Assembly (NCBI RefSeq): GCF_004297265.1
Contig: NZ_SCUT01000019.1
Span: forward strand, 62,001-126,000
Reading direction: 5' to 3'
Length of the DNA stretch: 64,000 nucleotides
From: Reyranella sp.
GTDB taxonomy: Bacteria > Pseudomonadota > Alphaproteobacteria > Reyranellales > Reyranellaceae
Under the pieces are notes generated by a model. The model ran no database searches. It was not told where the DNA came from and was given only the letters and a program-made list of their open reading frames with translations. Shown piece by piece: positions 1 through 64,000 of the stretch. A program made the translations under genes and the position numbers. Every line of letters begins with the position of its first letter. Position 1 is the stretch's first letter.

Positions 1-693
1 GACATGCTGCCGCCCATGCGGGCGCGGCAGTATTCCATCTCCTCGTCGCCGCTCTGGAAGCCCGACCATGTAACCCTGACGGTCGCCGTGGTCGATGCGC
101 CGGCCTATTCGGGCAACGGTATCTTCCGCGGCGTGGCCTCGTCCTATCTCGCGCATCTGCAGCCGGGCGACCGCATATCCCTCGCGGTGCGCCCCTCCAA
201 TGCGCGTTTCCATCCACCGGCGGATCCCCGCACACCGATCATCCTGATCTGCGCTGGCTCCGGCATCGCGCCGTTCCGCGGTTTCCTGCAGGAACGCGCC
301 ACGCAGAAGGAAGGCGGCCAGGACGTTGGACCGGCCTTGCTCTTCTTCGGCACCAACCATGCGGGAGTCGACTATCTCTATCGCGACGAACTCGCGCGCT
401 GGGAGGAGGCGGGCGTCGTCTCGGTGCTGCCGGCTTTCTCGCTGCAGCCGCGGGGCGAGGTTTCGTTCGTGCAGCATCGCGTATGGGAAGAGCGCGCCCG
501 CATCGTGGAACTGTTCCGGCGAGGCGGCACCGTCTTTGTCTGCGGCGACGGCCAGTACATGGCGCCGGCCGTGCGCGAGACACTGGTGCGAATCTATCGC
601 GAGGCCTCGGGCGCCAGCGAGGCCGACGCCCAGAAGTGGGGCGAGATGGTCGAACACGAGCACGGGCGCTTCGTTTCCGACGTCTTCGCCTAA
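1..693 (+). CDS. C-terminal part of P450-BM3-type cytochrome P450/NADPH-P450 reductase (5' end outside window)
   Basis: This is the FAD/NADPH-binding end of a diflavin reductase. About nine residues in lies the FAD motif R-Q-Y-S-I-S-S-S, then the NADPH phosphate-binding segment GSGIAPFRG (about residue 85) and the CGDGQYMAP motif (about 180). The end, with a GRFVSDVFA-like tail, matches the reductase part of the CYP102A1 (BM3) family better than sulfite reductase flavoprotein, because spacing and the YSISSSP/GIAPFRGF/GDGxxMAPAV series follow that family. These enzymes pass electrons from NADPH to a fused heme domain and hydroxylate fatty acids. The heme and FMN parts, if fused, lie before base 1, so the fusion is inferred from family resemblance. 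It ends about 80 bp before the acyl-CoA ligase gene on the same strand. Confidence 0.8.
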   Translation, partial: DMLPPMRARQYSISSSPLWKPDHVTLTVAVVDAPAYSGNGIFRGVASSYLAHLQPGDRISLAVRPSNARFHPPADPRTPIILICAGSGIAPFRGFLQERATQKEGGQDVGPALLFFGTNHAGVDYLYRDELARWEEAGVVSVLPAFSLQPRGEVSFVQHRVWEERARIVELFRRGGTVFVCGDGQYMAPAVRETLVRIYREASGASEADAQKWGEMVEHEHGRFVSDVFA

Positions 694-782
694 GCCCCCC
701 TGCGAGTCGGTTTCACATAACCACATTGCGACGGGCCGGGGCCGGGGCTAAGCCAAGGGCGGAAACGCAAAGGATGCCGGTC

Positions 783-2690
783 ATGGCTGTTGGCGACAAA
801 TATCGTGCGTTGCATGCGCGGTCGCTCCAGGATCCCGAAGGATTCTGGGCGGAGCAGGCGGCGGCGATCGACTGGACGAAGCGCTGGGACAAGGTGCTCG
901 ACGGGACGAATCCGCCTTTCTATCGCTGGTTCGAGGGCGGCGAACTCAACGCCTGCCACAATGCGCTGGACCGGCATGTCGACGGGGGACGCGCGGACCA
1001 GGCGGCGCTGATCTACGATTCGCCGCTCACCAACACCAAGAAGACCTTCACCTATCGCGAGCTGCGCGACCAGGTGGCGCGCATCGCCGGGATGATCGCC
1101 GCGCAGGGCGTGGGCAAGGGCGATCGCGTCATCCTCTACATGCCGATGATCCCCGAAGCGGTGATGGCGATGCTCGCCTGCGCGCGGCTGGGGGCCATCC
1201 ATTCGGTCGTGTTCGGCGGCTTCGCGGCCAAGGAACTGTCGAGCCGCATCGACGACTGCGCGCCGAAACTGATCCTCACCGCCTCGTGCGGCATCGAGCC
1301 GTCGCGCATCGTGCAGTACAAGCCGCTGGTCGACCAGGCGATCGAACAGGCGAGGCACAAGGTGCCACGGGTCATCCTGCTGCAGCGCCCGCAATGCGCG
1401 GCGACGATGGTGCCGGGTCGCGACCTCGACTGGAACGAGGCCCTCGCATCGGCGCAGCCCGCCGCGTGTGTGCCGGTCAAAGCCACCGATCCGCTCTACA
1501 TCCTCTACACGTCGGGCACGACCGGCCAGCCCAAGGGCGTGGTGCGCGATACCGGCGGTTACTGCGTGGCGCTCGCCTGGTCGATGAAGAACCTCTACGG
1601 CGTGCAGCCGGGCGAGGTCTACTGGTGTGCCTCGGACGTGGGCTGGGTGGTGGGCCACAGCTACATCGTCTACGGGCCGCTGATCCACGGCGCGACCTCG
1701 ATCCTCTATGAAGGCAAGCCGGTCGGCACGCCCGACGCCGGCGCCTTCTGGCGCGTGATCTCCGAACACAAGGCGATGGCGTTGTTCACCGCGCCGACCG
1801 CCTTCCGCGCGATCAAACGCGAGGATCCGGACGGCAAGCTGCTGAAGCACTATGACCTCTCGCAGTTCCGCACCCTGTTCCTCGCCGGTGAGCGCGGCGA
1901 TCCGCCGACCGTCGAATGGGCGCAGAAGCTGCTGGGCGTGCCGGTGGTCGATCACTGGTGGCAGACCGAAACCGGCTGGGCGATTTGCGGCAACTTCCAG
2001 GGCCTGGACCCGATGCCGGTGAAGCTCGGCTCGACCTCGGTGCCGTCGCCAGGCTGGCAGCTCGACGTGCTGGACGAGAACGGCCATCCGATGAAGCCGG
2101 GCGAGGTCGGTGCGCTGGCGGGCAAGCTGCCGTTGCCGCCGGGAACCTTCCCGACGCTGTGGAATGCCGACGAGCGTTACCGGCAGAGCTACATGAGCGA
2201 GTTCCCGGGCTACTACAAGACCGGCGACGCGGGCTTCATCGACCAGGACGGCTACGTCTCGGTGATGACCCGCGTGGACGACGTGATCAACGTTGCGGGC
2301 CATCGCCTTTCGACGGGTCAGATCGAGGAGGTGCTGGGCGCCCACGCCGACGTCGCCGAATGCGCGGTGATCGGCATCGCCGACGACCTGAAGGGTCAGG
2401 TGCCGCTGGGCTTCCTGGTGCTGAAGGCCGGCGTCAACCGGCCGCCGCAGGAGATCACCAAGGAGGTCGTGCAGATGGTGCGTGACCGCATCGGTCCCGT
2501 CGCCTTCTTCAAGAGCGCGCTGGTCGTGCAGCGGCTGCCCAAGACGCGCTCCGGCAAGATCCTGCGCGGCACCATGCAGAAGATGGCCGACAGCCAGCCC
2601 TGGATCCTGCCGGCCACGATCGAGGATCCGGCGGTGCTGGATGAAATCAAGGACGGCCTGAAGACGGCCGGGTTCGCAAACAAATCATAG
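783..2690 (+). CDS. prpE: Propionyl-CoA synthetase (AMP-forming acyl-CoA ligase)
   Basis: Activates propionate (or a similar short acid) to its CoA thioester through an acyl-adenylate. The P-loop-like motif YTSGTTGQPKG lies near residue 242, the WWQTETGW segment near 390, and the acylation lysine in KTRSGKILRG near 591. The DPLYILYTSGTTGQPKGVVRDTGG context and the ASDVGWVVGHSY stretch are typical of PrpE rather than AcsA. At about 635 residues it has the usual length. ATG at 783 is chosen because AAAGG sits about 9 bases upstream; ATG 774 is in frame but abuts that site. It heads a run of CoA-ester genes and its stop codon touches an inverted repeat. Acetate as a substrate cannot be excluded. 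Confidence 0.87.
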   Translation: MAVGDKYRALHARSLQDPEGFWAEQAAAIDWTKRWDKVLDGTNPPFYRWFEGGELNACHNALDRHVDGGRADQAALIYDSPLTNTKKTFTYRELRDQVARIAGMIAAQGVGKGDRVILYMPMIPEAVMAMLACARLGAIHSVVFGGFAAKELSSRIDDCAPKLILTASCGIEPSRIVQYKPLVDQAIEQARHKVPRVILLQRPQCAATMVPGRDLDWNEALASAQPAACVPVKATDPLYILYTSGTTGQPKGVVRDTGGYCVALAWSMKNLYGVQPGEVYWCASDVGWVVGHSYIVYGPLIHGATSILYEGKPVGTPDAGAFWRVISEHKAMALFTAPTAFRAIKREDPDGKLLKHYDLSQFRTLFLAGERGDPPTVEWAQKLLGVPVVDHWWQTETGWAICGNFQGLDPMPVKLGSTSVPSPGWQLDVLDENGHPMKPGEVGALAGKLPLPPGTFPTLWNADERYRQSYMSEFPGYYKTGDAGFIDQDGYVSVMTRVDDVINVAGHRLSTGQIEEVLGAHADVAECAVIGIADDLKGQVPLGFLVLKAGVNRPPQEITKEVVQMVRDRIGPVAFFKSALVVQRLPKTRSGKILRGTMQKMADSQPWILPATIEDPAVLDEIKDGLKTAGFANKS

Positions 2691-2753
2691 GAGCGCGCCA
2701 CTCCAGTGGCGCTCATGAGTGAAGGAAGATGCGCCACTGGAGTGGCGCGCTCC
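2690..2753. repeat. Inverted repeat family A, copy 1 (perfect 23-bp arms)
   Basis: Arms at 2690-2712 and 2731-2753 are perfect reverse complements, separated by 18 bases. Each arm also contains the internal near-palindrome GCCACTCCAGTGGC. The left arm starts on the last base of the prpE stop codon. A near-identical pair lies at 9225-9297, also between two genes of the same beta-oxidation group, so this is a dispersed REP-like element, not a chance hairpin. There is no T-run, so simple termination is doubtful. Confidence 0.85.
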
Positions 2754-2774
2754 AAAGGCAAGAAGGAAAGACGC

Positions 2775-4289
2775 ATGACTCTCGACATCAACCGCGCCGA
2801 TCTCACCGTGGGCATCGTCGGCACGGGCGCCATGGGCCGCGGCATCGCCCAGGTCACCGCACAGGGCGGCATGAAGGCCATCATGTTCGACGCGGCGCCG
2901 GGCGGTGCGGCAAAGGCCAGGGCCGCGATCCTCGACACGTTGAAGGGCCTGGTCGCCAAGGGCCGTCTCACCGAGGCTGACCTCGCCAAGGCGGAGGCCA
3001 ATCTCGGCGTCGCCGAGAAAATCGAGGATCTCAAGGGCTGCCACGTCGTCGTCGAGGCGGTGTTCGAGAATCTCGAGGTGAAGCAGAAGCTGTTCGGCGA
3101 GCTCGAGGCGGTGATCGCGCCCGACGCCATCCTGGCCTCCAACACCTCGTCGATCCGCATCGCCTCGATCGCACGCGCGCTGAAGCATCGCGACCGCGTC
3201 TGCGGCATGCACTATTTCAATCCCGTGCCGCTGATGAAGCTGGTCGAGGTCATCCGTGCCGCCGACACCGCGCAATGGGTGGTCGACGCCATGGTGGCGC
3301 TGGGCAAGCGCCAGACCCGCGTGCCCGTGGTGGTCGGCGACACGCCGGGCTTCCTGGTCAATCTCGGCGGCACGGCGATCGGCACCGAAGGCCTGCGCAT
3401 CATGCAGGAGGGCCGGGCGACGCCGTCACAGGTCGATGCCGTGATGCGCGACACCTGCGGCTTCCGCATGGGCCCGTTCGAGCTGATGGACCTCACCGGC
3501 ATCGACGTGAACTTCCCGGCGCGCAAGATCATCTACGAAGGCTTCTTCCACGACCGGCGCATGACGCCGAGCCCCTATCACGAGAGCCTCTATGCGGCGG
3601 GCAAGCTCGGCCGCAAGACCGGCGGCGGCTGGTACGCCTATGACGAGAAGGGCGCGAAGATCGATGCCGGGGCCGACCATCCGACCTCGCACGTGCCGGC
3701 GTCGAGCGTGGTCATCATGGACACGCACAACACCAAGCTGATGGGCCTGGTGAGCGCCGACGGCGCGAAGATGCTGGCGGCCGACGACGGCAAGAGCCCG
3801 ATCTTGGTGGCGCCGATCGGCAAGGACTGCACCACGACCGCGATCGAGCTTGGCCTCGACCCCAGGCGCACCGTCGCGGTCGACCTGACCGGTGACGTGT
3901 CCAAGCGCATCACCATCATGATGGCGCCGGGCTTCGATCCGGCGATCCGCGACGCCACCGTGGCGCTGCTCGCCAAGTCCGGCACCAAGGTGACGGTGAT
4001 CAAGGACTCGCCGGGCTTCATCGCCCAGCGCATGTGCGCGATGATCGCCAATCTCGGCTGCGAGATGGCGATGATCGGCATCGCCTCGGCCGCCGACGTC
4101 GACACGGCGATGACGCTCGGCCTCAACTATCCGCGCGGCCCGCTGGCCCTGGCCGACTGGCTGGGCGTCAAGGAATGCCACGAGATCCTGGTGCAAATCC
4201 AGGCGATCACCGGCGACGACCGCTACCGCCCCAGCCAGTGGCTGCGCCGCCGCGCGATGCTGGGGCTCAGCGCCACGACGGTCGAGTAG
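2775..4289 (+). CDS. 3-hydroxyacyl-CoA dehydrogenase, two-domain (PaaH/3-hydroxybutyryl-CoA dehydrogenase type)
   Basis: Oxidises L-3-hydroxyacyl-CoA to 3-ketoacyl-CoA with NAD. The Rossmann motif GTGAMG is at residues 16-21, the SNTSS segment follows near 120, and the catalytic histidine is in HYFNP (about residue 146). A second C-terminal 3HCDH-like unit with PGFIAQR and YPRGPLAL gives a total of 504 residues, matching the PaaH-like two-module form and lacking an enoyl-CoA hydratase part. ATG 2775 follows an AAGGAAAG ribosome site just after repeat A. The last 17 codons, from the GTGGCT at 4238, were duplicated downstream (see 5192-5243). The acyl chain length handled is unknown. Confidence 0.88.
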   Translation: MTLDINRADLTVGIVGTGAMGRGIAQVTAQGGMKAIMFDAAPGGAAKARAAILDTLKGLVAKGRLTEADLAKAEANLGVAEKIEDLKGCHVVVEAVFENLEVKQKLFGELEAVIAPDAILASNTSSIRIASIARALKHRDRVCGMHYFNPVPLMKLVEVIRAADTAQWVVDAMVALGKRQTRVPVVVGDTPGFLVNLGGTAIGTEGLRIMQEGRATPSQVDAVMRDTCGFRMGPFELMDLTGIDVNFPARKIIYEGFFHDRRMTPSPYHESLYAAGKLGRKTGGGWYAYDEKGAKIDAGADHPTSHVPASSVVIMDTHNTKLMGLVSADGAKMLAADDGKSPILVAPIGKDCTTTAIELGLDPRRTVAVDLTGDVSKRITIMMAPGFDPAIRDATVALLAKSGTKVTVIKDSPGFIAQRMCAMIANLGCEMAMIGIASAADVDTAMTLGLNYPRGPLALADWLGVKECHEILVQIQAITGDDRYRPSQWLRRRAMLGLSATTVE

Positions 4290-4355
4290 AGATCGGCAAG
4301 GAACAGTGTCGTCGAATCGCCGTTCAATCCCCTGCAGACTTTGCAGGGGAACCCG

Positions 4356-4922
4356 ATGAAGCGACGTATATGGACGGCGGTCGGCCTCGCGCTGATCGTT
4401 TACGCCACCGCCGGAGCCGGACAGGCCCAGCAGCTCAAGAACGAGAACCTGCTCGTCGGCGTGCCGCAGGGTTTCAAGCTGGGCTTCAAGGATTCGAAGA
4501 ACGGCATGAACATGCAGGAGTTCGTCCCGGCGGCCGAGACGGTGCAGAACTGGACGGAGATGGTCACGGTTCAGGTCTTCCTGAGCCGGAAGGACCTGGA
4601 GCCGTCCCAGTTTCTCGCCCTGATGCAGAAGCAGTGGGCCGAGGCGTGCAAGGGCAGCACACTCACGCCGGTCGCAAGCGGCAAGGTGAACGGCTACGAG
4701 TCCGCCACGGTCCTGCTGCGCTGTCCCTTGCTCGCGTCCACAGGCAAGCCGGAGACCACGATGCTGAAGGCGATCAAGGGCAACGACAGCTTCTACGTCG
4801 TGCAGCGCGCCGTGCGGTCGGTCCCGACGCCCGAGCGGCTGGAGACGATGAAGAAGTACATCGAGAGCGTCAGCGTCTGCGACTCGCGCCTGCCGTCTCG
4901 GCCCTGCCCAACCGTAAAATAG
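4356..4922 (+). CDS. Secreted protein of unknown function
   Basis: A 188-residue protein I do not recognise. It begins with a clear Sec signal peptide (MKRR, a hydrophobic stretch to about residue 20, and AGQAQQ at the likely cleavage site), so it is probably periplasmic. The mature part has a pair of cysteines and a short C-terminal stretch (VCDSRLPSRPCPTVK). ATG 4356 follows GCAGGGGAACCCG; a TTG at 4341 is also in frame but is less well placed. The gene lies inside a tandemly duplicated segment: a remnant of a second copy of its 3' end is at 5769-5828, next to the intact map gene. Confidence 0.7.
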   Translation: MKRRIWTAVGLALIVYATAGAGQAQQLKNENLLVGVPQGFKLGFKDSKNGMNMQEFVPAAETVQNWTEMVTVQVFLSRKDLEPSQFLALMQKQWAEACKGSTLTPVASGKVNGYESATVLLRCPLLASTGKPETTMLKAIKGNDSFYVVQRAVRSVPTPERLETMKKYIESVSVCDSRLPSRPCPTVK

Positions 4923-4945
4923 CGCCGGTCAAATAGCGGCGCCGC

Positions 4946-5191
4946 TCAGGCCAGCGTCAGGATCAGCGGCCCCCGACGGGTCGCGACCAGCGTATGCTCG
5001 TACTGCACCGTGGCCTGATGTAGCGGCGGGTGCAGCGTCCAGCCATCGTCCAATTCTTCGACGTAGTCAGCGTCCAGCGACAGGAATGGCTCGATCGTGA
5101 AGACCAGGCCTTCCGTGATCCTGCGGCGGTCGTGCTTCTCGTACCAGGTGGGAATTTCCGACGGCTCGTCGTGTAGCGACCGCCCGACACC
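4946..5191 (-). pseudogene. Truncated duplicate of methionine aminopeptidase (C-terminal third)
   Basis: Reading leftwards, this encodes the last ~80 residues of the intact map gene at 5839-6585 with high identity: it starts at SHGVGRSLHDEP and ends RRGPLILTLA. It keeps the copies of H167, E201 and E232 but lacks the N-terminal two thirds, including the metal ligands D93 and D104, so it cannot be a working peptidase. The open frame continues in-frame to 5269 through antisense sequence of a dehydrogenase remnant, producing a chimeric ORF of 107 codons. Whether that ORF is translated is unknown; no ribosome site was evident. Confidence 0.85.
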
Positions 5192-5243
5192 GTGGCTGCG
5201 CCGCCGCGCGATGCTGGGATTGAGCGCGACGACGGTGGAGTGA
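5192..5243 (+). pseudogene. Remnant of the 3' end of the 3-hydroxyacyl-CoA dehydrogenase gene
   Basis: Translated on the + strand, this reads WLRRRAMLGLSATTVE followed by a stop, exactly the C-terminus of the dehydrogenase ending at 4289. The first 27 bases from GTGGCT are identical to the original and the rest has a few silent changes. It directly abuts the truncated map copy on the opposite strand. GTGGCT occurs at both parent sites (4238 in the dehydrogenase, 6085-6090 in map), marking the duplication junction. Confidence 0.88.
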
Positions 5244-5399
5244 AGCGTCGCTGTTCGATACCAACTCACCGCCGCGACGATTGATATACGCCGGGTAACA
5301 TCAGGTTATTTTTTGCGAGGTCGTTGAATTCTCCTTGTTCGTCCGAGGCGTGTCCGCATCCCACATCGGGTGTCTCACATCCAACTGGAGATGCGGACA

Positions 5400-5687
5400 A
5401 TGATCAGACATACACTCTCGGCGCTCGCGGGCGCGCTTGTCATTGTTGCTGGGGCAAGCCCCGTCTTCGCGCAAGCGGGCGAAGACAATATGGCACGCTG
5501 CCAGCAGCTTCACGGCCTCTGGGCAAAACACAACGGAACCTCGGCCTACAGCAAGATGCTGGATGCCGACATGGGTCTCGAACAGTGTCGCAAAGGCAAC
5601 TACACCGCGGGCGTCGCGCAACTGAAGAGCGTGTTGCAGCGCCAGCAGATCCCTGTCCCGGCGGCCCCGTCGGTAGCGGCGCAGTAG
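5400..5687 (+). CDS. Small secreted protein of unknown function
   Basis: A 95-residue protein with a clear signal peptide (MIRHTLSALAG, hydrophobic run, SPVFAQA cleavage-like site) and a mature part of about 70 residues with two cysteines and helical heptad-like content. I do not recognise the family. ATG 5400 is preferred because GGAG lies 9 bases upstream; GTG 5370 and ATG 5391 are also in frame. It occupies the place where the second copy of the 188-residue secreted protein should be within the duplicated unit, but shows no visible similarity to it beyond having a signal peptide, so it was inserted or has diverged beyond recognition. Confidence 0.62.
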   Translation: MIRHTLSALAGALVIVAGASPVFAQAGEDNMARCQQLHGLWAKHNGTSAYSKMLDADMGLEQCRKGNYTAGVAQLKSVLQRQQIPVPAAPSVAAQ

Positions 5688-5768
5688 CCGAAGCATCTCT
5701 AGGTTTCGGCAGGGAGAGCGCGGGGCGATGGTCCCGCGTTCTCTTGGCGCCGGAAGTCGACGTTTGCG

Positions 5769-5828
5769 TACGTCGAGAGCGTCTGCGACTCGCGGCTGCC
5801 GTCGCGCCCCTGTCCGACGGTCAAGTAG
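5769..5828 (+). pseudogene. Remnant of the 3' end of the 188-residue secreted protein gene
   Basis: On the + strand, the bases encode YVESVCDSRLPSRPCPTVK and a stop, matching the end of the gene at 4356-4922 except for a 6-base (Ser-Val) deletion and a few substitutions. It sits 10 bases before the convergent map stop, the same arrangement as copy 1 before the truncated map. It supports a tandem duplication of the whole dehydrogenase-end/secreted-gene/map-end segment. Confidence 0.85.
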
Positions 5829-5838
5829 CGCGCGCTGC

Positions 5839-6585
5839 TCAAGCCAGGGTCAGGATCAACGGCCCGCGTCGCGTCGCGACCAGCGTGTGCTCGTACTGCA
5901 CCGTCGCCTCGTGCCCGGGCGGGCGCAGTGTCCAGCCGTCATCCATTTCTTCGACGTAATCAGCGCCCAGCGACAGGAACGGCTCGATCGTGAAGACGAG
6001 GCCTTCGGTGATGCGGCGGCGGTCATGCTTCTCGTACCACGTGGGGATTTGCGAGGGCTCATCGTGCAGCGACCGGCCGACGCCGTGGCTCGCCAGATTG
6101 CGCACCAGGCTGTAGCCCTTCTTCCGGGCGAAGGTCTCGATGGACCGTCCAACCTCGTTCAGGCGCGCGCCCGGCTTCACGGCGCGGATGCCGGCCCACA
6201 TGGCCCGGCGTCCATCCTCGCAGAGGCGTTCGATCTTGGGGCTGGTCGGCGGCACGGCGAAGCTCGCGCCGGTGTCGCCGAAGAAGCCGTCCAGCTCGGC
6301 CGAGACGTCGATGTTGATCAGGTCGCCGGCCTTGATCGCCGTGTCGTCGGGAATGCCGTGGGCGCAGTCGGGTCCCACCGAGATGCAGGTCGCGCCCGGA
6401 AAGCCGTAGGTGACTTCGGGGGCCGAGCGGGCGCCCTCCTTCTCCAGCAGGGCGCGGCCGAGATTGTCCAGTTCCCGGGTCGTCATGCCGGGCTCCAGCG
6501 CCTGACCCATGGCGGTGAGGGTACGGGCCACCAGCTTACCGACGGTGCGCAGCTTCTCCAGCTGGTCTTCATTTTCGATGGTCAT
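5839..6585 (-). CDS. map: Methionine aminopeptidase, type I
   Basis: Removes the initiator methionine from new proteins in the cytoplasm. The five metal ligands of the M24A fold can be placed: D93 (NIDV), D104 (GDTGASF), H167 (SHGVGRSLHDEP), E201 (TIEPFL) and E232 (QYEHT), with the substrate-binding H76. The length of 248 residues is normal for bacterial type Ia enzymes. ATG 6585 is chosen because TTAGGAGGG is centred about 8 bases upstream; GTG 6591 overlaps that site. It is transcribed divergently from the acyl-CoA dehydrogenase gene, an unusual setting for map. A truncated second copy of its 3' part lies immediately downstream. Confidence 0.93.
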   Translation of the reverse strand: MTIENEDQLEKLRTVGKLVARTLTAMGQALEPGMTTRELDNLGRALLEKEGARSAPEVTYGFPGATCISVGPDCAHGIPDDTAIKAGDLINIDVSAELDGFFGDTGASFAVPPTSPKIERLCEDGRRAMWAGIRAVKPGARLNEVGRSIETFARKKGYSLVRNLASHGVGRSLHDEPSQIPTWYEKHDRRRITEGLVFTIEPFLSLGADYVEEMDDGWTLRPPGHEATVQYEHTLVATRRGPLILTLA

Positions 6586-6710
6586 GGTCACCCTCCTAAC
6601 CGCCGTTGACGTTTACGTAAAGGTAAACTACCTACCTTGGGCTGGCGGACGAACCGCCGGCGGCTCACAGTCCCTTCAAGAAGACTGACCCTACCGATCG
6701 TTGGAGGACG

Positions 6711-7859
6711 ATGCTCGTGACTGCCGCTCTGGCCGCGCATTACACGCAAGAACACCAGATGTTCCGTGAGACCTGCCGGCGCTTCTTCGAGAAGGAAGTG
6801 ACCCCGTTCCACATGAAGTGGGAAGAGGAGGGGATCGTGCCGCGCGAGCTGTGGCGCAAGGCGGGCGAGCAGGGGCTGCTGGGCATGACCATGCCCGAGG
6901 CCTATGGCGGCGCGGGCGGCGATTTCCTCTACAGCGCCATTATGATCGAGGAGCAGGGACGGGCGCTGGCGTCGGGTCCGGCCTTCTCGCTCCATAACGA
7001 CATCGTGGTCCCCTACCTGCTCCACTACGGCACCGAGGAGCAGAAGAAGAAGTGGATTCCCAAGGCCTGCTCCGGCGAGCTGGTCACGGCCATCGCGATG
7101 ACCGAGCCGGGGACGGGATCGGATCTGCAGGCCGTCAAGACGACGGCCGTCATGGACGGCAATCACTGGGTCATCAACGGCTCCAAGACCTTCATCTCCA
7201 ACGGCCAGCTCGCCGACCTGGTGATCGTGGTCGCCAAGACCGATCCCAAGCTCGGCGCCAAGGGCACGTCGCTGATCGCCGTCGAGACGAAGACGGAAGG
7301 ATTCAAGCGCGGCCGCAATCTCGAGAAGATCGGCATGAAGGCGCAGGACACGTCGGAGCTGTTCTTCCAGGACGTGCGGGTGCCGGCCGATCACCTGCTG
7401 GGTGGGCCCGGCATGGGCTTCGTGCAGCTGATGCAGCAGCTGCCGCAGGAGCGGCTGGTGATCGCCATCCAGGCGGTGGCCGCGATCGAGGCCGCGCTGG
7501 AGCACACGCTCGCCTACGTGAAGGAGCGCAAGGCCTTCGGAAAGCAGATCATCGATTTCCAGAACACGCGCTTCAAGCTGGCCGAACTCAAGACCAAGGC
7601 CCATATCGCGCGCGTCTTCGTCGACGATTGTGTGGCGAAGCACCTCAAGGGCGAGCTCGACGTCGCGACCGCGGCGATGGCCAAGTACTGGACGACCGAG
7701 CTTCAGTGCGAGCTGATCGACGAGTGCCTGCAGTTCCACGGCGGCTACGGCTACATGTGGGAATACCCGATCGCCCGCCTCTACGCCGACGCCCGCGTGC
7801 AGAAGATCTATGGCGGCACCAACGAGATCATGAAGGAACTGATTGGGCGGACGCTCTGA
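6711..7859 (+). CDS. Acyl-CoA dehydrogenase (long-chain type)
   Basis: FAD flavoprotein that makes the 2,3-double bond in acyl-CoA as the first step of beta-oxidation. It has the N-terminal helical domain (EHQMFRETCRRFFEKEV), the AMTEPGTGSD flavin-binding loop near residue 125 and the C-terminal YGGTNEIMKELIGR segment at 367. Glycine stands where medium-chain enzymes have the catalytic glutamate (Y-E-G-T); instead LPQERL carries E247, the location used by long-chain and isovaleryl enzymes. ATG 6711 is 3 bases after GGAGG; the in-frame GTG 6717 would have better spacing, so the first two residues are uncertain. It is followed by a repeat, then the thiolase gene. Confidence 0.9.
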   Translation: MLVTAALAAHYTQEHQMFRETCRRFFEKEVTPFHMKWEEEGIVPRELWRKAGEQGLLGMTMPEAYGGAGGDFLYSAIMIEEQGRALASGPAFSLHNDIVVPYLLHYGTEEQKKKWIPKACSGELVTAIAMTEPGTGSDLQAVKTTAVMDGNHWVINGSKTFISNGQLADLVIVVAKTDPKLGAKGTSLIAVETKTEGFKRGRNLEKIGMKAQDTSELFFQDVRVPADHLLGGPGMGFVQLMQQLPQERLVIAIQAVAAIEAALEHTLAYVKERKAFGKQIIDFQNTRFKLAELKTKAHIARVFVDDCVAKHLKGELDVATAAMAKYWTTELQCELIDECLQFHGGYGYMWEYPIARLYADARVQKIYGGTNEIMKELIGRTL

Positions 7860-7867
7860 CTTTTCAT

Positions 7868-7976
7868 CCTCATCCTGAGGAGCCGCGCTTCGCGCGGCGT
7901 CTCGAAGGATGGGCAACACCAAGACTAGTTCCCACCCTTCGAGACGCGGTCCTGCGGACCGCTCCTCAGGGTGAGG
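7868..7976. repeat. Inverted repeat family B, copy 1
   Basis: Two arms, 7868-7913 and 7931-7976, are imperfect reverse complements: the left begins CCTCATCCTGAGGAG and runs to TCTCGAAGGATGGG, the right begins CCCACCCTTCGAGACGCG and ends CTCAGGGTGAGG. Each arm has a small GC-rich hairpin inside (CCGCGCTTCGCGCGG on the left). The same layout occurs at 24259-24366. It resembles the abundant intergenic mosaic repeats of rhizobia and relatives (known in outline; not compared here). It fills the gap between acyl-CoA dehydrogenase and thiolase. Confidence 0.85.
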
Positions 7977-8012
7977 TCAAAGGGTAATCTGGACATTGAA
8001 TAGGAGACCGAC

Positions 8013-9224
8013 ATGACCGACGCATACATCTACGACGCCGTCCGCACGCCGCGCGGCAAGGGCCGCAAGGATGGCTCCCTGCATGAAGTGACGCCGGTGC
8101 GCCTGGCCGTCACCGCGCTGCAGGCCGTGCGAGACCGCAACAATCTCGACACGCACCTGGTCGACGACATCGTGCTGGGCTGCGTCATGCCGATCGGCGA
8201 GCAGGGCGCCGACATCGCGCGCACCGCGTCGGTGATGGCGGGCTATGCCGAGACCGTCTCGGGCGTGCAGGTCAACCGCTTCTGCGCCTCGGGCCTCGAA
8301 GCCACCAACATGGCGGCGGCGCAGGTCATGTCGGGCCAGAGCCAGGCCGCGATTGGCGGCGGAGTCGAGAGCATGAGCCGCGTGCCGATGGGTTCGGACG
8401 GTGGCGCCTGGGCGGTCGACCCGGCCGTGGCGATCCCGATGTACTTCGTGCCGCAGGGCGTTTCGGCCGACCTGATCGCCACCAAGTACGGCATGAGCCG
8501 CGACGACGTCGACAGCTATGCCGTCGAATCGCAGAGGCGCGCCAAGGCCGCCTGGGACGCCGGCTACTTCAAGAAGTCGATCGTCCCCGTGCGCGACCAG
8601 AACGGCATCGAGCTGCTGGCCCATGACGAATTCCTGCGCCCGACCACGACCATGCAGACGCTGGCCGCGCTGGAGCCCAGCTTCAAGATGCAGGGCGAGA
8701 TGATGCCGGGCTTCAACGCGGTGGCGCAGCAGCGCTATCCCGAGGTCGAGAAGATCAATCACGTGCACCATGCCGGCAACTCGTCGGGCATCGTCGACGG
8801 CGCCGCCGCGATCCTCGTGGGCTCCAAGGAGTTCGGCGAGAAGGCGGGGCTGAAGCCGCGCGCCCGCATCCGCTCCTTCGCCTCGATCGGCTCGGAGCCC
8901 GCGATCATGCTGACCGGTCCGGCGCCGGCCTCGGAGAAGGCGCTGAAGCGCGCCGGCATGTCGGCGAGCGACATCGACCTGTTCGAGCTGAACGAGGCCT
9001 TCGCCGCCGTCGTGCTGCGCTACATGCAGATCCTCAAGATGCCGCACGACAAGATCAACGTGAACGGCGGCGCGATCGCCATGGGCCATCCGCTGGGCGC
9101 CACCGGCGCGATGATCCTCGGCACGCTGCTCGACGAACTCGAGCGCCGCAACCTCTCGACCGGCCTCGCCACGCTCTGCGTCGGCGGCGGCATGGGCACC
9201 GCCACCATCATCGAGCGCGTCTGA
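8013..9224 (+). CDS. Acetyl-CoA C-acyltransferase (thiolase)
   Basis: Cleaves 3-ketoacyl-CoA with CoA to acetyl-CoA and a shortened acyl-CoA. Catalytic residues are visible: nucleophile C91 in [11 protein letters not shown]359 in [14 protein letters not shown] and C389 in TLCVGGGMG. The 403-residue length is normal for the family. The lack of the usual long Zn-region or other fusion makes it a plain degradative thiolase, most like FadA/FadI partners of the FadB-type protein encoded next. ATG 8013 follows GGAGACCGAC. It lies between repeat B (upstream) and repeat A (downstream), together with the beta-oxidation genes, and was probably transcribed with them. Confidence 0.92.
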
Positions 9225-9297
9225 GGAGCGCGCCACTCCAGTGGCGCTCTTCTTCAAGCTTCGACATCTCTTGAGCGCCACAGGAGTGGCGCGCTCC
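9225..9297. repeat. Inverted repeat family A, copy 2
   Basis: Arms at 9225-9249 and 9273-9297 are reverse complements with one mismatch in 25 bases and a 23-base loop. The arm sequence is the same as at 2690-2753 (core GCGCGCCACTCCAGTGGCGC), whereas the loops differ. It begins immediately after the thiolase stop codon, as copy 1 begins at the prpE stop, and ends just before the next gene's ribosome site. Confidence 0.85.
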
Positions 9298-9312
9298 AAT
9301 GAGGACTGAAAC

Positions 9313-11562
9313 ATGATCAACTACAACGTCGATTCGGACGGCATCGCGACCATCACCTGGGACATGCCCAACCGGGCGATGAACGTGCTGAACGAGGCCT
9401 CGATGACGGCCTATGCCGGCGCGCTCGAGACCGCCCTGAAGGACGACAAGGTCAAGGGCATCATCATCACGTCGGGCAAGGACAGCTTCATCGCCGGCGC
9501 CGACCTCGAGATGATCCTGAGCCTCGATACGTCCGATGCGTCGAAGCTGATGGAGCAGTTCAGCCAGCTGCAGAAGATGTTCCGCCGCCAGGAGACCGGC
9601 GGCAAGCCGGTCGTGGCCGCGATCAACGGCACGGCGCTGGGCGGCGGCTTCGAGATCTGCCTCGCCACGCACTACCGCATCGCCGCGGTCAACCCGAAGA
9701 CCAAGGTCGGTCAACCCGAGGTGAAGATCGGGCTGCTGCCGGGCGGCGGCGGCACGCAGCGCATTCCGCGCCTGATCGGCGTGCAGAACGCCGCGCCGAT
9801 CCTGCTCGAAGGCAAGGACCTCACGGTCGACGCCGCCAAGGGCCTCGGCCTGATCCACGAGGTCGTGCCGGCCGGCGAGTTGCTGGCCCGTGCCAAGGCC
9901 TGGCTGACAGCGCCGGCGACCGAGCAGGTCGTGCCGGAATATGCCGGCAAGGGCGCCAAGGCGATCGACGGCCGCGCCGTGCAGCCGTGGGACCGCAAGG
10001 GCTTCAAGGTGCCGGGTTTCCCCGGCGGCCAGGTCTGGAGCCCGCCCGGCGTCATGACCTTCATCGGCGGCAGCGCCATGGTGCGCGGCAAGACCAACGG
10101 CGTCTATCCGGCCCCGAAGGCGATCATGAGCTGCGTCTATGAAGGGCTCCAGCTGCCGTTCGATGCCGGTCTCAGGGTCGAGACCCGCTACTTCGTCTCG
10201 CTGCTGCGCGACCCCGTCGCCAAGAGCATGATCCGCACCTTGTTCTTCGGCCTGCAGGAAGCCAACAAGCTGGTGCGCCGGCCCAAGGGCGTGCCCAAGC
10301 AGGAGTACAAGAAGATCGGCGTGCTGGGCGCCGGCCTGATGGGCGCGGGCATCGCCACCGTCTCGGTGCAGGCCGGGCTCGACATCGTGCTGATCGATCG
10401 CGACCAGGCGGCGGCCGACAAGGGCAAGGCGCACATCGCCGACGAGTTGGGCAAGCTGGTGAAGCGCAAGCGCCTCGACCAGGCCAAGGCCGACGCGATG
10501 CTGGCCAAGGTCACGGCGACGCCGGACTTCGGCGCGCTCAAGGACTGCGACCTCGTGATCGAGGCCGTGTTCGAGAACCGCGAAGTGAAGGCCGAGGCCA
10601 CGAAGAAGGCCGAGGCTGCGCTGCCGAAGGCCGCGGTGTTCGCGTCGAACACCTCGACCTTGCCGATCACCGGCCTTGCCGAAGCCTCGTCGCGGCCCGA
10701 CCAGTTCATCGGCCTGCATTTCTTCTCGCCGGTCGAGAAGATGCCGCTGGTCGAGATCATCGTCGGCAAGAAGACCTCGCAGGAGACGCTCGCGCGCGCC
10801 CTCGACTTCGTCCAGAAGATCCGCAAGACGCCGATCGTCGTGAACGACAGCCGTGGGTTCTTCACCTCCCGCGTCTGCGGCGCCTTCATCAGCGAAGGCC
10901 ATCGCATGCTGAAGGAAGGCGTGCCGGCCGCGATGATCGAGAACTGCGCGCGCTATGCCGGCATGCCGGTGGGCCCGCTGTCGCTCAACGACGAGGTCGC
11001 CATCGACCTGTCGTGGAAGATCATGGACCAGACGCGGCGCGACGCCGAGGCGGCCGGTCAGAAGTTCGAAGGCGCCGGCACCGAGGACATCCTCGAACTG
11101 ATGGTGAAGAAGCTGGAGCGCTTCGGGCGCAAGAACGGCAAGGGCTTCTACGAGTATCCGGCCGACGGCAAGAAGCGCCTGTGGCCGGAGCTGCAGAAGT
11201 ACTTCCCGGCCGATCCGGCGCTGCTCTACGGCGAGGGCGAGGACAAGCGCGCCAAGGAGGACGAGATCAAGAAGCGCCTGCTCTACGTGCAGGCGGTCGA
11301 CACCGCGCGCTGCCTCGAGGGCAACGTGCTGACCAACCCGCAGGACGGCGACGTCGGCTCGATCATGGGCCTGGGCTTCGCGCCGCAGACCGGCGGGGCG
11401 ATCAGCCTGATCGACCAGGTCGGCATCAAGAAGTTCGTCGCCGAGTGCGACGAGTTCGCGAAGAAGTACGGCCCTCAGTTCGAGGTGCCGAAGCTGCTGC
11501 GCGACATGGCCGCCAAGGGCGAGAGCTTCTACGGCAAGTACCAGCCGGCGAAGGCGGCTTAG
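9313..11562 (+). CDS. fadB: Multifunctional enoyl-CoA hydratase/3-hydroxyacyl-CoA dehydrogenase (FadB/FadJ type)
   Basis: Carries out hydration of trans-2-enoyl-CoA and then NAD-linked oxidation of the L-3-hydroxyacyl-CoA. The N-terminal crotonase domain (about 1-190) has the oxyanion segment FIAGADLE near 56 and catalytic-type glutamates at 114 (GGFEICLA) and 136 (QPEVKIGLLPGGGG). A linker leads to the dehydrogenase with GAGLMGAG near 337 and the catalytic histidine 469 in HFFSPVEKMPLVEI. The 749-residue length fits the alpha subunit of the beta-oxidation complex; the thiolase just upstream is the likely beta partner. ATG 9313 follows GAGGACTGAAAC right after repeat A. FadB versus FadJ cannot be settled from sequence alone. 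Confidence 0.9.
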   Translation: MINYNVDSDGIATITWDMPNRAMNVLNEASMTAYAGALETALKDDKVKGIIITSGKDSFIAGADLEMILSLDTSDASKLMEQFSQLQKMFRRQETGGKPVVAAINGTALGGGFEICLATHYRIAAVNPKTKVGQPEVKIGLLPGGGGTQRIPRLIGVQNAAPILLEGKDLTVDAAKGLGLIHEVVPAGELLARAKAWLTAPATEQVVPEYAGKGAKAIDGRAVQPWDRKGFKVPGFPGGQVWSPPGVMTFIGGSAMVRGKTNGVYPAPKAIMSCVYEGLQLPFDAGLRVETRYFVSLLRDPVAKSMIRTLFFGLQEANKLVRRPKGVPKQEYKKIGVLGAGLMGAGIATVSVQAGLDIVLIDRDQAAADKGKAHIADELGKLVKRKRLDQAKADAMLAKVTATPDFGALKDCDLVIEAVFENREVKAEATKKAEAALPKAAVFASNTSTLPITGLAEASSRPDQFIGLHFFSPVEKMPLVEIIVGKKTSQETLARALDFVQKIRKTPIVVNDSRGFFTSRVCGAFISEGHRMLKEGVPAAMIENCARYAGMPVGPLSLNDEVAIDLSWKIMDQTRRDAEAAGQKFEGAGTEDILELMVKKLERFGRKNGKGFYEYPADGKKRLWPELQKYFPADPALLYGEGEDKRAKEDEIKKRLLYVQAVDTARCLEGNVLTNPQDGDVGSIMGLGFAPQTGGAISLIDQVGIKKFVAECDEFAKKYGPQFEVPKLLRDMAAKGESFYGKYQPAKAA

Positions 11563-11584
11563 GCTGCCACTCCGCTCTTACCGT

Positions 11585-11735
11585 CCTCTCCGCCCACGCA
11601 GTGGGGGGAGAGGAAGGGGCCCCGCGCGTCAGCGTGGGGTAGGTGAGGTGGGTGCTTCTCGCAAGCACACCTCGCCATTAACAAGCACATGACCCACCTC
11701 TCCTAGCCTCTCCCCCCACTGCGTGGGCGGAGAGG
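11585..11735. repeat. MITE-like element with 29-bp perfect terminal inverted repeats
   Basis: The terminal arms, 11585-11613 and 11707-11735, are perfect reverse complements (left arm starts CCTCTCCGCCCACGC). Inside them, a second pair (TAGGTGAGGTGGGT near 11640 and its near-complement ACCCACCTCTCCTA ending at 11705) extends the pairing, so the whole 151 bases can fold into one long cruciform. There is no ORF inside. Flanks show no obvious target duplication. It fills most of the 261-base gap between fadB and the hydratase gene. Confidence 0.8.
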
Positions 11736-11823
11736 AACATGAGGCGCCGTTGGATGGCGTGCGCGCTTGCACTGAAGGGGTGACGCGGCAATTATCCCTC
11801 CCTCAAATCTGGAGGGAATTGCC

Positions 11824-12612
11824 GTGGACGCCAAGGAAATCGCCGCACTCGCCGACCGTATTGTCGAAGGCCGGCGTTCGAAGACGACGATGGACTGGCT
11901 CGCAGAGGCGACGGCGAGCCTTTCCGAGACGGATGCCTACAAGGTCCAGTTCGCGGTCCATGACAAGCTCGAGGCCGCCGGCTGGAAGCTTGCCGGCTGG
12001 AAAGTCGCCTTCGCCGTTCCCGCGCAGTACGAGCCGCTGAAGCTCTCGGGTCCGGCCTTCGCCGGCATTTACACGAGCGGCATCAAGCAGAGCGGCGCGG
12101 TGTTCGAGAAGGGCTGGCCCCTGAAGGCCGGCGTCGAGTGCGAGATGGTCGCGCGCATGGGCAAGGACGTGCCGGCCGGCACGGAATACACCGCCCAGTC
12201 GATCCAGGCGTTCGTCTCCAACCTCTATTGCGGCATGGAAGTGGTCGAGAACCGCTACGGCGACGCGTCCAAGCTGGGCGGTCCGGGCCGCATCGCCGAC
12301 GACGTGCTGCAGGCCGCCTGCATTGTCGGCACCGAGATCAAGGACTGGCAGAAGACCGACTTCGCCAACGTGAAGGGCCGCTCCGAGTTCGAGGGCAAGG
12401 AGATCGGCGCCGGCCCCGGCAGCAACGTGATGGGCGGCGCAATGATCTCGCTCGCCTGGCTCGCCAACAAGCTCATCGCCAACGGCAAGCAGCTGAAGGC
12501 CGGCGACATGATCCTGACCGGCTCGGTGCACCCGCCGCAGTTCCTGCCGGGCCCGGGCGTCGCCAAGACCGAGTTCGTCGGCCTGGGCGGGGCGGAGATC
12601 ACCGTCAAGTAA
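11824..12612 (+). CDS. 2-keto-4-pentenoate hydratase-like protein (MhpD/HpaH family, FAH-related fold)
   Basis: A 262-residue member of the hydratase branch of the fumarylacetoacetate hydrolase superfamily, whose known members add water to 2-hydroxypenta-2,4-dienoate or 2-oxo-hept-3-ene-1,7-dioate in meta-cleavage pathways. Family-like features are the KLAGWKVAF segment near residue 56, the acidic VECEMVARMG near 101 (metal ligands) and the C-terminal LKAGDMILTGSVHPP. GTG 11824 is used because CTGGAGGG lies 8 bases upstream. It is separated from fadB by a repeat and is followed by a cupin gene at 26 bases. Its real substrate is unknown; a link to the ring-cleavage genes at 26-40 kb is only a possibility. 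Confidence 0.72.
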   Translation: MDAKEIAALADRIVEGRRSKTTMDWLAEATASLSETDAYKVQFAVHDKLEAAGWKLAGWKVAFAVPAQYEPLKLSGPAFAGIYTSGIKQSGAVFEKGWPLKAGVECEMVARMGKDVPAGTEYTAQSIQAFVSNLYCGMEVVENRYGDASKLGGPGRIADDVLQAACIVGTEIKDWQKTDFANVKGRSEFEGKEIGAGPGSNVMGGAMISLAWLANKLIANGKQLKAGDMILTGSVHPPQFLPGPGVAKTEFVGLGGAEITVK

Positions 12613-12638
12613 GAGTACCCCTGACTGCGGAGGCTGGC

Positions 12639-13124
12639 ATGGTGAAGCCGATCGTGAACCTCGACGATGTCGCGTTCGACGACGTCGAGCAGGACGGCCT
12701 CTACACGTCCCGCCGCGCCCGGTTCAGCGACCAGATCGGGGCGAAGAACCTCGGCTACAACCTGACGGTCCTGCCGCCCGGCAAGGCCCAGTGCCCGTTC
12801 CACAGCCATCACGGTGAGGAGGAGATGTTCCTCATCCTGGAGGGCGAGGGCGAACTCCGGTTCGGCAAGGAGCGCTATCCGATCCGGCGGCACGATGTCA
12901 TCGCCTGCCCGCCTGGCGGCGCCGAAGTGGCGCACCAGATCGTCAACACGGGCACGGAGACGATGCGCTATCTCTCCGTCTCGACCCGGGTCCCGCTCGA
13001 CGCCTGCGAGTATCCGGACTCCGGCAAGATCTCGATCGTCGCCGGCAACGGCAGCTCCACGAAGCTCTGGAAGATGTTCCGCGCGGAGACCACGGTCGAC
13101 TACTACGACCGCGAGAAGAGGTAG
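12639..13124 (+). CDS. Cupin-domain protein
   Basis: A 161-residue single-cupin protein. The metal-binding motif 1 is clear: H-x-H-H-x-E-E-E-x-x-x-x-L-E-G around residues 50-65 (CPFHSHHGEEEMFLILEG, partly quoted), followed by the second motif region near 95-110 with a histidine in EVAHQIVNTG. Such proteins bind Fe, Mn or Zn and act as isomerases, dioxygenases or sugar/ligand binding domains, and the sequence alone does not decide which. The first ATG after the hydratase stop with GCGGAGGC upstream was used. Same strand and 26-base gap suggest cotranscription with the hydratase. Confidence 0.78.
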   Translation: MVKPIVNLDDVAFDDVEQDGLYTSRRARFSDQIGAKNLGYNLTVLPPGKAQCPFHSHHGEEEMFLILEGEGELRFGKERYPIRRHDVIACPPGGAEVAHQIVNTGTETMRYLSVSTRVPLDACEYPDSGKISIVAGNGSSTKLWKMFRAETTVDYYDREKR

Positions 13125-13133
13125 CGAGGCGAA

Positions 13134-13502
13134 TCAGTCGCCGCGGCCGTAGGCCAGCAGGCGGTCGAGATGCAACGTCTCGTCCGACCAGCCGCCCGGC
13201 GGCCAGGGCGCCGCAGGGTCGATCGGCTCGCGCAGGGGTGTCGACGGCACCTCGTCGACCTCCAGCATCTCGACATCGATCCTGAAGTCCTCGTCCTGCT
13301 CGAAGCCGTGCCAGTGCAGGAACTCGGCATAGGCCCGGCGGCCGTCGCGAAGCCGCAGCACGAACCCCGCCGAGCTGTCGTGCATGTCGCCATACGCCCA
13401 GAACCGGTCGACGTGCGCGACGTCGGCCGGGGAGAAGCCATGGCTGTCGGCGTCGAGGACATCGAGCGTATGGCCGAATTCATAGAAGCCGCGGATCTGC
13501 AT
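13134..13502 (-). CDS. Hypothetical protein, 122 residues
   Basis: Not recognised. It is an acidic, aromatic-rich cytoplasmic protein with no signal peptide, membrane span or cysteine cluster. Its frame is free of the compositional oddities of the shadow ORFs in this region, and it fills an otherwise empty gap between the cupin gene (convergent, 9 bases away) and the LigT-like gene (divergent). ATG 13502 is the only good start. A segment WAYGDMHDSSAGFVLRLRDG near residue 36 resembles a beta-strand-rich fold, but I can name no family. Confidence 0.6.
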   Translation of the reverse strand: MQIRGFYEFGHTLDVLDADSHGFSPADVAHVDRFWAYGDMHDSSAGFVLRLRDGRRAYAEFLHWHGFEQDEDFRIDVEMLEVDEVPSTPLREPIDPAAPWPPGGWSDETLHLDRLLAYGRGD

Positions 13503-13569
13503 GCTGGCATCGTATCAAATGTTTCCAGCCAGCCCCCGACCCTTGCCTTATCCCCATATAGAACATAAC

Positions 13570-14256
13570 ATGAACATAGAGCAGAGGAGGCAGGCCGTGA
13601 GCGCACTTTTCGGAGCGACGATCGAGACGTTCGGAGGACACCCGCCGCTGGCGCCGCGGCAGGAGCAGGGCCTGTCGCGGCTGGGCACGGACCGTCTTCG
13701 CCGGCGCCACGCCGGGATGCATCGCGCCGGTCCGCGCTTCACCGACCGGCTTTTCTTCGCCGTCCTGCCGGATGCCGAGACGGCCGAACGGATCTCCGAA
13801 CGCGCCGCCACCTGGCGGGCACGGCACGGCCTGACGGGCCGGCTTCTCAAGACCGGGCATTTCCACGTCACCCTGGCGACCGTCCATGAAGGCCACGGGC
13901 TTCCTGATGCCGACGAGATCGATGGCTGGGTGGCGCGCGCCGGCGAGATCCCGATGCCGTCGTTCCGGGTCGGCTTCGATCGCCTGATGAGCTTCGCCAA
14001 CGGCGCGCTGGTCCTGACGGGCGATGACTCGACGGTCGGCATGGAAGTGCTGCAGCAGCGCCTGAGCGATTCGCTCGACGACACGCCGCGGCCGGCACGC
14101 CGCTACACGCCACACGTGACCCTGCTCCATGACGGAAGGCACATCGACGCCGAGCCCGTCGAACCCATCGCCTGGACGGTCGGCGAGATCGTTCTGGTGC
14201 ACAGCCTGATCGGCCAGACGACGCATCGCCACGTCGCGCGCATCCCGCTGGGCTGA
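13570..14256 (+). CDS. RNA 2',3'-cyclic phosphodiesterase / 2'-5' RNA ligase family (LigT/ThpR), paralogue 1
   Basis: Two HxTx motifs define the 2H phosphoesterase active site: H99-V-T-L in GHFHVTLATV and H182-V-T-L in YTPHVTLLHD. The core RFTDRLFFAVLPD begins near residue 57, so there is an N-terminal extension of about 55 basic residues if ATG 13570 is used; an internal ATG near residue 50 would give the usual ThpR length of about 178. The expected activity is hydrolysis of 2',3'-cyclic phosphate on RNA ends. A second paralogue starts 17 bases downstream; the two share the ITWTxxEIVLxHSL...TTH ending. They probably arose by duplication. Confidence 0.82.
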   Translation: MNIEQRRQAVSALFGATIETFGGHPPLAPRQEQGLSRLGTDRLRRRHAGMHRAGPRFTDRLFFAVLPDAETAERISERAATWRARHGLTGRLLKTGHFHVTLATVHEGHGLPDADEIDGWVARAGEIPMPSFRVGFDRLMSFANGALVLTGDDSTVGMEVLQQRLSDSLDDTPRPARRYTPHVTLLHDGRHIDAEPVEPIAWTVGEIVLVHSLIGQTTHRHVARIPLG

Positions 14257-14273
14257 CGTCTTCGCGAGGCGGG

Positions 14274-14846
14274 ATGATTACGGTACGGCCGACCGACCGG
14301 CTGTTCTTCGCCGTGATTCCAGACGAGGGGACGGTGGAGGCGATTTGCAGCGCCCGGCGGAAGCTGTGTGGAAAGATCGGCCTCTCCGGCACGGAAGTTC
14401 TGCCCGAGCATCTTCACGTCACGCTATGGCATGTCATTGATGACATCGTTCCACCTGCGCCCGGGGACATCGACGCGCTCCTCCAGCGCGCCACTACCAT
14501 CGAGGCGCAGCCGTTCCGGATTGCCTTCACGCGCGCAAAGTCTCTCAGCCGGGGAGCCTTCGTCTTGTACGGCGGCAAGGGGAGTGCCGACCTCGAAGCG
14601 CTCTCGGTGAAACTTCGCGATGCGCTGACGCGACCCGGCACGGAAAAGAAGCGCCCCTTCATGCCCCATATGACGCTCCTGAGGAGCGAGACGATCCTGC
14701 CGTCGCGCGGGATCAAGCCGATCACCTGGACCGCCCGCGAGATCGTCCTCATGCACAGCTTGCTCGGCAAGACGACACACCACCCTGTCGGGCGCCTGCC
14801 GTTGAGGCCGGGACCGCAATTGTCGTTACCGGGATTCGATTTCTGA
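14274..14846 (+). CDS. RNA 2',3'-cyclic phosphodiesterase / 2'-5' RNA ligase family (LigT/ThpR), paralogue 2
   Basis: A 190-residue 2H phosphoesterase with both catalytic motifs intact: H48-V-T-L in EHLHVTLWHV and H132-M-T-L in MPHMTLLRSE. The N-terminal PTDRLFFAVIPDE and the C-terminal ITWTAREIVLMHSLLGKTTH are shared with the preceding gene, but this copy lacks the basic N-terminal extension. ATG 14274 comes 17 bases after the upstream stop, with GAGGCGGG as ribosome site. It is followed by a RibD-like gene after 27 bases. Whether the two copies act on different RNAs is unknown. Confidence 0.85.
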   Translation: MITVRPTDRLFFAVIPDEGTVEAICSARRKLCGKIGLSGTEVLPEHLHVTLWHVIDDIVPPAPGDIDALLQRATTIEAQPFRIAFTRAKSLSRGAFVLYGGKGSADLEALSVKLRDALTRPGTEKKRPFMPHMTLLRSETILPSRGIKPITWTAREIVLMHSLLGKTTHHPVGRLPLRPGPQLSLPGFDF

Positions 14847-14873
14847 GCGTTCGCCTTCGGCTATGATGCGATC

Positions 14874-15587
14874 ATGAAGCCCTATGTCCTCTGCCACATG
14901 GTCTGCAGCGTCGACGGTCGCATCTGGGGCAGCCGCTGGCGGCCGAAGGCCAATGTCGTGCCCAATCTGTTCGAGCGGCTGCACGACCAGATGGGCGGGG
15001 GCTCGTGGCTGTGCGGGAGGGTGACCGCGCAGGAGTTCGCCAAGGGCAAGGAGCCGCACTATCCGCCGACCGATCAGGTGTTTCCGCGCGAGAACTGGTT
15101 CGCGCAGCGCGAGGCCAGGGCGTGGGGAATCTTCCTCGATGGCCACGGCAAGGCCGTGTGGGCGCGCCGCGACATCGGCGGCGATCCGATCCTCGTGATC
15201 CTGTCCGAGTCCGTGCCGGACCGGCATCTGGCGGGCCTGCGGGCCGACGGCGTCTCCTACATCTTCGCCGGCGAGACCGAAATCGATCTCGCGGCGGCGC
15301 TGGAGACGCTCAATCGCGAGCTGGGCATCGAGCGGATCATGCTGGAAGGCGGCGGCGGCGCGAACGGCGCCCTGCTGCGGGCCGGGCTCATCGACGAGCT
15401 TAGTCTCGTCATCTGCCCCGTGATCGACGGCAGCACCGGCGGCCCGATCGTGTTCAACTCGGGCGATGTCGATCTCGGCCCGGCGCCAATCGAGAGCATG
15501 ACGCTGGTCAGCCACGACGTGCTCGAGGGCGGCACGATGTGGCTGCGCTACCGGTTGCGCTCGACGCCGGTCGACGCGAACGGTTAG
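14874..15587 (+). CDS. RibD C-terminal-domain / dihydrofolate-reductase-fold protein
   Basis: A 237-residue NADPH-dependent reductase-like protein. The N-terminal MVCSVDGRIWG is the first strand and loop of the RibD_C/DHFR fold, and the central GIERIMLEGGGGANGALLRAGLIDELSLVICPV is the diagnostic glycine-rich cofactor segment of the family (quoted in part). It lacks the deaminase domain of true RibD, so it is a stand-alone reductase-like member; several such proteins reduce unknown substrates. It is on the same strand as the LigT genes, with 27 bases between. Its stop overlaps the stop of the convergent thioesterase gene by a few bases. Confidence 0.8.
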   Translation: MKPYVLCHMVCSVDGRIWGSRWRPKANVVPNLFERLHDQMGGGSWLCGRVTAQEFAKGKEPHYPPTDQVFPRENWFAQREARAWGIFLDGHGKAVWARRDIGGDPILVILSESVPDRHLAGLRADGVSYIFAGETEIDLAAALETLNRELGIERIMLEGGGGANGALLRAGLIDELSLVICPVIDGSTGGPIVFNSGDVDLGPAPIESMTLVSHDVLEGGTMWLRYRLRSTPVDANG

Positions 15588-16060
15588 TCCGCGGCCTTCC
15601 GGTCGAGGAATTCGAGTGTGCCGTCGCTGCGCTCGCCCTTGAGGTAGCGGAAGGTGCCGGCACCGGTGGCGAGCAGCTCGTTCGCCTGGTTGTAGATCTC
15701 GGTCTCGGCGGCGAAGGTGCTCTGGCTGGACGAGGGTCGCCAGGCGCCCAGGATCGTGAGCACGTCGCCCTCGCGGCCGGCCTTGATGAACTGGGTGGTG
15801 AAGGCGAGCGTCACGGAGAGCCGTCGCGCCGTCGCCGTCTCGTTGAAGGTGCAGGCGAAGCCGCTCGCGGAGTCCAGGAGCGTCATCAGCACGCCGCCGT
15901 GCAGCAGGCCGTTGGCGTTGCACAGTTCCGGCCGCACCTCGAGGCGCATCTCGACGAAGCCGGGGCGCCATGCCACGACCTGATGGCCGATCACGCCATT
16001 GAAGCCGCGGAACACATAAGGAGCGACCGGCCGAGCGTCGGCCGGTCGTTGGATAGCCAT
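15584..16060 (-). CDS. PaaI-type thioesterase (hotdog fold)
   Basis: A 158-residue 4HBT-family protein likely to hydrolyse an acyl- or aryl-CoA. The hotdog signature is visible in CNANGLLHGGVLMTLLDSASGF near residues 48-70 (shortened here to NGLLHGGVLMTLLD), with the catalytic-type Asp in LLDSA and a central helix. ATG 16060 is the natural start; upstream in-frame sequence has the composition of noncoding DNA. It lies downstream of the IclR gene on the same strand, with a 32-base gap, and may be co-transcribed with it. The CoA substrate is unknown. Confidence 0.82.
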   Translation of the reverse strand: MAIQRPADARPVAPYVFRGFNGVIGHQVVAWRPGFVEMRLEVRPELCNANGLLHGGVLMTLLDSASGFACTFNETATARRLSVTLAFTTQFIKAGREGDVLTILGAWRPSSSQSTFAAETEIYNQANELLATGAGTFRYLKGERSDGTLEFLDRKAAD

Positions 16061-16092
16061 GTCTGGAATGCCTCGGGAAGAGAGGGCGCGCC

Positions 16093-17025
16093 TTAGCGGC
16101 GCACCATCGCCGACATCGGCGGCCGATGCCCGTTGCTCATCATCGGACGCATGGCCGGGCCGGACGAGGCCGTGATGGCCGGCTGCGCCGCCATGCCGGT
16201 GCGGATGTCGCGCGCAACCTTGACCAGGCGCGGGCCCCAGTCGGCTTCGAGACGGTCGCGGCTGATCTGGTAGATCGGCGCCGAGGCGTTGACGGCATAG
16301 GCCGCCGTGCCGTCGGAATTGCGCAGCGGGGCGCCGACGCCGCACAGTTCGGGCAGCCACTCGCCCCAGGTGACGCAGAAGCCGCGGTCGGTCAGTTCCT
16401 TGAACGAGCGCTCGAGGCCGGCCTTGACCTTGGTCCAATCGTCGCGCCAGCGGCGGCGGATGGCATCGATCTGCTTGTTGCGGTCGACGTCGGGCAATGT
16501 GAACAGGTAGGCGCGGCCCATCGCCGTGCTGGCCATCGGCACGCGCGTGCCGACATCGTGGGTGATCGCCACGACCGACGGGCCCCGGCAGGCTTCGAGG
16601 TAGATCATCGAATGGCGGTCGCGGCCGCCCAGCGCGGTCGAGGCGTTGAGGGCGTGCGCGAGCTGCTCCAGCGGCTGACGCGAGGCGCGGCGCACGTCCA
16701 TGCTCGAGATTGCGGCATAGCCCAGCGCCAGCACGGAGGCGCCCAGCTCGTACTTCCGGAAACGGCGGATGTAGTTGAGGTAACCCAGCTCGGTCAGCGT
16801 GTGCGTGAGGCGGGCGACGGTCGGCTTCGGCAGACCGGTGCGGTGGGCGATCTCCTGGTTGCCCAGCATGCCTTCGCCGGCATGGAAGGCGCGGAGGATG
16901 TCGAGACCGCGGGCAAGCGCGGTGACGAACTGGCGGTCCTTGCTGTTCGACCCCTCGGCGAGGCCGCTTTCGACCGAGCTCTGGAAGGCCGCGGTTCGCG
17001 TGACGAGATGGCTTACATTGCCCAT
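16093..17025 (-). CDS. IclR-family transcriptional regulator
   Basis: A 310-residue regulator: a winged helix-turn-helix near residues 40-95 (ALARGLDILRAF, then GNQEIAHRTGLPKPTVARLTHTL, quoted in part) followed by the ligand-binding IclR effector domain (about 110-270; RVPMASTAMGRAYL segment). A basic Met-rich tail ends the protein. ATG 17025 is set by CCAGGAG 7 bases upstream. Its divergent neighbour is xseB; the candidate operator stem-loop at 17176-17198 lies in the intervening region. Members usually control catabolic genes; the adjacent thioesterase is an obvious candidate target but that is inference. Confidence 0.9.
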   Translation of the reverse strand: MGNVSHLVTRTAAFQSSVESGLAEGSNSKDRQFVTALARGLDILRAFHAGEGMLGNQEIAHRTGLPKPTVARLTHTLTELGYLNYIRRFRKYELGASVLALGYAAISSMDVRRASRQPLEQLAHALNASTALGGRDRHSMIYLEACRGPSVVAITHDVGTRVPMASTAMGRAYLFTLPDVDRNKQIDAIRRRWRDDWTKVKAGLERSFKELTDRGFCVTWGEWLPELCGVGAPLRNSDGTAAYAVNASAPIYQISRDRLEADWGPRLVKVARDIRTGMAAQPAITASSGPAMRPMMSNGHRPPMSAMVRR

Positions 17026-17175
17026 GCGCTTACTCCTGGTGAATGGCCGTTTATTTCTTTGCGGGGCGGAACCTGCCATCGCCTCACGGCGACCGCAATG
17101 CGATGGGCTGGATTTTGGCCTGCGAACGTGCAAAGCGGCCATGTCACAGGTGCGTGATTCGATTATCGCCAGTTG

Positions 17176-17198
17176 CAGAGACGCAGTTTTGCTCTCTG
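17176..17198. promoter_or_regulatory. Imperfect palindrome between IclR and xseB genes
   Basis: CAGAGA at the left and TCTCTG at the right are reverse complements, and GCA/TGC next to them pair as well with one bulged base. It lies in the 273-base divergent region between the IclR regulator and xseB, an AT-richer stretch without any credible gene. It could be an operator or a transcript hairpin; position alone supports the first reading weakly. Confidence 0.3.
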
Positions 17199-17298
17199 AT
17201 TCGGGAATTTTCGGCCTATTTACGTGACGAGGGCGGCATTTTTCGACATGTTCGCCGCCTCCGGCTACGATCCGGGCCGACCCCCTGAGAGGCAAGAA

Positions 17299-17553
17299 TT
17301 GGCAAAAGAACCCACCCTGCCGAAGGACATCACCGCCCTGTCTTTCGAAGACGCGCTGAAGGAGCTGGAGGGCATCGTCCAGCAGCTCGAGCGCGGCCAG
17401 GTGAAGCTCGACGAGGCGATTTCGGCCTACGAGCGCGGCGCGCTGCTGAAGCGCCACTGTGAGCAGCGGCTGGCCGAGGCCAAGATGAAGGTGGAAAAGA
17501 TCGTGTTCTCCGCCGACGGCTCGGTCGCGACGCAACCCGCCGATCTCGGCTGA
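17299..17553 (+). CDS. xseB: Exodeoxyribonuclease VII small subunit
   Basis: An 84-residue protein with the compact two-helix XseB pattern: [19 protein letters not shown] near residue 14-32 (19 residues), then [22 protein letters not shown] (quoted in part) and a short charged end. XseB activates XseA to degrade single-stranded DNA. The start is uncertain: TTG 17299 has GAGAGG 6 bases ahead and gives the conventional length; GTG 17224 and ATG 17248 are in frame but add sequence unlike the family. xseB-ispA-dxs is a conserved alphaproteobacterial order; ispA begins 11 bases further on. Confidence 0.88.
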
Positions 17554-17564
17554 TCTCCCTCCCC

Positions 17565-18473
17565 ATGCCGTTGTCGTCGCACACCCGGTTTGGCGCTGCG
17601 CTTTCGTTTGCCGCCGAATCCGTCGAACGCACCATGGATCGCCTACTGCCGAGCGGCGTCTCGGGCGAGGCGCGCGTCTTCGAGGCGATGCGCTATTCCA
17701 GCCTGGGCGGCGGCAAGCGGCTGCGGGCCTTCTTCGTGCTGGCCGGCGCCACCCTGTTCAAGGTCGGGACCCTGCCGGCCCTGCGCACCGCCAGCGCCAT
17801 CGAGTTCGTGCACGCCTATTCGCTGATCCATGACGATCTGCCGGCGATGGACGACGACGATCTGCGGCGCGGCAAGCCCTCCTGCCATCGGCAGTACGAC
17901 GAGGCGACCGCGATCCTGGCCGGCGATGCGCTTCAGGCGCTGGCCTTCGAGGTGCTGGCGCACGAGGACACGCATGGCGATCCGGCGGTGCGTGTGGCTC
18001 TGGTCGCCGAGCTGGCGAAGGCCGCCGGCGCCCGCGGCATGGTCGGCGGCCAGATGCTCGACCTGCTGGCCGAGGAGGAGGGCTCCGACCAGTCGATCGG
18101 CGCCATCACCCACCTGCAACGATTGAAGACGGGTGCGTTGATCTCATTCTCGTGCACCGCCGGCGCCATCCTCGGAAAGGCCAGCGATCACGCTCGGTCG
18201 GCGCTTTCCATGTATGCTCACGATCTCGGCCTCGCCTTCCAGATCGTCGACGACCTGCTCGACATCGAGGGCGACGCGGCCGAGCTCGGCAAGGCGACGG
18301 GCAAGGACGAGGCGGCGGGGAAGGCGACGTTCGTGTCCATCCTGGGGGGCGAGCGTGCGCGGGCCCAGGCGGGGATGCTGGCGCGACAGGCGGCCGCGCA
18401 TCTCGAGCCGTTCGGCGAGGCGGCGGATTTGCTACGGCAAGCCACAGAATTCGTCGTGGCGCGTCGCACCTGA
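17565..18473 (+). CDS. ispA: Polyprenyl (farnesyl/geranylgeranyl) diphosphate synthase
   Basis: Condenses isopentenyl and allylic diphosphates to C15 (or longer) isoprenyl diphosphates. Both aspartate-rich motifs are visible: FARM beginning at D90 in DDLPAMDDDDLRRGK and SARM at D229-D-L-L-D. GGKRLRAF near residue 47 binds IPP. The 302-residue length fits farnesyl diphosphate synthase of this family. The residue pattern before FARM (EFVHAYSLIHDD) suggests a short-chain product but does not prove it. It stands between xseB and dxs, as is typical in the group. Confidence 0.92.
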   Translation: MPLSSHTRFGAALSFAAESVERTMDRLLPSGVSGEARVFEAMRYSSLGGGKRLRAFFVLAGATLFKVGTLPALRTASAIEFVHAYSLIHDDLPAMDDDDLRRGKPSCHRQYDEATAILAGDALQALAFEVLAHEDTHGDPAVRVALVAELAKAAGARGMVGGQMLDLLAEEEGSDQSIGAITHLQRLKTGALISFSCTAGAILGKASDHARSALSMYAHDLGLAFQIVDDLLDIEGDAAELGKATGKDEAAGKATFVSILGGERARAQAGMLARQAAAHLEPFGEAADLLRQATEFVVARRT

Positions 18474-18480
18474 AGTTGGG

Positions 18481-18496
18481 GCACAGCTCGCTGTGC
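18481..18496. other. Perfect 6-bp stem-loop just ahead of the dxs ribosome site
   Basis: GCACAG-CTCG-CTGTGC, immediately followed by the AGGAG site at 18497-18501. The ispA stop is 8 bases upstream and dxs starts at 18514. A hairpin directly upstream of a Shine-Dalgarno sequence may influence translation or RNA processing; no T-run follows, so it is unlikely to terminate. Confidence 0.5.
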
Positions 18497-18513
18497 AGGA
18501 GTATGATAGTTAG

Positions 18514-20430
18514 ATGACCGGGCAGAGTACGACGCCGCTCCTCGATACCGTCGACGTTCCCGCCGACATCCGCCGCCTGCGCGCCGACCAGCTGCGCCAG
18601 CTCGCCGACGAACTGCGCCAGGAGACGATCTCGGCCGTCTCGGTCACCGGCGGTCATCTCGGCGCGGGTCTGGGCGTGGTCGAGCTGACCGTGGCCCTGC
18701 ACTACGTCTTCGACACGCCCAAAGATCGCCTGATCTGGGACGTCGGCCACCAGGCCTATCCGCACAAGATCGTCACGGGCCGCCGCAGCCGGATCCGCAC
18801 CTTGCGTCAGGAGGGTGGACTGTCGGGGTTCACGCGGCGTTCCGAGAGCGAATACGACCCGTTCGGCGCGGCCCATTCCTCGACTTCGATCTCGGCCGGC
18901 CTCGGCATGGCCGTGGCGCGCGACCTGGCCGGCGGCTCGAACAACGTGATCGCCGTGATCGGCGACGGCGCCCTCAGCGCCGGCATGGCCTACGAGGCGA
19001 TGAACAATGCGGGCGCGCTGCGTTCGCGGCTGATCGTGGTGCTGAACGACAACGACATGTCGATCGCGCCGCCGGTCGGCGCCCTGTCGGGCCATCTCTC
19101 GCGCCTCCTGTCGGGCCGGCCCTATGTCACCCTGCGCAACCTCGGCCGCACCTTCGCCGAGAACCTGCCCAAGCCGCTCGAACTCGCGGCCAAGCGGGCC
19201 GAGGAATTCGCCCGCGGCTTCGTCGCCGGCGGCACGCTGTTCGACGAGCTGGGCTTCTACTATGTGGGGCCGGTCGACGGTCACAATCTCGAGCATCTGC
19301 TGCCGGTGCTGAAGAACGCCCGCGACAGCCAGCTCGACAAGCCGATCCTGGTCCATGTCGTCACCAAGAAGGGCAAGGGCTACGCCCCGGCCGAGGCGAG
19401 CGCGGACAAGTACCATGGCGTCGTGAAGTTCGACGTCGTGACCGGCAAGCAGTCCAAGCCGGTCGCCAACGCGCCGCAATACACCGCCGTCTTCGCCAAG
19501 GCGCTGATGGCCGAGGCAGAGGCGGACAGGAAGATCGTGGCGATCACCGCGGCGATGCCCTCTGGCACCGGCCTCGACAAGTTCGCCGAGCGTTTCCCCG
19601 AGCGCACCTTCGACGTTGCGATCGCCGAGCAGCATGGCGTTACCTTCGCCGCCGGCCTGGCGACCGAGGGCTTCAAGCCGTTCACCGCGATCTACTCGAC
19701 TTTCCTGCAGCGCGCCTTCGACCAGGTCGTGCACGATGTCGCCCTCCAGAAGCTGCCGGTGCGCTTCGCCATCGATCGCGCCGGGCTGGTCGGGGCCGAC
19801 GGCGCCACCCATGCGGGCTCCTTCGACGTGGCCTATCTCGGCTGCCTGCCTGACTTCGTGATCATGGCGGCCGGCGACGAACTCGAACTGATGCACATGG
19901 TGGCGACGGCGGCACAGATCGACGACCGTCCCTCGGCCTTTCGCTATCCGCGCGGCGAGGGCGTCGGCGTCGAGCTGCCAGCCAGGGGCACGCCGCTGGA
20001 GATCGGCAAGGGGCGGATCGTGCGTGAGGGCACGAAGATCGCGATCCTGAATTTCGGCGCACGCCTGCAGGAGTGCCTGGTGGCGGCGGAGGATCTCGGC
20101 GCCAAGGGCCTCAGCACCACGGTGGCCGACGCCCGTTTCGCCAAGCCGCTCGATACCGACCTGATCCGCCGGCTCGCGCGCGAGCACGAGGTGCTGATCA
20201 CGATCGAGGAGGGCTCGGTCGGCGGCTTCGCGAGCTTCGTGCTGCAGTATCTCGCCACGGCGGGTCTGCTCGACGCCGGCCTCAAGGTGCGGCCGCTGGT
20301 CCTGCCCGACCGCTTCATCGATCACGCCTCGCCGGCCCGGCAGTACGAATGGGCCGGCCTCAACGCGCCGCAGATCGTGGCGACGGCACTGGCCGCGCTC
20401 GGCCGGCAATCGGAGCGCGCGCGGGGCTAA
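18514..20430 (+). CDS. dxs: 1-deoxy-D-xylulose-5-phosphate synthase
   Basis: First step of the MEP isoprenoid pathway: condensation of pyruvate with glyceraldehyde 3-phosphate, using thiamine diphosphate. Seen are H48 in VTGGHLGAG, the ThDP/Mg motif [18 protein letters not shown] (from residue 150; shown in part), the catalytic glutamate E372 in [11 protein letters not shown], and the C-terminal transketolase domain with [12 protein letters not shown]. The 638-residue length is typical. ATG 18514 uses AGGAG 12 bases upstream, longer than usual, just downstream of a stem-loop. Neighbours are xseB and ispA upstream; the expected tlyA lies 3 kb further on, beyond three opposite-strand genes. Confidence 0.96.
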
Positions 20431-21833
20431 CCGCGCGGATCGATCGGCGTGAGACGCGGGGCGTGAGCCTCGACGATCTCCGCGGCATCGAGGCAGAGAT
20501 CCTCGCGGAAGCGGGCGGCGATCACCTGCACGCCGACCGGCGTACCGTCGGCCAGGCCCGTCGGCACCGACACCGAGGGATAGCCCAGCACCGGCGTCGC
20601 GAGCAGGCAATGCTGCGCCGCCATCATGCGATCGACCACCGGCTGTTCCTGCAGATCGAGCCCGTCGGGGAAGGGCAGGACGTGCGAGACCGGGACGACC
20701 GCGACCGCATACTTCGCGAAGAATAGCGACCAGGCGCGCATCAGGGCGAGACGCTGGCCGAATGCGTCGAGCAGGCCATCGGCATCGATCTCCGGCACGT
20801 AGCGCAGATGGCCCTCGACGTTGCGCCGGGCCGCCGCGTCGCCCAGCGCCTGCACGGTGGCGACGAAACCGCGCCGCTCGTCATTGACGACCATTCGGTG
20901 CCATAGCTCCGCGGCTTCGCCCAGCTTAGGTGGCGCGACCTGCTCAACCACATAGCCTGCCGCTTCGAGCGCACGGCCGGCTTGTTCGACGGCGGCGCGA
21001 ACCTCCGGCACAACGTCGTCGAACGGAGCGGGCGCGATCGCCGCGCGCAGCGGACGGGGCGGCGCGGGACCGGCGAGCGGCGCCGGCACCCAGTTGGGAT
21101 CGCGTGCATCGCCCATCGCCATGGCGGCGAAGGCGAGTCGAACGTCCGCGACGGAGCGTGCGAGTGGCCCCTGCACGGACATCAGCTGCGCGGTGATCGG
21201 CCGCTCGGCGGTGGCCGACGGGTTGAAGGCCGGCACGCGCCCCGGCGTCGGCCGCAGGCCCGCCACGCCGCAGGCATAGGCCGGGTAGCGGATCGAGCCG
21301 CCATAGTCGTTGCCGTGCGCGATGGCGCCCATGCCGGCGGCGAGCGCGGCCGCTGCGCCGCCGCTCGATCCGCCCGGTGTCAGGCCCTTGCCCCACGGGT
21401 TGCGCGTCGCGCCGTGCAGTTCGTTGTCGGTGAACCAGCGATGCGAGAAGGCCGGCGTGTTGGTGCGGCCGACGATCACCGCGCCGGCCTTGCGCAGGTT
21501 GGCGACGACCGGACTGTCCTCGGTCGCCACCAGATCGCGGAAGGCCACGACACCGTTGGTGGTGGCGCGGCCTTTGGTGTCGACGTTGACCTTCACCGTC
21601 ACCGGTACACCGTGCAGCGGGCCGCAGGCGGCGCCGCTGCGGCGCGAGGCATCGGCCTGGCGCGCGGCCTGTAGCGCCTCGTCGACCATGACGTCGACGA
21701 CGGCATTGACCTTCGGATTGACGGCCTCGATGCGCCCTAGAACGGACCGGGTCGCGTCCTCGCTCGAAACGGCGTCCCGCGTGATCGCCCGCGCCAGGTC
21801 GACCGCCGACCAGCTCCAGAGTTCGTCCGCCAT
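20427..21833 (-). CDS. Amidase-signature (GatA-like) amidase
   Basis: Hydrolyses an amide bond using the Ser-cisSer-Lys triad: K81 in [11 protein letters not shown], the S156/S157 pair in [15 protein letters not shown], and S180 in YGGSIRYPA. The 468-residue length is normal. Overlap of its stop with the dxs stop (4 bases, convergent) shows the two are read in opposite directions. The catalytic domain, without a GatB/GatC neighbour, argues for a free-standing amidase rather than the glutamyl-tRNA amidotransferase subunit. ATG 21833 is taken; a weak ribosome site (GAGGAGAGACG) lies upstream. The substrate is unknown. Confidence 0.88.
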
Positions 21834-21855
21834 CCCGTCTCTCCTCCAAGTCCTT

Positions 21856-21987
21856 CACCTCCCCCGTCTTACGGGGGAGGCCGGGAGGGGGAAAGCAACA
21901 CGATGAATTTGAAGTGGGGAGAGGGCCGGACCCGTGGCTTTCCCCCTCCGACCCTTCGGGCCACCTCCCCCGTGTGACGGGGGAGGT
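21856..21987. repeat. Inverted repeat family D, large copy
   Basis: Both ends carry a short hairpin CACCTCCCCCGT-nnn-ACGGGGGAGG (left at 21856-21880, right at 21962-21986), and the inner parts (GAGGGGGAAAGC after the left hairpin and GCTTTCCCCCTC before the right one) are reverse complements. The element of about 132 bases sits between the amidase and peroxiredoxin genes and has no ORF. The single hairpin at 40611-40631 looks like a relic or solo copy of it. Confidence 0.75.
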
Positions 21988-22014
21988 AAGCTATGAGAGC
22001 GCTTATGCGTCCCT

Positions 22015-22677
22015 TCAATCCTTGGGCTGCGGGACGATGCGCAGATAGGGCTTCAGGGCCCTCCAGCCGTTCGGGTACTTGGCCTTGGCGGCCTCGTCGG
22101 AAACGGCGGGCACGATGATCACGTCCTCGCCCTTCTTCCAGTTCACCGGCGTCGCCACCTGGTGCTTCGCCGTGAGCTGGCAGGATTCGAGGAGGCGCAG
22201 CACCTCGTCGAAGTTGCGGCCGGTGCTCATCGGGTAGGTGAGCATCGCCTTGATCTTCTTGTCGGGGCCGATGATGAACACCGAGCGCACGGTCGCGTTG
22301 TCGGCGGCGGTGCGGCCCTCCGACGTCGTGCCGGCGCCTTCCGGCAGCATGTCATAGGCGGTCGCGACCTTGAGCTCGGGATCGCCGATCATCGGAAAGG
22401 TGACGGCGTGCCCTTGCGTCTCCTCGATGTCCTTCGCCCACTTGGAGTGGTTGGTCACGGGATCGACAGAGAGGCCGATGATCTTGGTGTTGAGCTTGTC
22501 GAACTGCGGCTTGAGGCCGGCCATGTAGCCGAGCTCGGTCGTGCAGACCGGCGTGAAGTCCTTCGGGTGGGAGAACAGGATCGCCCAGCCGTCGCCGATC
22601 CACTTGTGGAACTCGATGGGACCCTGGGTCGTCTCGGCCTTGAAGTCCGGCGCGGTCGAATTGATGCGAAGCGTCAC
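22015..22677 (-). CDS. 1-Cys peroxiredoxin
   Basis: Reduces hydrogen peroxide and alkyl peroxides with a single peroxidatic cysteine, C45, in the motif P-x-x-F-T-P-V-C-T-T-E. The C-terminal 1-cysPrx domain (about residues 150-220, GEDVIIVPAVSD) and the absence of a second cysteine at the resolving position put it in the Prx6 group. GTG 22677 is favoured since GGAGGA sits 7 bases upstream; ATG 22692 would add 5 residues but has no good ribosome site. Length 220 residues. It is on the strand opposite to dxs and tlyA, in a three-gene block with the amidase and an SDR. Confidence 0.9.
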   Translation of the reverse strand: MTLRINSTAPDFKAETTQGPIEFHKWIGDGWAILFSHPKDFTPVCTTELGYMAGLKPQFDKLNTKIIGLSVDPVTNHSKWAKDIEETQGHAVTFPMIGDPELKVATAYDMLPEGAGTTSEGRTAADNATVRSVFIIGPDKKIKAMLTYPMSTGRNFDEVLRLLESCQLTAKHQVATPVNWKKGEDVIIVPAVSDEAAKAKYPNGWRALKPYLRIVPQPKD

Positions 22678-22728
22678 GGTGAAGTCCTCCATTTGCGGAC
22701 CGCACCTCAACCCTTCCGCCGGGCGCGG

Positions 22729-23472
22729 TCAAGCCTTGGCAGGAATCCAGCTCGTGAGGCCCAATCCACCATCGACTTCTACTGTCGTACCCACCACATA
22801 GCGGCCAAATCTTTCCGACAGGATCGCGACGGCGACCTGGGCGATGTCGTCGGGCGTGCCGGCGCGGCCGAGCGGAATCTGCGCGACCAGGCCGGCGAGA
22901 TTGTCGGCGACGAATCCACCGCCTGGAATGGCGCCCGGCGCGATCGCGTTCACCCTTATGCCGTCCGGCGCCAGAACGCGCGCCAGCTCCTTCATCACCA
23001 TGGTCATGCCGGCCTTCGAGGCGCTGTAGTGCGGCAGGTTGCGCGGCATCTCGCGGTGCTGCGACGTGACCAGGATCATGCGCCCCCTGATCTTGTTGTC
23101 GCGCATGTGGCGTCCCACCTCGCGGCCGAGGAAGAATCCGGACCGCAGGTTGATGTCGGTCATCAGGTCCCACGTCTCCTCGCTGACCGACAGCGGCGTG
23201 TCGACCTCCAGCCGGCGCGGGCTCGCCGCATGGACGAACAGCGAGATCGTGCCGAGTGTCTGCACAGCGCCGTCGAGGAGGTTCCTCCAGCCATCGCGCC
23301 TGGACAGGTCGGCGGCGAGGAAATCGATGCCGTCCTCCGCGGGCGGGGCGGCGATGTCGCTGCCGAGCACGATCGCGCCCTCGGCCTTCAATGCCTTGGC
23401 GATGCCGCGGCCGATGCCGCCGGCGCAGCCCGTGATCAGGGCGCGTTCGCCCTCCAGAAGTTTCATGCTCAT
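22729..23472 (-). CDS. Short-chain dehydrogenase/reductase
   Basis: An NAD(P)-dependent SDR of about 247 residues. The Rossmann motif TGCAGGIGRG lies near residue 15, and the catalytic pair YSASK is near 160 (PHYSASKAGM). The position preceding the tyrosine, usually Ser in the tetrad, appears as S in TSQHREMP. It has the glycine-rich C-terminal GTTVEVDGGLGL ending typical of the FabG-like subgroup. The start is uncertain; ATGs at 23481, 23472 and 23466 are in frame and none has a strong ribosome site. Substrate is unknown. Same strand and 52 bases from the peroxiredoxin. Confidence 0.83.
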   Translation of the reverse strand: MSMKLLEGERALITGCAGGIGRGIAKALKAEGAIVLGSDIAAPPAEDGIDFLAADLSRRDGWRNLLDGAVQTLGTISLFVHAASPRRLEVDTPLSVSEETWDLMTDINLRSGFFLGREVGRHMRDNKIRGRMILVTSQHREMPRNLPHYSASKAGMTMVMKELARVLAPDGIRVNAIAPGAIPGGGFVADNLAGLVAQIPLGRAGTPDDIAQVAVAILSERFGRYVVGTTVEVDGGLGLTSWIPAKA

Positions 23473-23510
23473 GTCCGGCATGCTAGCAGGTCCCCGAAAG
23501 GGAGACAGTC

Positions 23511-24258
<748 letters not shown>

Positions 24259-24269
<11 letters not shown>

Positions 24270-24366
24270 GGAGGCCCGATGGGCCGTCTCGAAGGATGGG
24301 TAACGGACGGGGTGCTTGTGCCCACCCTTCGAGACGCGCTCCTGCGGAGCGCTCCTCAGGGTGAGG
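24259..24366. repeat. Inverted repeat family B, copy 2
   Basis: Left arm starts CCTCATCCTGAGG and ends GAAGGATGGG; right arm starts CCCACCCTTCGAGACGCG and ends CTCAGGGTGAGG, with a short spacer. The structure and outer sequence match copy 1 at 7868-7976, while the internal hairpin differs. The left arm supplies the final codons and TGA stop of tlyA, so this copy inserted into or replaced the gene's natural 3' end. Confidence 0.85.
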
Positions 24367-24412
24367 TAGTTTGTGGAATGCTCATCATGAGTCGGTAACG
24401 CTTACAATGACG

Positions 24413-25375
24413 CTAGCGAACCGCGCGAGTCACCCTGAACTTGTTGTTGTCCGCCAGCGTCTCGAACGATGTGAAGTTTGCCTTCAGCAGCGGCTCGTAG
24501 GGCAGTCCGCGGTTGGCGACCATGTAGAACCGCCCGCCCGGCTTCAGCGCGTGAGCCGCGACGGCGATGAAGCCCTGGCCCAGGGCCGGCTCGGCGGCCC
24601 GGCCGGCGTGGAACGGCGGATTGCAGACGATGGCGTCGTAGCTGGCAGGCGCCGCCTCGGCGATCAGGTCGAGCCAATGGAAGGTCGCCCGCGGATCGGG
24701 GACGTTCGCGCGGGCCGCTTCGATCGCGCGATGCTCGGCGTCGATGCCGTCGATCTTCGTGACGGCGGGGCAGGTGGCGAGGACGTGTCGCGTGAGGAAG
24801 CCCCAGCCGCAGCCGAAATCGGCGACATGTCCTGCTAGATCACCAGGAAGATGCACCGCCAGCAGGGCGGATCCGTCGTCGACATGATCCCACGAGAAGA
24901 CGCCGGGCTGACTCAGCCACGAACCGTCACCGACCGGCTGCAGGCTGGTGAGCTGCCGCCAATAGTCGGGCGGCGTGGCTTCGCGCTTGGTGAACCAGAA
25001 GACGCGGCTGTGGAACTTCGAGAGCGTGTCGACGACGCCGAAGGCCCTGGCGACATGCTTTTCCAGGCTCGCCGCGCCGTCGTCGTTGGCGCCGGCCGAG
25101 ACCAGCGTGCCGCCGGGCGCGAGCAGCGACCAGCCGCGCGCGATGTTGGCGAAGTTCTCTTCCTTGTGCTTGGTCAGCAGCACGAGGCCGAGTTCGTGGC
25201 CACCCTTTTCCAGCCTCGGCACAGCCTGCTTCAGTCGAAGGTAAGCCGGCCGGAACGACTGCTCCGCGTCGATCTCCGCAAAGGGCGGATCCTCGGCGCG
25301 CAGGAAGAACGCCCGCCTGGGGGCGAGCGCTCCGGTGTCGAAGGCGTGGGCGAGGGCGCGTGTCGCCTGGCTCAC
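24413..25375 (-). CDS. RsmC/RlmG-like rRNA (guanine-N2)-methyltransferase
   Basis: A 320-residue class I SAM methyltransferase: an N-terminal catalytically poor domain followed by VADFGCGWGFLTRHVL (motif I, about residue 190) and CNPPFHAG (motif IV, about 255), the NPPF sequence typical of exocyclic-amine N-methylases such as RsmC and RlmG. It probably methylates a guanine in rRNA. GTG 25375 begins within the last codons of the alcohol dehydrogenase gene (GTGA overlap), so the two are translationally coupled. The long in-frame extension upstream to 26134 is a shadow of the dehydrogenase. RsmC and RlmG cannot be separated by eye. Confidence 0.8.
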   Translation of the reverse strand: MSQATRALAHAFDTGALAPRRAFFLRAEDPPFAEIDAEQSFRPAYLRLKQAVPRLEKGGHELGLVLLTKHKEENFANIARGWSLLAPGGTLVSAGANDDGAASLEKHVARAFGVVDTLSKFHSRVFWFTKREATPPDYWRQLTSLQPVGDGSWLSQPGVFSWDHVDDGSALLAVHLPGDLAGHVADFGCGWGFLTRHVLATCPAVTKIDGIDAEHRAIEAARANVPDPRATFHWLDLIAEAAPASYDAIVCNPPFHAGRAAEPALGQGFIAVAAHALKPGGRFYMVANRGLPYEPLLKANFTSFETLADNNKFRVTRAVR

Positions 25376-26424
25376 GGAACGAGGACGGCCCGCCCCATGA
25401 TCAGGCCCTTGCGCAGCTCCTGCAGCGTCGCGTCGGCCTCGTCGAGTGTGCGCTTGATGACCGGCACCGGCGTCACCTTGCCGGCGGTGACGAGGTCCAT
25501 CATCTCCTTCATCTCGCCCGGGCTGCCGGTGACGGAACCCACGATCTGGCAGCCGGTGAAGGCGAACATCGGCATGGGCAGCGAGAAGGTGCCGCCGAAC
25601 AGGCCGACGACGATCAGCCGGCCGCCGCGGGCCAGCGCCTTGACGCCGAACTGCGCGGTGCTCTCGGCGCCGACGAAGTCGATGGCCGCGCCCACGCCTG
25701 TGCCGCCGGTCAGTTCGAAGACCTTCTTGCGGGCGTCCTTGTCGCGCGGATCGATGGCCGCGACCGCGCCATTGTCGAGCGCCAGCTTGCGCTTGTTCTC
25801 GTCGATGTCGGCCACGATCGGCGCGTGGCCCAGCACCGACTGCGCGAACCTGACGCCCATCAGGCCCACGCCGCCGGCGCCGATCACCAGGATGGGCTTG
25901 CCGGCATCCTCGCCGACCGCCTTCTTCACCGCGCTGAAGGCGGTGATGCCGGAGCAGGCATAGAGGCAGGCCAGCTCGGTCGGGATGTTGCCATAGGGAT
26001 AGAGATACTTGGCGTCGGGGACGAGGACATGGTCGGCATAGCCGCCGTCCTTGTTGACGCCCAGCGCCCGCGGGGCGGGGCAGAGATGCTCGCGGCCGTT
26101 GGTGCAGTACCAGCAGGTGCCGCAGCCGATCCACGGATAGACCACGGCCTTGTCGCCGACCTTTGCGCCCTTGGCATCGGGGCCGAGCGCCACGACCTCG
26201 CCCACGATCTCATGGCCCATGGTGCGGGGCGGATTCATCGTCTTCTGCGTCGACACCTTGTTGCCGCCGCCCATGTCGAAGAAACCTTCCCACAGATGCA
26301 CGTCGCTGTGGCAGACGCCGGCGGCCGTGACCTTGACCAGCACCTCGGCACCCTGCGGCGCGGGATTGCTCTCCTCAACCTTCTGCAGCGGCTGGCCGAA
26401 TTCGACGACCTTGTAGCTCTTCAT
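25372..26424 (-). CDS. Zinc-dependent alcohol dehydrogenase
   Basis: A 350-residue medium-chain NAD(P) alcohol dehydrogenase. Catalytic zinc ligands C38, H71/E72 (GHEIVGE) and C157 are present, as are the structural zinc cysteines C101, C104, C107 and C115; the cofactor motif GAGGVG is at 182-187. The N-terminal half is close to the AdhP/ethanol-type group. ATG 26424 follows CGGAGAAGTCCCA. It is transcribed divergently from the ABC import operon across a 203-base gap containing the perfect palindrome at 26527-26549. Downstream it overlaps the methyltransferase gene by four bases. Confidence 0.9.
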   Translation of the reverse strand: MKSYKVVEFGQPLQKVEESNPAPQGAEVLVKVTAAGVCHSDVHLWEGFFDMGGGNKVSTQKTMNPPRTMGHEIVGEVVALGPDAKGAKVGDKAVVYPWIGCGTCWYCTNGREHLCPAPRALGVNKDGGYADHVLVPDAKYLYPYGNIPTELACLYACSGITAFSAVKKAVGEDAGKPILVIGAGGVGLMGVRFAQSVLGHAPIVADIDENKRKLALDNGAVAAIDPRDKDARKKVFELTGGTGVGAAIDFVGAESTAQFGVKALARGGRLIVVGLFGGTFSLPMPMFAFTGCQIVGSVTGSPGEMKEMMDLVTAGKVTPVPVIKRTLDEADATLQELRKGLIMGRAVLVP

Positions 26425-26526
26425 TGGGACTTCTCCGTTACGAATCGGGCCGGAGAATAGGCCGAAAGAAGCGCCGCGTCTGCGGTTTCGGCGCCGCGCC
26501 GAATCCCGCATATCGATACGGTTCAA

Positions 26527-26549
26527 TATTTTCGAAAGTTTCGAAAATA
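26527..26549. promoter_or_regulatory. Perfect 23-bp palindrome in the divergent promoter region (candidate operator)
   Basis: TATTTTCGAAA-G-TTTCGAAAATA: 11-base arms that are exact reverse complements around one central base. It lies 102 bases upstream of the alcohol dehydrogenase start and 78 bases before the ABC binding-protein start, inside the only AT-rich part of this gap. The position and symmetry fit a dimeric repressor site; the GntR gene at 31156 in the same cluster is the natural candidate, but this is inference. No second copy was noticed in the window. Confidence 0.65.
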
Positions 26550-26627
26550 CGATTTACTTACGAGGATCGATCCGCCACGATCCTTGGCAACGACGTTCAA
26601 TTAAATAAGCGTCGAAGGAGGAAGCAG

Positions 26628-27848
26628 ATGCACGAGCGGGTGGGCTCATGGCCTCGTCGCCATGTCTTGGCTGGATTGATGGGCACGACGGCAATGCTCG
26701 CGGCCCCGGCGATCATCCGGGCGGCGCCGTCCGGCAAGCCGGTGAGGGTGGGCGGCACGCTCTCGCTGACGGGGTTCCTCGCGCAGACCGCGGTCATCCA
26801 CAAGATCGCCTCCGAGATCATGGTCGAGGAAATCAACAGCCGCGAAGGCTTCCTCGGCCGGCCCGTCGAATACGTGCTGCTCGACGACCAGTCCAAGCCG
26901 GACGTGGCGCGCAGCCTCTACGAGAAGCTGATCACCGTCGACAAGGTCGACCTCATCCAGGGCCCGTATGCGACGGCGCCGATCCTGGCGGCGATGGGCG
27001 TGGCCCAGCGCTACGGCAAGGTCATCATCCAGAGCAGCATGGGCATCCCCAAGCTCCAGACCTACGACATGGCCTTTCCGGCGACGCCGTTCGGACCGGA
27101 ACCCGACAAGACCTATCCCAACGTGATCCTGGATGCGATGGCGAGCCTGCCGACGCCACCGAAGAGCATGGTGGTGCTGACCAGCAAGTTCCCCTCGGCG
27201 CAGTTCATGGCGCAGGGCATGAAGACCGAGGCCGAGAAGCGCGGCGTGAAGGTGCCGCTCTATCTCGAATACGAGGCCGGCAACCGCGACTTCGGCGCCA
27301 TCGCCGCGCGCGTGAAGGAGGCCAATGCCGACTTCCTGTGGGTCGGATCACTGGGCCTAGAGAGCAATCAGATCCTCGAGGCGTTGCGCAAGCTCGACTA
27401 TACGCCCAAGGGCAGCTTCCACCTCTATCCCGCGCCGGGACCGCTGGCGCTGTCGCCCGACGGCAATCTCGCCTGGTCGTCGACCTTCCTCGAACCGGAC
27501 GAGCCGTTCATGAGCCGGCCCGGCGTCGCCAGGATCGCCGAGGCCTACAAGGAGCGCGCCACCAAGGCGAACCTGCCTTATCCGCACATCGATGCGCAGG
27601 CCGCCGGCATGGTCTCGGAGTGGCAGATCCTCGAGCAGGGCGTGAACGGCGCCAAGAGCCTCGAGGACAAGCAGATCGCGGCGTTCCTGAAGAAGAACGT
27701 GGTCAACACGATCTACGGGCCGCTCAAGTTCGACGGCCTCTACAATCACGGCGCTCCGGCGCAGCTCATCCGGCAGGTGCAGAACAAGCAATGGAAGGTC
27801 GTCTGGCCCAGGGAGTTCGCGGCGCCCGGCGTGAAACTGCTGCCGTAG
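26628..27848 (+). CDS. ABC transporter substrate-binding protein (branched-chain/aromatic type)
   Basis: A 406-residue periplasmic binding protein of the LivK/type 1 (Peripla_BP_6) family. The N-terminus has a twin-arginine-like start (PRRHVLAGLMG), then the hydrophobic core and AAPAII cleavage region; export by Tat is possible but unproved. The family segment VGGTLSLTGFLAQ leads the mature protein, with VEEINSREGFLG near residue 65. ATG 26628 follows AAGGAGGAAGCAG. It begins the operon: permease genes follow at a 6-base gap. The cluster's ring-cleavage genes suggest an aromatic ligand, but binding-site residues do not settle it. Confidence 0.87.
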   Translation: MHERVGSWPRRHVLAGLMGTTAMLAAPAIIRAAPSGKPVRVGGTLSLTGFLAQTAVIHKIASEIMVEEINSREGFLGRPVEYVLLDDQSKPDVARSLYEKLITVDKVDLIQGPYATAPILAAMGVAQRYGKVIIQSSMGIPKLQTYDMAFPATPFGPEPDKTYPNVILDAMASLPTPPKSMVVLTSKFPSAQFMAQGMKTEAEKRGVKVPLYLEYEAGNRDFGAIAARVKEANADFLWVGSLGLESNQILEALRKLDYTPKGSFHLYPAPGPLALSPDGNLAWSSTFLEPDEPFMSRPGVARIAEAYKERATKANLPYPHIDAQAAGMVSEWQILEQGVNGAKSLEDKQIAAFLKKNVVNTIYGPLKFDGLYNHGAPAQLIRQVQNKQWKVVWPREFAAPGVKLLP

Positions 27849-27854
27849 CGACCG

Positions 27855-28706
27855 ATGCCAAGTGCGACGCTTCTCGGTCAGGCGCTGATCTCGGGCGTCC
27901 TGGCCGGCGGGATGTACGGATTGCTGGCGCTGGGGCTCAGCCTGAGCTGGGGCCTGCTGCGGCTGGTCAATCTCAGCCATTTCGCGCTGGCCTTCCTTGC
28001 TGCCTACCTGACCTACGAATTGGGCACGACCTATCACGTGGCCCCGTGGTGGTCGGTGCTGCTCATCGTGCCCGCGATGTTCGCCATCGGTCTGGCGCAG
28101 CACTGGGTGTTCGTGCGCTTCAAGGTGAACGAGCTGGGCTCCCTGCTGATCACCTTCAGCTTCGCCGTCATGCTCGAAGTCGGCATCCAGCTCTACTGGA
28201 CGGCCGACTATCGCCGCTTCGAGACGCACTACGCGACCTTGTCGATCAAGGCGGGGCCGTTCTACATCCCGGTGCTCGAGCTGATCCTGTGCCTGGTCGC
28301 CGGCGTGCTGGCCTGGGGCACCTGGTTGTGGCTGCGCAAGACCTATGTCGGCAAGGCGCTGCGGGCGAGCGCGGAGGATGCCGACATCGCCGCCGCCTAT
28401 GGTGTCGATCATCGCAGGCTCGCCTATCTGCTCTCAGGCATCGGGGCGGCCTATGCCGGCATCGCCGGCACCTTCATCGCCCTGATCGCGACCCTGGCGC
28501 CGGCCCAGATCTGGGCGTGGCTGGGCGTCGTCTTCGCGGTGGTGATCATCGGCCGGCTCGGCAATCCGCTGGGCGCGCTGCTCGCCGGCCTGCTGATCGG
28601 CGCCAGCGAATCGATCGCCATGGCGGTCCTCAGCCCCGCCTGGGCGCCGGTCGTTTCGTTCTCGGTGCTGATCGCCATCCTGCTGTGGGATCCGGAGTGG
28701 TCATGA
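27855..28706 (+). CDS. ABC transporter permease (LivH type)
   Basis: A 283-residue inner-membrane permease with about eight predicted hydrophobic segments. The opening segment GGMYGLLALGLSLSWGLLRLVNLSHFA (shortened) is the LivH-type N-terminal signature, and the family's A-E-D-x-x-x-A-x-x-x-G-V coupling loop appears as SAEDADIAAAYGV near residue 177. It would pair with the LivM-type half of the next protein. Its stop overlaps the start of that gene (ATGA). The 6-base gap to the binding-protein gene indicates one transcript. Confidence 0.9.
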   Translation: MPSATLLGQALISGVLAGGMYGLLALGLSLSWGLLRLVNLSHFALAFLAAYLTYELGTTYHVAPWWSVLLIVPAMFAIGLAQHWVFVRFKVNELGSLLITFSFAVMLEVGIQLYWTADYRRFETHYATLSIKAGPFYIPVLELILCLVAGVLAWGTWLWLRKTYVGKALRASAEDADIAAAYGVDHRRLAYLLSGIGAAYAGIAGTFIALIATLAPAQIWAWLGVVFAVVIIGRLGNPLGALLAGLLIGASESIAMAVLSPAWAPVVSFSVLIAILLWDPEWS

Positions 28707-30451
28707 CGGCCGGACAGACCCTTCCCAAGGCCGCCGCGGCGCTGGGCATCGTGGCCTTCGCGATCCTGCCGACGGCAGGCCTGCCGGCCTTCTACGATTC
28801 GTTCTTCTATCTCGTCTTCTTCTGGATCTCGCTGTCGACGAGCTGGGCACTGCTCTCGGGCTTCGCGGGCTATTTCAGCCTGGGGCATGCCGCGTTCTTC
28901 GGCGTCGGCATGTACACGACGGCGACGCTCACGACCAAGGCGAGCATGCCATTCCTCGCCACCGTGCCGCTCGCCGCGGCGATGGCGGCCCTGCTGGGCG
29001 TCGGCATCGGGGCCGTGGTGTTCCGCATGAAGCGGCTGCGCGGCGAGCTGTTCGCGCTGCTGACGCTTGCGGTCACCTTCGTGATCGCCACGATCATCCT
29101 CAACACCCCGATCGACGGCGGCGCCGGCGTCTTCATGAGCGCGGTGCCGCTGCCGCATCTGATGCCGACCCAGACCGGCACGATCTACATGCTGGGCTTC
29201 GCGATGTGTGTGCTGACGCTTGGCATCGCCTGGTGGGTCGCTCATTCGCGGCTGGGCCTCGGCCTGTTCGCCATCCATGACGACGAGGATGTCGCCGAGG
29301 CCAAGGGCGTGCCGACCTTCCGCTACAAGCTGATCGCGTTCGCGCTGTCGGCCGGCATTGCCGGTGCGGTGGGCGGCATTCACGCGATGTATGTCGGCTT
29401 CCTCACGGTTGCCGGCACGTTCGAGCTCACGGTGCCGCTGTATGTCGTGCTGATGAGCGTGCTGGGCGGTTCGCGCAGCTGGTTCGGCCCGGCGATCGGC
29501 GCCACGCTCATCACGGCGCTGCTCTATGCCTTCATCAGCGGCGGCGAGGCGATGGTCGGTCGGGCCGTGGTCGGCCTGATCCTGATCCTCGCCATCCTGT
29601 GGCTTCCCGACGGGGTCGTGCCGGCGATTCAGGCCTGGATGAAGCGGCGCCGGCCCGTCGAGGAGAAGACGCATGCCGCGGTGGTGCCGGTCGTGCCGGC
29701 CACGCCGCCGCAGATCGGCACGCGCAATATCCTGGAGGCGAGGGGCGCGGCCAAGCGGTTCGGAGGCCTGCAGGCGCTGGCGGGAGTCGATCTCGACGTG
29801 CGCGAAGGCGAGATTCTCGGACTGGTCGGACCGAACGGCTCGGGCAAGACCACCCTGATCAACGTCATCTCGGGCTTCTATCCGCTGACCGGCGGCACGA
29901 TCACGGTCGACGGGGCGGAGATCGGTCATCTGCCGGCGCACGAGATCGCGCGCCGCGGCGTGGCGCGCACCTATCAGATCCCGCGTCCGTTCGCGAACAT
30001 GACCGTGCTCGACAACGTGGCGATGGCCGCGACCTTCGGCGGGCCGCCGCGCACGGCGGCCGAGATCCGCGCCGAGGCGCTGCACTGGATCGGCTTCACC
30101 GGCCTTGCCGGCAAGGAAGAGTCGTTGCCGGCCGAGCTGAACCTGCACGAGCGCAAGTTCCTGGAGCTGGCGCGTGCGCTGGCGGCCAAGCCCAAGCTGC
30201 TGCTGCTCGACGAGGTTCTCTCGGGGCTCAATCCGGCCGAGGTCGACAATGCCATCCGGCTGGTGCGGGCCATTCGCGCACAGGGCGCCACCATCGTGTT
30301 CGTCGAGCATCTCATGCGGGCCGTCGTCGAACTCTCCGACCGGGTGGCCGTCCTGAACGAAGGCAAGCTCTTCGCCCTGGGCGCCCCGCGCGAGGTCATG
30401 CGCGACCCGCGGGTCGTCAGCATCTATCTCGGCAAAGCCTATGCTGCTTGA
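28703..30451 (+). CDS. Fused ABC permease-ATPase (LivM-LivG type)
   Basis: One 582-residue polypeptide carries both a LivM-type permease (about residues 1-310, with the loop IHDDEDVAEAKGV near 190 for ATPase coupling) and a LivG-type ATPase (about 335-582). The nucleotide-binding part has Walker A GPNGSGKTT from 376, Walker B LLLLDE ending D503-E504, and a signature of the LNLHERKFLELARAL kind rather than LSGGQ, as in some LivG members. The frame is continuous with no internal start. The fused form is less common than separate subunits. ATG 28703 overlaps the LivH-type stop. LivF follows, overlapping by 11 bases. Confidence 0.88.
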   Translation: MTAGQTLPKAAAALGIVAFAILPTAGLPAFYDSFFYLVFFWISLSTSWALLSGFAGYFSLGHAAFFGVGMYTTATLTTKASMPFLATVPLAAAMAALLGVGIGAVVFRMKRLRGELFALLTLAVTFVIATIILNTPIDGGAGVFMSAVPLPHLMPTQTGTIYMLGFAMCVLTLGIAWWVAHSRLGLGLFAIHDDEDVAEAKGVPTFRYKLIAFALSAGIAGAVGGIHAMYVGFLTVAGTFELTVPLYVVLMSVLGGSRSWFGPAIGATLITALLYAFISGGEAMVGRAVVGLILILAILWLPDGVVPAIQAWMKRRRPVEEKTHAAVVPVVPATPPQIGTRNILEARGAAKRFGGLQALAGVDLDVREGEILGLVGPNGSGKTTLINVISGFYPLTGGTITVDGAEIGHLPAHEIARRGVARTYQIPRPFANMTVLDNVAMAATFGGPPRTAAEIRAEALHWIGFTGLAGKEESLPAELNLHERKFLELARALAAKPKLLLLDEVLSGLNPAEVDNAIRLVRAIRAQGATIVFVEHLMRAVVELSDRVAVLNEGKLFALGAPREVMRDPRVVSIYLGKAYAA

Positions 30452-31148
30452 AGTCCGCAACCTCCATGTCGGCTACGGCGACGCATCCGCGGTCTGGGAC
30501 GTGTCGCTCGACGTCGATGCCGGCGAGATCGTTTCGGTGATCGGGCCCAACGGCGCCGGCAAGACGACCCTGATCAACGCCATCGCCGGCATGCTGCGCT
30601 GCCGGCAGGGAGAGCTACGCTTCGACGGTGCCGACATGAAGCGCGTGCGTGCGCATGGCTATTGCGGCCATGGCATCGCGCTGGTGCCCGAGGGCCGACG
30701 GCTCTTCACGAAGATGACGGTCGAGGAGAACCTGGAGCTGGGCTGCTATCTGTCCGGCCCCCGCAATGCGCGGGCGCAGTCGCTGGAACGCGTCTACGGG
30801 CTGTTCCCGATCCTGCGCCAGAAGCGCAACCAGCCGGCCGGCGAGCTGTCGGGCGGGCAGCAGCAGATGGTGGCGATCGGCCGGGCGCTGATGGCGCAGC
30901 CGCGCATCGTCCTGTTCGACGAGCCGTCGCTTGGACTGGCGCCGACCATCGTCGACGACATGTTCGACATCATCGTCCGGGTCCGCGATGAGGGCGCCGC
31001 GGTGCTGCTGGTCGAGCAGAATGTGGTGAAGGCCTTGAGCGTCGCCGACCGCGCCTATGTGCTGGAGCAGGGGCGCATCGTGGCAACCGGCCTGCCGGAC
31101 GAACTCATGAAGCAACCGCATATTCGCGAAGCCTATCTGGGAGTTTGA
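30441..31148 (+). CDS. ABC transporter ATP-binding protein (LivF type)
   Basis: A 235-residue ATPase: Walker A GPNGAGKTT from residue 35, the Q-loop region GIALVPEGRRLF, the LSGGQQQ signature from about 136 and Walker B with D160 in VLFDEPSLGLAP. The C-terminal H-switch is QN in LVEQNVVKAL, which is usual for LivF-type proteins. It pairs with the LivG half of the preceding fusion. The start at 30441 lies inside the previous gene, so the two are coupled. Together with 26628-30451 this makes a complete importer apart from a separate LivG. Confidence 0.92.
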   Translation: MLLEVRNLHVGYGDASAVWDVSLDVDAGEIVSVIGPNGAGKTTLINAIAGMLRCRQGELRFDGADMKRVRAHGYCGHGIALVPEGRRLFTKMTVEENLELGCYLSGPRNARAQSLERVYGLFPILRQKRNQPAGELSGGQQQMVAIGRALMAQPRIVLFDEPSLGLAPTIVDDMFDIIVRVRDEGAAVLLVEQNVVKALSVADRAYVLEQGRIVATGLPDELMKQPHIREAYLGV

Positions 31149-31155
31149 AGCGATC

Positions 31156-31938
31156 ATGGCCAAGATCCTTCCCGCCGCTCCATTCGAGGGCGCTAACGAG
31201 AACCTGTCGGCGACCACCGCGCCGCAGGATGTCAGCCGCGAGGATGCCGCGACTTTCGATGTCCTGCGCAAGATGCGCGAGGACATCCTCTGCTGCGTCC
31301 TGAAACCCGACCAGAAACTGAAGTTCGGCGAGCTGCGCCAGCGCTACGACACCAGCGTCGGCACCTTGCGCGAGGCACTCTCACATCTGGTGTCCGAAGG
31401 TCTCGCCCGAACCGAGGCGGGGCGCGGCTTCCAGGTTTCGCCGATCTCGCTGGCCGACTTCCTCGATCTTTCCGAGCTGCGGGTCTATCTCGAGACCAAG
31501 ACGCTGGCCGATGCCATCCGGCACGGCACCGATGCCTGGGAAGCCGAGATCGTCAGCTCGTACTTCCTGCTGAGCAAGCTCGGGGCGCCCAAGCAGGATG
31601 ATTCTCTGTCGGTGAAGCAGGAGTGGGGCAAGCGCCACAAGCGCTATCACGATGCGCTGGTGGCGACCTGCCGTTCGCCCTGGTCGCTGCATTACCGCAG
31701 CGAGCTGTTCGACCAGGCCCGCCGCTACCACTGGCTGACCATGATCCACAGCCGGCTGCACCGCCGCAACGAGCATCTGGAGATCCGCGACGCCGTGCTG
31801 GCGCGCGATTCCGATCTCGCCTGCTCCCTGCTGGAGCAGCACATCCGTACGACCGTCGAGCAGGCCGTGGCAGACGTTCCGGGATTGATCCGCGGCAATG
31901 CCCGTGTGCTGAAGCCCGGCAAGCGCCGCAAGAGCTAG
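31156..31938 (+). CDS. GntR-family transcriptional regulator (FadR/FCD subfamily)
   Basis: A 260-residue regulator with an N-terminal winged helix-turn-helix (about residues 37-95, ending TSVGTLREALSHLVSEGLA, 19 residues) and a C-terminal all-helical FCD effector domain with a metal-binding type Asp/His arrangement (HDALVATC and HIRTTVEQ). It is 7 bases after the ABC genes on the same strand, so it likely controls that operon and perhaps the divergent dehydrogenase via the palindrome at 26527. FCD proteins typically bind small carboxylic or hydroxy acids. The exact ligand is unknown. Confidence 0.9.
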   Translation: MAKILPAAPFEGANENLSATTAPQDVSREDAATFDVLRKMREDILCCVLKPDQKLKFGELRQRYDTSVGTLREALSHLVSEGLARTEAGRGFQVSPISLADFLDLSELRVYLETKTLADAIRHGTDAWEAEIVSSYFLLSKLGAPKQDDSLSVKQEWGKRHKRYHDALVATCRSPWSLHYRSELFDQARRYHWLTMIHSRLHRRNEHLEIRDAVLARDSDLACSLLEQHIRTTVEQAVADVPGLIRGNARVLKPGKRRKS

Positions 31939-31948
31939 GGAGGCAATC

Positions 31949-33178
31949 ATGGACACGATTCAGAAGCCAACGACCTATGACGTCGGCGGCGTGCGCTATC
32001 CGAGGCCGTTCAAGATCCGAAGGCTCGGTCATTTCGGCTTCAACGTCGCCGACATGGAAAAGGGCCTCGATTTCTACCAGCGCCTGCTGGGCTTCCGCGT
32101 CACCGATACGCGCGACTTTTCCAAGGTGCCGGGACGCGAGGAGATGGCGAAGCGGCTGCAGGATCCGCGCATCGTCTTCATGAGCCACAATTCCGACCAT
32201 CACGCCTTCCTGCTGGCGCACAAGTCGCTGGGCGCGATCTTCGGTGACGACGCCGTATCGCGCGACGTCACGGTGAACCAGATCACCTGGCAGGTCGGCA
32301 CGATGGACGAGGTGTTTGCAGCGGCCGACTATTTCCGCGAGCGCGACGTCGAGATCCGCCGGGTCGGCCGCGACATGCCGGGCAGCAACTGGCACACCTA
32401 TATCCGCGACCCCGATGGCCACACGGTCGAACTCTACTACGGCATGGAGCAGATCGGCTGGGACGGCCGCTCGAAGCCGGAATCCATGTACTACCGCGCC
32501 TTCCGCGAGACGCCGGAGCTGCCGCAGATCTCCGAGGAGCAGGAGGTGCGCGATGCCATCGCCAAGGGCATCGACATCAACTCAGGCAACGTCATCCAGG
32601 ACCGCACGGGCGAGGAATACATCGTCGCCGGCACGCGCCTGCCGCGGCCGTTCAAGGTAACGAGCATCGGCCCGATGAGCCTGTTCGTGGCCGATGTCGG
32701 TGCCTCGGAAGCCTTCTACACGCAGACGATGGGTTTCATCCGCACCGAGGTCGTGACCTGGAAGGGCCATCGCTGCGTCTTCCTGCGCAACGGCAGCGAG
32801 CACCATTCGCTGTCGCTCTTCCCCAAGGCGCTGCGCGGCGAGCTGGGGCTGAATCCCGAGACGAGCTGCGCCTCGATGGGCGTCGAGGTCGGCAGCTACC
32901 AGCAGCTTCGCGATGCCGTGTCCTTCCTGAAGAAGCACGGCGTGCAATTCACCGACGCCATCCCGCCCGAACTCTATCCTGGCGTCGACTACGCCGCGCA
33001 CATTCTCGATCCGGCCGGCCATTGCATCATGCTGCACTATTACATGGAGCGCATCGGCTGGGACGGCAAACCACGCCCGGCCGAGCTGCGCCGCAAGGTC
33101 GGCAGGGACTGGCCCGAGGCGATCGAGCCGCTGTCCGACACCTACGCCGATCAGACGTTCATGGGACCGCTGGGATAA
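31949..33178 (+). CDS. Double VOC-domain protein (extradiol-dioxygenase-like, with a degenerate second half)
   Basis: A 409-residue protein with two VOC modules (about 24-170 and 238-380) joined by a linker. Each starts with a shared phrase (YPRPFK at 17, LPRPFK at 231) and ends MExIGWDG. By eye, module 1 keeps H28 and E161 but has Q111 in the slot of the second histidine of type I extradiol enzymes; module 2 has P242, a Met and a Met in the three slots, so no metal site. Ring-cleaving activity is therefore doubtful. It is 10 bases after the regulator gene. GAGGCAATC precedes ATG 31949. An isomerase- or glyoxalase-type role is possible. Confidence 0.75.
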   Translation: MDTIQKPTTYDVGGVRYPRPFKIRRLGHFGFNVADMEKGLDFYQRLLGFRVTDTRDFSKVPGREEMAKRLQDPRIVFMSHNSDHHAFLLAHKSLGAIFGDDAVSRDVTVNQITWQVGTMDEVFAAADYFRERDVEIRRVGRDMPGSNWHTYIRDPDGHTVELYYGMEQIGWDGRSKPESMYYRAFRETPELPQISEEQEVRDAIAKGIDINSGNVIQDRTGEEYIVAGTRLPRPFKVTSIGPMSLFVADVGASEAFYTQTMGFIRTEVVTWKGHRCVFLRNGSEHHSLSLFPKALRGELGLNPETSCASMGVEVGSYQQLRDAVSFLKKHGVQFTDAIPPELYPGVDYAAHILDPAGHCIMLHYYMERIGWDGKPRPAELRRKVGRDWPEAIEPLSDTYADQTFMGPLG

Positions 33179-33215
33179 CGACGGCCCAAAAAAAAGCGAA
33201 ACAGGAGGAGGAAAC

Positions 33216-34187
33216 ATGAGACGCAGGACCTTGCTGATGACTGCCGCGGCGGCGGCGGCGGCGGTCGGCGCCCCCGCGATAGCGCGTGCGCAGGCCTACC
33301 CGTCGCAGACCATTCGCCTGATGCACGGCTACGATGCCGGATCCAACCCTGACACGATCGCCCGCCATCTCAGCGTGCCGCTGACCGAGATCCTCGGCCA
33401 GCAGATCGTCATCGAGCCGCGGCCCGGTGCGGCCGAGCGGTTGGCGGCCAGCCAGATCGCGCGCATGAAGCCCGACGGCTACACGCTCTACCTGATGACG
33501 GGCGGGCAGGCCGTGGTGTCGGCGACCGACCGGAGCCTGTCCTACGATCTCCTGAAGGACTTCGACTTCATCTCGATCGTGACGCGCTTTCCCTTCGTCC
33601 TCTGCGTAGCGCCGGATTCGCGCTTCAAGACGGTGCAGGCCTACTTTGACGAAGCGAGGAAGGAACCGGGCAAGATCAGCTATGGAACACCGGGAGTCGG
33701 CTCGACCCTGCACATGGCCATGGAACTCATTCTGGCGAAGACGGGGATCAAGATGGTCCACGTTCCCTACAAGGGCGGCATGGGAGCGCCGTACAACGAC
33801 CTGGTCGGCGGCCGGCTCGACATGCATGTTGCCACTTTCTCCAGCGCGCAGCCGCTGATGAAGACGGACAAGATGCGCGCTCTTGCGGTCACCTCAAAGG
33901 AGCGGCATCCGGGCTTCAAGGATGTCCCGACGATCGCCGAAACGCTCGTCCCGGACTACGACGTCGTATCATGGCTCGGATTCACCAGCCCTGCCGGCCT
34001 GCCACCCGCCATCCGTGACCGCCTCTACGAGGCTTTCAAGCAGGCGATGGCGCGGCCGGAGGTGAAGGCCAAGCTGGAAGAGCTGGGCAACGACACACGT
34101 GTCACCAGTCCGGCGGAGTTCCGGGCGCGGGTGGAAGCCGACATGGCGCGCTGGCGCCCGCTCGCCCACGTCGTCAGCCAGTCCTAG
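33216..34187 (+). CDS. Tripartite tricarboxylate transporter (Bug-type) substrate-binding protein
   Basis: A 323-residue periplasmic protein of the TctC/Bug family. The signal peptide MRRRTLLMTAAAAAAAVGAPA has an RRR-T-L-L start that is Tat-compatible. The mature part has the family segments TIRLMHGYDAGSNPDTIARHL (shortened), GQQIVIEPRPGA and YGTPGVGSTLHMA. Bug proteins bind carboxylates, aromatics or nicotinate-like ligands. No TctA/TctB permease genes are nearby in the window, as is common for orphan Bug proteins. GGAGGAGG precedes ATG 33216. The gene sits between the VOC protein and the molybdenum hydroxylase. Confidence 0.87.
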   Translation: MRRRTLLMTAAAAAAAVGAPAIARAQAYPSQTIRLMHGYDAGSNPDTIARHLSVPLTEILGQQIVIEPRPGAAERLAASQIARMKPDGYTLYLMTGGQAVVSATDRSLSYDLLKDFDFISIVTRFPFVLCVAPDSRFKTVQAYFDEARKEPGKISYGTPGVGSTLHMAMELILAKTGIKMVHVPYKGGMGAPYNDLVGGRLDMHVATFSSAQPLMKTDKMRALAVTSKERHPGFKDVPTIAETLVPDYDVVSWLGFTSPAGLPPAIRDRLYEAFKQAMARPEVKAKLEELGNDTRVTSPAEFRARVEADMARWRPLAHVVSQS

Positions 34188-34234
34188 AGTCAGCCAGTCA
34201 TGGAATCGGATAGGCGTTCGCGGGAGAGAGCTTC

Positions 34235-36571
34235 ATGAGCAAGTATGGAATCGGCCAGCCGGTGTTGCGTTTCGAGGATCCGCGCCTGTTGCGCGGGCAG
34301 GGCCGCTTCGTCAACGACGTGAACCTGCATGGACAGACCTATGCGGTGTTCGTTCGCTCTCCGCACGCCCATGCAAGGATCCGGTCGATAAAGACCGAGG
34401 CCGCGAAGGCGGCGCCCGGCGTTCTCGCCGTCTACACGGGCCACGACGTGGTGGCCGACGGGCTCGGCATGCCGAAGGCCAACATGCCGAGGAAGCGACC
34501 CGACGGTAAGCCGATGTACGCGCCGCAGCGGCCGGCGCTGGTCGTCGATCGTGTGCGCTATGTCGGCGATCCGGTGGCAATGGTGGTCGCCGACACGCTC
34601 GCCGAGGCCAAGGACGCGGCCGAGCTGGTGGAGATCGACTACGAGCCGATCCCCTCGGTGACGCTGACCGAGGATACGGTGAAACCCGGTGCCCCGGCGG
34701 TGTGGGATGATTGCCCCGACAATATCTCGAATTTCATCGAGCGCGGGAACAAGGCGGCAACCGACGAGGCGATCAAGGGCGCCGCGAAGGTCATCAGGCG
34801 CCGCTATGTCATCACGCGCGTGCATGCCCAGTACATGGAGCCGCGCGGGACGCTGGGCGTCTACGACCAGGGCGAGGATCGCATGACGCTCTATGCGGAC
34901 GTGCAGTATCCCCATCGCGTGCGCAACATGCTGGCGCAGAACGTGTTCAAGGTGCCCGAGAGCAAGATGCGGGTGATCACGGGCGACGTCGGCGGCGGTT
35001 TCGGCACCAAGGGCTGGCAGTATGTCGAGCATCGCCTGACCCTGTGGGCCGCCCGCAAGCTCCTGCGGCCGGTCAAGTGGTGCTGCGAGCGCTCCGAGGC
35101 GGTGATGGCCGACGAACATGGCCGCGACAATGTCGGCGAGCTGGAGCTGGCGCTCGACGCGGACAACAGGTTCGTGGCGTTGCGCCTCAACATGCTGGCC
35201 AATATCGGTGCCTATGTCGGCTCCGATCGCAATCTCCTGTCGCCCTTCGGCATGATCGGCACGGTGCTGGGCGTGTACCTGATCCCCAAAGCCTACATCA
35301 ATGTCGTCGGTGTGCTCTCCAACACCAACCCGACGGCCCCCTATCGCGGCGCCGGGCGGCCGGAGGCGATCTACCTGATCGAGCGGCTGATCGACGATGC
35401 GGCGCGGGAGCTCGGCGTCGACCGGGTTGAGCTGCGGCGCAAGAACATGCTGTCGGAGACGGCCCTGCCGTATCAGAGCCCGGTCGGGCCGTACTACGAC
35501 TGCGGCGAGTTCGAGAAGAACATGGACATGGCGCTGAAGCTCGCCGACGTGGCGGGCTATGCGGCGCGCGCCGACGAATCGAAGAAGCGTGGCAAGCTCC
35601 GCGGCCTCGGCATCATCAATGCCATCGAACAGGCGGCCGGCACGGCGCAACCGGAATATGCCGAGATCCGCTTCAATCCGGCCGGCACGGCGGCGCTGCT
35701 GATGGGCACGAAGGCGCAAGGGCAGGGCCATGAGACCATGTTCAAGCAGATCCTGAACGAGCGGCTGGGCATCGATCCCAACGACGTGCAGTTCATCGAC
35801 GGCGATACCGATCGTGTGGCCTTCGGCATGGGCACCAATGGCTCGCGCTCGACGGTGCTGGGCGGGTCGGCGCTGTTCATGGCCGCCGAAAAGGTGATCG
35901 AGAAGGGCAAGCGGCTGGCCGGCCATCTCCTGGAGGCGGGCGAGCAGGACATCGAGTTCGCCGACGGCATCTTCAAGGTGAAGGGTACGGACAAGACGGT
36001 GTCGCTGAAGGCGGTGGCGATGGCGGCGTTCAACCCGACCAAGTGGCCCAAGAGCGGCTTCGAGGGCGGGCTCTACGAGAACGCCACCTATCTCGGCGAG
36101 AAGGACACTTACCCCAACGGCTGCCACATCTGCGAGGTCGAGGTCGATCCGGAAACGGGTGAGGTCAAGCTCGACCGCTACGCCGTGGTCGACGATGTCG
36201 GCACGGTGATGAACCCGATCGGCCTCAAGGGCCAGATCCATGGCGGCGTGGCGCAGGGGGTCGGCCAGATCCTGGGCGAGCAGGTGGTCTGGGACCGCGA
36301 GAGCGGCCAGCTCCTGACGGCGAGCTTCCTCGACTACACGATGCCGCGCGCCGACATGATGTGCAGCATGGAGGTCAAGTCGAACCCCGTGCCGACCAAA
36401 TACAATCCGCTGGGCGCCAAAGGCGCGGGCGAGGCGGGGACGGTGGGTGCCATGCCTGTGGTCATGAATGCGGTGATCGACGCGCTGGCGCCGCTCGGCG
36501 TCCGCGACATGGTCATGCCGGCCACGGCGCAGAATGTCTGGCGCGCCATCCAGACGGCGAAGGGGGCTTGA
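34235..36571 (+). CDS. Molybdenum hydroxylase large subunit (CoxL-like, xanthine dehydrogenase family)
   Basis: A 778-residue molybdopterin cytosine dinucleotide-binding catalytic subunit. The loop near 369 reads PYRGAGR, the form II CoxL-like pattern and not the AYxCSFR of true CO dehydrogenase, and the catalytic glutamate is E733 in GAKGAGEAGTVG. Such proteins hydroxylate aromatic or N-heteroaromatic carbons or oxidise aldehydes, using water as oxygen source. They normally need FAD and [2Fe-2S] subunits, but none lies beside it; the nearest set is at 50546-51893. ATG 34235 follows GGGAGAGAGCTTC. The next gene starts 5 bases after its stop. Confidence 0.88.
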   Translation: MSKYGIGQPVLRFEDPRLLRGQGRFVNDVNLHGQTYAVFVRSPHAHARIRSIKTEAAKAAPGVLAVYTGHDVVADGLGMPKANMPRKRPDGKPMYAPQRPALVVDRVRYVGDPVAMVVADTLAEAKDAAELVEIDYEPIPSVTLTEDTVKPGAPAVWDDCPDNISNFIERGNKAATDEAIKGAAKVIRRRYVITRVHAQYMEPRGTLGVYDQGEDRMTLYADVQYPHRVRNMLAQNVFKVPESKMRVITGDVGGGFGTKGWQYVEHRLTLWAARKLLRPVKWCCERSEAVMADEHGRDNVGELELALDADNRFVALRLNMLANIGAYVGSDRNLLSPFGMIGTVLGVYLIPKAYINVVGVLSNTNPTAPYRGAGRPEAIYLIERLIDDAARELGVDRVELRRKNMLSETALPYQSPVGPYYDCGEFEKNMDMALKLADVAGYAARADESKKRGKLRGLGIINAIEQAAGTAQPEYAEIRFNPAGTAALLMGTKAQGQGHETMFKQILNERLGIDPNDVQFIDGDTDRVAFGMGTNGSRSTVLGGSALFMAAEKVIEKGKRLAGHLLEAGEQDIEFADGIFKVKGTDKTVSLKAVAMAAFNPTKWPKSGFEGGLYENATYLGEKDTYPNGCHICEVEVDPETGEVKLDRYAVVDDVGTVMNPIGLKGQIHGGVAQGVGQILGEQVVWDRESGQLLTASFLDYTMPRADMMCSMEVKSNPVPTKYNPLGAKGAGEAGTVGAMPVVMNAVIDALAPLGVRDMVMPATAQNVWRAIQTAKGA

Positions 36572-36575
36572 GGTC

Positions 36576-37433
36576 ATGGGACAGATCGTCGGCGCGGCCA
36601 TCGTTTCGCACCATCCCGGCCTGGTGCAGCCGAAGGAGATCCGCGTCCAGCGCGGCAACGGCCGAGATTCCGACCTGATCGAGGGCTTCGACCGCGTGCG
36701 GGCGAAGATCGACGAGGTGAAGCCCGACACGTTCGTGCTGTTCGACACGCACTGGCTCACCACGTCGCTGCATCTCGTGGCGGGGGCGGCGCACTACAAG
36801 GGCAGTTACACGTCCGACGAGCTGCCGTTCTCGATGGCGCGCTTCCCGTACGACCATGCGGGTGCACCGGCGCTGGCAGCCGAAGTCGAGAAGGTGGCGC
36901 AGGAGAAGAAGGTCGCAGCGCGCAACGTCGTCGAGGAGACGCTGCCGATGCACTACCCGACCTTGAACGTCATTCATTACCTGGGTCGCGGCGAGAAGGT
37001 GCTGAGCGTCGGCACCTGCCAGACGGCCCGGCTGAAGCACTTCCTGCAGATGGGAGAGGTCGTCGGCGAGGCGATCCGGCGCTCCGATGCCAGGGTCGTG
37101 CTGCTGGCGTCGGGTGCGATGAGCCACAAGTTCTACGATCTCGACCATGTGCCGCCCCATCCGAGGGTCTGGCACCCCGACAACGTGTCGGAGCCGGAGA
37201 ACCGCGCGCTCGACATGGAGGTGCTGGAGCTCTGGAAGCAGGGACGGCACGACATGGTGCTCGACCGGTTCCCGGAGCTGGAAGCGGCCAAGTACGAAGG
37301 CCGCGGCGCGCACTACGCGCAGATGATGGGGGCGCTGGGCGGCAGGGATTGCCGTGCCCGCGGCATGCAGCTCTCGGAATACGAGAACGCGGCCGGTACC
37401 GGCAATGTCCATGTCTGGTTCGATGTTCAGTGA
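36576..37433 (+). CDS. HpaD-type extradiol (class III, LigB family) dioxygenase
   Basis: A 285-residue protein resembling 3,4-dihydroxyphenylacetate 2,3-dioxygenase. The family landmarks DTHWLTTSLH with H59, the following histidines HxxGSYTSDELP near 75, and LASGAMSHKFYD near 183 align closely with HpaD. The N-terminal SHHPGL carries H12/H13, a usual iron ligand area. It would cleave a catechol between a hydroxylated and an adjacent carbon with Fe(II). The start ATG 36576 is five bases after the CoxL-like stop, so the two are cotranscribed. Substrate could differ from homoprotocatechuate, as HpaE-F homologues are not in the window. Confidence 0.85.
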   Translation: MGQIVGAAIVSHHPGLVQPKEIRVQRGNGRDSDLIEGFDRVRAKIDEVKPDTFVLFDTHWLTTSLHLVAGAAHYKGSYTSDELPFSMARFPYDHAGAPALAAEVEKVAQEKKVAARNVVEETLPMHYPTLNVIHYLGRGEKVLSVGTCQTARLKHFLQMGEVVGEAIRRSDARVVLLASGAMSHKFYDLDHVPPHPRVWHPDNVSEPENRALDMEVLELWKQGRHDMVLDRFPELEAAKYEGRGAHYAQMMGALGGRDCRARGMQLSEYENAAGTGNVHVWFDVQ

Positions 37434-37448
37434 GGGGAGTTAAGTGAG

Positions 37449-38318
37449 ATGAGCGTACTCGAGGGACCGCGCAGGGAAGTCCGCCATGTCATCAAGGATG
37501 GCAGCGCCTATTGGGTCGAATTCAAGGATGGCAGGATCGTCTTCGCCGACGGCCGCACCGCCGACGAGAAGGACGTCGTTCACCTGCCGCCGTGCAATCC
37601 GACCAAGATCCTGTGCGTCCATGTGAACTACATCTCGCGTTACTACGAGTTCAACAACACACACGTGCCGCCGAAGACGCCGACCTACTTCCAGAAGCCG
37701 CTGACCGCACTCAACGCGCACAAGGGCGAGCTGGTGAAGCCCAAGGGCTACAAGTACGTGAACTACGAGGGCGAGATGGCCGTCGTCTTCGCGAAGGTCA
37801 CCAAGAACGTGAGCCGCGAGGAAGCCTGGGACTGCATCGCGGGCTTCGCGCCCGCCAACGACTTCGGCTGCCACGACTTCCGCGACACCGACGCGGGCTC
37901 GATGCTGCGCGTGAAGGGCATGGACGGTTTCTGCCCGATCGGGCCGGGCCTGGTGTCGGGCGTCGACGTTCGGCAGTCGACCCTGCGTAGCTACAAGAAC
38001 GGCAAGATGGTCCAGGAAGGCGCGGTCAGCGAGCAGATCTTCGACTGCGGCTACCTGATCGCCGATCTCGCACGCCACATCACCTTCCTGCCAGGCGACA
38101 TCCTGCTGACGGGTACGCCTGCCAACTCCCGCCCGCTCGAGGCCGGCGACACGATCGACATCGAAGTGACGGGCGTCGGCAGGCTCTCGAACGCGGTCGT
38201 CGAGACGCCGGCGCCGCGCGCCTCCGAGGGCTTTCCGCCCAGCCCCGACAGCGAGGGCGTGCGCAAGGTGGCGCTCGGCAACGAGGAGCGCCTGCCCGAC
38301 AAGTTCAAGACGAAGTAG
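37449..38318 (+). CDS. Fumarylacetoacetate hydrolase family protein (HpaG-like)
   Basis: A 289-residue FAH-superfamily enzyme. The metal-binding acidic motif is EGEM with E107 and E109, and D138 in NDFGCHDF is the third ligand, as in the HpaG-type decarboxylase/isomerase and related hydrolases. C-terminal GDILLTGTPANSRPL is the family signature for the GTP-loop region. It follows the HpaD-type gene by 15 bases, matching the classical hpa logic of ring cleavage followed by decarboxylation/isomerisation or hydrolysis. The specific reaction cannot be chosen from sequence. Confidence 0.85.
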   Translation: MSVLEGPRREVRHVIKDGSAYWVEFKDGRIVFADGRTADEKDVVHLPPCNPTKILCVHVNYISRYYEFNNTHVPPKTPTYFQKPLTALNAHKGELVKPKGYKYVNYEGEMAVVFAKVTKNVSREEAWDCIAGFAPANDFGCHDFRDTDAGSMLRVKGMDGFCPIGPGLVSGVDVRQSTLRSYKNGKMVQEGAVSEQIFDCGYLIADLARHITFLPGDILLTGTPANSRPLEAGDTIDIEVTGVGRLSNAVVETPAPRASEGFPPSPDSEGVRKVALGNEERLPDKFKTK

Positions 38319-38327
38319 GGCACGGCC

Positions 38328-39275
38328 TCAGGGGCTGGCGTGACCCAGGAAACGGTCCGGCGGCCGGTCGCCCCATTGCGACTGGAAGCCTTCCTCGGCG
38401 CTGAGCAGGTTGCCGCCATTGGCCGCGTTCAGGCGGTCGGTGTCGGCCCAGCGTTCATGCACGCGGCCCCAGGGATCGCACCAGTAATCGTAGACCTGGC
38501 TGCCCAGCAGGTGGCGACCGATGCCCCACATATGGTCGTACTTGCCCAGCCGCTTGATGTACTCGTGGTCCTGGAAGACGCAGTCGATGTCCTGGACCTC
38601 GTAGGAAACGTGGTTCAGGCCGGCCTTCGGATTGTGATTGCAGAAGAAGACATGGTGATCGACATAGGCGTCGCCGCGATCGAGCCGGTTGAACGAGCCG
38701 ATGATGTTGTCCTTTTCGCCGACATAGACGTCGTCGGAACGGATCATGCCCAGCGTCTCGCGGAACCAGGCCACGGTCTCGGTGACCCTGGGCGACGAAA
38801 GCACGCCATGGCCGATGCGCTGGATCGATGTGGGCGACTTGCCGAGCCGCATCACCCGTCCGACCCTGCGGCCGGGCTCGCGGGCGGTGTTGTGCTCGTC
38901 GCGCGCGACCTTGATCGGCTCGACGCGTTTCTGTCCCGACACGACTTCGATCTGGTAGCCGTTGGGTTCGGTGAGGCGCACGCGCCTGCCGCCGCCGGGC
39001 TCATCCAGCGTCTCGATGCCCGAGGCGCCGGGCAACCGGGAAAGACGCTCGAGGTCGTCCTCACCGGCCGCATGGTAGGCGAAGCCAATGAACTTCGTCC
39101 CGCCCTTGTGCACGACATGCAGATGATGGTGATCGTCGGTGCCGCGCATGTAGAGGGCAGTCGGCGTGCGCTCGGCGCGGGTCAGTCCGAAATGGGTGAG
39201 GAACTCCTCCATCTCGTCGAGATCGGGCGCTTCCATCCGGGGCCAGGCAAATTCCGCAGCCTTGATTACGGCCAT
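38328..39275 (-). CDS. VOC-family extradiol dioxygenase (type I)
   Basis: A 315-residue protein with the classic two-domain type I extradiol layout. The iron ligands of the C-terminal domain can be placed: H156 (IGHGVLSS), H222 (GLNHVSYEV) and E274 (HERWAD). The N-terminal domain (1-120) is the non-catalytic half. It would perform ring cleavage of a catecholic substrate. ATG 39275 follows CGGAGGAAACA. The gene is convergent with the FAH gene (9 bases between stops) and divergent from the CMD-family gene 63 bases away. So three VOC/LigB ring-cleavage-type proteins are present in this island. Confidence 0.87.
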   Translation of the reverse strand: MAVIKAAEFAWPRMEAPDLDEMEEFLTHFGLTRAERTPTALYMRGTDDHHHLHVVHKGGTKFIGFAYHAAGEDDLERLSRLPGASGIETLDEPGGGRRVRLTEPNGYQIEVVSGQKRVEPIKVARDEHNTAREPGRRVGRVMRLGKSPTSIQRIGHGVLSSPRVTETVAWFRETLGMIRSDDVYVGEKDNIIGSFNRLDRGDAYVDHHVFFCNHNPKAGLNHVSYEVQDIDCVFQDHEYIKRLGKYDHMWGIGRHLLGSQVYDYWCDPWGRVHERWADTDRLNAANGGNLLSAEEGFQSQWGDRPPDRFLGHASP

Positions 39276-39338
39276 TGTTTCCTCCGTTCTTTGGAGGAAC
39301 GCTAACGCCGTCGTCCAAGGCTGAAAAGGAGAGAAATC

Positions 39339-39671
39339 ATGTCCAAGCCGCCGGCTGCCAATCCGCGCGATGCGCTCCGTTCCTTCGCTCCCAAGCTGAT
39401 CGAGCTCACCGACGATGTCCTGTTCGGTGACGTCTGGGAGCGGCCAGGCCTGTCGAAGCGCGACCGCAGCCTCATCACGTGTGCAGCCCTGGTGGCGATG
39501 AACCGCACCGAGCAGCAGACGGGACACTTTGCCCGTGCCATCAACAATGGAGTTACAAAGGACGAGCTGATCGAGCTCATCACGCATCTCGCATTCTATT
39601 CCGGCTGGCCGACCGCGATGTCTGCCGCCAACGTCGCCAGGAAAGTGCTCGAAGAGGGAGAGAAGAAGTGA
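39339..39671 (+). CDS. Carboxymuconolactone decarboxylase-family protein
   Basis: A 110-residue CMD/AhpD-fold protein. The helical bundle motif is visible in RDRSLITCAALVAMNRTEQQTGHFARAINNG (shown in part: RDRSLITCAAL) and the DELIELITHLAFYSGWP continuation. The AhpD C-x-x-C motif is absent, which fits the CMD-like subgroup found in aromatic catabolic operons, rather than a thiol peroxidase. It begins 63 bases after the divergent dioxygenase start and its stop overlaps the next FAH gene (GTGA), so the two form an operon. GAAAAGGAG precedes ATG 39339. Confidence 0.85.
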   Translation: MSKPPAANPRDALRSFAPKLIELTDDVLFGDVWERPGLSKRDRSLITCAALVAMNRTEQQTGHFARAINNGVTKDELIELITHLAFYSGWPTAMSAANVARKVLEEGEKK

Positions 39672-40597
39672 AGATCTGCTATTTCAATGACTATCGGCTG
39701 GGCGTCATCAAGGGCGACCAGGTGGTCGACGTGACGGACGCCGTGAAGGACATCCCGCATCTCGATTCGCGGGACCTCATCATCGGCCTCATCGCCAACT
39801 GGGACGCCTACAAGGCGAAGGTCGAAAAGGCCGCCGCCGAGGGCAAGGGCGTGCCGGTGTCCGGCGTGAAACTGCGGCCGCCGGTGCCGAAGCCCGGCAA
39901 CATCGTCTGCATGGCGGTGAACTACATGGAAGACGGCACCTTGCCGGAGAAGCCCGCCATCAACGCCTTCCACAAGGCTGCGACTGCGGTGATCGGCGAC
40001 GGCGACACGATGGTGCTGCCCGATGCGCCGGCCACGATCTTCGAGGGCGAGGCAGAGATGGCACTGGTCATCGGCAAGCGTGCCACGCGGGCGACGCAGG
40101 CCGATGCCTTCAAGCACATCTTCGGTTACACCTGCTTCATCGACGGCTCGGCCCGCGGCCTGCCGCCGCCGGGCAACGTCTTCTTCCAGATGAAGTCTCG
40201 CGACACCTTCGCGCCGATCGGACCGTGCATCGTCACCGCCGACGAGATCGCCGATCCGCAGAACCTCAACATCACGCTGACCAACAACGGCACCGTGATG
40301 CAGAAGTTCAACACCTCGGACATGGCGCATCACATTCCGCGCATCATCGAATGGGTGAGCTCGATCCATACGCTGGAGCCCGGCGACATCGTTGCCACCG
40401 GCACCAACCATCGCGGTCTCCATTCATTCATGGACGGCGACAGGATCGAGCTGACGGTCGAGAAGATCGGCACGCTGAAGTTCAGCGTGAAGGACGAGCT
40501 GAAGCGCACCTGGGCCCGCACCACGCGCCTCCAGCACAAGGAGAAGGGCGGCGAGGGCCCGCATACGCCGCAGCTCACGGGCAAGTACGCGAAGTAG
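39668..40597 (+). CDS. Fumarylacetoacetate hydrolase family protein (second)
   Basis: A 309-residue FAH-superfamily protein of the FAHD/2-hydroxyhepta-2,4-diene-1,7-dioate isomerase group. The metal ligands are in FEGEAEMALV (E126, E128, E130) with D159 in FIDGSARG. An N-terminal about 90-residue region (KICYFNDYRLGVIKGD) is the usual small lid-like part. GTG 39668 overlaps the CMD stop. It could hydrolyse or isomerise a ring-cleavage product made by the type I dioxygenase. Downstream are a hairpin of family D and the hsp20 terminator on the other strand. Confidence 0.83.
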   Translation: MKICYFNDYRLGVIKGDQVVDVTDAVKDIPHLDSRDLIIGLIANWDAYKAKVEKAAAEGKGVPVSGVKLRPPVPKPGNIVCMAVNYMEDGTLPEKPAINAFHKAATAVIGDGDTMVLPDAPATIFEGEAEMALVIGKRATRATQADAFKHIFGYTCFIDGSARGLPPPGNVFFQMKSRDTFAPIGPCIVTADEIADPQNLNITLTNNGTVMQKFNTSDMAHHIPRIIEWVSSIHTLEPGDIVATGTNHRGLHSFMDGDRIELTVEKIGTLKFSVKDELKRTWARTTRLQHKEKGGEGPHTPQLTGKYAK

Positions 40598-40610
40598 CCC
40601 ACTCCTTCAT

Positions 40611-40631
40611 CTCCCCCGTATGACGGGGGAG
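40611..40631. repeat. Solo hairpin of repeat family D
   Basis: CTCCCCCGTATGACGGGGGAG, a 9-base stem with a 3-base loop, flanked by TTCAT on the left and GAAAGCAATGAA on the right. It is the same hairpin as those at the ends of the element at 21856-21987. It follows the FAH gene by 13 bases and could help end its transcript, though no T-run follows on the + strand. Confidence 0.65.
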
Positions 40632-40645
40632 GAAAGCAATGAACT

Positions 40646-40676
40646 AAAAAAGGCGCCGCGGTTTCCCGCGACGCCC
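40646..40676 (-). terminator. Rho-independent terminator of hsp20
   Basis: Read on the minus strand, the sequence is GGCGTCGCGG-GAAA-CCGCGGCGCC followed by a run of six T: a 10-base stem with one G-T pair and a stable GAAA tetraloop. It begins 28 bases after the hsp20 stop codon, the classic spacing. Confidence 0.85.
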
Positions 40677-40703
40677 CTTCGGAAACAGCAGGCTGCTGCC
40701 TGC

Positions 40704-41156
40704 TTAGTGGGTGAGGGCCGCCTGGCCGTTGCCAGCCTGGACGGGGATCGCGCGGGGCTTCTTCTCCTCCGGGATCTCACGCTGCAGCTCGATCGTGAGC
40801 AGGCCGTTGGCGAGCTTCGCGCCCGTGACCTTCACGTGGTCAGCGAGCTGGAAGCGGCGCTCGAAGTTGCGGCCGGCGATGCCACGATAGAGATACTGCT
40901 TCTCGTCCTGGCCCTGGCTCGGCGCGGCCTGGCCGGTGACCAGGAGCTCGTTCTCCTTCTGGGTCACGTTCAGCTCGGCTTCGGCGAAGCCCGCAACCGC
41001 CATCACGATCCGGTAGGCGTTGTCGCCAGCCTTCTCGATATTGTACGGGGGATAGCCGTTGGCGCCGGACTGGCTGGCCACCGAGTCGAGCAGGTCGAAG
41101 ACCCGATCGAAGCCGACGGTGGCGCGGTAGAACGGGGAATAGTCGACAGTACGCAT
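40704..41156 (-). CDS. Small heat shock protein Hsp20 (IbpA type)
   Basis: A 150-residue ATP-independent chaperone holding misfolded proteins. The alpha-crystallin domain runs from about 38 to 125, opening with PPYNIEKAGDNAYRIVMAVAGF and including the beta-strand end ERRFQLADHVKVTGAKLANGLLTIEL (both shortened: NIEKAGDNAYRI, LANGLLTIEL). The C-terminal IxI-like tail is RAIPV. It is close to the rhizobial class A group. ATG 41156 is selected because AGAGAGG is 9 bases upstream; ATG 41165 overlaps the ribosome site. Regulation by the ROSE-like leader (41157-41215) and a possible RpoH promoter is likely; the terminator is at 40646-40676. Confidence 0.92.
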   Translation of the reverse strand: MRTVDYSPFYRATVGFDRVFDLLDSVASQSGANGYPPYNIEKAGDNAYRIVMAVAGFAEAELNVTQKENELLVTGQAAPSQGQDEKQYLYRGIAGRNFERRFQLADHVKVTGAKLANGLLTIELQREIPEEKKPRAIPVQAGNGQAALTH

Positions 41157-41215
41157 TTTGATCATCCTCTCTTGAGCGATGTTGGACGTTCCCGCCCCGG
41201 ATGGGCGCTGGGAAC
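41157..41215 (-). promoter_or_regulatory. ROSE-like RNA thermometer candidate (hsp20 5' leader)
   Basis: On the minus-strand transcript, a strong hairpin GUUCCC...GGGAAC with nested GCCC/GGGC pairs covers 41188-41215. Then comes UCGCU (41175-41179) separated by a short loop from AGGA of the ribosome site (41165-41168), the U-(U/C)-G-C-U opposite AGGA arrangement that defines ROSE elements in rhizobial small heat shock genes. AUG 41156 follows 8 bases later. Upstream, CTTGAA (41245-41250, minus strand) and a CCAAAT-like box (41223-41229) may be an RpoH-type promoter. The fold is inferred by eye. Confidence 0.6.
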
Positions 41216-41371
41216 GACATTCATTTGGGTGCGGGAAGGGCGGCTTCAAGGGCGGTAAAAATTTCCTTTCGCAGACCTTGAACGGCAGGATTTGCTTCCT
41301 TCCGGAGAACCTTCGGAAATTCGTCTCATGGCTAATGTGCGAGATATCGCCAGATCAAAGGCGGTAATCGC

Positions 41372-41479
41372 ATGTCCAAGTTCATTCCCCGTTCCGAGGC
41401 TGGTTGGTGGGTTCTGTCGATCTCGCAGGCCGCCGGCATGCTCGCCCTCAACATCGTGTTGCGGGTGGCCGTATCGTGA
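41372..41479 (+). CDS. Small ORF of 35 codons coupled to cysG
   Basis: A 35-residue peptide beginning MSKFIPRSEAGWW and continuing as a hydrophobic stretch to the end (VLSISQAAGMLALNIVLRVA), which could form one membrane helix. Its TGA stop overlaps the GTG start of cysG by four bases (GTGA), the same coupling style as other genes here, so it is probably translated. ATG 41372 has GGCGGTAATC upstream, a weak ribosome site. I do not recognise it; it may be a membrane microprotein or a leader peptide for the sulfate-assimilation operon. Confidence 0.5.
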   Translation: MSKFIPRSEAGWWVLSISQAAGMLALNIVLRVAVS

Positions 41480-42825
41480 AACATCTGCCGCTCTTCTTCG
41501 ATCTTGCCGGCCGCAAGGTCGCGGTCGTGGGCGAGGGCCCGAAGGCGGATCTGCGGGCCGATCTGGCACGCTCCGCGGGCGCGGACGTGCGCAGGCTCGA
41601 TGCCCGTTCGCTCACCGCCCAGGATCTGCGGGGCGCCGTGGCAGCCTTCGTAGCCACCGGCGATGAAGCCGCCGATGCCGCCGTCCACCGGCAGACGAAG
41701 GCAGCCGGGGTCCCGGTGAACGTGGCCGACCGCCCCGCGCTCTGCGACTTCATCATGCCCGCCATCGTCGATCGCGACGGCGTCGTCGTGGCGATCTCGA
41801 CCGGTGGCGCATCGCCCACCCTGGCGACGGTGCTGCGGGGCCGGATCGAGGCGGCGTTGCCGGAGCGGCTGGACGTGCTCGCCCGGCTGGCGACCACTTT
41901 CCGGGCGCAGGTCAATGCGTTGATCGCCGATCCCGGCCGTCGTCGCGCCTTCTTCCGCCGCCTGGTCGAGGGACCCGCGGCACGACTGGCCCTGGCCGGC
42001 GACGAGGCGGGCGCGCGCCGCGTGGCGCTCGGCGACCTCGATGCGGCGCGCCGCAAGATGACGCCGTCGGGCATCGCCCACATCGTGGGCGCCGGGCCGG
42101 GTGATCCCGACCTCCTGACCCTGAGGGCAGCGCAGCTCCTCCAGGAAGCCGACGCCATTCTGCACGATGATCTCGTGCCGCCGGCTGTGCTGGCGCGGGC
42201 GCGCCGCGACGCCGAGGTCGTTTCCGTGGGCAAGCGCAAGGGCCGTCCGAGCTGGGCGCAGGCCGATATCGATACCGAGCTGGTGCGCCGCGTGCGTGCC
42301 GGCCAGACGGTGGTGCGCTTGAAAGCCGGGGACCCGTTCGTCTTCGGTCGTGGCGGCGAGGAGGTCGACGCGCTGCGCGACGCCGGCCTCGCCTACACGG
42401 TGGTGCCGGGTATCACCGCCGCGCTCGGCTGCGCGGCCTCGGCCGGCATTCCGCTCACTCACCGCCGACACGCCTCGGCTGTGACCTTCGTCAGCGGACA
42501 CAGCGCAAAGGACGGCAAGCAGCCCGCCTGGGCGTCGCTCGCCCGCGAAGGCCACACGCTCGCCATCTACATGGGCGCCACGGAAGCTCCCTCCGTACGC
42601 GACCGTCTCCTGGGCGCCGGCGCCGATCGCTCCACGCCCGTCGCCATCGTCGAGAACGGCACGCGGCCCGACCAGCTTGTCTCCACGGGCCGGCTCGGCG
42701 ACCTGGCGCGGCTCGCCGCCACCCACTCCGAAAGCGGCACGGCCGGCCCCAGCCTCATCATCGTGGGCGACGTCGCGGCCTATGCCGCCGTGTCTGCCAG
42801 CCCATCGCTCGCAAAGGTGTCCTGA
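41476..42825 (+). CDS. cysG: Siroheme synthase, trifunctional CysG
   Basis: A 449-residue enzyme that methylates uroporphyrinogen III twice and then oxidises and ferrochelates it to siroheme. The N-terminal Met8-like NAD-binding dehydrogenase/ferrochelatase domain (about 1-150) has FFDLAGRKVAVVGEGPKADLR (shortened to VVGEGPKA) and VNVADRPALCDFIMPA; the C-terminal SUMT domain (about 205-449) has VGAGPGDPDLLTLRA and the DPFVFGRGGEE motif. The NAD loop is GEG rather than GGG. GTG 41476 overlaps the 35-codon ORF. It heads cysG-DUF2849-cysI-DUF934. Confidence 0.93.
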   Translation: MKHLPLFFDLAGRKVAVVGEGPKADLRADLARSAGADVRRLDARSLTAQDLRGAVAAFVATGDEAADAAVHRQTKAAGVPVNVADRPALCDFIMPAIVDRDGVVVAISTGGASPTLATVLRGRIEAALPERLDVLARLATTFRAQVNALIADPGRRRAFFRRLVEGPAARLALAGDEAGARRVALGDLDAARRKMTPSGIAHIVGAGPGDPDLLTLRAAQLLQEADAILHDDLVPPAVLARARRDAEVVSVGKRKGRPSWAQADIDTELVRRVRAGQTVVRLKAGDPFVFGRGGEEVDALRDAGLAYTVVPGITAALGCAASAGIPLTHRRHASAVTFVSGHSAKDGKQPAWASLAREGHTLAIYMGATEAPSVRDRLLGAGADRSTPVAIVENGTRPDQLVSTGRLGDLARLAATHSESGTAGPSLIIVGDVAAYAAVSASPSLAKVS

Positions 42826-43139
42826 TGGCCAAGAATCTCAGTGGCGACCTGCAGGTCGCGTCGGCGAACCGTCTGGTCGACGGCATGGTGGTCTGGCTCG
42901 ACGAGGCCGGGCAGTGGACCGATCGCCTGGAACATGCCGCGATCTCGCGCGACCAGCGCAACGCCGAGATCCTGCTGGAGCGTGCACGCGTCGAGGCCTT
43001 CAGCGTCGTCGATCCGTTCCTGGTGGCGGTGACCGAAGATGAGGACGGCATGATCGAGCCGCTGTCCTTGCGCGAGAAGATCCGCGCCTCGGGCCTCACC
43101 TTCCACGCCATCGCGGCCGATGCGGTGCGCTATGCCTGA
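42825..43139 (+). CDS. DUF2849 protein
   Basis: A 104-residue protein of the DUF2849 family found between siroheme synthase and sulfite reductase genes in alphaproteobacteria. It is acidic, with no signal or membrane segment, and its function is not known; the constant position suggests a small accessory role in sulfite reduction. Its ATG overlaps the cysG stop (TGATG) and its own stop overlaps the cysI start by 8 bases, so all three are coupled. Confidence 0.85.
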   Translation: MAKNLSGDLQVASANRLVDGMVVWLDEAGQWTDRLEHAAISRDQRNAEILLERARVEAFSVVDPFLVAVTEDEDGMIEPLSLREKIRASGLTFHAIAADAVRYA

Positions 43140-44805
43140 TACCCATTTCTACCGGTACGACAGCTACGACCGCACGCTGGTCTCCGAGCGGGTCGACCAG
43201 TTCCGCGACCAGGTGCGGCGCCGGCTGGCGGGCGAGCTGACCGAGGAGCAGTTCAAGCCGCTGCGCCTGCACAACGGCCTCTACCTGCAGCTCCACGCGT
43301 ACATGCTGCGGATCGCCATCCCCTACGGCACGCTCTCGTCACGACAGCTTCGCAAGCTCGCCGACATCTCGCGCAAGTACGATCGCGGTTACGGTCACTT
43401 CACGACGCGCCAGAACCTGCAGCTGAACTGGATCAAGCTGGAAGACGCGCCGGACGCGCTGGCGGCGCTTGCCGAAGTCGACATGCATGCGATGCAGACC
43501 TCGGGCAACTGTATCCGCAACGTGACGGCCGACCACTATGCCGGCGCCGCCATCGACGAGATCGAGGATCCGCGTATCTGGGCGGAAATCGTGCGCCAGT
43601 GGTCGACACTCCATCCCGAGTTCACCTTCCTGCCACGCAAGTTCAAGATCGCCATCACCGGCTCGCCGAACGACCGCGCCGCGGTGCGCGTGCACGACAT
43701 CGGGCTTCGCCTGTGGCGCAACGAGCAGGGCGAGGTCGGCTTCGAGGTGATCGTGGGCGGCGGCCTCGGGCGCACGCCGATGATCGGCAAGACGCTGCGC
43801 GAATTCCTGCCGCAGAACGAGCTGCTCGCCTATCTCGAATCGACCTTGCGCGTCTACAACCGCTACGGCCGTCGCGACAATCTCTACAAGGCGCGCATCA
43901 AGATCCTCGTCCACGAGGTCGGCGTGGAGAAGATGCGCGAGGAGGTCGAGGCCGAGTATGCCGCGAACCGCGATGGCGCCTTGAAGCTGCCGGCCGGGAC
44001 GATCGAGGCGATCGCCCGCCAGTTTGCGCCGCCGAACCTGCCGCCGCGGCCGGCGACATCAGGTCTGGTCGAAGCCCAGCGCTTCAGCGATCCGGACTTC
44101 GCTCTGTGGCTCAAGTCCAACGTCGCGCCGCATCGCGTTCCGGGCTATGCCATCGTGACGGCCTCGCTGAAGCCCGCCGGGGCGCCGCCGGGCGATGCCA
44201 GCGCCGCCCAGATGGACGGCGTCGCCGACATCGCCGAGGCCTACAGCCAGGCCGAGCTGCGGGTGAGCCACGAGCAGAACCTGATCTTCCCGCATGTCGC
44301 GGTCGAGGATCTGCCGCAGGTCTACCGCTCGCTGCTGGCGCTGGGCTTTGCCGAAGCCAATGTCGGCAAGATCACCGACATCATCGCCTGCCCTGGGCTC
44401 GATTATTGCGCGCTGGCCAATGCGCGTTCGATCCCGGTGGCGCAGCGCATCTCGAACCATTTCGCGAGCCTCGCGCGGCAGCACGATATCGGCGACCTGA
44501 AGATCAAGATCTCGGGCTGCATCAATGCCTGCGGCCATCATCACGTCGGCCACATCGGCATCCTCGGCGTCGACAAGAACGGCGTCGAGCTCTACCAGAT
44601 CAGCCTCGGCGGCGACGTCGACTTCGGCAGGACGGCGATCGGCGCGATCCTCGGACCCGCCGTGACGGCGGACAAGGTGGTCGAGGCGGTCGATGCCCTG
44701 GTCGCCACCTATCTCGACGCCCGCGAGACGGGCGAACGCTTTGTCGATACCTACCGGCGCATCGGCGCCCAGCCCTTCAAGGAGAGAGTCTATGGCGCTG
44801 TTTAG
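43132..44805 (+). CDS. cysI: Sulfite (nitrite) reductase, siroheme hemoprotein subunit
   Basis: A 557-residue siroheme/[4Fe-4S] reductase that takes sulfite to sulfide (six electrons). Cluster ligands are C420 and C426 in ACPGLDYCALA and C463 and C467 in SGCINACGHHH, the CX5C...CX3C pattern. Two ferredoxin-like halves are preceded by the parachute region (RKYDRGYGHFTTRQNLQLNW, 20 residues, near 80). Operon neighbours cysG, DUF2849 and DUF934 point to sulfite rather than nitrite. ATG 43132 is inside the DUF2849 gene. No CysJ-type flavoprotein is adjacent, so electrons probably come from ferredoxin. Confidence 0.9.
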   Translation: MPDTHFYRYDSYDRTLVSERVDQFRDQVRRRLAGELTEEQFKPLRLHNGLYLQLHAYMLRIAIPYGTLSSRQLRKLADISRKYDRGYGHFTTRQNLQLNWIKLEDAPDALAALAEVDMHAMQTSGNCIRNVTADHYAGAAIDEIEDPRIWAEIVRQWSTLHPEFTFLPRKFKIAITGSPNDRAAVRVHDIGLRLWRNEQGEVGFEVIVGGGLGRTPMIGKTLREFLPQNELLAYLESTLRVYNRYGRRDNLYKARIKILVHEVGVEKMREEVEAEYAANRDGALKLPAGTIEAIARQFAPPNLPPRPATSGLVEAQRFSDPDFALWLKSNVAPHRVPGYAIVTASLKPAGAPPGDASAAQMDGVADIAEAYSQAELRVSHEQNLIFPHVAVEDLPQVYRSLLALGFAEANVGKITDIIACPGLDYCALANARSIPVAQRISNHFASLARQHDIGDLKIKISGCINACGHHHVGHIGILGVDKNGVELYQISLGGDVDFGRTAIGAILGPAVTADKVVEAVDALVATYLDARETGERFVDTYRRIGAQPFKERVYGAV

Positions 44806-45235
44806 CGAATCGGGGCTGCCCGCATCCTACGTTGCTCTGCCGTTGAGCGAGTGGCAGTTGCGGCCCGAATGGCCAGCGGTGTCGCTGGCCAACACCGATC
44901 CGGTCGAGGATCTGGCGCCGCATCTCGGTCGCCTGCGCCTGATCGTGCTCGAATTCCCCAGGTTCAGCGACGGTCGCGCCTACAGCCAGGCACGCCTGCT
45001 GCGCGGCCGGCTTGGCTACCGCGGCGAGTTGCGGGCCACGGGCGGCGTTCTGCAGGACCAGGTCGCATTCATGCTCCGCTGCGGGTTCGATTCGTTCGAA
45101 AGCGAGCAGCAGGGGTTCGGTGAGGCGCTCGCCCGGGCGCGGACCCTGTTCAGCGTTGTCTACCAGCCGGCCGAGGACGATCAGGTGCCGGTATCACTTC
45201 GTCGACTGGGGCACGACAACGCCGCGGCGTCCTGA
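44792..45235 (+). CDS. DUF934 protein (CysH-associated)
   Basis: A 147-residue protein of the DUF934 family, ordinarily encoded beside cysI and cysH in alphaproteobacteria. A recognisable stretch is the FPRFSDGRAYSQARLLRGRLGY region near 56 (first part quoted). ATG 44792 lies 14 bases inside the cysI end, so translation is coupled. The usual next gene, cysH (PAPS/APS reductase), is absent here; instead an opposite-strand gene follows. The role of DUF934 in sulfate assimilation is not proven. Confidence 0.83.
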   Translation: MALFSESGLPASYVALPLSEWQLRPEWPAVSLANTDPVEDLAPHLGRLRLIVLEFPRFSDGRAYSQARLLRGRLGYRGELRATGGVLQDQVAFMLRCGFDSFESEQQGFGEALARARTLFSVVYQPAEDDQVPVSLRRLGHDNAAAS

Positions 45236-45616
45236 TCAGGGTTCGCCTTCCGGCTGGGCTTCCAGCCACTTCAGCCCTTCCTCGGCCGACTCGAAAATCT
45301 GCGCCTGTCCGGTAAACTTGCCGAGATTGATGAAGCGTCGGGCGAGGTCGGCGCCAAAGCCGGGCCTGGGGACCAGCGCAAGAGGTCCGCGCTTGGCGAG
45401 GCTGGCGTAGGCAGCGGCACGCGCAGCAAGGGCCATGACATCCTGGTCGTCATAGGTCCCGTCACCCTGGCTGCCGTCGAACAGCTTGCGATAGGTGAGG
45501 GCGTTCTGAGCCACAACGACATCGGTGAAGGCTTCGATGTCCTTCAGCGCAATGACGCCCATGACGCGGGCGTGAACGAAGCGCTTTTCGTGATCGATCG
45601 TGTACTCGATGGGCAT
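45236..45616 (-). CDS. Hypothetical SpoIIAA/STAS-like protein
   Basis: A 126-residue soluble protein. The pattern of alternating strands and helices, from MPIEYTIDHEKRFVHARVMGVI to FESAEEGLKWL (shortened: YTIDHEKRFVHARVMG, EEGLKWL), resembles stand-alone SpoIIAA-like proteins that share the STAS fold. No catalytic motif or membrane segment is visible. Its stop touches the DUF934 stop (convergent), and it occupies the place where cysH would be expected. ATG 45616 is the clear start. Function unknown. Confidence 0.65.
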   Translation of the reverse strand: MPIEYTIDHEKRFVHARVMGVIALKDIEAFTDVVVAQNALTYRKLFDGSQGDGTYDDQDVMALAARAAAYASLAKRGPLALVPRPGFGADLARRFINLGKFTGQAQIFESAEEGLKWLEAQPEGEP

Positions 45617-45713
45617 GGGCGGACTTTAAGCAAACCCCGCGGCTGCCGTCGAGCCGCTTGGCGGCCCCTCCAAGGGACTGGACGTCAACCCCCGACTCCC
45701 CGATCGTGGACGC

Positions 45714-46055
45714 ATGATCACGATCTACGGCATCAAGAACTGCGACACGATGAAGAAGGCGCGCGCCTGGCTCGACAAGAGGGGCGTCGCCTATGACTTC
45801 CATGACTATAAGGCAACCGGCATCGATCGCGGCCGCCTCGAAGGCTGGGCCCGCAAGGTCGGCTGGGAGGTGCTGCTGAACCGCGCCGGCACGACCTTCC
45901 GCAAGCTGCCTGACGCGGACAAAGAAGGGCTGACCGAGAGCAGGGCGATCGCGCTGATGGTTGCCCAGCCCTCGATGATCAAGCGGCCGGTGCTCGAAGC
46001 TGGATCGAAGCTGCTCGTCGGCTTCAAGTCCGACCAGTACGAGACCTTGGCCTAG
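45714..46055 (+). CDS. ArsC-family reductase (YffB-like)
   Basis: A 113-residue thioredoxin-fold protein of the ArsC/Spx superfamily. The N-terminal IYGIKNCDTMKKARAWL carries C10 in the CxxT-like loop, and the C-terminal SMIKRPVL matches the family's anion-binding RPV motif. It is probably a GSH-dependent thiol reductase of unknown substrate rather than a true arsenate reductase, since the arsenate-specific residues are not obvious. The next gene on the strand starts 208 bases on, in an AT-rich region. Confidence 0.83.
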   Translation: MITIYGIKNCDTMKKARAWLDKRGVAYDFHDYKATGIDRGRLEGWARKVGWEVLLNRAGTTFRKLPDADKEGLTESRAIALMVAQPSMIKRPVLEAGSKLLVGFKSDQYETLA

Positions 46056-46125
46056 GCGCTCCGTGGACGTCGCTCGGGCCAGGTTCAATGTCACAGTGGC
46101 GACCAGAAAATGACAATAAAATCAT

Positions 46126-46160
46126 ATATATCAATTAGATAATTGACCCAATTGACATAT
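46126..46160. promoter_or_regulatory. Dyad-symmetric AT-rich site upstream of a small lipoprotein gene
   Basis: ATATATCAATT (46126-46136) and AATTGACATAT (46150-46160) are reverse complements with one mismatch. The stretch from about 46100 to 46170 is strikingly AT-rich for this high-GC window and includes AATTGAC twice. It lies 104 bases before the lipoprotein start at 46264. A regulator-binding site or strong promoter is plausible. Nothing downstream identifies a particular regulator. Confidence 0.35.
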
Positions 46161-46263
46161 CAGGGGAAATCGCGAAAGATCACCGCATAAGGCCTTGCTT
46201 GGCCATGATAATTGATTTCTGTCGGCTGCTTTCGCAGCTCCCCTCATTTATCCGAGGTCTGAA

Positions 46264-46479
46264 ATGAAGATCGCTGTTCCGCTTCTCGCCCTTCCGCTCG
46301 CCCTGTCCGTCGCCGCCTGCGGCGATACCTGGGGTGAACGCGCCGTGACTGGCGGCGGCATCGGCGCAGGCACCGGTCTTGCGGTCGGCGCGATTGCTGG
46401 CTGGCCGCTGGTCGCGCCCGTGCTGGTCGGCACGGCCGTCGGCGCCGGCATCGGCGCGGCGACCACGCCGAAGAAGTAG
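46264..46479 (+). CDS. Small glycine-zipper lipoprotein
   Basis: A 71-residue protein with an N-terminal lipobox (LSVAAC) and then a Gly/Ala-rich helix GGGIGAGTGLAVGAIAG, a glycine-zipper pattern that forms tight membrane-associated helix packing. It ends with a short polar tail. The protein is probably anchored in the outer or inner membrane. GAGGTCTGAA precedes ATG 46264. No known name; similar tiny lipoproteins are widespread in alphaproteobacteria. It is convergent with the DUF2794 gene. Confidence 0.75.
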   Translation: MKIAVPLLALPLALSVAACGDTWGERAVTGGGIGAGTGLAVGAIAGWPLVAPVLVGTAVGAGIGAATTPKK

Positions 46480-46481
46480 CA

Positions 46482-46817
46482 CTATCCCAGCAGGAGCTTG
46501 AGCTTGCGGTCGAAGACGCGCAGCACGTCTTCGAGCGTCTCGCCGTGCGCCAGCTTGCGGGGCCCATTGTAGACCATATAGGCGCCGCCGCTGCCGCCGC
46601 CCGGCACCTTGGCGATGGCGAACAGCGGCTGCTCGGCGGTGTGGCGGAAGATCGAGAAGATCGCCATGCCCGGCCGGAAATCGATGGCGTAGTCGCGCCA
46701 TTCGCCGGTTGCCACACGCATGCTGTACAGACCGAGAAGCCGCGACAATTCCCGCTTGTCGAACGAGACGATCCGGCGCCGGGCTCGCTGATCGGCCAAA
46801 CGGTACAGATTGGTCAT
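46482..46817 (-). CDS. DUF2794 protein
   Basis: A 111-residue protein of the alphaproteobacterial DUF2794 family. The FDKRELSRLLGLYSMRVATGEWRDYAIDF region near 20-47 (quoted in part as FDKRELSRLLGLYS) and the FRHTAEQPLFAIAK segment are recognisable. No signal peptide or membrane segment is present; function unknown. It is encoded divergently from the YfgM-like gene (162 bases between) and convergent with the small lipoprotein gene. Confidence 0.85.
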   Translation of the reverse strand: MTNLYRLADQRARRRIVSFDKRELSRLLGLYSMRVATGEWRDYAIDFRPGMAIFSIFRHTAEQPLFAIAKVPGGGSGGAYMVYNGPRKLAHGETLEDVLRVFDRKLKLLLG

Positions 46818-46979
46818 GCCACCGCGACTTCGAACATTTCAGTGATGTGAATTCTTGCAGAACCGCCGATGGGGGTAAAGCGTCCTGCAACCCCATTCGG
46901 TGGTTTGCCAAAGCTTGGACGGGGGGCTATGAACCGCCGCTGAAGCTGTTGATTTTCCGCGATATTCCGGGAGCACTAC

Positions 46980-47627
46980 GTGTCCGACTCCGCCGCGTTC
47001 CATGAGATCGACGAGGCCGTCCGCAAGGACGAGATGAAGGAGTGGTGGCGTCGGTACGGCACCTGGGTGGTGGTCGGCGCCGTCGTGATCGTCGTGGCCG
47101 TCACGGGATTCGTGGGTTGGCGCCAGTACGATCGGGCGCAGCGTGCCGCCGCGAGCGCTGCCTATTCGGCCGCCCTGGCGCAGATCGCGACGGACCCGGC
47201 CGCGGCGCGGGCCGAGCTGGAGAAGCAGGCGGCCAACGCCCTCCAACCCTACCGTTCCCTGGCCGCGCTCACCGCCGCGCAGCTCCGCGCCACGCTCGAG
47301 GAGCAGGTGACCGCGCTTTCCGCGGTAGCCCCCAGCCTGTCGGCGACGGAACTCACCGACCTCGCCCTGGTGATCGCCGCTTTCAAGAGCATCGACACGC
47401 CCAAGGCCGAGGAGATGGTCGCCAGGCTTGAGCCGCTCGCGGCGCCGGGCCGTCCGTTCCGGCTGAGCGTGCGCGAACTGCAGGCGATGCTGGCCGCGCG
47501 GAAGGGCGATACCAAGCGTGCGAAGGAATTGTGGAATGAGATCGCCAAGGATCCGGCCGTGCCGCAGGGCGCTTCGCAGCGCGTCTCGGCCATGCTCAAT
47601 CTCCATGGCGGCGCGGAGGCGAAGTAG
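46980..47627 (+). CDS. YfgM-like tetratricopeptide membrane protein (SecYEG ancillary)
   Basis: A 215-residue protein with an N-terminal cytoplasmic part, one membrane helix near residues 30-50 (TWVVVGAVVIVVAVTGFVGW) and an extracytoplasmic helical TPR-like domain. This is the layout of YfgM, which sits with BamB and Der in many proteobacteria and helps translocon-associated chaperoning. GTG 46980 follows GGGAGCACTAC. It is followed by bamB after 4 bases and der, so the three form one operon. The name YfgM is based on layout and neighbours. Confidence 0.8.
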   Translation: MSDSAAFHEIDEAVRKDEMKEWWRRYGTWVVVGAVVIVVAVTGFVGWRQYDRAQRAAASAAYSAALAQIATDPAAARAELEKQAANALQPYRSLAALTAAQLRATLEEQVTALSAVAPSLSATELTDLALVIAAFKSIDTPKAEEMVARLEPLAAPGRPFRLSVRELQAMLAARKGDTKRAKELWNEIAKDPAVPQGASQRVSAMLNLHGGAEAK

Positions 47628-47631
47628 TCCG

Positions 47632-48969
47632 ATGTCGAGCGTATTGCGCGTGGCCGATCCCCGTTTCCTTCTCGCCGCCGTCCTGCTGGTGGTCTCCCTT
47701 TCAGGCTGCGATATCTTCGAAAAGAGGAAGACGGCATTGCCGGGGGAGCGGATTTCCGTTCTGGGCGATCGCAAGGATCTCGAGCCCGACAGCGATGTCG
47801 CCAACATGCAGGTCGTGCTGCCGCCGCCGACGGTAAACGAGTCGTGGCCGCAATCCGGCGGTTTCGCGAACTACGCCATGCACAATCTGGCGATCGGGGC
47901 GTCGCCGCAGATCATCTGGACGGCTGACGTCGGCGCGGGCACCAGCTCGAACCGCATCCTGACGACGCCGCCGGTCGTCGCCGAGGGCAAGGTGTTCGCC
48001 AAGGACGCGCAGGGCACCGTCTCGGCCTTCAATGCCGACACGGGCGCGCTGCTGTGGCGGGTCACGCTGGCGCCGGAGAAAGCGCGGGACTCCGACGAAT
48101 TCGGCGGCGGCCTGGCTTACTACGGCGGAAAGCTGTTCGTGACGACGGGTTTCGCGATGGTCTATTCGCTCGACCCGAACACCGGCAAGGAGGACTGGAA
48201 CTCGGGCGTCAGTGCGCCGGTTCGAGGGGCGCCGCTGGTGTTCAACGACCGGGTCTACGTCATCGCCATCGACAACAAGCTGCATGCACTCGCCGCTTCC
48301 GACGGCTCCGACCTCTGGCAGTTCCCCGGTCTGCAGGAAACGTCGGGATATGTCGGCGGCAACAGCCCGGCGGGGTCCGGCGACACCGTCGTCGCGCCGT
48401 TTACGTCGGGGGAGGTCGTGGCGCTGCGCGCCGACAACGGCCGGCCGATCTGGAACGAATCTCTGATCGGCGCACGCGCCGACATCCGCGCCTTCGGCAA
48501 CCTGGCCGACATTCGCGGCCGCCCCGTGATCGACCGCGGCCTCGTGATCGCGATGGGGTCGGCCGGCCAGATCGCCGGCATCGACCTCCGTTCGGGCCAG
48601 CGCCAGTGGGATCGCAACATCGGCGGTAGTCAGACGCCGTGGACGGCGGGCCGCTTCCTTTTCGTGATGACGGGCAATGCCGACGTGGTGGCCATGGTCC
48701 GCGACACCGGCAAGGTCCGCTGGGTCACGCCGCTCACCCGGTACGAGGACGACAAGAAACGCGTGCCGGTCCTGTGGGGCGGTCCGGTGCTGGCGGGTGA
48801 CCGCCTCCTGCTGACCAGCTCGCTGGGCGATCTGCTGGCCGTCTCGCCCTATACTGGCGAAGTCATGGGCAAGATCGACGTGCGCGACCGCGTGCGCCTC
48901 GGTCCGGTCATTGCCAACCGGACGATCTACGTCCTCACAGATTCCGGGCGACTCATTGCCCTCCGCTGA
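47632..48969 (+). CDS. bamB: Outer membrane assembly lipoprotein BamB
   Basis: A 445-residue lipoprotein with lipobox VSLSGC near residue 22 and an eight-bladed PQQ-type beta-propeller built of repeats such as GxVxAFNADTGALLWR and GQIAGIDLRSGQRQW. BamB helps the BAM complex insert beta-barrel proteins. ATG 47632 is 4 bases after the YfgM-like stop. The stop overlaps the der start. A WTADVGAG segment at about 100 begins the first blade. Neighbours agree with the usual yfgM-bamB-der arrangement. Confidence 0.9.
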   Translation: MSSVLRVADPRFLLAAVLLVVSLSGCDIFEKRKTALPGERISVLGDRKDLEPDSDVANMQVVLPPPTVNESWPQSGGFANYAMHNLAIGASPQIIWTADVGAGTSSNRILTTPPVVAEGKVFAKDAQGTVSAFNADTGALLWRVTLAPEKARDSDEFGGGLAYYGGKLFVTTGFAMVYSLDPNTGKEDWNSGVSAPVRGAPLVFNDRVYVIAIDNKLHALAASDGSDLWQFPGLQETSGYVGGNSPAGSGDTVVAPFTSGEVVALRADNGRPIWNESLIGARADIRAFGNLADIRGRPVIDRGLVIAMGSAGQIAGIDLRSGQRQWDRNIGGSQTPWTAGRFLFVMTGNADVVAMVRDTGKVRWVTPLTRYEDDKKRVPVLWGGPVLAGDRLLLTSSLGDLLAVSPYTGEVMGKIDVRDRVRLGPVIANRTIYVLTDSGRLIALR

Positions 48970-50392
48970 AGATCGGCCCACCACCCACGGGCTGCGCCGG
49001 GTCGCCATCGTCGGCCGTCCCAACGTCGGCAAGTCCACGCTGTTCAACCGGCTGGTCGGCCGCCGCCGCGCCATCGTCGACGATACGCCGGGCGTCACAC
49101 GCGACATTCGCGAGCAGCCGGCGCAGCTGGGCGACCTCGCCTTCATGCTGCTCGACACCGCGGGCTGGGAAACCGCCGGCGGCGAGGCGCTCGAGGCTCG
49201 CATGCGGCGCTTCACCGAGCGCGCGGTCGAGTCGTCCGATGTCGTCCTGTTCCTGATCGACGCGCGCTCCGGAATCCTGCCGCTCGACGAGAGCTTCGCG
49301 AGCTGGCTGCGCAAGCGCTCGGCCAAGGTGATCCTGGTTGCCAACAAGTGCGAGGGGCGTGCCGGCCAACAGGGGCTCGCCGAGGCGCATGGGCTCGGGC
49401 TTGGCGAGCCGATCCCGGTTTCGGCCGAGCATGGCGAAGGGCTGAGCGACCTGCACGAGGCGCTGGGCCGGCACATCGAGCCGATGCCGGACGAGGAGGA
49501 AGCGGGCGACGCCGGCGTGAGCGATCCCGATCTCGAGGACGTGCCCGAGGGCCGGCCGCTGCTGCTGGCCATCGTCGGCCGGCCGAATGTCGGCAAGTCG
49601 ACGCTGCTCAACCGGCTGGTGGGTGAGGAACGGGTCCTCACCGGGCCCGAGGCCGGCATTACGCGCGATTCGATCCGGGTCGAGTGGCAATGGCGCGGCC
49701 GCCCCGTGCGCCTGGTGGACACCGCCGGCATGCGCCGCCGCAGCCGCATCGAGGCCAAACTCGAGGCCGCCTCGGTGGCCGACACGCTCGACACGATCCG
49801 GCTCGCCGACGTGGTGGTGGTCGTGCTGGACGCAGCCGACATGGCCGAGAAGCAGGATCTCAACATCGCCGGCTGGGTGATCGAGGAGGGCCGCGCGCTG
49901 GTGATCGCGGTCAACAAGACTGACCTGCTGGCCGACGACCAGTCAGGGTCGTCGAAACAGTGGCGCAAGCTGCGGGACCGGCTGGAAGCGTCGTTCGCCC
50001 AGGTGAAGGACGTGCCGATCGTCGGCTTCTCGGCGCTGACCGGACGTGGGGTCGAACGCCTGCTGCCCAAGGTCTTCGAGACCTACGAGATCTGGAACAA
50101 GCGGGTCACGACGCCCAAGCTCAACCGCTGGCTGCGCGAGATGGAGGTGCTGCATCCGCCGCCGCTCGCCCCCAACGGCCGCCGCATCCGGCTGCGCTTC
50201 ATGACCCAGATCAAGCGCCGGCCGCCGACCTTCATTCTGTCGGTCAGCCAGCCGCAGGAGCTGGGTGCGGACTATCTGCGCTTCCTGACGAACCGTCTGC
50301 GCGACGACTTCGACATGCCGGGGGTTCCGATCCGGCTCAGCATGCGCAAGCCGAAGAATCCCTACGAAGGACGGCGCAAGCCGCAGCGATAG
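48956..50392 (+). CDS. der: Ribosome-associated GTPase Der (EngA)
   Basis: A 478-residue double-GTPase with two P-loops GRPNVGKST (from residue 20 and from 208), both followed by DTAG (G3) and NKxD-type G4 motifs (NKCE in domain 1 and NKTD in domain 2), and a C-terminal KH-like domain (MTQIKRRPPTFILSVS). Der is needed for 50S maturation. Domain 1 has NKCE rather than NKxD, a common variation. The start is uncertain: TTG 48956 gives a normal N-terminus and overlaps the bamB stop, while TTG 48911 would add 15 residues of bamB-like shadow. Confidence 0.93.
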   Translation: MPSAEDRPTTHGLRRVAIVGRPNVGKSTLFNRLVGRRRAIVDDTPGVTRDIREQPAQLGDLAFMLLDTAGWETAGGEALEARMRRFTERAVESSDVVLFLIDARSGILPLDESFASWLRKRSAKVILVANKCEGRAGQQGLAEAHGLGLGEPIPVSAEHGEGLSDLHEALGRHIEPMPDEEEAGDAGVSDPDLEDVPEGRPLLLAIVGRPNVGKSTLLNRLVGEERVLTGPEAGITRDSIRVEWQWRGRPVRLVDTAGMRRRSRIEAKLEAASVADTLDTIRLADVVVVVLDAADMAEKQDLNIAGWVIEEGRALVIAVNKTDLLADDQSGSSKQWRKLRDRLEASFAQVKDVPIVGFSALTGRGVERLLPKVFETYEIWNKRVTTPKLNRWLREMEVLHPPPLAPNGRRIRLRFMTQIKRRPPTFILSVSQPQELGADYLRFLTNRLRDDFDMPGVPIRLSMRKPKNPYEGRRKPQR

Positions 50393-50545
50393 GGCTACGC
50401 GGAGCTCAGCCCGCCATCGGCCGCATCGCGGCCGGTGCAGCAGAGGCGCCTTGCCCCGCACCGACCTGCTGCCCTAGGCTTCATTCCAACAAAGTCGAAA
50501 TAACGAGCTGCGCCGCAGCCGCCGACGGGATGAAAGGGTAGAACG

Positions 50546-51412
50546 ATGGATGTCCAGTACGTAGCGCCGAAGACGCTCGACGAGGCGGTTCGGGCGTTTG
50601 CCGCGGCGGCCGGCACCGGCCGGATCCTGGCCGGAGGGACCGACCTGCTGGTCCAGATGCGCACCGGGATCGTTTCTCCGGGAACGATCGTCGATATCAA
50701 GAAGATCGCCGAGCTGACCACGATCGAGGAGACCAGGGACGGGGGCTTCCGGATCGGCGCCGCCGTCTCGGGTGCCGTGCTGCGCGAACACCCCAGGGTC
50801 AGTAAGGTCTGGCCGGGGGTCGTCGAGGCCACCAACCTGATCGGTTCGACCCAGGTGCAGGGCCGCGCCACGCCGGGTGGCAACCTGTGCAACGGTTCGC
50901 CCGCGGGCGACAGCGTGCCGGCCATGGTCGCGGCCGGCGCCATCGTCACCATCCAGGGGCCGAACGGACGCCGCGAGCTTGCCGTGGAGAAGGTGCCGAA
51001 GGGACCGGGCCGCCTCAACCTCGAGCCGGGCGAGATCGTCGTTTCCTTCAACCTGCCGCCGCGGCCGAAGGGCTCGAGCGATGCCTACCTGCGCATGATC
51101 CCGCGCACCGAGATGGACATCGCCGTCGTGGGCTGCGGCGTCAGCCTGACGCTCGACAACGGCACCTGCACCGACGCGCGCGTCGGTCTCGGCGCCGTCG
51201 CGCCGACGGTATTGCTGGTCGAGGACGCGGCGAAGGCGCTGATCGGCTCGAAGCTCGACGACGCGGCGCTGGCCAAGGCCGCCGCCGCCTGCAGCGCCGC
51301 CTGCCGTCCCATCGACGACAAGCGCGGCACCATCGCCTATCGCACCAAGGTCGCCGGCGTCCTGCTGAAGCGCACCGCACTCATTGCCGCCGAACGCGCG
51401 GGGGGAAAATAA
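50546..51412 (+). CDS. Molybdenum hydroxylase FAD-binding subunit (CoxM type)
   Basis: A 288-residue flavoprotein subunit that carries electrons from the iron-sulfur subunit to an acceptor. The FAD-binding AGGTDLLVQM loop is near residue 30 and TQVQGRATPGGNLCNGSPAGDS (shown in part) near 103, matching the CoxM/XdhB fold. It is the first gene of a coxMSL-like operon: the 2Fe-2S and catalytic subunits follow with 4-base spacing/overlap. ATG 50546 follows GAAAGGGTAGAACG. The operon may also supply the redox subunits for the orphan catalytic subunit at 34235. Confidence 0.88.
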   Translation: MDVQYVAPKTLDEAVRAFAAAAGTGRILAGGTDLLVQMRTGIVSPGTIVDIKKIAELTTIEETRDGGFRIGAAVSGAVLREHPRVSKVWPGVVEATNLIGSTQVQGRATPGGNLCNGSPAGDSVPAMVAAGAIVTIQGPNGRRELAVEKVPKGPGRLNLEPGEIVVSFNLPPRPKGSSDAYLRMIPRTEMDIAVVGCGVSLTLDNGTCTDARVGLGAVAPTVLLVEDAAKALIGSKLDDAALAKAAAACSAACRPIDDKRGTIAYRTKVAGVLLKRTALIAAERAGGK

Positions 51413-51416
51413 GACC

Positions 51417-51893
51417 ATGGCAAAGCTCCACGTCTCCACCACGATCAACGGCGAGCCGCAGGAATTCCTGTGCGACGCCGAACAGAGCATGCTCGACGTG
51501 CTGCGCGGGCCGCTCGGCCTGACCGGTGCGAAGGAAGGTTGCGGCACCGGCGACTGCGGCGCCTGCACCGTCACCCTGAACGGCCGCATCGTCTGCTCCT
51601 GCCTGATGCTGGCGGCCGAGGCCGAGGGGCAGAAGATCGGCACCATCGAGGGCATGGCCGGCGAGGAGCTGCATCCGTTGCAGCAGAAGTTCCTGGAATC
51701 GGCAGCGCTCCAGTGTGGCATCTGCACGCCGGGCGTGCTGATGGCCGCCAAGGCGCTGCTCGAGAAGAACCCCGATCCGACCGAGCACGAGGTCCGCTTC
51801 TGGCTGGCCGGCAACCTGTGCCGCTGCACGGGTTACGACAAGATCATCCGCGCCGTGATGGAAACCGCTGCCGAAATGAGGGCCGCACAATGA
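51417..51893 (+). CDS. Molybdenum hydroxylase [2Fe-2S] subunit (CoxS type)
   Basis: A 158-residue iron-sulfur subunit. The N-terminal plant-type [2Fe-2S] motif has C42, C47, C50 and C62; the C-terminal helical cluster domain has C100, C103, C135 and C137 (QCGIC...CRC). Both clusters are complete, so the subunit is expected to be functional. It transfers electrons from the Mo site to FAD. ATG 51417 is 4 bases after the previous stop and the end overlaps the next ATG (AATGAG). Confidence 0.92.
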   Translation: MAKLHVSTTINGEPQEFLCDAEQSMLDVLRGPLGLTGAKEGCGTGDCGACTVTLNGRIVCSCLMLAAEAEGQKIGTIEGMAGEELHPLQQKFLESAALQCGICTPGVLMAAKALLEKNPDPTEHEVRFWLAGNLCRCTGYDKIIRAVMETAAEMRAAQ

Positions 51894-54166
51894 GCACGAC
51901 TGGGAGCACCGACACCGCCAACGACAACAAGTGGATCGGCAAGCGCACGATCCGTCCCGATGGCGCCGACAAGGTGACAGGCCGCGCGGCCTATGCCGCC
52001 GACACCACCATGCCCGGCATGATCTGGGGCAAGGTCCTGCGCAGCCCGCATCCGCACGCGCGCATCAAGTCGATCGACACCAGCAAGGCCGAAGCCCATC
52101 CCGGCGTCAAGGCCGTGATGACGGCCAAGGACATCGTGAACTTCCCGATCGAGAAGTCGGTGATGCTGGGCATCCAGGACATGCGCTGGATGTGCCGCAA
52201 CGTCATGGCGCGCGAGAAGGCGCTGTTCGCCGGACATCCGGTCGCGGCGGTCGCGGCAACCACGGAGAAGATCGCGGCGGAAGCCTGCAAGCTGATCGAG
52301 GTCGAGTACGAGGTGCTGCCCTTCGTGATCGACGTCGAGGAGGCGATGAAGCCCGACGCGCCGATCCTGCACGACTTCATCAAGTACAAGGACAAGCCGT
52401 CGAACATTGCCGGCACGCTGGAGCACAAGCTGGGTGACATCGGCGAAGGTTTCGCGAAGGCCGACGTCGTCATCGAGCGCAGCTTCCGCACCCAGCCGGT
52501 CCACCAGGGCTATATCGAGCCGCATGCCTGCCTGGTCAGCGTCTCCGACGGCAAGGCCACGATCTGGAGTTCGAGCCAGGGCCAGTTCATGGTCCGCGCG
52601 ATGTGCGCCTATCTGACGGGATTGCCCCAGAACGACATCCGCGCGATCCCCGCCGAGATCGGTGGCGGCTTCGGCGGCAAGACCATCATCTACCTGGAGC
52701 CGCTGGCTCTGATCCTGGCGAAGAAATCCGGCCGGCCGGTGAAGATGACCATGAGCCGGGCCGAGGTCTTCCATGCCTCGGGCCCGACCTCGGGGTCCTT
52801 CAGCACGGTCAAGCTGGGCGCGACGAAGGATGGCAAGCTGGTGGCGGCGCAGGGCACTTTCTGCCTGCAGGCCGGCGCGCTGCCGGGTTCTCCCATCCGC
52901 GGCGCGGCCGGCTGCGCTTTCGCGCCCTACGACATCCCGAACGTGCACTCGTTCGGCTACGACGTGGTCTCCAACCGCTCCAAGGTCGCGGCCTATCGCG
53001 CGCCCGGTGCGCCGATCGGTGCCTATGCCGTGGAATGCGTGATGGACGAGGTGGCCGAGGCGCTGAAGATGGATCCGCTGGATTTCCGTCTGAAGAACGC
53101 GGCCAGGCAGGGCACCAAGGCCGCGCACGGGCCTGTCTATCCGCGCATCGGCTTCGTCGAGACGATCGAGGAGGCGAAGAAGCACCCGCACTACACGACG
53201 CCGCTGCCCACGGCGAAGAAGGGCATGCTGTACGGACGTGGCGTGGCCTCGGGCTTCTGGTTCAACGCCGGCGGCGAGTCGAGCGCCCAGGTCAACATCA
53301 ACGAGGACGGTACGGTCGTGGTGATCACCGGCCATCCCGACATCGGCGGCTCGCGGGCCTCGACGGCCAACATCACCGCCGAGATCCTGGGCATCGACTA
53401 CAAGAAGGTCTCGGTGCTGATCGGCGATACGAGCGTCATCGGCTTCAGCAACCTGACCGGCGGCAGCCGCGTGACCTATGCCTCGGCCATGGTCGTGACG
53501 CACTCGACGGAACGGGTCATTACCCAGCTCCGCGAACGCGCGGCCAAGATCTGGAAGATCGATCCCGACGCGGTCGTCTGGGAAAATGGCGAGGCCCGGC
53601 CGGCCGGCGACAATGCCGGCAAGTTCGAGCCGCTCAGCCTCGGCCAGATCGCGGCGCAGGCGAACGCCACCGGCGGCCCGATCGGCGCCGGCCAGCAGCT
53701 CAACACGACGGGCGCCGAAGGCGGTTTCGCCACCCATGTCTGCGACGTCGAGGTCGATCCCGATCTCGGCATTGTGCGCGTTCTGCGCTACACGGCCTTC
53801 CAGGATGTCGGCCGCGCCATCCATCCCAGCTATGTCGAGGGCCAGATCCAGGGTGGCGCCGCCCAGGGCATCGGCTGGGCCCTGAGCGAGGAGTACATCT
53901 ACAACAAGGATGGCAAGCTCGATAATCCGAGCTTCCTCGACTATCGCATGCCGGTCAGCTCCGACCTGCCGATGCTGGATTCGGTGATCCTGGAGATCCC
54001 GAACCCGAAGCATCCGCAGGGCGTCCGCGGCGTCGGCGAGGTCCCGCTGGTGCCGCCGCTGGCTGCCGTGTCGAACGCCATCTACGACGCGCTCGGACGC
54101 CGCTTCTACAGCCTGCCGATGTCGCCGCCGAAGGTGCTGGCGGCGATGGACATGGCCGCCGAATAG
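51890..54166 (+). CDS. Molybdenum hydroxylase catalytic subunit (XdhA/CoxL family)
   Basis: A 758-residue molybdopterin-binding catalytic subunit. The Mo-site region shows AYRAPGAP near 370, and the catalytic glutamate is E717 in GVRGVGEVP. The lack of the AYxCSFR motif argues against true CO dehydrogenase; the pattern is that of an aldehyde/aromatic hydroxylase. With the FAD and [2Fe-2S] subunits before it, this is a complete LMS set with no own MoCo chaperone gene nearby. The substrate is unknown. ATG 51890 overlaps the small-subunit stop. Confidence 0.9.
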   Translation: MSTTGSTDTANDNKWIGKRTIRPDGADKVTGRAAYAADTTMPGMIWGKVLRSPHPHARIKSIDTSKAEAHPGVKAVMTAKDIVNFPIEKSVMLGIQDMRWMCRNVMAREKALFAGHPVAAVAATTEKIAAEACKLIEVEYEVLPFVIDVEEAMKPDAPILHDFIKYKDKPSNIAGTLEHKLGDIGEGFAKADVVIERSFRTQPVHQGYIEPHACLVSVSDGKATIWSSSQGQFMVRAMCAYLTGLPQNDIRAIPAEIGGGFGGKTIIYLEPLALILAKKSGRPVKMTMSRAEVFHASGPTSGSFSTVKLGATKDGKLVAAQGTFCLQAGALPGSPIRGAAGCAFAPYDIPNVHSFGYDVVSNRSKVAAYRAPGAPIGAYAVECVMDEVAEALKMDPLDFRLKNAARQGTKAAHGPVYPRIGFVETIEEAKKHPHYTTPLPTAKKGMLYGRGVASGFWFNAGGESSAQVNINEDGTVVVITGHPDIGGSRASTANITAEILGIDYKKVSVLIGDTSVIGFSNLTGGSRVTYASAMVVTHSTERVITQLRERAAKIWKIDPDAVVWENGEARPAGDNAGKFEPLSLGQIAAQANATGGPIGAGQQLNTTGAEGGFATHVCDVEVDPDLGIVRVLRYTAFQDVGRAIHPSYVEGQIQGGAAQGIGWALSEEYIYNKDGKLDNPSFLDYRMPVSSDLPMLDSVILEIPNPKHPQGVRGVGEVPLVPPLAAVSNAIYDALGRRFYSLPMSPPKVLAAMDMAAE

Positions 54167-54177
54167 GGCGGCTGCGG

Positions 54178-54201
54178 CCCTCCGGGGAGTCTCCCGGAGG
54201 G
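54178..54201. other. Hairpin downstream of the molybdenum hydroxylase operon
   Basis: CCCTCCGGG-GAGTCT-CCCGGAGGG, a 9-base GC stem starting 12 bases after the stop. There is no T-run on either side, so it may be a transcript-stabilising hairpin or a weak terminator aided by other factors. Confidence 0.4.
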
Positions 54202-54295
54202 CTTCGCAGAAGGCATCCAGTTCTGCGTATTCGGGGCGTGGCGGCCGGTCGAGCGGCAGTCCTACAATGAAGCCGTCTGGCTCTTGGGGGACAGC

Positions 54296-56089
54296 ATGCC
54301 GACAGATGCCGACGCAGGGGGCGTGTCCGGCGGTCCTACGCCGCCGTCGCCGCCAACGCCGTCTTCTTCCAACCTGAAGCCGCGCCTGACCGCATTCCAG
54401 GCCTTCGAGGGCCTCGCGAAGTGGCTCGATGTCGTGCGCAAGATCGCCGTGTCGCTGGTGGTGATCGTCGCCGTCGCCATCGCCACCGTTCTGCTCGTCC
54501 GCGAGACGCGCAAGCAGGCCCTAGCCATCGACCCTGTGATCGTGGAGCTGCTCGACCTCAAGGAGGCCATGACGCCGGAACTGGCGGCGCAGACCCTGGC
54601 CAAGCATCTCGACGCCATCCAGCACAGCGGCGCCGCCGAGTGGAGCAAGCTCTACGTCGATCATTCGTCGAGCCCCATCGACCTCCAGATCCCCGGCGTG
54701 CCCTTCACCATGCGCGCCGGCATGCGCGAAGTCGCCTCGCTGTTCGGCAGGTCGCGCACGACCATCCAGGCATCGATCGTTTCGCGGCGGGCCTCTCCGG
54801 CCCTGGCGGCTTCGGTGTACGTCGTCGGCGATCCGGCGGGGCGCGCATCGTGCGAGTCCTATGCCGACGCCAGCGGCATGGACCGTCTGCTCGAATGCGT
54901 CGCGCTCGAAGTGATGACCTTCGTCGACCCCAAGGTCGCCGCCTCCTATGCCTTCAATATCGAGAAGGCGCAGTGCAAGGACATCGATGCGGAGCGGCGC
55001 GCCGACGAGGACGACACAACGCGCGAGTTGCGCCGTCTCAAGAAGCGCCGGTCCGCCTGCGGCTTCGAGCGCACACGGTCGCTGATCGCCAAGGCCTTGG
55101 AGCGGGGGCGGCCCGACGATCGCCCCTGGGTCTCGTATGTCTACGGCCGGGTCCATCTGGCGCGCGCGATCGCGCTCACCGGTATCGATCGCGAAGACCA
55201 GCTCAGCGAACTCGACCAGGCGATCGGCCGCTTCATGGGGGCCAGGAGCGAACTCAACAATGCGCCGAGCGCGGTGGCGACGTTGTTCGAGGCCTATGTC
55301 ATGAAGGGCACGCTGATCCACGAAGCCACGACAACGATGCCGTGGCAGGGCGATGCCGGCTCGCCGATGCAGTATCAGCTCTACCTTGCCGAGGCGACGT
55401 TCGAGGAGGCCGAGAAGAATCTGAAGGCGATTTCCTCGAACCGTACGCCGGAGCTCAACGCGCTGGTGAAGGGCTTCGAAGGGCAGCTCTACTATCGGCT
55501 CTGGATGATCAAGGCGCACCAGCGCACGAAGAAGGGGATCGTGACCGTTGCCGACAGGAGGGACGCCGGCGAGATGTCGCTGCTGGAACGGTCGAACGCC
55601 AGCTACGCCATTGCGGCCCAGTACGAGCCGACGGCCGCGCTCCTGACGCACTGGGGCAACACCCTGCGCGCCCTGCACAGGTTCGAGGATGCGGCGAGCC
55701 GCTATCTGCAGGCAGCCGACCTCGCGCCCGACTGGTATGCGCCGCGGATCAACGTGGCGATCGCCTACCTCGACAGGGTCGAGCATGCCGAAGCGCAGCC
55801 GCCGCTCGTGCACGTTCTGTACGCGCTGGGATCTTCGTCGGACTATCTGGGATGGGTATCCGGCGGCGATCCGCTGGATGGCTTCCTCTCGCGGATCGAC
55901 CGCGCCCTGGCCAGGACCGGCGTGCCGGAAGAGCAGAAGATCTATCAGGCCTGCCGGCCGGCAACGCCGCGCGGCGACTACGACAAGATGGTCTACGTGA
56001 CGAACGCCAAGCAGTGTCTCGACAAGGTGACGATCGCAGTGAACCTGCGAGCGGCGAGCAAGCCGCGGGCCGCGCTGAAGGGTGGCTGA
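54296..56089 (+). CDS. Single-pass membrane protein with TPR-like extracytoplasmic region
   Basis: A 597-residue protein I do not recognise. It has a Pro/Ser/Gly-rich start, one transmembrane helix near residues 45-70 (LVVIVAVAIATVLLVRET), a helical middle region and a C-terminal part (about 420-500) with TPR-like units such as NTLRALHRFEDAASRYLQAADLAPDWYAPRINVAIAYLDR (shortened to RFEDAASRYLQAADLAPDW). ATG 54296 follows a run of G (TTGGGGGACAGC); TTG 54284 is the earliest alternative. It has no operon partner: the molybdenum operon ends 129 bases upstream and the SDR is convergent. Confidence 0.7.
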   Translation: MPTDADAGGVSGGPTPPSPPTPSSSNLKPRLTAFQAFEGLAKWLDVVRKIAVSLVVIVAVAIATVLLVRETRKQALAIDPVIVELLDLKEAMTPELAAQTLAKHLDAIQHSGAAEWSKLYVDHSSSPIDLQIPGVPFTMRAGMREVASLFGRSRTTIQASIVSRRASPALAASVYVVGDPAGRASCESYADASGMDRLLECVALEVMTFVDPKVAASYAFNIEKAQCKDIDAERRADEDDTTRELRRLKKRRSACGFERTRSLIAKALERGRPDDRPWVSYVYGRVHLARAIALTGIDREDQLSELDQAIGRFMGARSELNNAPSAVATLFEAYVMKGTLIHEATTTMPWQGDAGSPMQYQLYLAEATFEEAEKNLKAISSNRTPELNALVKGFEGQLYYRLWMIKAHQRTKKGIVTVADRRDAGEMSLLERSNASYAIAAQYEPTAALLTHWGNTLRALHRFEDAASRYLQAADLAPDWYAPRINVAIAYLDRVEHAEAQPPLVHVLYALGSSSDYLGWVSGGDPLDGFLSRIDRALARTGVPEEQKIYQACRPATPRGDYDKMVYVTNAKQCLDKVTIAVNLRAASKPRAALKGG

Positions 56090-56113
56090 CCGGTTGGCGG
56101 CGCGCCGCCAATC

Positions 56114-56860
56114 TTACTGGCGGACCTGTGCAACCAGGGCTTCGTCGCCGGCGACCCATTCGCCGTTCATCGTGCAGGACGGCATCGCCAGCCGGATCAG
56201 CGATTCGCCGTGTGCCTCGGGCGGGATCTGCCGGGCTTCGTCCTCGCCCGGGAAGGCCTCGCGGCGCATGAAGGTGCGCATCGGGCCCGGGTTGAAGAGG
56301 TTGACCTTGACCTGGGTGTGCGCGACTTCGGCGGCATAGATGCCGACCATCATGTCCAGCGCGGCCTTGCTCGTGGCATAGGCGCCCCAGTAGGGAATGA
56401 TCCGGCGCGAGGCGCCCGAGGTCACGAAGATGGCGCGGCCGGCATCGGAGCGGCGCAGCAGCGGGTCCATCGAGCGGATCAGACGCCAGTTGGCGGTGAC
56501 GTTCACCGCCATCACCTGCTCGAACACTTTGGGCTCGAAATGGCCCATCGGCGAGAGCGTGCCGAGGATCGCGGCATTGCCCAGCAGGACGTCGAGGCGG
56601 CCGAAGCGGTCGAACAGCGCCTGGCCCAGCCGGTCGATGCCCGGACCGTCCGTGACATCGAGCGGCACCAGGGTGGCCGTACCGCCGACGGCCTTGATGC
56701 GGTCGTCGACTTCCTCCAGTCCGCCGACCGTGCGGGCAACCAGCACGCAATGCGCACCTTCGCGGGCATAGGCGAGGGCGGCCGCCGCGCCGAGGCCGCG
56801 CGAAGCGCCGGTGATCAGCGCGACGCGTCCGGCGAGGCGGCCGACGGCAGCTTCAGTCAT
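56114..56860 (-). CDS. Short-chain dehydrogenase/reductase near purF
   Basis: A 248-residue NAD(P)-binding SDR. TGASRGLGAA near residue 16 is the cofactor motif; the catalytic tyrosine motif is YATSK (WGAYATSKAALD, near 160), preceded by SGASRRI. The C-terminal end IRLAMPSCTMNGEW is not standard. The gene order purF-SDR is typical in alphaproteobacteria, where such an SDR follows PurF. ATG 56860 is 10 bases after the purF stop. The substrate is unknown. A shadow extension to 57010 is ignored. Confidence 0.85.
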   Translation of the reverse strand: MTEAAVGRLAGRVALITGASRGLGAAAALAYAREGAHCVLVARTVGGLEEVDDRIKAVGGTATLVPLDVTDGPGIDRLGQALFDRFGRLDVLLGNAAILGTLSPMGHFEPKVFEQVMAVNVTANWRLIRSMDPLLRRSDAGRAIFVTSGASRRIIPYWGAYATSKAALDMMVGIYAAEVAHTQVKVNLFNPGPMRTFMRREAFPGEDEARQIPPEAHGESLIRLAMPSCTMNGEWVAGDEALVAQVRQ

Positions 56861-56870
56861 TGATTGGAAC

Positions 56871-58334
56871 TCAGGCCGATTCGACGAGAAGAGAAAGCTG
56901 GCGATCCTCGACGCCTGTGACGTCGTCGAGGTCGATCGGGTAGTCGCCGGTGAAGCAGGCGTCGCAGAAGGCGGGCGCGGCAGGATCGCGGCCCGGCAGG
57001 CCCATCGCACGGTAGAGCCCGTTGATCGAGACGAAGGCCAGTGAATCGACGCCTATGAACTTCGCCATTCCGGCCACGTCGTAGCGCGAGGCCAGCAGCT
57101 TGTCCTTGTCCGGCGTGTCGATGCCGTAGAAGCAGGGATCGGTGGTCGGCGGCGCCGCGATGCGCATGTGCACTTCCTTGGCGCCGGCGTTGCGCACCAT
57201 CTCGACGATCTTCATCGAGGTCGTGCCGCGTACGATCGAATCGTCGACCAGGATCACGCGCTTGCCCTCGATATGGGCGCGGTTGGCATTGTGCTTCAGG
57301 CGCACGCCGAGATGGCGGATATGGTCCGCCGGCTCGATGAAGGTGCGGCCGACATAGTGATTGCGGATGATGCCGAGTTCGAAGGGCAGGCCCGACTGGG
57401 CGGCATAACCGATCGCGGCGGGCACGCCGGAATCCGGCACCGGCACGACGACGTCGGCCGGCACGGGGTTTTCCCTGGCCAGCTCCATGCCGATGCGCTT
57501 GCGGGCGTCATAGACGCCGATGCCCTCGACCTTCGAATCCGGCCGCGCGAAATAGATATGCTCGAAGACGCAGAAGCGGCGCTTCTGCTTCACGAACGGC
57601 TTGATGGACCTGAGGCCGTTGCCGTCGACGATCACGATCTCGCCCGGCTCGACATCGCGCACGAAGCGGGCGCCGATGATGTCGAGCGCACAGCTCTCGG
57701 AGGCCAGGATCCAGGCGTCCTCGAGCCGGCCGATCACGAGGGGCCGCACGCCCATCGGGTCGCGCACGCCGATCAGGGCTTCGTTGGTCAGCAGCAGCAG
57801 CGAGTAGGCGCCCTTGACCCGGCCCAGCGCATCGATCAGGCGGTCGACGACGGTTGAGTAGTTGGAGCGGGCGATCAGGTGATTGATGACTTCGGTATCG
57901 GTGGTCGACTGGAACAGGCAGCCGATCCGCACCAGCTCCTTGCGCAGGAGGTAGGCGTTGGTGAGGTTGCCGTTGTGCGCCAGGGCGAGTCCGCCGAAGT
58001 CGAAGTCGGCGAAGATGGGCTGGATGTTGCGGTCCGAGGAACCGCCCGTCGTGGCGTAGCGGTTGTGGCCGATCGCCGAGTAGCCGACCAGCTTCTCCAT
58101 GACGGCCTGGGTGCCGAAGATGTCGCCGACCAGGCCGGCCGCGCGATGATTGTGGAAAAGTCGGCCGTCGAAAGTGACGATTCCGGACGCTTCCTGGCCG
58201 CGGTGCTGCAGGGCGTGGAGGCCCAGTGCGGTATGAGCGGCGGCATCCGACGTTCCGTAGATGCCGAACAGCGCACACTCCTCGTGAAACTTGTCCTCGA
58301 GGGTGTCGTCGGAGCGTTTCGGGGTGCTAGGCAC
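56871..58334 (-). CDS. purF: Amidophosphoribosyltransferase (PurF)
   Basis: First committed step of purine synthesis: PRPP plus glutamine to phosphoribosylamine. The N-terminal nucleophile is C20 in FHEECALFGIYG, exposed after removal of a short propeptide; the glutaminase has NRYATTGG near 70 and the PRPP loop ILVDDSIVRGTTS near 350. Further cysteines (RFCVFEH, DPCFYG, FCDACF) at positions used for a 4Fe-4S cluster in the Bacillus-type enzyme suggest it has that cluster. The start is uncertain: GTG 58334 is used; TTG 58373 extends it by 13 residues; neither has a good ribosome site. It lies downstream of cvpA. Confidence 0.92.
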   Translation of the reverse strand: MPSTPKRSDDTLEDKFHEECALFGIYGTSDAAAHTALGLHALQHRGQEASGIVTFDGRLFHNHRAAGLVGDIFGTQAVMEKLVGYSAIGHNRYATTGGSSDRNIQPIFADFDFGGLALAHNGNLTNAYLLRKELVRIGCLFQSTTDTEVINHLIARSNYSTVVDRLIDALGRVKGAYSLLLLTNEALIGVRDPMGVRPLVIGRLEDAWILASESCALDIIGARFVRDVEPGEIVIVDGNGLRSIKPFVKQKRRFCVFEHIYFARPDSKVEGIGVYDARKRIGMELARENPVPADVVVPVPDSGVPAAIGYAAQSGLPFELGIIRNHYVGRTFIEPADHIRHLGVRLKHNANRAHIEGKRVILVDDSIVRGTTSMKIVEMVRNAGAKEVHMRIAAPPTTDPCFYGIDTPDKDKLLASRYDVAGMAKFIGVDSLAFVSINGLYRAMGLPGRDPAAPAFCDACFTGDYPIDLDDVTGVEDRQLSLLVESA

Positions 58335-58380
58335 GGCGGGGTTATAACTGGGGTGTCGCCCCAAGGCTATCAAGGATAAC

Positions 58381-59007
58381 TCACTGCGGCGGTTTGGTGT
58401 CCCCGGGAGCCGCGGGCGCGGCCGACGGAGCAGGCGGCGCCGCGTCGGACGGAGCGGAAGGCGCGCGCGTTGCGGGCGGGATGGTGCCGCTTTCCATGCC
58501 CGGCCGCTGCAGGCGGTTGCGGAATCCGGTCGGAAGGTACGGCTCCACGAAGGTGGCCATCTCGCGGATCATCGGGAAACTGGCCGCGCCTTCGACGGCG
58601 GGCGGCAGCTGCCGCGGGCCCAGATAGCCGTAGAACAGGAAGGCAGCGCCCATGGCGACCCAAGCGCACAGCACGCCGAAGCCCGCCCCGAGGATCTTGT
58701 CGGGCTTGCCGAGCGGACTGGAGCGGATCGAACGGGACAGCACGCTGGTCAGCATGATCAGCACGATCAGGGCGGCCACGAAGACGACCAGCAGGGAGAT
58801 GAAATACGAGAGCTCGGCGCTGCCGACGAGCTTCAGGACCTCCGGCTCGACCACCTTGGAGAAGCGCCAGGCCACCCACCCGGCGGCGATCCAGGAGGCG
58901 ATGAACAGGACGGCGTGGGCAAAGCCCGTGGACAGGCCTATAGCCGCTCCGAACACGGCGATGGCGATCACGGCGACATCGAAAACGGTAATTCCCAGCT
59001 GTTCCAT
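58381..59007 (-). CDS. cvpA: CvpA family membrane protein
   Basis: A 208-residue protein with four hydrophobic helices between about residues 7 and 125 (VFDVAVIAIAVFGAAIGLSTGF as the first, shortened) and a Pro/Ala-rich cytoplasmic or periplasmic tail. CvpA is linked to colicin V production and cell-envelope stress; its location before purF is widely conserved in proteobacteria. ATG 59007 follows AACAGGGTCG. The gap to the purF start is short and the same strand suggests one transcript with radA. Confidence 0.9.
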   Translation of the reverse strand: MEQLGITVFDVAVIAIAVFGAAIGLSTGFAHAVLFIASWIAAGWVAWRFSKVVEPEVLKLVGSAELSYFISLLVVFVAALIVLIMLTSVLSRSIRSSPLGKPDKILGAGFGVLCAWVAMGAAFLFYGYLGPRQLPPAVEGAASFPMIREMATFVEPYLPTGFRNRLQRPGMESGTIPPATRAPSAPSDAAPPAPSAAPAAPGDTKPPQ

Positions 59008-59020
59008 CGACCCTGTTGCC

Positions 59021-60484
59021 CTAGTCCTGATCCTGATCGCGGCGGCGGCCCCCGGACCCTTCGGGAGAACCCTCGCGCCGGCCACGTTTTAGTGGCCGAT
59101 CGGCCGGTTGGAAACGCGCCACAAGGTCCGACAGATGCTCAATTTCGTCAATGGCGATGCCCTCCGGCGCACGCGGAGCAGGCCCGGAGCCACTGCGAAC
59201 CTGCGGTATGAGTGCACTGCGGAACCCGAGCTTGGCCGCCTCGCGCAGGCGCGCCTCGCGCTGCCCGACCGGCCGGACCTCGCCGCCCAGGCCGATTTCA
59301 CCGAACACCACCATGTCGCCCGGCACTTGCTCGTCGGCCAGCGAGGAAATGACGGCCGCCGCCACGGCGAGGTCGGCGGCCGGTTCGCCGATCCTGAGGC
59401 CGCCTGCCACGTTCAGGTAGACGTCGTTGGCGCCGACCGTGACGCCGCACCGGGCCTCCAGGACAGCCAGAACCATGGCGAGGCGGTTCGAATCCCAGCC
59501 GACGACGGCACGGCGCGGTGTGGCGAGAGAGGAGGGGCTGACCAGTGCCTGGATCTCCACCAGCACCGGGCGGGTGCCCTCGATGCCGGCGAAGACACAG
59601 GCGCCCGAGACATGGCCGCGCCGCTCGGCGAGGAACAGGGCCGAGGGATTGGCGACGTCGGACAGGCCGCGGTCGGACATCTCGAAGACGCCGATCTCGT
59701 CGGTCGGGCCGAAGCGGTTCTTGACCGTGCGCAGGATGCGGAACTGATGGCCACGCTCTCCCTCGAAATAGAGCACCGTGTCGACCATGTGCTCGAGCAC
59801 GCGCGGGCCCGCGATGGCGCCGTCCTTGGTGACGTGGCCGACCAGCAGCACGGCGATGCCGCGGCGCTTGGCGAGTTCGACCAGGGCCTGTGCCGAGGCG
59901 CGCACCTGGGTGACCGTGCCCGGCGTCGAATCGACTGTGTCGAGCCACATGGTCTGGATCGAATCGATCACCGCCACCTTGGGCGCGTCCGGCCGCTCCA
60001 GCGAGGCCACGATGTCACGCACCGACGTCGCGGCGACCAGCTGCACCGGCGCGTCGGCCAGTCCCAGCCGCTCGGCCCGCAGCCGCACCTGGTCGACGGC
60101 CTCTTCGCCCGAGATATAGGCGCACGCGGTGTTTTGTTTTGCGAGCGCCGCCGCCATCTGCAGCAGCAGCGTCGACTTGCCGATGCCGGGATCGCCGCCG
60201 ATCAGCAAGGCTTGGCCGACGACCAGACCGCCGCCGCAGACGCGATCGAACTCGCTGATGCCGCTCTTCAGCCGCGGCGGCTGCGGCGTCGAGCCGGTGA
60301 GACCGGTAAAATCGAGCAGCCGGCCCTTGCCGCCGCGCACCAGTCCGCCGCCGGCCGGGCCCGGCGCGGGCGATGCTTCCTCGACGATGGTGTTCCACTC
60401 GCCGCAGGACTCGCAACGGCCGCTCCATTTGGTCGTGACGGCGCCGCAGGACTGGCAGACGTAGCGCTTGAGCGGGCGCGCCAT
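59021..60484 (-). CDS. radA: DNA repair protein RadA
   Basis: A 487-residue RecA-like branch-migration helper. The N-terminal zinc finger has C10, C13, C24 and C27; Walker A GGDPGIGKST is at 96-105 region; the RadA-specific KNRFG motif is at 255-259. The C-terminal Lon-like domain follows from about 290. ATG 60484 is the start, 2 bases from the end of mlaF. The order mlaF-radA-cvpA-purF is alphaproteobacterial. Confidence 0.94.
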   Translation of the reverse strand: MARPLKRYVCQSCGAVTTKWSGRCESCGEWNTIVEEASPAPGPAGGGLVRGGKGRLLDFTGLTGSTPQPPRLKSGISEFDRVCGGGLVVGQALLIGGDPGIGKSTLLLQMAAALAKQNTACAYISGEEAVDQVRLRAERLGLADAPVQLVAATSVRDIVASLERPDAPKVAVIDSIQTMWLDTVDSTPGTVTQVRASAQALVELAKRRGIAVLLVGHVTKDGAIAGPRVLEHMVDTVLYFEGERGHQFRILRTVKNRFGPTDEIGVFEMSDRGLSDVANPSALFLAERRGHVSGACVFAGIEGTRPVLVEIQALVSPSSLATPRRAVVGWDSNRLAMVLAVLEARCGVTVGANDVYLNVAGGLRIGEPAADLAVAAAVISSLADEQVPGDMVVFGEIGLGGEVRPVGQREARLREAAKLGFRSALIPQVRSGSGPAPRAPEGIAIDEIEHLSDLVARFQPADRPLKRGRREGSPEGSGGRRRDQDQD

Positions 60485-60486
60485 TG

Positions 60487-61260
60487 TCAGAGCTTCCGGA
60501 CCTGCATCCGGATCGGGCCCTCGGCCCGGCCGTGAATGAACTGGTCGACATGGGCGTTGCCGGAGCGGTCGATGTCCGCGACGGGGCCCTGCCAGATCAG
60601 CCTGCCCTCGTGCAGCATGCCGATGCGATGGCCGATCTTGCGGGCGCTCGCCATGTCATGGGTGATCGAGACCGCCGTGGCGCCGAGGTCGCTGACGCAT
60701 TTCACGATCAGGTCGTTGATGACGTCGGCCATGATCGGATCGAGGCCGGTCGTCGGCTCGTCGAAGAAGATGATCTCGGGCTCGCGCGCGATGGCGCGGG
60801 CCAGCGCCACGCGCTTCTGCATGCCGCCCGACAATTCCGACGGAAAGAGCTCGCCAATCTCCGGGCCCAGCCCCACCGCGCCCAGCTTGGCGACGGCGAC
60901 TTCGCGGGCCTGTTCGGGCGGCATGCCGTCGCTCTGGATGGGGCCGAAGGCGACGTTCTCCCAGACGCGCAGCGAATCGAACAGCGCTCCGCCCTGGAAC
61001 AGCATGCCGAACTTGCGCATGACGCGCGCCCGGCTGCGGTCGCTGAGGTCCTTCGTCTCCTCGCCATCGATCCTGATCGAGCCGTTGTCCGGTCGCAGCA
61101 GGCCCAGGATGCATTTCAGCAGCACCGACTTGCCGGTTCCGGAGCCGCCGATCACGACCATCGATTCGCCCGGGGCCACATCCAACTCGATGCCCTGCAG
61201 CACCTTTTTCGACCCGAAAGCCTTGGTGACGCCGCGCAGCGAGATCTTGGGGGAGGCCAT
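60487..61260 (-). CDS. mlaF: MlaF-like ABC ATPase (phospholipid/organic solvent transport)
   Basis: A 257-residue ATPase with Walker A GGSGTGKS at 38-45, the LSGGMQKR signature at 143-150 and Walker B D167-E168. FQGGALFDSLRVWENV is the MlaF-type Q-loop. It would power MlaE in retrograde or anterograde phospholipid movement. The MlaE permease gene lies upstream by 14 bases. MlaD (MCE protein) is not in the window, so the full complex must be encoded elsewhere. Confidence 0.9.
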   Translation of the reverse strand: MASPKISLRGVTKAFGSKKVLQGIELDVAPGESMVVIGGSGTGKSVLLKCILGLLRPDNGSIRIDGEETKDLSDRSRARVMRKFGMLFQGGALFDSLRVWENVAFGPIQSDGMPPEQAREVAVAKLGAVGLGPEIGELFPSELSGGMQKRVALARAIAREPEIIFFDEPTTGLDPIMADVINDLIVKCVSDLGATAVSITHDMASARKIGHRIGMLHEGRLIWQGPVADIDRSGNAHVDQFIHGRAEGPIRMQVRKL

Positions 61261-61274
61261 GAGGCGGGAGCCGA

Positions 61275-62054
61275 TCAGCGCGCGAAGAAGGCTTCGGTGA
61301 TGAAGTAGTTGAACGTCAGGATCAGGATCGAAGCCGAGACCACCGCGTTGGTGGTCGCCATGCCGACGCCCTGGGCGCCGCCGCGCGACGTGTAGCCGTG
61401 GTAGCAGCCCATCAGGGTGATCAGGAATCCGAACACCGCCGCCTTCACCAGGCCCGAGAAGACGTCCTGGAATTCAAGGAAGTCCATCGTGTTGCGCAGG
61501 TAGGCCGCGTCGTTGAAATCGAGCTTGTAGATGCCCACCAGGAAGCCGCCCAGCACGCCGATGATGTCGGCGACCAGGACGAGGAACGGCAGGGTGATGA
61601 TGCCCGCGATCAGCCGCGGCACCACCAGATACTTGAACGGATTGGTCGAGAGCGTCGTGAGCGCATCGATCTGCTCGGTGACCCGCATGGTGCCGATCTC
61701 GGCCGCCATCGCGGCGCCGACGCGGCCGGCCACCATCAGGCCCGCCAGCACGGGGCCCAGCTCGCGGGTCAGCGAGACCACGACGACATTGGGAATGGCG
61801 CTTTCGGCGGAGAAGCGCGCGAAGCCGGTGTAGCTCTGCAGCGCGAGCACCATGCCGGTGAAGATCGCGGTGAGGCCGACCACGGGCAGCGAGTAGTAGC
61901 CGATCTCCATGATCTGCCGGAGGATCTGCTGGCGGTACCAGGGCGGCTGCACGGCCTGCCGGAGGGCCTGGAAGGCGAAGGCCGTCACGCTGCCGATCGC
62001 CTCCAGGAAGGCGAGCGTCATGCGCCCCAGCATCGTGACCAGCGGAATGCTCAC
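61275..62054 (-). CDS. mlaE: MlaE-family permease
   Basis: A 259-residue membrane permease. Family segments seen: MLALQSYTGFARFSAES (near 85), VSLTRELGPVLAGLMVAGRVGAAMAAEIGTM (shortened: LTRELGPVLAGLMVAGR) and the coupling region YKLDFND. GTG 62054 overlaps the alr stop by four bases (GTGA), showing coupling. It works with the MlaF gene just downstream. The in-frame extension to 62228 is antisense shadow of alr and is rejected. Confidence 0.88.
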   Translation of the reverse strand: MSIPLVTMLGRMTLAFLEAIGSVTAFAFQALRQAVQPPWYRQQILRQIMEIGYYSLPVVGLTAIFTGMVLALQSYTGFARFSAESAIPNVVVVSLTRELGPVLAGLMVAGRVGAAMAAEIGTMRVTEQIDALTTLSTNPFKYLVVPRLIAGIITLPFLVLVADIIGVLGGFLVGIYKLDFNDAAYLRNTMDFLEFQDVFSGLVKAAVFGFLITLMGCYHGYTSRGGAQGVGMATTNAVVSASILILTFNYFITEAFFAR

Positions 62055-63220
62055 GCCGTCTCTCCCGCATCGTCGGCCGGGCCGCCGGCATAGCCGTCGA
62101 CATAGGCGCGGTAATAGCGCCGGCCGAGCGCAGTCATGATCTCGTAGGCATTGGTCCGGGCGTGGTCGGCGAGATCGTCGGGCGTGAGGTGCGGGCCCAG
62201 CACCTCGACCATGGCGCCGGGTTGGCACTCGGCTTCCGGCACGTCGGTCACGTCGATGGTCACGAGATCCATGGAGATGCGGCCGATCACGGGCGTGCTG
62301 TGCCCGGCGAGATGCACATGGGTGCGGTTGACGAGATTCCGGAAATAGCCGTCCGCATACCCCAGCGCAATCGTGGCGATCCGGCTCGGTCGCGCCGAGC
62401 GCCAGGCGCCGCCGTATCCGACCGTCTGGAAGGCATCGATCCGGCGGGTCTGCAGGACATGGGCGTGCAGAGTGACGACGGGCAGCATCGGGTTCGACTG
62501 ACCGGGCAGGGGATTGATGCCGTAGAGCGCCGCGCCGGGGCGCAGCAGGTCGAAATGGTAGTCCGGGCCCAGGAAGATGCCCGAGGAGTTCGCCAGCGAG
62601 GTCGGGGCGCCGGGCATCGCCCGCACGAAGGTGCGGAAGCGCGAAAGCTGCTCTCCGTTGACCGGATTGGACGTCTCTTCCGACGCCACGAGATGGCTCA
62701 TGATCAGGGCGAGCCGCAGGCCACGCAGCCGGCCGCGCTCGTTGATCAGGACCTGCGCGTCCTCTGCGGAGAAACCCAGCCGGTGCAAGCCGGTGTCGAG
62801 ATGCACGACGGCATCGAGCGCCTGGTTGAAGCGCTGGGCGGCGGCCCGCCAGACATTGAGCTGCCCCAAGTGATTGAGAACCGGGATGAGACGGTGCTCG
62901 ACGAAGTCGGGCTCGGTGCCGGGGAGCAGTCCGTTCAGGACGTAGATCGGCGGCTCCGGAAGGACGCGGCGGAGCGCAATCCCCTCGTCGATATGGGCGA
63001 CGAAGAAGTGCCGGCAGCCCTCCGCCGCCAGCCGGGCGCCGACCACGGCGGCGCCGGTGCCGTAGGCGTCCGCCTTCAGGACGGCGGCACAGTCGACCGG
63101 GCGCCCGGTGGCGCGGCCGGCATCGCGCAGCCCGCGCCAGTTGGCCGCGATCGCGCCCAAGTCGATGGAAAGGATCGCGCCGGCCCGTCGGGCCGCGTCG
63201 TCGTCGCCGGAAATTGACAC
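62051..63220 (-). CDS. alr: Alanine racemase
   Basis: A PLP enzyme that converts L- to D-alanine for the cell wall. K49 in AVLKADAYGTG is the PLP Schiff-base lysine, and Y269 in VGYGGAW is the opposite catalytic base; ISMDLVTIDVTD near 320 is the C-terminal domain landmark. The 389-residue length is normal. GTG 63220 is the likely start with AAGGTCACGAC upstream. It lies between dnaB and mlaE, a common alphaproteobacterial neighbourhood. Confidence 0.93.
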   Translation of the reverse strand: MSISGDDDAARRAGAILSIDLGAIAANWRGLRDAGRATGRPVDCAAVLKADAYGTGAAVVGARLAAEGCRHFFVAHIDEGIALRRVLPEPPIYVLNGLLPGTEPDFVEHRLIPVLNHLGQLNVWRAAAQRFNQALDAVVHLDTGLHRLGFSAEDAQVLINERGRLRGLRLALIMSHLVASEETSNPVNGEQLSRFRTFVRAMPGAPTSLANSSGIFLGPDYHFDLLRPGAALYGINPLPGQSNPMLPVVTLHAHVLQTRRIDAFQTVGYGGAWRSARPSRIATIALGYADGYFRNLVNRTHVHLAGHSTPVIGRISMDLVTIDVTDVPEAECQPGAMVEVLGPHLTPDDLADHARTNAYEIMTALGRRYYRAYVDGYAGGPADDAGETA

Positions 63221-63229
63221 GTCGTGACC

Positions 63230-64000
63230 TTAGAACTCCGGGACGGGGCCGTCAGCACCGACATCGAGGTTGCCGAACTTCGTGAACTGCCCTTCGAACG
63301 ACAGGCGCACGATGCCTGTAGGTCCATGGCGCTGCTTGGCCACGATGACCTCGGCCTTGCCATAGGTCTCCTCGCAGCGCTGCTTCCAGGCATCGTGCCG
63401 CTCGTTGAACTTCTGGTCGCTCTCTTCGGCGCGCCGCGCGGGCTCGGTGCGGGTCAGGTAGTATTCCTCGCGGTAGACGAACATGACGACGTCGGCGTCC
63501 TGCTCGATCGAGCCCGATTCGCGAAGGTCGGCGAGCTGGGGGCGCTTGTCCTCGCGCTGCTCGACGGCGCGGGAGAGCTGCGACAAGGCGATCACCGGAA
63601 CGTCCAGCTCCTTGGCGAGTGTCTTCAGGCCGCGGGTGATCTCCGAAACCTCCTGGACACGGTTCTCTTGCCGGCTCTTGCCCGACGGATTGAGGAGCTG
63701 CAGGTAGTCGACGATGATCAGGCCGAGGCCGTGCGTCCGCTTCAGCCGGCGGGCGCGCGTGCGCAGCGCGGCGATGGACAGGGCGGGCGTGTCGTCGATG
63801 AAGAAGTTGAGGTGCTCGAGTTCGTGACTGACGTTCAGCACCCTGTCGAACTCGGTGCTGTTCATCTCGCCCTTGCGAATCTTCTCGGAGGAGAGTTCGG
63901 CCTGCTCCGACAGCATGCGGGTGGCGAGCTGCTCGGCGGACATTTCCAGCGAGAAGAAGCCCACGACGGCGCCGTCCACCGCCTTGGGGTGGCCTTCGAC
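63230..64000 (-). CDS. dnaB: Replicative DNA helicase DnaB, C-terminal part (5' end beyond window)
   Basis: The visible 256 residues are the RecA-like helicase core after Walker A: VVGFFSLEMSAEQL (H1a), GLGLIIVDYLQLLNP (Walker B/H2), PVIALSQLSRAVEQR (H3), and the arginine-finger region IEQDADVVMFVYREEYY followed by GPTGIVRLSFEGQFTKF (each shown in part). The N-terminal domain and Walker A motif lie past base 64000. DnaB unwinds DNA at the replication fork. It is 9 bases before alr on the same strand. Confidence 0.95.
   Translation of the reverse strand, partial: VEGHPKAVDGAVVGFFSLEMSAEQLATRMLSEQAELSSEKIRKGEMNSTEFDRVLNVSHELEHLNFFIDDTPALSIAALRTRARRLKRTHGLGLIIVDYLQLLNPSGKSRQENRVQEVSEITRGLKTLAKELDVPVIALSQLSRAVEQREDKRPQLADLRESGSIEQDADVVMFVYREEYYLTRTEPARRAEESDQKFNERHDAWKQRCEETYGKAEVIVAKQRHGPTGIVRLSFEGQFTKFGNLDVGADGPVPEF

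Follow-up and report, generated by a model that had tools for sequence, protein, structure and literature searches.

Layout of the locus

The segment described here lies between the genes for a 3-hydroxyacyl-CoA dehydrogenase (HCDH) and an acyl-CoA dehydrogenase (ACAD), in a 64,000-nt stretch of the Reyranella sp. genome that we refer to as the window. It contains two genes for putatively secreted proteins, SEC and SMALL, as well as one intact and one truncated copy of a type I methionine aminopeptidase gene, map (Table 1). The order is that of three pieces and two joints: HCDH, SEC and the 3′ third of map; a second HCDH 3′ end, SMALL and the start of an ACAD promoter; and a SEC 3′ end followed by map and ACAD. 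Parts that occur twice are called copies c1 and c2.

Table 1. Features of the HCDH–ACAD segment, in positions of the window.
Feature	Positions	Strand	Match or basis
HCDH, intact 3-hydroxyacyl-CoA dehydrogenase, left flank of the slot	2775–4289	+	Pfam PF02737/PF00725
HCDH 3′ end, copy c1 (last 51 bp of intact HCDH)	4239–4289	+	
SEC, intact, 188 aa, putatively secreted	4356–4922	+	by eye
map 3′ third, copy c1, truncated (81 C-terminal residues, 83 counting the shared GTGGCT)	4946–5191	-	
Chimeric ORF, HCDH-end antisense plus map C-terminus	4946–5269	-	
Junction 1, GTGGCT (map c1 to HCDH 3′ end c2)	5192–5197	.	
HCDH 3′ end, copy c2	5192–5243	+	
SMALL upstream region	5248–5399	+	aligns with G010, G030, G021, G084
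SMALL, intact, 95 aa, putatively secreted	5400–5687	+	by eye
SMALL downstream region, into truncated ACAD promoter copy	5703–5770	+	
Junction 2, GTA (ACAD promoter copy to SEC 3′ end)	5768–5770	.	
SEC 3′-end remnant, copy c2	5771–5828	+	
map, copy c2, intact accessory type I methionine aminopeptidase	5839–6591	-	Pfam PF00557, TIGR00500 254 bits
ACAD promoter region, intact, putative (GTTGACGTTTACGTAAAGGTAAAC...)	6605–6710	+	position and conservation
ACAD, acyl-CoA dehydrogenase, right flank of the slot	6711–7859	+	Pfam

The repeats noted in the initial annotation are real and resolve into three pairs: 4939–5197 and 5832–6090 (259 nt, 86%, spacing 893), 4222–4287 and 5176–5241 (85%, spacing 954), and 4872–4925 and 5778–5831 (85%, spacing 906). 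Their BLAST E-values within the window (about 2e-82, 3e-14 and 7e-11) are so low that chance is excluded. The hexamer GTGGCT is also present, as had been noted, at junction 1, at 4238–4243 in HCDH and at the equivalent site in map; at least six bases are held in common at 0.32% of random breakpoints. The division of the segment into two units stands for what the units have in common, namely the ends of HCDH and SEC and the 3′ third of map, but not for their remaining content, which differs. That description had passed over the third piece and the second joint, the intact SMALL inside the second unit, the truncated ACAD promoter copy (5756–5770) directly before the SEC remnant, and the fact that the map of this locus is the second map copy of the genome.

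The truncated promoter copy matches the start of the intact promoter region (6605–6619) at 13 of 15 positions, and in G030, G021 and G084 the stretch equivalent to the SMALL downstream region runs on into the ACAD promoter. As the SMALL block thus reaches the promoter start, the middle piece spans the slot from HCDH to ACAD. Junction 2 comprises only 3 bp, which is not above chance (at least three common bases occur at 7.4% of random breakpoints), and the SEC remnant beyond it has a 6-bp deletion with respect to c1 and six aligned relatives. An Rfam scan of 3000–9500 gave no match, and a promoter scan gave 0 promoter-like sites.

SEC, SMALL and the full-length map are intact genes. SEC and SMALL have no Pfam or NCBIfam match. 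Among the relatives that carry SEC, the ten nearest show 78–89% amino acid identity; the value for SMALL, which elsewhere is also a resident of the HCDH–ACAD slot, is 80–83% in G030, G021, G084 and (63 residues only) G010. The best-scoring map of this genome lies elsewhere (G000:C56), and a map above the cut-off is found at the HCDH–ACAD locus in 9 of 65 genomes of the genus, this one counted.

The minus-strand ORF that had been reported to cross junction 1 does exist and encodes 107 aa, of which the last 83 are a methionine aminopeptidase C-terminus, two of them derived from GTGGCT. A functional product was considered and rejected: the ORF lacks the enzyme's N-terminal two thirds, the TIGR00500 score is far under the family cut-off (74.9 versus 171.35 bits, profile positions 166–246 only), and three residues differ from the 10 other map copies compared, as against one such residue in intact c2. 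The ORF is probably a non-functional by-product, or debris. It is known from one genome, so that selection cannot be shown.

Divergence and affinities of the two copies

The shared parts of c1 and c2 differ by 14–16%, mostly at synonymous sites. There are 38 synonymous and 6 nonsynonymous codon differences; the neutral mean is 30.8 nonsynonymous codons, and none of 5000 simulations gave a value as low as that observed, as befits divergence under purifying selection. In the HCDH 3′ end, all coding changes are synonymous (16/16 residues identical). The SEC–map spacer of c1 (23 bp) resembles a 24-bp allele present in G029, G017 and G025, while that of c2 (10 bp) resembles the spacer of G027. A 213-bp SEC–map spacer in G031 is a palindromic repeat that is present elsewhere too.

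For all three shared parts, both copies find a closer match in another species than in each other. The 3′ part of map c1 is 90.2% identical to G027 and 89.8% to G029, compared to 85.8% for c2, and that of map c2 is nearest to G008 (91.5%). The affinities of c2 are themselves a mosaic, G008 for map and G027 for the SEC end and spacer. For the concatenation, none of 1000 bootstrap trees places c1 and c2 as sisters; AU tests against their sisterhood gave p values of 0.039 for map alone and 0.0675, above 0.05, for the concatenation, and neither of the two trees has a starred branch. The synonymous bias, the spacer alleles of different species and the non-sister copies suggest that c1 and c2 accumulated their differences while functional, most likely in separate genomes, and point to insertion of DNA from another genome.

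These results bear directly on the explanation first proposed, in which HCDH-end–SEC–map was duplicated in tandem within one genome via GTGGCT, with divergence and loss thereafter. The repeat geometry and the 6-bp microhomology agree with it, and so does the single-copy state of the relatives. However, truncated copies would be expected to decay neutrally, which is not the pattern of codon changes seen; the two spacer alleles are each common to other species; the copies do not group as sisters (with the concatenated AU value as given); and a gene block with its own ACAD-promoter start, that of SMALL, is located between them. We therefore consider it very improbable that one local sequence was simply duplicated in tandem.

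The slot in related genomes

Across the genus, the length of the HCDH–ACAD slot ranges from 177 to 9135 bp (44 loci), and that of the spacer next to it from 23 to 181 bp (39 loci). The HCDH 3′ end was detected in 55 of 56 fetched stretches, the window included; the search for duplicates covered these stretches, which extend up to about 10 kb and often end at a contig end. Nine relatives have HCDH–SEC–map in single copy (the G034 contig stops within map), and this is likely the unrearranged state. An HCDH followed immediately by SMALL was seen at no locus examined, and at the eight other loci with both genes the SMALL match starts 707–8664 bp past HCDH; the donor of the middle piece is thus unseen, or SEC had already been lost there.

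Duplicates of the HCDH end occur at two of the 55 loci, the one in the window and that of G067. In G067, an 87-bp duplicate follows a different cassette, and it is an event independent of that in the window. The same cassette is found after HCDH in G088, with no second HCDH end in the ~490 bp up to the contig end; with G088 as a stand-in, the G067 joint would be AGGCC, 5 bp in common. The displaced end in G067 indicates a weaker constraint (3 of 8 changed codons nonsynonymous, a number no higher than in 130 of 5000 neutral simulations). The two proteins of the cassette have no Pfam or NCBIfam match. We set aside as chance an 11-residue HCDH-end match on the other strand in G001 (E 0.31), as well as weak matches, no longer than 38 bp (lowest E 8e-4), that several loci gave to the region upstream of their ACAD or to the end of their HCDH.

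Three further explanations can be weighed against this comparison. An ancient duplication of the full-length slot, older than the species split and followed by losses in other species and internal deletions here, would account for copies that are not sisters and that differ for the most part synonymously. But no relative examined has both copies, losses in the nine SEC–map relatives are required, and the only other HCDH-end duplicate belongs to a different event, and so we regard this history as unlikely to a high degree.

The HCDH 3′ end might also be the attachment site of small elements that are inserted by an integrase and rebuild the end of the gene. This would fit with inserts in two species being flanked by HCDH 3′-end duplicates, and with the exact 27-bp run, starting at GTGGCT, that the HCDH ends c1 and c2 have in common. 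On the other hand, the families searched for (PF00589 and PF00239) had no match on the locus contigs of G000, G067, G088, G030 and G084, nor near the locus in G036; the duplicates, 52 and 87 bp long, do not begin at the same codon, their starts coincide with microhomologies to the insert, and one joint lies inside map. In a profile scan of ORFs from the intervals (77 of 115 ORFs called with a simple script, omitting SEC, most SMALL and clade map ORFs and some small ones), no integrase was among the 25 families listed of 59. Site-specific integration accordingly seems highly improbable.

An assembly artefact, in which contigs of two strains were misjoined, has in its favor that the copies resemble alleles of different strains. 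Against this, the junction is within a 138,898-bp contig of an assembly rated as 100% complete and 0.19% contaminated, the parents have only 6–7 bp in common at the junction, which is insufficient k-mer overlap, and G067 has the same type of structure. Of an artefact there is scarcely any likelihood.

Proposed mechanism and comparison with known systems

In our view, the HCDH–ACAD segment probably consists of three allelic pieces of one hypervariable slot, which come from different lineages of the genus and are stacked head to tail. The stack was, with good probability, made by repeated homology-facilitated illegitimate recombination (HFIR) at one anchor. DNA from a related species would enter the cell, and its left end would recombine homologously within HCDH; its right end would be joined illegitimately, by a few common bases, to the resident slot at a site further upstream, which displaces the older content towards ACAD. 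In a first step, an HCDH–SMALL–ACAD-promoter allele would have been placed before the resident SEC end and map (joint GTA), and in a second step an HCDH–SEC–map allele before the product of the first (joint GTGGCT). The joints GTGGCT (6 bp) and, in G067, AGGCC (5 bp) are consistent with an illegitimate end of short homology, junction 2 offering only 3 bp, and the three pieces with their two joints suggest several layers, the older moved off the anchor, in what we infer to be this order in time. The donors would be other species of the genus. For the homologous crossover in HCDH, a sliding nearest-relative scan and an HCDH tree gave no clear switch point, and trees of HCDH, ACAD, thiolase and the 5′ parts of SEC and map have few starred branches, none placing the native lineage of the window. 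Uptake may have been by transformation; ComEC is present in this organism, but likewise in 10 of 14 control genomes. HFIR is reportedly treated by de Vries and Wackernagel in 2002, Prudhomme in 2002 and Meier and Wackernagel in 2003.

A further, doubtful reading is that incoming DNA is preferentially accepted, in a polar manner, at the HCDH 3′ end, where whole slot alleles are stacked time after time with the newest by HCDH and the oldest by ACAD. Stacking would be tolerated at this end because the incoming allele carries an equivalent gene end, and the result, if true, would be an integron-like stratigraphy without an integrase.

Several known systems resemble parts of this scheme. In the T6SS immunity arrays of Vibrio cholerae, sequential displacement occurs and HFIR has been proposed (Kirchberger et al. 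2017, PMC5361080). These arrays share with our locus serial insertion by a conserved anchor, older content downstream and truncated remnants; here, however, the flanking genes are catabolic, we found no effector–immunity logic, the stack is only three layers deep and the remnants are not evidently selected. The locus also shares with HFIR the use of one homologous and one illegitimate end (PMC3240628; PMC2884548), the homologous one being in our case the presumed HCDH crossover, but according to PMC3240628 a deletion of roughly the insert's size generally accompanies HFIR, whereas the net outcome here is additive. Transfer hotspots that lack mobile elements and are driven by recombination at the core genes on either side (Oliveira et al. 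2017, PMC5635113) are similar in their conserved flanks, fast turnover of content and, in the genomes checked, the lack of a detected integrase at the locus; the double homologous exchange described there should leave no partial duplicates, and the present locus would represent an illegitimate variant. Finally, pneumococcal merodiploids produced by transformation (PMC3784515) illustrate that tandem duplications can arise from DNA uptake. Those are mainly duplications of 100–900 kb between repeats, with one 3.3-kb example that has no flanking repeats, while the segment here is shorter than 2 kb and its alleles are divergent.

The locus adds modestly to what is known of hotspot evolution and is no new system. 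The apparent local duplication is, most likely, a small relic of past DNA exchange, formed when segments of this slot from related species became linked end to end through very short common sequences. It would exemplify, in nature and away from toxin–immunity clusters, HFIR that is additive and has several layers. Partial repeats of this type are easily misfiled as local tandem duplications, and a search for 3′-end duplicates of core genes that differ mainly at synonymous sites may reveal more cases. With a synonymous-site test, spacer alleles and the slots of neighbours, such scars can record recombination between species, with the joints still readable.

The slot between HCDH and ACAD

The genes for a 3-hydroxyacyl-CoA dehydrogenase (HCDH) and an acyl-CoA dehydrogenase (ACAD) flank a slot that is hypervariable. 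The genus-wide search set comprised 65 genomes, including our own (G000; 6.02 Mb in 66 contigs, 100% complete, 0.19% contaminated). In G000, the window corresponds to positions 62001-126000 of contig C24. At the 44 loci with both flanks found, the HCDH-ACAD interval ranges from 177 to 9135 bp (median 2067), and the next spacer along, between ACAD and a thiolase gene, from 23 to 181 bp (39 loci). The slot of nine relatives (G029, G017, G025, G027, G008, G015, G031, G062 and G034, the last with a contig end inside map) holds SEC, a gene for a 188-aa protein, together with map, which encodes a type I methionine aminopeptidase; other contents are SEC without map, SEC with a gene for a 95-aa protein (SMALL), or transporter, regulator and further genes. 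The SEC and SMALL proteins match no Pfam or NCBIfam model. SMALL lies immediately 5' of ACAD in G030, G021 and G084, about 1.2 kb 5' of it in G036, G071, G022 and G064, and immediately 3' of SEC in G010, where the contig stops. HCDH followed directly by SMALL was found at none of the examined loci, so that a donor for the middle piece of the window is absent from the sample.

The map gene of the slot is an accessory copy, since the best-scoring map of G000 is on contig C56, away from the slot, and a copy above the cut-off occupies the slot in 9 of the 65 genomes (to which the G034 copy, cut by the end of its contig, and a remnant in G035 can be added). The G035 remnant, between HCDH and ACAD (locus stretch L037, 1383-1570), consists of 47 N-terminal residues and some 3' bases, as if the middle of the accessory gene had been deleted. 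In several species, spacers of this gene cluster contain palindromic, REP-like repeats; one lies in the ACAD-thiolase spacer of the window (about 7860-8010), and another fills the SEC-map spacer of G031 (L028, 4867-5084). In G065 (L061), the HCDH-ACAD interval contains a gene for a protein with several PAS domains, and the interval itself has internal repeats of ~70-77% identity.

Two probable alleles and three pieces in the window

The initial annotation described a tandem duplication, and the repeats on which it was based are real (Table). The two copies, however, appear to be alleles rather than recent duplicates, as judged from synonymous bias, spacer alleles and nearest relatives. Over the HCDH end, the SEC end and the 3' third of map, they show 38 synonymous and 6 nonsynonymous codon differences against a neutral expectation of 30.8 nonsynonymous codons (6 or fewer in 0 of 5000 simulations in which equally many substitutions were placed at random, 60% of them transitions). 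The 16 residues encoded by the HCDH end do not differ between the copies, nor do those encoded by the SEC end. Because such constraint acts on complete genes, most of the divergence predates truncation.

Repeats in the window and the cassette beside HCDH
Feature	Location	Strand	Remarks
map 3' third repeat	4939-5197 and 5832-6090		86% identity, spacing 893 bp
HCDH 3' end repeat	4222-4287 and 5176-5241		85% identity, spacing 954 bp
SEC 3' end repeat	4872-4925 and 5778-5831		85% identity, spacing 906 bp
Two-gene cassette of G067	L063 8491-9267	minus	proteins of 185 and 69 aa
Cassette counterpart in G088	C124 491-1218		matched at 75% identity

For the map 3' third, copy 1 is nearest to G027 (90.2%) and G029 (89.8%) and copy 2 to G008 (91.5%), with 85.8% between the copies; likewise, each copy of the HCDH and SEC ends has a closer relative than its partner. 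Copy 2 has mosaic affinities, its SEC end being nearest to G027 (94%) and its map to G008. The SEC-map spacer of copy 1 (23 bp) resembles the allele of G029, G017 and G025, which is 24 bp long and contains a copy of GTCAA[AG]TAG, and that of copy 2 (10 bp) resembles G027; in the other five relatives that were compared, its length is 0, 3 or 213 bp. A sister relationship is disfavored for map 3' alone (AU p 0.039), and in a 348-column concatenation it has an AU p of 0.0675 (>0.05) and is recovered in 0 of 1000 bootstrap trees. The trees by themselves are consistent with non-sister copies, but not overwhelming.

Downstream of SMALL, the window tracks the SMALL-ACAD spacer of G030, G021 and G084 as far as 5770. 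Beyond that point these genomes continue through the putative ACAD promoter region (GTTGACGTTTACGTAAAGGTAAAC), and the copy in the window ends after GTCGACGTTTGCGTA. Because the spacer copy runs into the start of the ACAD promoter and then into the SEC 3' end, the window holds three pieces, in the order HCDH–SEC–map 3' end, HCDH 3' end–SMALL–ACAD promoter start, and SEC 3' end–map–ACAD promoter–ACAD. The GTGGCT proposed earlier as junction microhomology sits exactly at the first (map/HCDH) joint, and is common to both parents (6 bp, or 7 with the G008 map allele); at least 6 shared bases occur at 0.32% of random map/HCDH breakpoints. The second joint has only GTA, and at least 3 shared bases occur at 7.4% of random breakpoints.

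The ACAD upstream region (6605-6640; copy 5756-5770) is GTTGACGTTTACGTAAAGGTAAACTACCT. Its -35-like and -10-like elements are separated by a long spacer and flank a palindromic core, TTTACGTAAA, an arrangement that resembles MerR-family (LiuR-like) operators. This stretch is common to G030, G021 and G084, and also to G067, up to GTAAACTAC.

The chimeric minus-strand ORF (4946-5269) is open, as first noted, and is most likely debris, judging from its content. It retains only positions 166-246 of the MetAP profile (74.9 bits vs a cut-off of 171.35), and is without the N-terminal part bearing the ID..GDTG motif (visible in the alignments), whose two aspartates are metal ligands. Three residues of copy 1 (D, L and H) differ from all 10 other map copies compared, and are compatible with relaxed constraint since truncation.

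A second HCDH end in G067

An HCDH end is present in 55 of the 56 stretches examined, counting the window, and a search of these 55 loci gave one further second HCDH end, an 87-bp duplicate in G067, 878 bp downstream and behind a two-gene cassette. Its 84 coding bases have 5 synonymous and 3 nonsynonymous codon differences (a sixth synonymous change if the stop codon is counted), and 130 of 5000 neutral simulations were as low. The cassette proteins match no Pfam or NCBIfam model, and the pair is possibly a toxin-antitoxin system. By eye, the 185-aa protein is nucleotidyltransferase-like, and the cassette is directly 3' of HCDH in two species. In G088 the cassette adjoins HCDH directly; the contig, which ends ~490 bp past the cassette match, gave no match to a second HCDH end. 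If G088 is taken to represent the donor, 5 bp (AGGCC) are shared at the joint in G067. The geometry is the same as in the window, with a new allele beside HCDH and the old HCDH end pushed downstream.

Proposed mechanism: repeated one-sided integration

Of the explanations considered, repeated one-sided integration of related DNA has the best support. Incoming DNA would pair homologously within HCDH, its opposite end would be joined illegitimately at a few shared bases, and events of this kind would recur at the same slot. In all three joints (two in the window, one in G067), the presumed incoming material is on the HCDH side. A crossover scan of HCDH and gene trees gave no clear location for the homologous crossover. 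Two Ku matches and ComEC (the latter also in 10 of 14 control genomes) are present and would permit DNA to be taken up or ends to be joined. Neither PF00589 (tyrosine integrase) nor PF00239 (serine recombinase) has a match on the contigs that carry the locus in G000, G067, G088, G030 and G084, or near the locus in G036. In a narrow literature search on Reyranella and horizontal gene transfer, none of the titles listed concerned this locus. The combination of a homologous and an illegitimate end matches homology-facilitated illegitimate recombination (PMC3240628, PMC2884548), and the account matches the model of sequential displacement put forward for arrays of T6SS immunity genes (PMC5361080). 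The slot would be a hotspot of the kind that PMC5635113 describes for sites that are flanked by core genes and have no mobile elements.
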